The translations under genes and the position numbers were made by a program. Source: a bacterium (GTDB lineage: Bacteria > UBA9089 > CG2-30-40-21 > SBAY01). From it: DNA of 19,065 nt. Shown piece by piece: positions 1 to 19,065 of the stretch. The notes beneath the pieces were generated by a model, which saw only the letters and a program-made list of their open reading frames with translations, had not been told where the DNA came from and made no database searches. The stretch is taken from NCBI GenBank assembly GCA_040757115.1, contig JBFLYA010000061.1, forward strand, positions 1 through 19,065, in the 5' to 3' direction. Within the stretch, counting starts at the first letter, position 1. Each line of letters begins with the position of its first letter.

Positions 1-190
1 TGATTGTGGAAAACAACAAATTTCCATAAATTTCTATTAGTTTCTATTAATTTCAATTTTTTTAATAATATCTCCCTATCTCCTTAATCTCCACATCTCC
101 TTTTGTTACACTACCTGAACGCTTACATTTATTTCTATGTCTTCTCTGTTCCTCTGCGTCTCTGCGGTAAATTACCACCTGAACGGTTAC
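1..190. repeat. Left-edge mosaic of short dispersed repeats
   Basis: No gene is visible here. Bases 21-60 repeat AATTTCTATTA-like units, bases 68-101 repeat ATCTCC-like units, and bases 151-169 carry the phrase CTCTGCGTCTCTGCGG. Two direct copies of a 13-mer, CCTGAACGCTTAC at 114-126 and CCTGAACGGTTAC at 178-190, bracket the last module. The same 13-mer family recurs at 17213-17225 and 17453-17465. The mosaic stops exactly where homology to the riboswitch expression platform begins (about 191). Confidence 0.6.
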
Positions 191-316
191 GAAAAAACTT
201 TATCACCCAATCTTCTTGGCGAAGGTTGGGTTTTTTGTTGGATAAACGGTCATAACCGTGCGATTCACAGAAATAGCTTTTAGTTCGAGTGTCTGACATT
301 ATTTTCAGGAGAACCA
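191..316 (+). promoter_or_regulatory. Aptamer-less cobalamin-riboswitch expression platform and leader
   Basis: This stretch matches 13415-13540 downstream of the complete riboswitch with only a few changes. It keeps the terminator hairpin (205-236), the downstream leader and a Shine-Dalgarno AGGAGA (307-312) just before the cbiX-cbiC start. No B12 box or aptamer helices lie upstream; a repeat mosaic is there instead. The leader also has a small hairpin ACGGT/ACCGT (246-250/255-259), which copy 13421-13540 has lost by one base. The most direct reading is a riboswitch that lost its sensor, or a partial duplication of its 3' half. Confidence 0.7.
205..237 (+). terminator. Intrinsic terminator (orphan riboswitch platform)
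   Basis: An 11-bp stem, ACCCAATCTTC pairing with GAAGGTTGGGT and including one G-T pair, closes a 5-nt loop and runs into a T-tract. The same terminator stands at 13429-13460 and 16492-16523 below true cobalamin aptamers. Here it lies 80 bases before cbiX-cbiC with no visible sensor, so it could attenuate that gene constitutively. Confidence 0.8.
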
Positions 317-1306
317 ATGGATACAATACTACTTTTAGGACACGGCAGCAGATTGACAGCGGCAAATACCCCACTTAAACAGATGGCTGATATGATAAAA
401 GAGATGGGGAATATCCCTTGTGTAGAAATAGCCTTTCTGCAGTTTAGCAAACCTGATTTCTTTGATGGCGTGTCTGCTTGTGTGTCAAAAGGTGCCAAAA
501 GAATAATTATCTATCCCTATTTCCTCTACAAGGGAAGACATTTCTATGAAGATATTCCTGAAATGATTGAGGAAGCACGGAAAAGATACAGTGATGTTGA
601 ATTTATCCTCACCGAACCTATTGATGTGCACGAAAATATTGCAAAGATTATCGTTGAAAGATTAAAGAATGAAATTAAAGAGGTAAAAATCCTTAAACCT
701 CACGAGATAGAAGGGAAAAGCCTTGAAATAATTAGCGAAGAACTTGGACAGACTAATTTCACAAATACAGAATTATCTGTAGTAAAACGGGTTATCCACG
801 CTAGCGGAGATTTTGATTTTGTCCAAAATATGCGTTTTCACCCTGATGCCATTGAGTCAGGGATAAAGGCAATAAAAGCAGGCAGGGATATCTTAGTGGA
901 TGTTAAAATGGTAGAGGCAGGGATTAATAAAGAGATGCTTGAAAGGTGGGGAGGAAGGGTTATTTGTAAAATAGGGTCGGATATATCAGAGAAGTCTGAC
1001 TATAAAACCAAAACAGAAATGGGCATAGAAATTGCCGCAAGAGAAAATAATAATATTGGTATCGTTGCCATTGGCAATGCACCTACGGCACTTTATAAAA
1101 CGATGAAACTGATAAGAAATGGTGTTTTCAAGCCTGAATTGGTAATTGGTGTGCCAGTAGGATTTGTTAAAGCAAATGAGTCAAAAGAAGTGCTTCTCCA
1201 TATGAAGTATCCATTTATTACCTCTCTTGGAAGAAAAGGCGGAAGCCCTGTAGCAGTTGCCATTGTGAATGCACTATTAAAAATGGCAGAAGAAGGTGAG
1301 AAATAA
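317..1306 (+). CDS. cbiX-cbiC: CbiX-CbiC fusion: sirohydrochlorin cobaltochelatase / precorrin-8X methylmutase
   Basis: This is a 329-residue two-domain protein. Residues 1 to about 115 form a small CbiX (chelatase fold). The motif LLLGHGSR near residue 6 carries the conserved metal-site His, and a second His falls in YKGRHFYEDI. CbiX inserts cobalt into sirohydrochlorin, the committing step of the anaerobic B12 route. From about residue 125 the sequence is CbiC, which moves the C-11 methyl to C-12 to give hydrogenobyrinate or its cobalt form. Its signs are RVIHASGDFDF with the catalytic-type His161, GNAPTAL, GVPVGFV and GRKGGS (305-310). The start follows AGGAGA with a short 4-nt spacer. CbiX-CbiC fusions are known, so the joining is not itself an error. 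The gene sits behind the orphan terminator at 205-237. No further corrin-ring genes are in the window. Confidence 0.92.
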   Translation: MDTILLLGHGSRLTAANTPLKQMADMIKEMGNIPCVEIAFLQFSKPDFFDGVSACVSKGAKRIIIYPYFLYKGRHFYEDIPEMIEEARKRYSDVEFILTEPIDVHENIAKIIVERLKNEIKEVKILKPHEIEGKSLEIISEELGQTNFTNTELSVVKRVIHASGDFDFVQNMRFHPDAIESGIKAIKAGRDILVDVKMVEAGINKEMLERWGGRVICKIGSDISEKSDYKTKTEMGIEIAARENNNIGIVAIGNAPTALYKTMKLIRNGVFKPELVIGVPVGFVKANESKEVLLHMKYPFITSLGRKGGSPVAVAIVNALLKMAEEGEK

Positions 1307-1336
1307 AGACCTCTTTAAAAAAGTGTAAAAAAAAAC

Positions 1337-1385
1337 TTGACTTTTTAATGGCATTGTGTTATCATTATTAAAAAAGTAACACAAT
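1337..1385 (+). promoter_or_regulatory. Sigma-70 promoter with 9-bp inverted repeat over the -10
   Basis: TTGACT (1337-1342) and TATCAT (1360-1365) are separated by 17 bases. A perfect inverted repeat, ATTGTGTTA (1353-1361) and TAACACAAT (1377-1385), overlaps the -10 and the likely start site, as an operator would. It is the only good plus-strand promoter I see upstream of the ABC/btuFCD/cobN run. The receptor fossil begins immediately after it. Confidence 0.5.
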
Positions 1386-1389
1386 CTAC

Positions 1390-2146
1390 AAAGTAGGCAG
1401 CCCAACTATAACGCATTCTTCAAGGGATAAATCCTCATTTAGCCCAAAGGTGGCTGTTGTCTATAACCCGTCTGAGAAGACAACCTTAAGGCTATCTCTG
1501 GGAAAGGCATTCAGACCTCCTACGGTTTATGAGCTCTACTGCACCTGGTCATACGCTGGTAAAACTTATGCTTGCAACCCAGATTTAAAGCCAGAGACTA
1601 CCATATCGTGGGATACTGGTGTGAACCAAAGGTTATGGAAAGGGGCAAAGCTCGGATTGACATATTTTGAGAACTACATAGAAGACCTTATCTATAACAA
1701 GACGGTTTCAGCTACTTATGAGCGTATAAATGTAGGAAAGGCGGAAAGTAAAGGTGTAGAATTTGAGGTAGAACAGAGATTTGAAAAGGGACTTCGGCTC
1801 TTTAGCAACTTTACCTATACGAATGGAATGATAAAAGAGAATGAGGCAGCCACTAAGACTGTGGGTAAGAGGCTGACCCAGACACCCCAGAAGATGTTTA
1901 ATCTTGGGGCTGAATTTGAAAAAGGTGGTTTCTCTACCTCTTTAGTTGGCAGGTATGTGAGCAAGAGATACAGTAAGGATGATAATAGCGATGTAGTTAA
2001 CAATGTCTATATGTCATACGATCCGTATTTTGTTACAGATGCAAAGCTCTCTTATAATTTTAAACAGATGAGTGCTTCCCTATAGTCTGGAGGCAATAAT
2101 AAAATACTAAGTAACTGTTGCGATAGAGACTATAATGCTTGGAAAA
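1390..2146 (+). pseudogene. C-terminal fragment of a BtuB-like TonB-dependent receptor
   Basis: The reading frame is open from 1372 to a TAG at 2083-2085. It aligns by eye with the C-terminal third of the intact receptor at 13822-16038: SFSPKVAVVYNP with SISPKIGFLYKP, LGKAFRPPTVYELY with WGKAFKPPTIYELY, and QKMFNLGAEF with EKMFNLGLIF. Signal peptide, TonB box, plug and the first strands are all absent. A GTG at 1450 could be called as a start, but homologous sequence already runs upstream of it. The frame stops about 30 residues short of the receptor end. Beyond the TAG the same frame still reads NNKIL then DRDYN, resembling the family's VDNLFDKRYY, so the stop looks like a nonsense mutation inside the old gene. 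A fragment of a beta-barrel without a signal peptide cannot act as a receptor. Confidence 0.85.
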
Positions 2147-2147
2147 G

Positions 2148-2978
2148 ATGATTATAACTAAAAAATTAACTAAACATTTCGGCAAAATAAAGGCAGTAGA
2201 AGGGCTTAATCTGCAGATTAATAAGGGTGAAATCTTTGGCTTGCTTGGACCAAATGGTGCAGGCAAAACCACTACTGTCCGTATGCTCAATACCTTGACG
2301 CTACCAACTTCAGGCTCTGCAGAGATTGATGGGCTGGATGTAGTAAAATCTGCTAATAAGGTTAAACGCTTGATTGGTGTCTGTCCGCAGGAGATGAACC
2401 TTGATAAAGAGCTTACAGCCAGGGAAAATTTGCGTATCCATGGACTGCTTTATCGTATGGAGGGTATTGAACAGAGGATAGATGAGCTGCTTTGCTGGTG
2501 TGGTTTGTCTGAAAGGGCAGATAATTTATTAAAGACATTTTCTGGCGGTATGCTCAGAAGATTGCTTGTTAGCCGCTCTATGATGCATCAGCCAAAGGTG
2601 CTGTTTCTGGATGAGCCTACAGTTGGGCTTGACCCGCAGGTTAGACGCCAGATCTGGGATATTATCCGCGAGCTGAATAGGCAGGGGGTCACCATCTTGC
2701 TTACTACCCATTACATTGAGGAGGCTGAATTGCTCTGTCAACGGGTAGGTATCCTCAATCATGGTAACTTGATTGCCTTAGGCAGCCCTGAAGAACTAAA
2801 GGAAAGGGTGGGCCATTTTGTAGTTGAGTCCCTTGATGATGGGGTGACTAATTATAGCTTGTTTGATAACCGAGAGGAGGCTTATAGTTTTGCGGAACAA
2901 AGGGTTGATGATGTCCGTATCCGCGAGGCAAACTTAGAGGATGTGTTTATTAAGCTCACGGGTGAGAGGATGAATTAG
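2148..2978 (+). CDS. ABC-2 type transporter ATP-binding protein
   Basis: A 276-residue ATPase of the DrrA/NodI class that powers ABC-2 membrane proteins. Visible motifs are Walker A GPNGAGKTT (near residue 35), Q-loop CPQE, signature FSGGMLRR, Walker B VLFLDEPTVGLDP and the H-loop TTHYIEEAE, in the right order. The C-terminal 60 residues are the usual short extension ending EDVFIKLTG. A TTG at 2139 would add three residues, but ATG at 2148 is the simpler start; neither has a strong Shine-Dalgarno. The beginning overlaps the fossil tail of the receptor fragment. The partner permease is the next plus-strand gene, 650 bases on, with a toxin-antitoxin pair inserted between on the other strand. 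The substrate is unknown. Its place ahead of btuFCD and cobN suggests a link to corrinoid or metal handling. Confidence 0.9.
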   Translation: MIITKKLTKHFGKIKAVEGLNLQINKGEIFGLLGPNGAGKTTTVRMLNTLTLPTSGSAEIDGLDVVKSANKVKRLIGVCPQEMNLDKELTARENLRIHGLLYRMEGIEQRIDELLCWCGLSERADNLLKTFSGGMLRRLLVSRSMMHQPKVLFLDEPTVGLDPQVRRQIWDIIRELNRQGVTILLTTHYIEEAELLCQRVGILNHGNLIALGSPEELKERVGHFVVESLDDGVTNYSLFDNREEAYSFAEQRVDDVRIREANLEDVFIKLTGERMN

Positions 2979-3274
2979 CCCAAAAACCTTTTAAGTCGTT
3001 TAAGGGCTGTTTTATAAACCTCAAGGTCTCTTCGGAACCCAACAGCAATTACTTCCACCAGAACCTTGTGTTTAAATATCTGGTAAACTATCCGATATTG
3101 CCCCACAGGGAGTTTGTATAACCCTTTCAGGGACTTTCGCAGAGGTTTGCCAAACTTATCTGGAGCAGTCGTAAGCTTGTAATTAATTTCTTTCAATATG
3201 CGACGCTGATTCTCCTTTGAGATATATTTGAAGTCTTCTTCAAGAACAAGGGTGTCAATTTCAACCTGATACAT
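2975..3274 (-). CDS. RelE/ParE-superfamily toxin
   Basis: A 99-residue basic protein of the size and pattern of RelE-type toxins. It has an N-terminal helix pair (EDFKYISKENQRRILKEIN), then KPLRKSLKGLYKLPVGQYRIVYQI, the typical Leu-rich and YRIVY strands, and a terminal strand VLVEVIAVGFR. RelE members cleave mRNA on the ribosome, while ParE members poison gyrase; sequence alone does not decide which. Its ATG directly follows the antitoxin stop with no gap, the usual arrangement for coupled synthesis. Its 3' end overlaps the ABC ATPase stop by 4 bases in convergent orientation. The pair splits an otherwise co-directional ABC-2 ATPase/permease couple, so it is probably a later insertion. Confidence 0.87.
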   Translation of the reverse strand: MYQVEIDTLVLEEDFKYISKENQRRILKEINYKLTTAPDKFGKPLRKSLKGLYKLPVGQYRIVYQIFKHKVLVEVIAVGFRRDLEVYKTALKRLKRFLG

Positions 3275-3550
3275 TTAACCAACCCTTTTCATGGCTTCTT
3301 CAAGAGGAATAGTTTTTCTATCTTTGCGGTTTAGCCTCTGTTGAGCAAGATTCTCAAGGGATAAATCTTCAAGTTCTTCGATTAACTCGGTCATTTGCTG
3401 ATAGCGATCGTAATCCAGGATAGCCATGATAGGCCTATTTCTCTTAGTGAGTACAACATTCTTTTCTTTGGCAGCATTTAAGATTTGGTTGAAATGTGTC
3501 CTTAATTCAGAGACACCAACTAAGGTAGTTTCTTCTTTTATAGTAAACAT
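3275..3550 (-). CDS. Phd/YefM-type antitoxin
   Basis: A 91-residue protein. The first 50 residues match the Phd/YefM fold: VGVSELRTHFNQILNAAKEKNVVLTKRNRPIMAILDYDRY, where the N-terminal part binds DNA and dimerises. The rest is acidic and helical (ELIEELEDLSLENLAQ), the part that usually wraps the toxin. It precedes the toxin in the same transcript. The ATG is preceded by AGGAGG (complement of 3559-3564) with a 7-nt spacer, and by a strong promoter at 3589-3617. Phd/YefM antitoxins normally autorepress, and a palindrome ATTGTACAAT covers the -10 here. Confidence 0.88.
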   Translation of the reverse strand: MFTIKEETTLVGVSELRTHFNQILNAAKEKNVVLTKRNRPIMAILDYDRYQQMTELIEELEDLSLENLAQQRLNRKDRKTIPLEEAMKRVG

Positions 3551-3588
3551 AATCTAACCTCCTGATGATACACCTTATTGATTGTTAA

Positions 3589-3617
3589 ATTGTACAATGA
3601 ATTGCTAAAATTGTCAA
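3589..3617 (-). promoter_or_regulatory. Strong sigma-70 promoter and palindromic operator of the toxin-antitoxin pair
   Basis: Reading the minus strand, TTGACA (3617-3612) is followed after exactly 17 bases by TACAAT (3594-3589). The -10 lies inside the perfect palindrome ATTGTACAAT (3589-3598), a likely autorepression site. The -35 overlaps the Shine-Dalgarno AAGGAG (3616-3621) of the plus-strand permease, so the two opposing units abut with no spare bases. Confidence 0.75.
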
Positions 3618-3628
3618 GGAGATTTTTG

Positions 3629-4369
3629 ATGAATTTCTATCCTATATTTTTACGAGAGATGCTTATCTTTAAGCGTCGGTTACTGCGTATCAGCTATCTA
3701 TTCTCAACTATGGTTACACCATTGCTTTATTTAGTTGCTTTTGGACTGGGGCTGGGTCAGAGGCTTAGTATGGATGGGGTTTCTTATCTTATGTTTGTGG
3801 TGCCGGGTATTTGTGCGATGAGCTCCATGATTAATTCTTACACCTGGATTGCTACCTCAATTTCCGTTGGCAGGCTGCATTTCAAAACCTTTGATGAATA
3901 CCATGTAAGCCCGGCAACCGCAGGGGATATAATGTTAGGTGAGGTATTATCCGGGGTAGTTCGCGGGCTCTTTGCTTCAAGCTTAATCCTCATAGCCGGG
4001 GCTATCTTTGGGGCAGGATTCCCGATGAATCCTCTGTTTTTGATCAGCTGGCTTCTAACCTGTTTGATCTTTGCCTGCTTTGGGGTTATCTCTGGATTCT
4101 TAGCAAAATCGCATGAGGATACAGCTACCTTCTCCAACTTCTTTATTATGCCGATGGCATTCTTTTGCGGCACATTCTTTCCCATAGATAATCTGCCGCC
4201 ATTTATCAAATGGTTTCTCTATATCCTGCCGCTTACCTATGCCAGCAAAACATTAAGGGCAAGTTTTCTGGGAGAGGAGGTAGAAATAATCTCCCTGGTG
4301 ATTATGCTTGCTATTTTTGTAGCCTGTTTCTACTGGGGGGTGCTAACTATCAGGAGGTCAAACAGATGA
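3629..4369 (+). CDS. ABC-2 type transporter permease
   Basis: A 246-residue integral membrane protein with about six hydrophobic segments. The family landmark before the last helices is FFIMPMAFFCGTFFPIDNLP followed by a helix ending ILPLTY. It is NodJ/DrrB-like in length and layout and should pair with the ATPase at 2148-2978. An in-frame TTG at 3578 would extend it by 17 residues, but ATG at 3629 has AAGGAG 7 bases upstream and begins MNFYPIFLREM, a normal start for this family. Its last codons overlap the btuF start as ATGA, so it is translationally tied to the B12 importer genes rather than to its own ATPase. Confidence 0.88.
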   Translation: MNFYPIFLREMLIFKRRLLRISYLFSTMVTPLLYLVAFGLGLGQRLSMDGVSYLMFVVPGICAMSSMINSYTWIATSISVGRLHFKTFDEYHVSPATAGDIMLGEVLSGVVRGLFASSLILIAGAIFGAGFPMNPLFLISWLLTCLIFACFGVISGFLAKSHEDTATFSNFFIMPMAFFCGTFFPIDNLPPFIKWFLYILPLTYASKTLRASFLGEEVEIISLVIMLAIFVACFYWGVLTIRRSNR

Positions 4370-5325
4370 GAGAGAAAGAATATAGGACTTATGGGGGAAT
4401 CTTTTTAATTTGTGCTCTTTTTCTTTGTGGCGGTGCCAGACAACAGCCTGCTGTTAAAGGTGAAATCACAGGTTATGATGATTTTGGCAGGAAGATAGTT
4501 CTGGATAGAGCACCTGAGCGGGTTGTGGTTATCAGTGCCAGTCCTATAGATGCCATATTTGAGATGGGGGCAGGGGATAAGATTGTTGGTGTGCCTGATG
4601 GTATTAGCCGCTCGTATCCGCAGACCTGCAAACAGTATCCGTCTTTGCTTGAAAGACCACAGGTAGGAGGCTTTAGTAATCCCAATCTGGAAAGGATCAT
4701 CTCACTCAACCCTGACCTGATTATCTGTTACGACTCCAAAGATACACCTGGAAAGTATAGCAAAACCTTTAAAAAGATGGGGCTTGTTTATGCGGTCTTT
4801 ACTACCCCTGAAGGGGTGGATTCAGGTCTGAGGCAGATAGAACGCTTAGGGGTTTTGCTGGGTAAGAAAGAGGAGGCAAAGGCATTGGTCAAGAGGCTAA
4901 AGCTCAGGATAGAGGAGGTGGTTTCCCAAATCAGCCCGCAAACAAAGAGTCGTCCTCTGATTTATTTCTGGTGGGGAACTGGCAATCTCACCTACGGTAA
5001 ACGGGCAGCGATTAATGAACTGATTGAGTTAGCGGGTGGAATTAATTTAGCCGCTAAATTCAACCGCCAGTATCTGGAGCTTTCACCAGAATATGTCCTC
5101 AGTAAGAATCCAGAGGTGATTCTCATCACCTACTGGCAGGAAAAGGATAGAGAACTTAGAGTAGCAGAGCTCAAAAGCCGGCCTGGCTTCAGTCAAGTGA
5201 AGGCAGTAAAGAATAACCGCATATACACCATAGATGGGCACTGCTTTCAAACACCTGTGCTGTTTGCCGAGGCACTATGTAAATTAGCCGAGTTTATTCA
5301 TCCGGAATTGATAAAAGGGAAGTAG
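4366..5325 (+). CDS. btuF: BtuF-like periplasmic corrinoid-binding protein
   Basis: A 319-residue class III periplasmic binding protein (Peripla_BP_2). Residues 1 to about 25 form a signal sequence with the hydrophobic core GIFLICALFLCGG. A Cys sits in a lipobox-like place but with Leu before it, so lipid attachment is uncertain. The mature part has the two-lobe pattern of BtuF: ITGYDDFGRKIVLDRAPERVV, ISASPIDAIFEMGAGDKIVGV, LERIISLNPDLIICYDS, then LIYFWWGTGNLTYGKRAAINELIELAGG. An upstream in-frame start at 4210 is inside the permease and gives no signal peptide. ATG 4366 has AGGAGG 8 bases upstream and overlaps the permease stop. BtuC and BtuD follow directly. The ligand could be another metallo-tetrapyrrole or siderophore; B12 is inferred from the neighbourhood. 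Confidence 0.88.
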   Translation: MREKEYRTYGGIFLICALFLCGGARQQPAVKGEITGYDDFGRKIVLDRAPERVVVISASPIDAIFEMGAGDKIVGVPDGISRSYPQTCKQYPSLLERPQVGGFSNPNLERIISLNPDLIICYDSKDTPGKYSKTFKKMGLVYAVFTTPEGVDSGLRQIERLGVLLGKKEEAKALVKRLKLRIEEVVSQISPQTKSRPLIYFWWGTGNLTYGKRAAINELIELAGGINLAAKFNRQYLELSPEYVLSKNPEVILITYWQEKDRELRVAELKSRPGFSQVKAVKNNRIYTIDGHCFQTPVLFAEALCKLAEFIHPELIKGK

Positions 5326-5328
5326 CTA

Positions 5329-6363
5329 ATGGAGAAAAGATATTTGCTTGTTTTGGGTATTTTACTGGCTGGTTTAATTGCTGTCTGCCTGATAGCAATT
5401 ATGGTTGGTCCTATTTTTATCCACCCCTTGATGATTATTAAGATATGGCTTAGCAAGGTATTAGGGGGGTTAATTCAGCAGAGCTGGAGCAATATCCAGG
5501 AGACCATAGTGGTTGATATTCGCACCCCACGGGTTATCCTCTCCGGCTTAGTTGGTATGGGGTTGGCAATAGCCGGGGCAGCGATGCAAGGGTTATTCCG
5601 CAATCCTATGGCAGAACCCTATGTTCTGGGTATGTCTTCTGGTGCGGCTTGCGGTGCGGCATTGGCAATTGTGCTGGGTATAGGTAAACTGTGGGGAGGG
5701 TTCTCAATTTCTGCTCTATCTTTTATTGGCGCTACTACAAGTATATTTCTGGTCTATAATCTTGCCAAAACTGATGGTCGACTTCCTACAGAAACCTTGC
5801 TTTTAGCTGGTATTGCCGTAGGCTTTTTCCTCCAGGCAGTGGTCTCATTTTTAAAGATTCTTGCCTCTTCTGAGGCGTTGAGGGATGTAGTCTTATGGTT
5901 GATGGGCTCTTTCTCCTTAGCTACCTGGGATGACATTCGCCTGGTTATTTTACCTATCTTCGCCGGAATAGGGGTAATTTATTTCCTGTCTCGGGAGCTA
6001 AATACCCTTCAATTTGGGGAGGAGACGGCCCTGCATCTGGGTATAGAGGTTGAGTGGGTAAAGAGGATTTTGCTGATTGCTTCTGCACTGGTAACCGCTG
6101 TAGCAGTATCGGTAAGCGGGATAATAGGCTTTGTTGGGCTGATTATTCCGCATGTAGCCAGGCTGATGATTGGCCCTGGACATCATATCCTGTTGCCTGC
6201 CTCAGCACTAGGCGGAGGAATATTCCTTGTGTTCTGCGACACCCTGGCAAGAACCGTTGTCCAACCTCAAGAGATGCCAATTGGAATTATTACCGCAGCA
6301 ATTGGTGCACCTTACTTTATTTATCTGTTAAGACGCAGAAAAAAAGCCATTAGTTGGTGGTGA
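5329..6363 (+). CDS. btuC: BtuC-like FecCD-family permease
   Basis: A 344-residue membrane protein with about ten hydrophobic helices, the normal size for BtuC/FecCD. Family signatures are TPRVILSGLVGMGLAIAGAA followed by MQGLFRNPMAEPYVLGMSSG, and near the end SGIIGFVGLIIPHVARLM with a Gly-rich turn GPGHHILLPASALGGG. The protein ends in a basic RRRKK tail. It would form the inner-membrane channel of the BtuCD importer, fed by BtuF. Its start lies 3 bases after the btuF stop, and btuD follows after 8 bases, so the three genes are one transcription unit. Confidence 0.92.
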   Translation: MEKRYLLVLGILLAGLIAVCLIAIMVGPIFIHPLMIIKIWLSKVLGGLIQQSWSNIQETIVVDIRTPRVILSGLVGMGLAIAGAAMQGLFRNPMAEPYVLGMSSGAACGAALAIVLGIGKLWGGFSISALSFIGATTSIFLVYNLAKTDGRLPTETLLLAGIAVGFFLQAVVSFLKILASSEALRDVVLWLMGSFSLATWDDIRLVILPIFAGIGVIYFLSRELNTLQFGEETALHLGIEVEWVKRILLIASALVTAVAVSVSGIIGFVGLIIPHVARLMIGPGHHILLPASALGGGIFLVFCDTLARTVVQPQEMPIGIITAAIGAPYFIYLLRRRKKAISWW

Positions 6364-6371
6364 GGTGAATT

Positions 6372-7151
6372 ATGCTCAAGATTGACAACATATCTGCTTC
6401 ATATCGTGAAATGCTAGTGCTTGAGGAAATTAGCTTTCAGGTAGAAGAGAGCGAATTCCTGGGCATTATCGGACCAAACGGTGCAGGCAAGACCACCCTG
6501 TTTAAGGTAATGAGTGGGGTAAAATCTCCCTTAACAGGGGAGGTTATGCTGGAGGGGAAGAATTTGCGCAGTTTATCTCGCAAGGAGATAGCCAGGATAA
6601 TGGCTGTTGTGCCGCAAAGTTCGTTTATTCCACCCCTATTTACGGTAGAGGATGTGGTTTTAATGGGTAGGTACCCACATCAAAAGAGTCGTTTTGTAAC
6701 TAACCAGGAGGATATAGCTGTGGCAGAGCAAGCCATGAGAGCGACCAATACTACAGAGTTTCGCTACAGACCAGTAAATGAGTTGAGCGGTGGAGAGAGG
6801 CAGGAGGTAATCATTGCCAGAGCATTGGCACAGGAACCTAAATTACTCCTGCTGGATGAACCAACTGCCAACCTCGATATAAAACATCAGATGAGGATAC
6901 TTAGGCTGGTAAAGGGATTGGTTAAAGAAAACAAAATTACAGCTATTATGATTATTCACGACCTGAATTTAGCCGCCAGATTCTGTGATAAACTTATTCT
7001 CCTGCATCATCACAGGATATGTGCCCAGGGGAAACCAGAGGATGTCCTTACCCCAGGGAATCTTAAAGAGGCATACGAAGTAGATGTAACGGTTAGCTAC
7101 AATGACTTTATCGGTGCCGTGCAGATGGTAGTGAGAGGAGGACGAATATGA
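6372..7151 (+). CDS. btuD: BtuD-like ABC importer ATPase
   Basis: A 259-residue ATPase of the FepC/BtuD class. It has Walker A GPNGAGKTT (residues 34-42), Q-loop VVPQSS, signature NELSGGERQ near 138, Walker B LLLLDEPTANLD and the switch His in MIIHDLN. The length agrees with the family. It drives the BtuC channel. A Shine-Dalgarno GAGGTGA just before the ATG overlaps the btuC stop. Its own stop overlaps the cobN start (ATGA), coupling importer and chelatase synthesis. Confidence 0.92.
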   Translation: MLKIDNISASYREMLVLEEISFQVEESEFLGIIGPNGAGKTTLFKVMSGVKSPLTGEVMLEGKNLRSLSRKEIARIMAVVPQSSFIPPLFTVEDVVLMGRYPHQKSRFVTNQEDIAVAEQAMRATNTTEFRYRPVNELSGGERQEVIIARALAQEPKLLLLDEPTANLDIKHQMRILRLVKGLVKENKITAIMIIHDLNLAARFCDKLILLHHHRICAQGKPEDVLTPGNLKEAYEVDVTVSYNDFIGAVQMVVRGGRI

Positions 7152-10100
7152 AAATACTAACCATTATGTGGCAAAGCTATCTAAATATGCTTGTTAAAGC
7201 AAGCAAACATCTGAATTTTGTGGAGCTTAAGGCTTATGCTTCCAGAATCCTCGAACAAGAGCCAGAGAGGATAGAGCGAGTGCTTGAGGAGGCGGCTGCA
7301 TCAGATATTATCTTGCTCTATCGCTCAACAGAAGGCTTCTGGGAAACGATTGAAGGCAGGATTAAGGAGTTAGGCAAAAGGCTGCCTATTGTCTGCGTGG
7401 GACACGACCCGTCCTACTGGATGCTCTCTACAATAAAACCAGAAATAGTAGCCAGGGTCTATTCCTACCTTGTCATTAATGGTGAGGAGAACTTCACCAA
7501 TATGTTGCGATATATTGTTAGAGAGGTGGGTGGGCTTGATATATCTGCCCCAGAGCCAAAGCCAGTTTCCTGGGAAGGGCTCTATCACCCGGACGCCTCA
7601 GGGATATTTAGCACCATTGATGACTACCTAACCTGGTACAACTCCCGTAACTCTAAACTCCAAACTCTAAACTCCAAACCCTCTACAGTGGGCATTCTTT
7701 TCTCCAGGCATTACTGGGTCAATGATAATCTGGAGATAGAGAATACCCTGATTCGTGAGTTGGAGCTCCTGGGATTAAATGTCATCCCGGCATTTTCTTA
7801 CCCCCTCAGGGATGAGCAGCTGGGTTGCAAGGGAAGTGGGGAGGTGGTCTGTGAGTATTTCTTGCGTGAGGATGGCAGCCCACGGATTGACGGGCTTATC
7901 AATCTTCAGACATTTCTCCTGAGTAACACAAGCGATAATCGGGATGGGGTGGAGATACTAAAAAGGCTGGATGTGCCAGTATTATCTCCAGTAACATCCT
8001 TTTATAAAACCATAAATGAATGGCGGGATGACCCTTCTGGTCTGGGAAGCTTTGTTGGTTGGTCAATTGCTCTGCCAGAGTTTGAAGGGGTGATTGAACC
8101 GCTGATTGTAGGTGCACTAAGCAATGAGCAGAACAAGATGCAACTGCGAATACCGATTGAGGAGCGATGCCGGAAAGTTGCCCGACGGATGGCTATGTGG
8201 ATGCGCTTGAGGCAGAAGCCCCCCCAGAATCGCAAGGTAGCTTTTATCCTGCACAACAACCCCTGTGCCTCAGTCGAGGCAACTGTAGGCGGCGGCGCTC
8301 ATCTGGATACCTTAGAGAGTGTAGCTTCTATAATGCAGCGTATGAGGGAGGCAGGCTATAGTGTTGAGCCGCCAGATGACGGCAAAGAGCTTATCACAAC
8401 CATTATGGAGCGCAAGGCTATTAGCGAGTTTCGCTGGACCACGGTGGATGAGATAGTCAAAAAAGGCGGGGTTTTGAAGCAGGTAACCAGAGAAGAATAC
8501 CAGGACTGGTTCGATACGCTTTCACCCAAAGTGAGGGAGCGAATGATTGATGCATGGGGGAATCCGCCTGGTGAAGAAAAGAACGGTGTGCCACCAGCAA
8601 TGGTCTATAACGGCAAGATAGTGGTTACAGGCGTGCACTATGGCAATACAGTGGTTTGTGTTCAACCCAAGCGGGGTTGTGCTGGTGCCAGATGTGATGG
8701 ACAGGTCTGTAAGATATTGCATGACCCGGATATCCCACCGCCGCATCAGTATCTGGCTACATATCGCTACCTTGAGTATGATTTTGGGGTAGATGTAATT
8801 GTGCATGTGGGCACGCACGGCAACTTAGAGTTTTTGCCTGGCAAAGGCACCGGATTATCTGGTGACTGCTATCCAGATATAGGTATCGGCGACCTGCCGC
8901 ATCTTTATATCTATAATGCTGACAACCCACCTGAAGGCACTATTGCCAAACGCAGAAGCTGTGCTACACTGGTTGACCATATGCAGACTGTAATGACACA
9001 GGGTGGGCTGTATGATGAGCTTGAGGAGTTAGGACGCTTCATTGGTGAATATGAGCAGGTAAAGGATGTTGACCCAGCACGAACACACGCACTCCAACAC
9101 CTGATTATGGAGACGATAGAAAAGACCAATCTCAGCAAGGAGATGAGGTTAAGCCAGGATGTAGGGTTTGACGAGCTGGTAAGGCGTGCTCATGGAGTGC
9201 TCTCCCGCATACGAAACACTCAGATACAGAATGGGATGCACATCTTTGGACAACTGCCTGAGGGAGAAATGCGGGTGGAATTTATCAACTCTATCCTGCG
9301 TTATGATGGAGGGGAGGAGCTTTCTCTACGAAGGGCAATAGCCGCCACCATAGGTATGAATTTATCTGATATGCTGGCAAATCAGGATAGGGTATGTCCG
9401 CATCATCAGAAGAGCTATGGAGAGTTGCTGGAGGAGGTGGATACAGCCTGTAAGGGATTTATTCGGCAGGTTATTGGTCTGCAGGACACAGACACCAGCC
9501 CGGTTGATAGTCTCCTGTGGACTAAACTGCGAGAGCGGGTGCTTGATCTGAACCGCAGAATCGATCAATCACAGGAGATAGCCTCACTCCTGCACGGATT
9601 TAGCGCTGGGTATATCCCGCCAGGCCCCTCGGGCTTGATTAGCCGGGGCAGAGACGACATCCTGCCTACAGGCAGAAACTTCTACTCCCTTGACCCGCAT
9701 CGGATTCCGACAAAGGCTGCCTGGCAGGTGGGGCAGAAATTAGCTGATGCGCTGCTTGAAAAGCATAAGCAAGAACAAGGTAGACTTCCGGAAAATGTAG
9801 CTATCTACTGGCAGTGCACCGATATCATGTGGGCGGACGGCGAAGGGATGGCACAGATTATGTCCCTTTTAGGTGTGCGGCCTCTCTGGCATCCAAATGG
9901 CAGGGTGAAAGGCTTTGAGGTGATTCCCATTTTAGAGCTTGAAAGACCAAGGATTGATATTACCATCCGTGTTTCGGGTATCACCCGAGATAACTTCCCA
10001 AACTGCATTGAGCTGCTGGATGAGGCTATCCAGGTAGTAGCCCATCTGGATGAGGTTGAGGAGCTGAATTTTGTGCGAAAACACGCCTTAGCTCAAATTA

Positions 10101-10978
10101 ACCAGAATAGCGCCGGGAATTCCTCTAAAGAGGCCTGGCGAGATGCTACCCTGCGTATCTTTGCATCAAAACCCGGCACCTATCAGGCAGGAACACAACT
10201 GGCGGTCTATGCCTCTGCCTGGAAAGAGGAAAAGGATTTGAGTGATATCTTTGTCTATTGGAACGGATACGCCTATGGCAAGGGGATATTTGGCGAAGCA
10301 AAACATAAACAGTTGACTGATAGCCTCAAAACAGTTGACATAACCTACAACAAGGTGGTCTCTGATGAATACGACCTCTTTGGCTGTTGTTGCTATTTTG
10401 GCACGCATGGTGGGATGACTGCGGCTGCCCGGCATATCTCGGGTAAAGAGGTCAAGACTTACTACGGCGATACCCGTGAGCCAGAGCATATTGAGGTGCG
10501 GGATATGGCAGATGAGATCAGGCGTGTAGTGCGAACAAAACTGCTTAACCCAAAATGGATTGAAGGGATGAAACAACACGGATACAAAGGTGCCGGTGAC
10601 ATCTCTAAACGCATTGGTAGGGTTTATGGTTGGGAGGCAACTACTCAGGAGGTAGATGACTGGATATTCGATGAGATTGCCAGCACCTTTGTGTTAGATG
10701 AGGAGAACAGGAAATTTTTCGAGGAGCATAATCCCTGGGCATTAGAGGAGATCGGGCGCAGACTCCTTGAGGCACAGGGACGTGGGCTGTGGAATGCTGA
10801 CCCAGAGGTGCTGGAAAGATTGAAAAATGCCCATCTTGAATGTGAGGGCTGGATTGAAGAGAAGATGGGTGATATCGAGGGTGATTTTCAAGGTGGGGCA
10901 ATAGATATCCTGACTGCAGAGGATGTGTCTGACTGGAAAGCGAAGATGAAGGAGATTAGAGAAAAGATTGCACCATAA
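7148..10978 (+). CDS. cobN: CobN/ChlH-type cobaltochelatase large subunit
   Basis: At 1276 residues it has the normal size of CobN/ChlH, the subunit that holds the tetrapyrrole and metal. Strong signatures are HVGTHGNLEFLPGKGTGL (from residue 553), YNADNPPEGTIAKRR, PTGRNFYSLDPHRIPTKAAW, and CCCYFGTHGGMTAAARH (GTHGG from 1085) followed by YYGDTREPEH. Four Cys at 504, 511, 516 and 521 (QPKRGCAGARCDG region) form a cluster typical of the archaeal-like branch and could hold a metal or Fe-S centre. The start has GAGAGGAGG just upstream and overlaps btuD. CobN normally works with small and medium AAA+ partners; the next genes supply ChlI and ChlD types, not CobS and CobT. Residues 167-178 are encoded by a repeat (7648-7675) that looks like invading spacer DNA. 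A role in removing or swapping metal, rather than inserting cobalt, cannot be excluded. Confidence 0.93.
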   Translation: MKILTIMWQSYLNMLVKASKHLNFVELKAYASRILEQEPERIERVLEEAAASDIILLYRSTEGFWETIEGRIKELGKRLPIVCVGHDPSYWMLSTIKPEIVARVYSYLVINGEENFTNMLRYIVREVGGLDISAPEPKPVSWEGLYHPDASGIFSTIDDYLTWYNSRNSKLQTLNSKPSTVGILFSRHYWVNDNLEIENTLIRELELLGLNVIPAFSYPLRDEQLGCKGSGEVVCEYFLREDGSPRIDGLINLQTFLLSNTSDNRDGVEILKRLDVPVLSPVTSFYKTINEWRDDPSGLGSFVGWSIALPEFEGVIEPLIVGALSNEQNKMQLRIPIEERCRKVARRMAMWMRLRQKPPQNRKVAFILHNNPCASVEATVGGGAHLDTLESVASIMQRMREAGYSVEPPDDGKELITTIMERKAISEFRWTTVDEIVKKGGVLKQVTREEYQDWFDTLSPKVRERMIDAWGNPPGEEKNGVPPAMVYNGKIVVTGVHYGNTVVCVQPKRGCAGARCDGQVCKILHDPDIPPPHQYLATYRYLEYDFGVDVIVHVGTHGNLEFLPGKGTGLSGDCYPDIGIGDLPHLYIYNADNPPEGTIAKRRSCATLVDHMQTVMTQGGLYDELEELGRFIGEYEQVKDVDPARTHALQHLIMETIEKTNLSKEMRLSQDVGFDELVRRAHGVLSRIRNTQIQNGMHIFGQLPEGEMRVEFINSILRYDGGEELSLRRAIAATIGMNLSDMLANQDRVCPHHQKSYGELLEEVDTACKGFIRQVIGLQDTDTSPVDSLLWTKLRERVLDLNRRIDQSQEIASLLHGFSAGYIPPGPSGLISRGRDDILPTGRNFYSLDPHRIPTKAAWQVGQKLADALLEKHKQEQGRLPENVAIYWQCTDIMWADGEGMAQIMSLLGVRPLWHPNGRVKGFEVIPILELERPRIDITIRVSGITRDNFPNCIELLDEAIQVVAHLDEVEELNFVRKHALAQINQNSAGNSSKEAWRDATLRIFASKPGTYQAGTQLAVYASAWKEEKDLSDIFVYWNGYAYGKGIFGEAKHKQLTDSLKTVDITYNKVVSDEYDLFGCCCYFGTHGGMTAAARHISGKEVKTYYGDTREPEHIEVRDMADEIRRVVRTKLLNPKWIEGMKQHGYKGAGDISKRIGRVYGWEATTQEVDDWIFDEIASTFVLDEENRKFFEEHNPWALEEIGRRLLEAQGRGLWNADPEVLERLKNAHLECEGWIEEKMGDIEGDFQGGAIDILTAEDVSDWKAKMKEIREKIAP
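7648..7675 (+). repeat. 14-bp tandem repeat inside cobN
   Basis: Two 14-base units, TAACTCTAAACTCC and AAACTCTAAACTCC, lie head to tail, with a third degenerate unit on each side. They encode a low-complexity stretch (NSKLQTLNSKP) between well-conserved parts of CobN. The composition is like the short CT/AA repeats of the spacers rather than like the surrounding coding sequence, and the frame is kept. Confidence 0.6.
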
Positions 10979-10997
10979 AGATTCAGGAGGATAAAGA

Positions 10998-12113
10998 ATG
11001 AGTTGTCAAAGCATCATATACCCCTTTACTGCCATTGTGGGACAGGAGCGGATGAAGAAGGCCCTATTGTTAAATGCGATAAATCCAAACCTTTCAGGGG
11101 TGCTTATCCGAGGAGAAAAAGGTACGGCTAAATCAACTGCTGCCAGAGCTCTGGCCAATCTTTTGCCAGAGATTGAGGTGGTTGCTAACTGCCCATTTAG
11201 TTGTCATCCCCAACGCAAGGAATTGATGTGTGAGGAATGCCGACACCGCATAGCAAAGGGAGAAGATGTCCCAACAACCCGCAGGAAGATGCGGGTGGTC
11301 AACCTGCCGGTAGGGGCAACCGAGGATAGGGTAGTGGGAACACTCGACATTGAACATGCCTTAAAAACAGGTGAGAAGAGGTTTGAACCAGGTGTGTTAG
11401 CTGATGCCCATCGAGCCATACTCTATGTGGATGAGGTGAACCTATTGGATGACCATATCGTTGATGTCTTGCTTGATTCTGCGGCTATGGGTGTCAATAC
11501 CATTGAGCGAGAAGGGGTCTCTTTTGCACATCCGGCTCATTTTATCCTGATTGGCACGATGAATCCGGAAGAGGGGGAGCTTCGACCTCAATTACTCGAC
11601 AGATTTGGGCTTTGTGTAAATATTGAGGGCATTGACGACCCTAAGGCCAGGGTAGAGGTCATCAAAAGGCGCCAGGGCTTTGAGGAAAACCCAGCCCGGT
11701 TCGTGGCTGAATGGAATGCTGAAGAAAGGGCCTTAAGCCAGTTGATTGTTAATGCCCAGTGGCTTCTTAAGGATGTGGCTCTATCTGATGATATGCTGGA
11801 GCTGATTGCCAAAATAGCAGTAGATATGCAGGTGGACGGACATCGAGCAGATATCTTTATGATGAAGACCGCACGAACAATTGCCGCCTACCATCAACGG
11901 CTTAAGGTAGTAGAAGAGGATGTTCAGGAGGCCGCAGAGCTTGTCCTGCCACATCGCATGCGAAAAAAACCCTTTCAGGATAGGAAGATGGAACAAGAGC
12001 AGCTTGAGCAGACCATTCAAGAGCACAAGAAACAAAAAAATCCCCAGCCGACAAACAAAAGTCCACAAAATGAAGACCAGAATCAAGGTCAGGAAAATAA
12101 GGAGGATGATTGA
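10998..12113 (+). CDS. chlI: ChlI/BchI-type AAA+ chelatase small subunit, N-terminal half of a split ChlID
   Basis: A 371-residue AAA+ ATPase. The start has AGGAGG 7 bases upstream. [10 protein letters not shown] opens the domain; Walker A is GEKGTAKST (39-47), Walker [11 protein letters not shown] (141-150, D145/E146), and the sensor region [20 protein letters not shown]. Cys65, 69, 78 and 81 (NCPFSCHP...MCEEC) form a four-Cys site seen in the archaeal-like subgroup. After about residue 325 the sequence becomes a Gln/Asn/Pro-rich, then acidic linker ending NKEDD. In this family such a linker normally continues into the VWA domain in the same chain. Here it stops and the VWA part follows in the +1 frame. 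The product alone would serve as the small subunit; with frame change it becomes the medium subunit. Confidence 0.9.
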
Positions 12114-12114
12114 C
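12099..12114 (+). other. Candidate +1 recoding or re-initiation site between chlI and chlD
   Basis: The end of the chlI frame reads AAG GAG GAT GAT TGA C. A full Shine-Dalgarno (AAGGAGG, 12099-12105) lies 5 bases before an in-frame TGA followed by C. This is the layout of the RF2 (prfB) +1 frameshift signal: internal Shine-Dalgarno, short spacer, UGA C. The downstream VWA frame is exactly +1. The only ATG for that frame here (12106) abuts the Shine-Dalgarno with no spacing, too close for normal initiation. Against it, a peptidyl-tRNA on GAT re-pairs poorly with ATT after a +1 slip. A plain mutation or sequence error is also possible. Confidence 0.45.
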
Positions 12115-12996
12115 CATCAGTCTGATGCAAGCACTCAAACCTCTTTCGAACCAGGTGAACCCTTTCGGGTAAAAAGGTTATCTCTGGCAAAAGAGCAGGA
12201 AATAAAGGATGGTGCTGGCAGAAGAAGTAAGACTGTCTCCTCTGATAAAAGAGGCAGATATACCAGGAGTGCCTTATCAACAAAGGAAAGGATTAATGAT
12301 TTAGCCTTTGATGCTACCTTTCGGGCGGCAGCTCCACATCAGATAAAGAGAAGTCAGGAGTTAGAAATCAAGAGTCAAGGATTAATTATCAAGACGCAAG
12401 ATATGCGGAAAAAGGTAAGAGAAAAGAAGATTGGCAATCTGATGCTCTTTGTAGTTGATTCTTCTGGCTCAATGGGAGCAAATCAAAGGATGGTTGCGGC
12501 TAAAGGGGCGATCCTATCCCTGCTTATTGATGCTTATGAAAAAAGGGATAGGGTGGGTATGATCGCCTTTAAGGGTGAGCGGGCAGAGATATTACTTCCT
12601 CCCACCAATAGTCTGGAATTGGCTTCTAAACAACTTTCTGAATTACCTACAGGCGGAAAGACACCACTCTCATCAGGGCTTCAGGTTTGCCTTGAGCTTA
12701 TCCAGAAGGAATTAAGAAAGAATCAACAACTGGCAATACTGATTGTGCTCATTACTGATGGGAGGGCTAATGTCAGCCTCCTAAAAGGTGCTAATCCGTT
12801 TGAGGAAGCCAAAGCTATAGCCCTTCAAATAAAAGAGATAGGCGCAAAATCTATAGTTATTGATACAGAATCAGGCTTTATTCGATTTAAAAAAACAGAA
12901 GCAATAGCCCAGTGCTTAGGTGGAAGATGCTTTTCTATGGAAGATATAAAGGCAGAGACTATCTATGAGTTAGTAAAACAAAGGGGTGAAACATAA
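12106..12996 (+). CDS. chlD: ChlD-type VWA domain protein (medium subunit, C-terminal half)
   Basis: The frame is open from 11920, but before 12106 it is an out-of-frame reading of the chlI linker giving an implausible basic peptide. Recognisable ChlD sequence begins right after: [64 protein letters not shown]. The VWA metal site is complete: D118, S120, S122 (DSSGS), Thr in GGKTPLSSG and Asp in [10 protein letters not shown] subunits of Mg/Co chelatases bind the AAA+ ring and dock it on the large subunit. It lacks the AAA-like half that medium subunits need, which the preceding gene supplies, so the functional form is probably a fusion of about 665 residues. Residues 82-102 are three heptads coded by a 21-bp repeat. 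The stop overlaps a following ATG (TAATG). Confidence 0.82.
12349..12411 (+). repeat. Three 21-bp units coding heptads in the VWA gene
   Basis: The units start at 12349, 12370 and 12391 and encode [14 protein letters not shown] and KTQDMRK. The third blends into normal family sequence ([13 protein letters not shown]). The first one or two units look like an in-frame expansion just before the VWA domain. Confidence 0.55.
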
Positions 12997-13040
12997 TGGA
13001 ATGGCTTAAATTAAGTATTGAATATGGAGTACTGTTCTGA
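12996..13040 (+). pseudogene. Truncated start of the next operon gene (14 codons, possibly exbB-like)
   Basis: ATG overlaps the VWA stop (TAATG) and has a good Shine-Dalgarno (AAGGGGTGA, 12981-12989), so a coupled gene once began here. The reading [14 protein letters not shown] stops at 13038-13040. The opening residues resemble starts of ExbB/TolQ proteins as I remember them, but 14 residues cannot prove that. From about 13020 the same DNA is better explained as the minus-strand parE fossil, so only some 8 codons may be original. Confidence 0.4.
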
Positions 13041-13153
13041 CCGTCTTGTTAGTCGATATACCATCCGCTTAGCATATACAGGTGAATCATTGCAATATAT
13101 TCGTAAATATCCACAAGATGTTCTATCGCATTATCTGTCTAATGTAGTCTCAT
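13020..13153 (-). pseudogene. ParE/RelE-type toxin fossil (5' part, nonsense and frameshift)
   Basis: On the minus strand from ATG at 13153 the frame reads MRLH-stop-TDNAIEHLVDIYEYIA. Loss of one base then moves it to the next frame: NDSPVYAKRMVYRLTRRSEQ. Joined, this is the classic ParE N-terminus (MRxxWTDxAIxxLxxIYxYIAxDSPVYAxRxVxRL). The stop at 13141-13139 is TAG where the family has Trp (TGG). The 3' half is missing after about 13020. The ATG overlaps the TGA of an upstream open frame (ATGA), as in antitoxin-toxin pairs, but only about 18 codons of that frame are readable and I cannot classify it. Confidence 0.72.
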
Positions 13154-13244
13154 TTTGACAGCCAAAATTTAGCACGGACTTCGTCAATTCGTGCAATTCG
13201 TATTCTTCCCCCAAATGACTGACGCATTACTGGGTTGAAAAAAT

Positions 13245-13280
13245 TTTAGTTGACAAACAATGAGTGATATGCTATAATAG
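13245..13280 (+). promoter_or_regulatory. Consensus sigma-70 promoter of the btuB riboswitch
   Basis: TTGACA (13250-13255), a 17-base spacer and TATAAT (13273-13278) form a perfect consensus promoter. The riboswitch P1 helix begins 13 bases downstream. A promoter this strong suits control by RNA attenuation, with B12 level as the brake. Confidence 0.9.
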
Positions 13281-13290
13281 AAAATAGTCA

Positions 13291-13460
13291 GATAGGTAGA
13301 GGAAGTCCTTGTGAGATTCAAGGCACTGCCCCGCAACGGTAATATCATCTAAAAAATGATGAGTCCGGTCGATTACCTATCTTTGAAAGTACTTTCGCGG
13401 GAAGGGAATAACTAAAGAAAAACTTATTACCCAATCTTCTTGGCGAAGGTTGGGTTTTTT
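13291..13460 (+). ncRNA. Cobalamin riboswitch with terminator (copy A, upstream of btuB)
   Basis: Closing helix P1 is GATAGGTA (13291-13298) with TACCTATC (13374-13381). Inside are a CCTTG/CAAGG hairpin, the B12-box-like core GGCACTGCCCCGCAACGG (13322-13339), a hairpin ATCAT/ATGAT and the conserved GAGTCCGGTC before P1 closes. Downstream, a palindrome GAAAGTACTTTC (13385-13396) is followed by GCGGG, which can pair with CCCGC of the core as in the kissing interaction of this class. GGGAATAA (13404-13411) can pair with TTATTACCC (13424-13432) as an anti-terminator that overlaps the terminator stem. With B12 bound, GCGGG is held, the anti-terminator is disfavoured and transcription stops. The element lies 360 bases before btuB. 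Confidence 0.93.
13429..13460 (+). terminator. Riboswitch terminator (copy A)
   Basis: An 11-bp stem (13429-13439 with 13445-13455, one G-T pair), a 5-nt loop and six T. It is the OFF state of the riboswitch above. Confidence 0.9.
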
Positions 13461-13545
13461 GTTGGATAAACGGTCATAAGCGTGCGATTCACAGAAATAG
13501 CTTTTAGTTCGAGTGTCTGACATTATTTTTAGGAGAAACCGTCAT
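13461..13545 (+). repeat. Leader segment shared with the cbiX-cbiC upstream region
   Basis: Bases from the terminator to the Shine-Dalgarno AGGAGA (13531-13536) are almost identical to 237-312. An ATG at 13544 follows that Shine-Dalgarno and opens 41 codons, but these run straight into the palindromes at 13580-13669 and look non-natural. The original gene of this leader was probably displaced here. Confidence 0.7.
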
Positions 13546-13579
13546 GCCCCGCTGGGGCACAAAGGAAGATGAAAATGTA

Positions 13580-13638
13580 TGGAGTGCGGTAGCTTGCTAC
13601 CGCTTTCGGACAAAGCGAAAGCAAGCTTTCGCACTCCA
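13580..13638. repeat. REP-like palindromic element 1
   Basis: Outer arms are TGGAGTGCG and CGCACTCCA (13580-13588/13630-13638). Nested hairpins lie inside: GCGGTAG-cttg-CTACCGC (13586-13603), and GCTTTCG with CGAAAGC (13602-13608/13616-13622). The compact nested layout resembles REP/MITE-type repeats. No RAYT transposase gene is in the window. Confidence 0.7.
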
Positions 13639-13642
13639 AAGC

Positions 13643-13724
13643 CTATTTTCAGGGGAAATAGGAATGTAGTGAGGGTCTTTAGACCCGTTATAAATAGGAA
13701 ACGCACCTAAAGGTGCTCACTACA
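13643..13724. repeat. REP-like palindromic element 2
   Basis: Outer arms TGTAGTGAG (13665-13673) and CTCACTACA (13716-13724) enclose two tight hairpins, GGGTCT-tt-AGACCC (13673-13686) and GCACCT-aa-AGGTGC (13703-13716). A smaller hairpin CTATTT/AAATAG precedes (13643-13661). It stands 98 bases before btuB and would fold in its mRNA leader. Confidence 0.7.
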
Positions 13725-13821
13725 TTTTCAGGCAGTATCCAGTATAGTATGAAGTATTTTCCCCCTTTCCTACTTCCTACTTGCTTGGTATGCTGAATAG
13801 TTACAAAGGAGGTAATAAAAG

Positions 13822-16038
13822 ATGAAGAAGTTTTGGTTAATGATTGGATTAGGATTAGGTTTAGGATTAGGTTTGACATTTGCTTCAAAGGAGATTATCC
13901 TTGCTCAAGAGCCTTTTGAACTTGAAGAGGTGGTTGTTACCGCCACAAAGGGCGAGAAAAGGATAGAGGATGTGCCGGTTAGCACATCAGTCGTAACGCA
14001 AAAAGAGATAGAAGAGAAAAAGGCAGTCTTTGTCGATGAAGCCCTCAAATATGAGCCGGGGGTCTATCTTAAGCGGGCTAAATTTGCAGATATGGGTAAT
14101 ACAGTTACCCTGCGTGGGTTTAGTAATCAGAATAGAACATTAGTCCTCCTTGATGGACAATCATTAAATGATGCTTATACTGGCAATGTGGAATGGTCTG
14201 CCCTACCTCTGGAAAATGTTGAAAGGATAGAAATAGTTGAGGGTCCAGTCTCAAGCCTGTATGGTGGTAATGCTATGGGTGGGGTGATAAATATTATTAC
14301 GAAAAAGCCAGATGTTGAAAGTCTGCTCTTTAAGAGTTCAGCCTCTACTAACAATACCTATGTCCATTCCTTAGGCTATAGTAATAAATTCAATCGGTTT
14401 TCTCTCCGATTCAATCTGGAGAAGAAGTCAAGTGAGGGAGAAAGAACGGATTTTGTGGTTAAATCTGTCTCACCCGGCACCGGAGGCACACGGGTGACCG
14501 GCTGGCAAAAGACAAAGAATGCTAAAGGCATTGATGCTTACTTGATTGGAGATACCGGGAAAAATTGCTGGGAACAAAACCAGTACAGCGGCAAATTTAC
14601 CTACTCGATAAACCCAATATCTAATCTATACCTTGCTTTAAACTATGGTCAACGGGAATACGGTTATTCGGACCCACAGAGCTATCTTAAGGATAGTAAT
14701 GGCAAGCCAGTTGATAACGGTAAGATTGATCTGGGTGTAGGCACAATGACTATCTATCCCAAAGATTTCTTAAGCAGCTGGGGAAGATACAATAGTAATC
14801 TTTATCATCTCGGCTACGATACCCTGCTTGGTCTGATTAATATTAAGTCCAAGATAAGCTTAAACAAGAGGCAAAGTTTCTATATTGTCCCACAGAGCGG
14901 GGCAACTGCTCAAGGAGGTCCAGGCAAATTTAATGATACTGCCCCCAGTCAGGATATTCAGGCAGAGATACAGACAGATATCCCATTCCTTCAAGATAAT
15001 CTCTTAAGTATTGGTTTAAACTATCGCTTAGATAAAACAATAATCAAAGAATATGATCTTATCGACTGGAAGAATGAAGATTCAAAAAAGACAACTAATC
15101 CGACAGTTGAAATTAAGGGGAAGGCAAAAATATCCGCTGTTTATGCTCAGACTGAGCTGGAAGTAATCAACAACTTAAAAGCTTTTCTTGGTGCCCGGTA
15201 TGATACCTGGAAGAATTACGATGGCTCAAACCGTAATGGCACAAACTTGACTACCTATACGGCTATGGATAAGAAATCTATCTCCCCCAAGATTGGTTTT
15301 CTTTATAAGCCAGGATTTGAAAAGGGAATTTATCATCTGGATAACATTCGTGCATCCTGGGGTAAAGCTTTTAAACCACCAACTATCTATGAATTATATA
15401 GAACCTGCTTGATGGGAAAAACTACCTATGAAAGCAACCCTAACCTTATTCCAGAAACCAGCCAGTCATGGGAAGTAGGTTTGGACCAGAGGCTAAACAA
15501 AAAGGTAACTATTTCTGTTACCTATTTTCAAAGCAAGATAAAAGACCTTATCTACAGTAAGATTATTTCTTCAACGATTAAGCGAAAGGAGAATGCCGGA
15601 GAAGGAAAAATCGCTGGATTTGAGCTCGATACTAAGGTAAATCTTACCGATTCTCTATCTGCCTTTGGAAATTATACTCGGCAAGATACCGAAATGTTAG
15701 AAAATCCAGCTGAACCAAGTACCATTGGCAAAAATTTTGTGTTTGTTCCAGAGAAGATGTTTAATCTTGGACTTATCTTTTCTAAAAAAGCTGTAAGCTC
15801 CTCATTGCTCTGGCATTGGGTAGATAAGGTTTATCTTAATTCAGACAACTCTGATACCGAGGAAGAGGTCTATGGTGCGTATGATAAAATCAATACGGTG
15901 GATGCCAAACTGGGTTATAACCTTAAGGAGAATTTGAACCTGTCTTTAGCAGTGGATAATCTTTTTGATAAGAGATACTATCAGCACTATAAATCCCCAG
16001 GTCGAACATTTACTGTGGAGGCGAAGTGGAAATACTAA
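13822..16038 (+). CDS. btuB: BtuB-like TonB-dependent outer-membrane receptor
   Basis: A 738-residue receptor. It has a signal peptide (MKKFW then a Gly-Leu repeat, residues 1 to about 22-29), the TonB box EEVVVTATK (35-43), a plug domain with VDEALKYEPGVYLKR, LRGFSNQNRTLVLLDGQ and the IEIVEGPVSSLYGGNAMGGV motif, then a 22-strand-type barrel. The end, VDNLFDKRYYQHYKSPGR to KWKY, has the C-terminal aromatic residue wanted for outer-membrane assembly. The Shine-Dalgarno AAGGAGG sits 9 bases before the ATG. The cobalamin riboswitch upstream points to a corrinoid ligand. The signal peptide is coded by TTAGGA/TTAGGT hexamers. It has a broken paralogue at 1390-2146 and is followed by a tonB-like stub. 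Confidence 0.93.
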   Translation: MKKFWLMIGLGLGLGLGLTFASKEIILAQEPFELEEVVVTATKGEKRIEDVPVSTSVVTQKEIEEKKAVFVDEALKYEPGVYLKRAKFADMGNTVTLRGFSNQNRTLVLLDGQSLNDAYTGNVEWSALPLENVERIEIVEGPVSSLYGGNAMGGVINIITKKPDVESLLFKSSASTNNTYVHSLGYSNKFNRFSLRFNLEKKSSEGERTDFVVKSVSPGTGGTRVTGWQKTKNAKGIDAYLIGDTGKNCWEQNQYSGKFTYSINPISNLYLALNYGQREYGYSDPQSYLKDSNGKPVDNGKIDLGVGTMTIYPKDFLSSWGRYNSNLYHLGYDTLLGLINIKSKISLNKRQSFYIVPQSGATAQGGPGKFNDTAPSQDIQAEIQTDIPFLQDNLLSIGLNYRLDKTIIKEYDLIDWKNEDSKKTTNPTVEIKGKAKISAVYAQTELEVINNLKAFLGARYDTWKNYDGSNRNGTNLTTYTAMDKKSISPKIGFLYKPGFEKGIYHLDNIRASWGKAFKPPTIYELYRTCLMGKTTYESNPNLIPETSQSWEVGLDQRLNKKVTISVTYFQSKIKDLIYSKIISSTIKRKENAGEGKIAGFELDTKVNLTDSLSAFGNYTRQDTEMLENPAEPSTIGKNFVFVPEKMFNLGLIFSKKAVSSSLLWHWVDKVYLNSDNSDTEEEVYGAYDKINTVDAKLGYNLKENLNLSLAVDNLFDKRYYQHYKSPGRTFTVEAKWKY
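13847..13874 (+). repeat. TTAGGW hexamer repeat in the btuB signal peptide
   Basis: Four to five consecutive units of TTAGGA or TTAGGT code the GLGLGLGL run of the signal-peptide core. Gain or loss of a unit would change the core by two residues without a frameshift. Confidence 0.7.
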
Positions 16039-16042
16039 TATC

Positions 16043-16064
16043 CACGAATGGACACGAATTGAAA
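16043..16064. repeat. CACGAAT dispersed repeat, left arm
   Basis: CACGAATGGACACGAATT lies 5 bases after btuB. An inverted counterpart AATTCGTGTAAT is at 16269-16280, so the two arms bracket the tonB-like fossil. A related phrase, AATTCGTGCAATTCGT, lies at 13185-13201 before the first riboswitch promoter. Confidence 0.5.
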
Positions 16065-16086
16065 TGGGATAGCAAAAGGCACAGGA

Positions 16087-16233
16087 ATGGAAGAAAAAGG
16101 ATTGATAAAGGCTATTTGCTTATCGTTCCTTATTCATACAGGGGTAGCTGGCGCGATTATGCTTTTGGGAGTAGATAAATGGCATAGACAAACACCTCTC
16201 TCTACTATCGAGAGTTTCTCTGGTAGAGATTAA
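16087..16233 (+). pseudogene. Truncated TonB-like protein (N-terminal anchor only)
   Basis: The 48-codon frame from ATG 16087 has a short charged start (MEEKG), then one hydrophobic segment AICLSFLIHTGVAGAIMLLG and a short tail ending SFSGRD. The S-x-x-x-H spacing in SFLIH is the same as the functional Ser16/His20 pair in the E. coli TonB anchor, through which ExbB/ExbD act. Everything after the anchor is missing: the Pro-rich spacer and the C-terminal domain that touches the TonB box. A receptor-tonB order is common, and the stub lies 48 bases after btuB. It could be a small membrane protein in its own right, but a truncated tonB is the simplest reading. Confidence 0.6.
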
Positions 16234-16307
16234 CCTGCAATCGGCAAGTGAATACTGAACAATCAGCTAATTCGTGTAATGTGACTTGTCAACAAAAATT
16301 TAAAAAA

Positions 16308-16345
16308 TTTAGTTGACAAACAATAAGCGATATGCTATGATAGAA
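16308..16345 (+). promoter_or_regulatory. Sigma-70 promoter of riboswitch copy B
   Basis: TTGACA (16313-16318), 17 bases, TATGAT (16336-16341). It differs from copy A at three positions: two in the spacer and one in the -10, where copy A has the consensus TATAAT. It should be somewhat weaker. Confidence 0.85.
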
Positions 16346-16353
16346 AATAGTCA

Positions 16354-16523
16354 GATAGGTAGAGGAAGTCCTTGTGAGATTCAAGGCACTGCCCCGCAAC
16401 GGTAATATCATCTAAAAAATGATGAGTCCGGTCGATTACCTATCTTTGAAAGTACTTTCGCGGGAAGGGAATAACTAAAGAAAAACTTATTACCCAATCT
16501 TCTTGGCGAAGGTTGGGTTTTTT
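16354..16523 (+). ncRNA. Cobalamin riboswitch with terminator (copy B, upstream of the DUF2162-ExbB-DUF2149 genes)
   Basis: The sequence is identical base for base to copy A throughout aptamer, anti-terminator and terminator. P1 is 16354-16361 with 16437-16444, the B12-box core is 16385-16402, and the terminator is 16492-16523. Only 12 bases separate the T-tract from the next start codon, since the leader present in the other copies is missing. It places a membrane-protein cluster of poorly known function under B12 repression. Confidence 0.93.
16492..16523 (+). terminator. Riboswitch terminator (copy B)
   Basis: Same 11-bp stem and T-tract as at 13429-13460. The next gene's ATG is at 16536, so read-through RNA keeps the hairpin right beside the ribosome landing site. 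Confidence 0.9.
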
Positions 16524-16535
16524 GTTGGATAAAAA

Positions 16536-17216
16536 ATGGGATTAGATGTTATCTTATGGACAATAGGAACACTTTTTACCCTGGGTATATTCAGCGTGAA
16601 AGTCGGTTTTGGACTTGGTTTTGGCAGAATGGGATGGAAGGTTATTGGAATGACACTTGCAGGCTATGTAGCCCTCTTTGTGCTAATAGCGATGTTTTCA
16701 GAACACTTGATTAACCTGCTTGAGCCAGTCTTGAGAAAAGGTCCATATCTTCATCTGTTTATAGCCACAGGAATGGTTGTCTGGGGATTTTTTATCCTCA
16801 GAAATCCTCACGAATGTAAAACTGAAGGTGAAATGCTTAAGCCTTCGCTTTTGCTTATTATTCCCTGTCCTATTTGCCTTATGGCAATAACCTTTTCCAT
16901 CTGGGCGGCTTTAAGCGTTATCAAATTGCCGGCTATGCTGGTGGGATTTGGAATGGGGATGACATTTGCCATCTTCTCCTTTCTGCTTCTTATGGTCACA
17001 CGCAAGAGAAAGTCAGCTATATCTCTTGGTTTGAGTATGATGGGAATTGGTCTTTATTTCATTGCGGCTTTATTTCTTCCGGCAAAGATTGAAGAGGCGC
17101 GGGGAATATATAACTCCTTTGTCAATGAGGGGAGTGGGCTGGCTTTAAATAATCAAATTGGTGTCTTTGTTGTTCTTTTGGGAGCTATCTTAACTGGTTT
17201 TTGTCAGAAAAGGTAA
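16536..17216 (+). CDS. DUF2162-type polytopic membrane protein (putative transporter)
   Basis: A 226-residue protein with about six or seven hydrophobic segments. It begins LWTIGTLFTLGIFSVKVGFGLGFG, has a Cys pair in LLIIPCPICLMAITFSIWAA in mid-chain, and ends ...LLGAILTGFCQKR. I recognise it as the DUF2162 predicted-transporter family by overall pattern, not by a search. In other genomes this family is found beside MotA/TolQ/ExbB and DUF2149 genes and CobN-like chelatases. Function is not established; the CPIC pair could bind a metal or be redox-active. The ATG lies right after the riboswitch terminator with no good Shine-Dalgarno. The stop codon lies inside a copy of the GTAACCGTTCAGG repeat, so the very end of the protein may have been altered. 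Confidence 0.75.
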   Translation: MGLDVILWTIGTLFTLGIFSVKVGFGLGFGRMGWKVIGMTLAGYVALFVLIAMFSEHLINLLEPVLRKGPYLHLFIATGMVVWGFFILRNPHECKTEGEMLKPSLLLIIPCPICLMAITFSIWAALSVIKLPAMLVGFGMGMTFAIFSFLLLMVTRKRKSAISLGLSMMGIGLYFIAALFLPAKIEEARGIYNSFVNEGSGLALNNQIGVFVVLLGAILTGFCQKR

Positions 17217-17466
17217 CCGTTCAGGTATAGGTAAAAAGATAGTAATTATTTAGCCACAGATTAACACAGATTAGCACAGATAAAGACAGACTTTTGGGTA
17301 AATCAGGATTAGTAATGAGGTGGTATGAGAATAATGTTTCTTTTATCCCAAACCCCGAAATCAAAATCCCGATTTTTATACTTCTATTAATTTAAAAAGC
17401 AATTACTTGCGTATATTTAAAAAAATCCGTGTTTTATCTGTGTTCATCAGTGGCTGAACAGTTACC
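17213..17466. repeat. 254-bp composite inverted-repeat element
   Basis: Outer arms are GTAACCGTTCAGG (17213-17225) and GCTGAACAGTTAC (17453-17465). Inner arms are GCCACAGATTAACACAGAT (17253-17271) and, inverted, ATCTGTGTTCATCAGTGGC (17436-17454). The centre has no gene. The outer 13-mer recurs at 114-126 and 178-190. The element sits between two co-directional genes and includes the stop codon of the first. Confidence 0.75.
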
Positions 17467-17485
17467 AGAAAAGGAGACTGGATAA

Positions 17486-18064
17486 ATGAATATCCTCGCT
17501 GGACTTGAAACATTTCTATATGTTATCTCATCTGCCCTCTTTTACCCGGTAATAGCCGGGCTTGTTCTGCTCACCTTCTGGATAGTTATCTTTTTGGGCG
17601 GCTTTTTGCGGGAGTATATTGAAAGAAGGCAAGGACATTATCTTGCTGTCGAAAGGTATAAAACGGTGATATCATCTCCAGCGGTTGACACCAACCTTGA
17701 CCTTCATCTGGAAAGACTTCTTCAGAAAGCCGAGCTTGACCTTATCAAATCGCTTGACCAGATAAGGTTTGTCATCAGGGTTGGTCCGGCACTTGGGTTG
17801 ATGGGGACATTAATACCAATGGGCATAGCCCTTTCTGCCCTTGCCCAGGGTGATATGCCAAAGATGGCAGGAAGTATGGTTACTGCCTTTACCACTGTTG
17901 TGGTTGGATTGGCGTGTAGTGTTATTGCCTATATCCTATCTTTGATTAAAGAGAAATGGGTAAGGGCAGATATGCGGGAAATGGAATATTTAACGGAGTT
18001 AATGCTCCGAAATGCAAAATTGGAGGGAGCTAATGAAATTTTTGAAGAGACACAGACGATTTGA
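17486..18064 (+). CDS. MotA/TolQ/ExbB-family proton-channel protein
   Basis: A 192-residue membrane protein. There is one hydrophobic segment near residues 9-40, a cytoplasmic loop (FLREYIERRQGHYLAVERYK), then the family's paired helices with RVGPALGLMGTLIPMGIALSAL and GSMVTAFTTVVVGLACSVIAYILSL. That GP-LGLMGT...AFxTTxxGL pattern is the ExbB/TolQ/MotA core around the ion pathway. An AGGAGA precedes the ATG. It overlaps the next gene, a small one-helix protein of the ExbD position and topology, so the two probably form an ion-driven motor complex. A DUF2162 gene precedes it across a repeat element. It could energise BtuB, which lacks an intact tonB in this window, or drive another step near CobN. 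Confidence 0.87.
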   Translation: MNILAGLETFLYVISSALFYPVIAGLVLLTFWIVIFLGGFLREYIERRQGHYLAVERYKTVISSPAVDTNLDLHLERLLQKAELDLIKSLDQIRFVIRVGPALGLMGTLIPMGIALSALAQGDMPKMAGSMVTAFTTVVVGLACSVIAYILSLIKEKWVRADMREMEYLTELMLRNAKLEGANEIFEETQTI

Positions 18065-18371
18065 AAAATACGATGAGCCACTTGAAGATCCAATCTCAGG
18101 GGTAGCAAATCTGTTTGATGCCAGTGTGGTCTTTATTGTCAGTATGATGATTGCCCTTTTTATGGCTTATAATATGCTCGATTTATTAGACCCAAAATCA
18201 GAGGTGACCATCACAAAAAAGACCGCGGATGGAAAAATTGAGGTGATTACCAAAAAGGGCAAAGAGATAAAGGTGCAAAAGGTAACTGATAAACGATTAA
18301 GCGGCGAAGGCATAAGACTTGGCACTGCCTATCAGCTTAAGGACGGGAGGGTGATTTATGTGCCGGAGTAA
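18033..18371 (+). CDS. DUF2149-type single-helix membrane protein
   Basis: A 112-residue protein. The N-terminus is short and charged, then DEPLEDPISGVANLFDASVV leads into one transmembrane helix (VVFIVSMMIALFMAYNMLDLL). A lysine-rich extracytoplasmic part with GKIEVITKKGKEI and EGIRLGTAYQLKDGRVIYVPE follows. This is the DUF2149 pattern. An earlier ATG (18012) is possible, but 18033 has GGAGGGAG just upstream and starts at the normal family position. It overlaps the ExbB-like gene by 32 bases. The topology matches ExbD/TolR; an Asp (LFDASVV) lies at the helix entrance, as in ExbD, where an Asp carries protons. Function in this family is unproven. Confidence 0.8.
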   Translation: MKFLKRHRRFEKYDEPLEDPISGVANLFDASVVFIVSMMIALFMAYNMLDLLDPKSEVTITKKTADGKIEVITKKGKEIKVQKVTDKRLSGEGIRLGTAYQLKDGRVIYVPE

Positions 18372-18401
18372 AACAGGTAACTATATTCCCCTTTTTACAC
18401 T

Positions 18402-18500
18402 TTAATGATGGAGTTTAGGATGTTTTGCTCGTTGATCAATATAAAGGAAAACGAGCCCAAAAATAATCATCACTATTCCGCCTATAATTACAGCATACAT
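18402..18500 (-). CDS. Small single-helix membrane protein (32 aa)
   Basis: The minus strand reads MYAVIIGGIVMIIFGLVFLY, then a charged tail ending KLHH. It has a perfect-looking Shine-Dalgarno (AAGGAGA) 6 bases before the ATG, formed by the last codons of the upstream small gene. One hydrophobic helix, no recognised family. It is convergent with the DUF2149 gene. Confidence 0.6.
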   Translation of the reverse strand: MYAVIIGGIVMIIFGLVFLYIDQRAKHPKLHH

Positions 18501-18501
18501 C

Positions 18502-18663
18502 TTAGTTCTCCTTTTCCAAATAGATAGCAATTAAATAAGTAGCGATAGAAATTGCAATACCTGTTAAAATCAGAGAATAGTGAATCTTTGCACCTTGAAA
18601 TATTGGTGCAATAACCGATGCAGCAAAGATTATCTTTCCTGTATCAGTAAGGATATCAGCAAT
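18502..18663 (-). CDS. Small two-helix membrane protein, probable AUU start (about 53 aa)
   Basis: The minus-strand frame ends TYLIAIYLEKEN at 18502-18504 and contains ADILTDTGKIIFAASVIAPI then LILTGIAISIATYLIAIYL: two hydrophobic helices with a short loop. The pattern is that of a real small membrane protein, but the frame (open from 18687) has no ATG, GTG or TTG. The best start is ATT at 18663, 5 bases after AAGG. The next gene is 1 base downstream and uses this gene's last codons as ribosome site. It could also be a gene that has just lost its ATG: a TTA codon at 18687 stands where MNSNQK would begin. Confidence 0.5.
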   Translation of the reverse strand: MADILTDTGKIIFAASVIAPIFQGAKIHYSLILTGIAISIATYLIAIYLEKEN

Positions 18664-18686
18664 TCTTGCCTTTTGATTACTATTTA

Positions 18687-18695
18687 ATTATATCA
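18687..18695 (-). promoter_or_regulatory. Extended -10 promoter for the two small membrane genes
   Basis: On the minus strand TGATATAAT (18695-18687) is a perfect TGn-extended -10 hexamer. The -35 region is weak. Transcription would start around 18680, so the RNA would begin inside the open frame and exclude the TTA codon at 18687. That supports the ATT start at 18663. Confidence 0.45.
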
Positions 18696-18719
18696 GAAAC
18701 TGAATAATTTCACAGATAG

Positions 18720-18905
18720 ATGCAGAGTTTAAATTCAAATATCAAAAATTAAATATCAAAATGACAATGCAAAATTAAAATTTAAAACTCAATGAAACTT
18801 CTAACATTTTTGCCCCAAGCATCTTAAAATAAAGGCAAAAAGTAATTTTGCATTTTAATATGTAATTTTAATTTTTGCACTTTGATTTTTGATATAAAAT
18901 GTAAA
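18720..18905. repeat. AT-rich long imperfect inverted repeat
   Basis: The left arm has AAATATCAAAAATTAAATAT and ATGCAAAATTAAAATTTAAA; the right arm (18845-18900) has the inverse phrases TTTTGCATTTTAATATG and TTTTGATTTTTGATAT. The two arms could form a long weak stem of about 60 bases each. I see no gene in it. A further phrase GCACGAGCGAAGCGAGTGC stands at 18908-18926. Confidence 0.5.
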
Positions 18906-18926
18906 GTGCACGAGCGAAGCGAGTGC

Positions 18927-19065
18927 CTATTTTGTTTCCTGATAATTCCAAAATTGGCATATTACTACGAGATTGTTTAGGTTATGAAGGATGCCAAATG
19001 AAAATGCTCTTGGATAAGGGTTTGCAAGTTGCATTCCCGATTTATTTTTCTTGTAATCTGAGTAA
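18927..19065 (-). other. Unresolved right edge, possible end of an entering minus-strand frame
   Basis: A minus-strand frame is open from the window edge to TAG at 18929-18927 and reads ...PYPRAFSFGILHNLNNLVVICQFWNYQETK. A plus-strand frame from ATG 18998 (MKMLLDKGLQVAFPIYFSC) is also open to the edge. Neither has a recognised family or convincing signals, and both may be chance. Confidence 0.2.

Follow-up and report, generated by a model that had tools for sequence, protein, structure and literature searches.

A B12-riboswitch-controlled DUF2162-ExbB-DUF2149 trio as a probable accessory module of exported CobN-type chelatases

Gene content of the window and the B12 leader of the trio

The window, that is, the whole stretch of DNA analysed here, comprises 19,065 nucleotides of contig JBFLYA010000061.1 and carries a plus-strand cobalamin gene region. 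This region consists of a CbiX-CbiC fusion gene, ABC genes, btuF-, btuC- and btuD-like genes, a cytosolic-type cobN, ChlI- and ChlD-like genes, btuB, and a trio encoding DUF2162, an ExbB-type protein and DUF2149 (Table 1). The initial annotation had recorded a riboswitch directly ahead of the trio and btuB, btuFCD and cobN as its neighbours; profile matches bear out the riboswitch and all three trio proteins, the neighbours are present, and ChlI/ChlD-like genes are found as well. The CobN of the window is cytosolic by the hydrophobicity of its ends (N 0.87, C 0.24) and also by tree, and differs from the type that usually partners the trio. The region places an early-insertion chelatase (CbiX, 317-1306) alongside the late-insertion CobN with its ChlI/ChlD-like genes (7148-12996).

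The leader of the trio is a duplicate of the btuB leader, with 98.3% identity over 232 bp (blastn), a feature missed by the initial annotation. Its aptamer passes the curated cut-off of RF01482 (50 bits) and ties this copy of the trio to corrinoids, in agreement with the earlier assignment. Upstream, the TTGACA-17-TATGAT element is promoter-like by its consensus match. The terminator hairpin ends 17 bases ahead of the DUF2162 start codon and is the probable expression platform of the riboswitch. As promoter-like site, aptamer and terminator are all contained in the leader, the trio appears to be switched as a transcription unit of its own. Ahead of the CbiX-CbiC fusion gene (193-313) lies a third and incomplete copy of the B12 leader, which comprises the downstream part only, with 96.7% identity to 13418-13537.

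The 48-codon open reading frame between btuB and the leader occupies the slot filled by TonB genes in relatives L023, L024 and L025. A Pfam search with it gave no match, and by its place and a weak N-terminal resemblance it is a possible tonB fragment. The TonB-like stub of the initial annotation is retained as an open reading frame in the tonB slot, its identity being read from these two features only. The cluster in the window contains no intact TonB gene, only this possible stub.

Table 1 Features of the trio and its surroundings in the window
Feature	Position	Strand	Evidence
Cytosolic CobN	7148..10978	+	NF004646, 2035.8 bits; without signal or C-terminal anchor
AdoCbl riboswitch before btuB	13276..13414	+	RF01482, 52.8 bits
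BtuB-like TonB-dependent receptor	13822..16038	+	PF00593, PF07715; TIGR01779 178.5 bits, under the TIGR01779 cut-off
48-codon open reading frame, possible tonB stub in the tonB slot of relatives	16087..16233	+	Position, weak alignment
Leader duplicate comprising promoter-like site, aptamer and terminator	16302..16533	+	Copy of btuB leader 13239-13470
Promoter-like site TTGACA-17-TATGAT, TG ahead of second hexamer	16313..16341	+	Consensus scan, 11/12 matches
AdoCbl (cobalamin) riboswitch of the trio	16339..16477	+	Rfam RF01482, 51.6 bits, E 4.3e-7
Intrinsic-terminator hairpin, 11 pairs and T-run	16492..16518	+	Fold MFE -18.4, z -2.57
DUF2162 polytopic membrane protein	16536..17216	+	PF09930, 178.6 bits
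ExbB-type ion channel protein	17486..18064	+	PF01618, 44.1 bits (cut-off 22.9)
DUF2149	18033..18371	+	PF09919, 111.3 bits
Vestigial start of exported CobN (btuS) gene, MCRSKTGNYIPLFTL-stop	18358..18405	+	Sequence; start MCRSRW in L053

Features of the trio proteins

DUF2162 carries an IPCPIC motif, and alignments of 43 relatives show Lys22 and the cysteines of the CPxC to be invariant and a His to be near-invariant. Its predicted structure (model pLDDT 87.5) gave no convincing match in Foldseek and VIA-align searches, and a search for relatives on viral contigs found none. The ExbB-type protein, aligned with canonical ExbB, keeps the channel motifs GPxLGLxGTL and AFTT. DUF2149 consists of a single transmembrane helix, whose start bears an NLFD that is invariant in the alignment, followed by a small domain.

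Like the TonB-ExbB-ExbD system, the trio combines an ExbB-family channel with a one-helix protein bearing an Asp at the start of its membrane helix. In contrast to that system, DUF2149 falls outside the ExbD family and has an outer domain predicted to be all-beta (model pLDDT 71), and no intact TonB adjoins the trio. An hhalign comparison of DUF2149 with six ExbD sequences aligned only the ANLFD/APLID stretch, without significance; in Pfam the protein matches the DUF2149 family only and not ExbD, and Foldseek and VIA-align searches with the predicted fold returned nothing standing out. Membership of DUF2149 in the ExbD family is not supported by these sequence comparisons.

All three reading frames of the trio are intact, and codon changes relative to related loci fall mainly on third positions, which fits purifying selection. 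A lone intact DUF2149 gene, with neither ExbB nor CobN as a neighbour, was observed in the same genome (G000:C69:2328-2600, L160) and in G005:C55 (L161 7752-8090); the gene order is the same in these two species of the genus, and the two proteins are 98% identical.

Conservation of the module and its TonB-related neighbours

A scan of GTDB genomes with the DUF2149 profile returned 579 relatives, and the survey covered the best 80; as these are the loci closest to the window, the survey numbers describe that part of the family. Among the best 80 of 579, ExbB adjoins DUF2149 in all 73 testable loci. A direct CobN-family neighbour is present in 30 of 31 bacterial and 12 of 19 archaeal loci with enough flanking sequence, and such a gene is found somewhere in 65 of the 80. 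For 14 of the remaining 15 genomes the search was extended to the entire genome, and each of the 14 contains a CobN-family gene; the co-occurrence with CobN, which the initial annotation had put forward as a check, holds in this set. Most archaeal genomes of the CobN-less loci include the exported type with hydrophobic ends, and the archaeal genome of L132 (G024) has a CobN of the cytosolic type only. Across 19 genomes of the phylum, a small sample of related genomes, DUF2149 tracks the exported CobN (each in 7 genomes, 6 of them shared, p 0.002) more closely than it does the cytosolic CobN (4 of 7 shared, p 0.09).

Bacterial clusters frequently include a TonB-dependent receptor (25 of 32 loci, best 80 of 579), and in L023, L024, L025, L078, L079 and L080 a TonB gene without ExbD precedes the trio. 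These arrangements, and the published depiction of HmuU and HmuV of the Bacteroidota heme operon as energisers of HmuR (PMC12583661), speak for ExbB-DUF2149 replacing ExbB-ExbD and, by way of a TonB protein, energising BtuB in the outer membrane, a role that the initial annotation had entertained and that could still apply in the relatives with such a TonB gene. Complete exbB-exbD-tonB sets are nevertheless found next to the trio itself in T. lovleyi, L072, L076 and L107, and exbB-exbD adjoins it at the end of the contig in L097. The genome of the window has a complete set as well, on contig C49, whereas the trio in the window is adjoined by the stub only. The initial annotation had named a complete set elsewhere in the genome, serving btuB, as evidence against its proposal. 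Such a set is present, although its neighbours are a Fur-type regulator (identified by eye) and another receptor, and it may not be the set that serves btuB. Archaea lack such an outer membrane, and the trio is conserved in them with no TonB-dependent receptor, TonB or ExbD beside it (0 of 19 archaeal loci, best 80 of 579). The archaeal loci and the full exbB-exbD-tonB sets together weaken the BtuB-energiser reading, which we regard as unlikely.

Exported CobN as the partner of the trio

Directly at the end of DUF2149, we observed a 15-codon remnant of an exported cobN gene, missed by the initial annotation. It overlaps the end of DUF2149 by 14 nt, as in relatives, and this overlap recurs in many loci. 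The window has no adjoining intact exported CobN gene, only the remnant. Two intact exported CobN genes are located elsewhere in the genome, on contigs C270 and C14, besides the cytosolic CobN; the C270 protein begins with MCRSRW, matching the MCRSK of the remnant. In L024, L025 and L027, from the same small phylum, DUF2149 is directly followed by a CobN relative of 1335-1380 residues with a signal-like N terminus. A fourth relative, L054, has an exported CobN after DUF2149 at the end of a short contig.

Of the trio-adjacent CobN proteins with both termini within the available sequence, nearly all are hydrophobic at the N and at the C end, as judged by a simple hydrophobicity test for export and anchoring that five cytosolic CobN references fail. 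In a CobN tree rooted on the cytosolic forms, all exported forms are separate from the cytosolic ones; the proteins of the window's own lineage, T. lovleyi and Nitrospirota form a single clade (support 0.998), with HmuS elsewhere. The solved structure closest to the C270 protein is HmuS (9d26, 498 bits), compared to 427 bits for CobN. The exported group of this lineage keeps the catalytic His (His538) and has Asp and Gln where HmuS has His1209 and Glu1212. As these two residues are not kept, a substrate other than heme is likely, and the riboswitch suggests a cobalt-corrinoid. The initial proposal of the trio as a partner of CobN-like systems stands as far as general companionship is concerned (65 of 80 loci, 14 of 14 genomes), with the exported BtuS/HmuS type in place of the adjoining cytosolic CobN.

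The remnant also bears on the question whether the trio is the leftover of a broken cluster that lost tonB and the exported cobN and has no present role. The tonB-like stub, the 15-codon remnant, the duplicated leader and the scattering of module genes over several contigs would fit such a history. This is, on the other hand, difficult to reconcile with three intact frames and third-position-biased change, with a leader complete in promoter-like site, aptamer and terminator, and with two intact exported CobN genes persisting in the genome, and we consider it very improbable.

Comparison with known systems and metal settings

Descriptions exist of the hmu operon, of BtuS-type proteins and of the plasmid cluster in T. 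lovleyi. The Bacteroidota operon hmuYRSTUV, encoding the dechelatase HmuS, the ExbB-type HmuU and the DUF2149 protein HmuV, shares with the window the order of an ExbB-type gene followed by DUF2149, and this pair sits by an exported CobN-type protein and a TonB-dependent receptor (PMC10434189, PMC12583661). The window differs in having a B12 riboswitch instead of iron control and DUF2162 instead of the unrelated HmuT (hhalign probability 0.6%, with an HmuT profile of three sequences only), and in the location of the exported CobN gene outside the cluster, whereas hmuS lies inside the hmu operon. Archaea have no complete hmu operons (PMC12583661), and CobN operons are said not to encode Hmu homologs (PMC13227078). 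BtuS, a third CobN type (Rodionov 2003 as cited in PMC6460266), fits the trio-linked exported CobN, of which this genome has two. BtuS is the chelatase-like protein, however, while the trio would be its accessory set, with the link to B12 provided here by the riboswitch.

Similar in content is the corrinoid cluster on plasmid pSZ77 (pGLOV01) of Trichlorobacter (Geobacter) lovleyi SZ, which runs in order from two tandem cobalamin riboswitches through a TonB-dependent receptor, DUF2162, ExbB and DUF2149 to an exported CobN directly behind DUF2149. Its DUF2149 is 90% identical to that of the window. In contrast to the window, the plasmid cluster contains the exported CobN gene and also an exbB-exbD-tonB set. 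The authors of the plasmid study stated that the role of CobN was unknown and that CobS/CobT were missing (PMC3403914).

The survey of riboswitches in relatives, proposed with the initial annotation, gave hits in some loci and none in others. In T. lovleyi, where there are two in tandem, and in L072, L074, L075, L076, L077, L079 and L080, the cluster's receptor gene is preceded by a cobalamin riboswitch; one is also located upstream in L090, L093, L096 and L134. The leaders of L025 (the L082 contig) and L026 are homologous to that of the window (blastn) and under the Rfam cut-off. No cobalamin riboswitch was found in L083, L085-L089, L098, L107 and L120, with little upstream sequence in L085 and L086. 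NikR adjoins the module in L087 (3963), L089 (3183) and Azospirillum. In Runella, hyp genes surround the module, and a NicO/DsbD-like protein fills the DUF2162 slot of this nickel-linked cluster. The exported CobN and ExbB-DUF2149 lie together beside NikR, HupE-like or hyp genes in L087, L089, L065 and L066, an arrangement suggestive of a nickel variant. Taken with the iron-linked hmu operons and the B12-riboswitch clusters, these loci indicate one module across iron, nickel and cobalt settings.

A further alternative is that the trio is an ion-driven transporter, with DUF2162 as a permease for the released metal or ring, powered by ExbB-DUF2149 and working in series with the exported chelatase instead of acting on it. 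The polytopic nature of DUF2162 with its invariant CPxC and Lys and near-invariant His, the NicO/DsbD-like protein in its slot in Runella, and the NikR neighbour in L087 and L089 would all suit a permease. DUF2162 is, however, found in only 20 of 43 bacterial loci (best 80 of 579), about half having ExbB-DUF2149 without it, and HmuT, part of the same module in Bacteroidota, has no detectable relation to it. We therefore assign this alternative a low probability, somewhat above that of the BtuB energiser.

Proposed role of the trio

On balance, we favour a reading in which exported CobN-type chelatases of the BtuS/HmuS class have an accessory module in the inner membrane, and the trio is a copy of this module under the control of a B12 riboswitch; we hold this reading to be somewhat probable. 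The presence of the same genes in archaea, which have no outer membrane, makes the exported chelatase, and not an outer-membrane B12 receptor, the probable client of the module. At low AdoCbl, the riboswitch would permit expression of BtuB and the trio, together with the exported chelatase in relatives, presumably for obtaining cobalt or corrinoid from outside. The exported chelatase gene appears to have left the cluster of the window and would be supplied in trans by the C270 and C14 copies. Several findings count against this accessory role: no exported chelatase adjoins the trio in the window, a lone DUF2149 occurs in this genome and its sister species, DUF2149 gave no significant ExbD profile match and is predicted to have an all-beta outer domain, DUF2162 gave no convincing fold match, and L132 has only a cytosolic-type CobN.

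Mechanistically, ExbB and DUF2149 may pair as channel and anchor, in the manner of ExbB/ExbD or MotA/MotB, and most likely use an ion gradient to drive the exported chelatase, for example its turnover or product release. CobN and ChlH are driven by ATP via AAA+ partners, and ExbB-DUF2149 would stand in for the cytosolic AAA+ ATPase (ChlI/ChlD, CobS/CobT) where ATP is absent. Purified HmuS depends on NADH instead of ATP and comes to a halt after 1-2 turnovers (PMC12583661); as it removes iron without the trio, the trio is not required for the chemistry as such. From this ATP-free, quickly halting activity, the ExbB motifs and the DUF2149 helix, we infer ion-gradient energy for the exported chelatase; the direction of metal transfer is likewise a matter of interpretation. 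The CPxC helix of DUF2162 would give the released metal, or else reducing equivalents, passage through the membrane.

More tentatively, we postulate that ExbB-DUF2149 is an ion-gradient motor for extracytoplasmic metallo-tetrapyrrole chelatases, an ATP-free counterpart of ChlI/ChlD and CobS/CobT. It would be used in parallel for heme iron in Bacteroidota, for nickel in the NikR- or hyp-linked clusters and for cobalt or corrinoids under the B12 riboswitch, with the outer membrane not involved in archaea. This generalisation is possible, though short of probable. In the open-licence literature, we found no paper uniting the archaeal, nickel and B12 cases as one module, nor one assigning ExbB-DUF2149 to a chelatase. 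The reading bears on what HmuT, HmuU and HmuV do for Bacteroidota of gut and mouth with heme operons: both the archaeal loci and those clusters that have their own ExbB-ExbD-TonB speak for HmuU/HmuV serving the exported chelatase instead of the receptor. If true, it would offer a reason for the early halt of purified HmuS, at one or two turnovers, and one common module would link the acquisition of heme, nickel and B12. As T. lovleyi SZ is a cultured relative with the B12 version and tandem riboswitches, the proposal is directly testable.

Further features of the window

A repeat of about 126 bp at positions 1-126 recurs with 94-100% identity at or near several contig ends in this genome and the sister species (L053, L013, L052 and L026). 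An end-to-end join of C270 with the window was rejected, since the 126 bp common to both are this repeat and its orientation gives no join. A second TonB-dependent receptor is represented by a C-terminal fragment of 211 codons from a GTG (1450-2085). Furthermore, two small minus-strand genes resembling a RelE/RelB toxin-antitoxin pair (2975-3550) are flanked by ABC transporter genes on both sides; the pair is also present in the sister species (L059 1746-2321).
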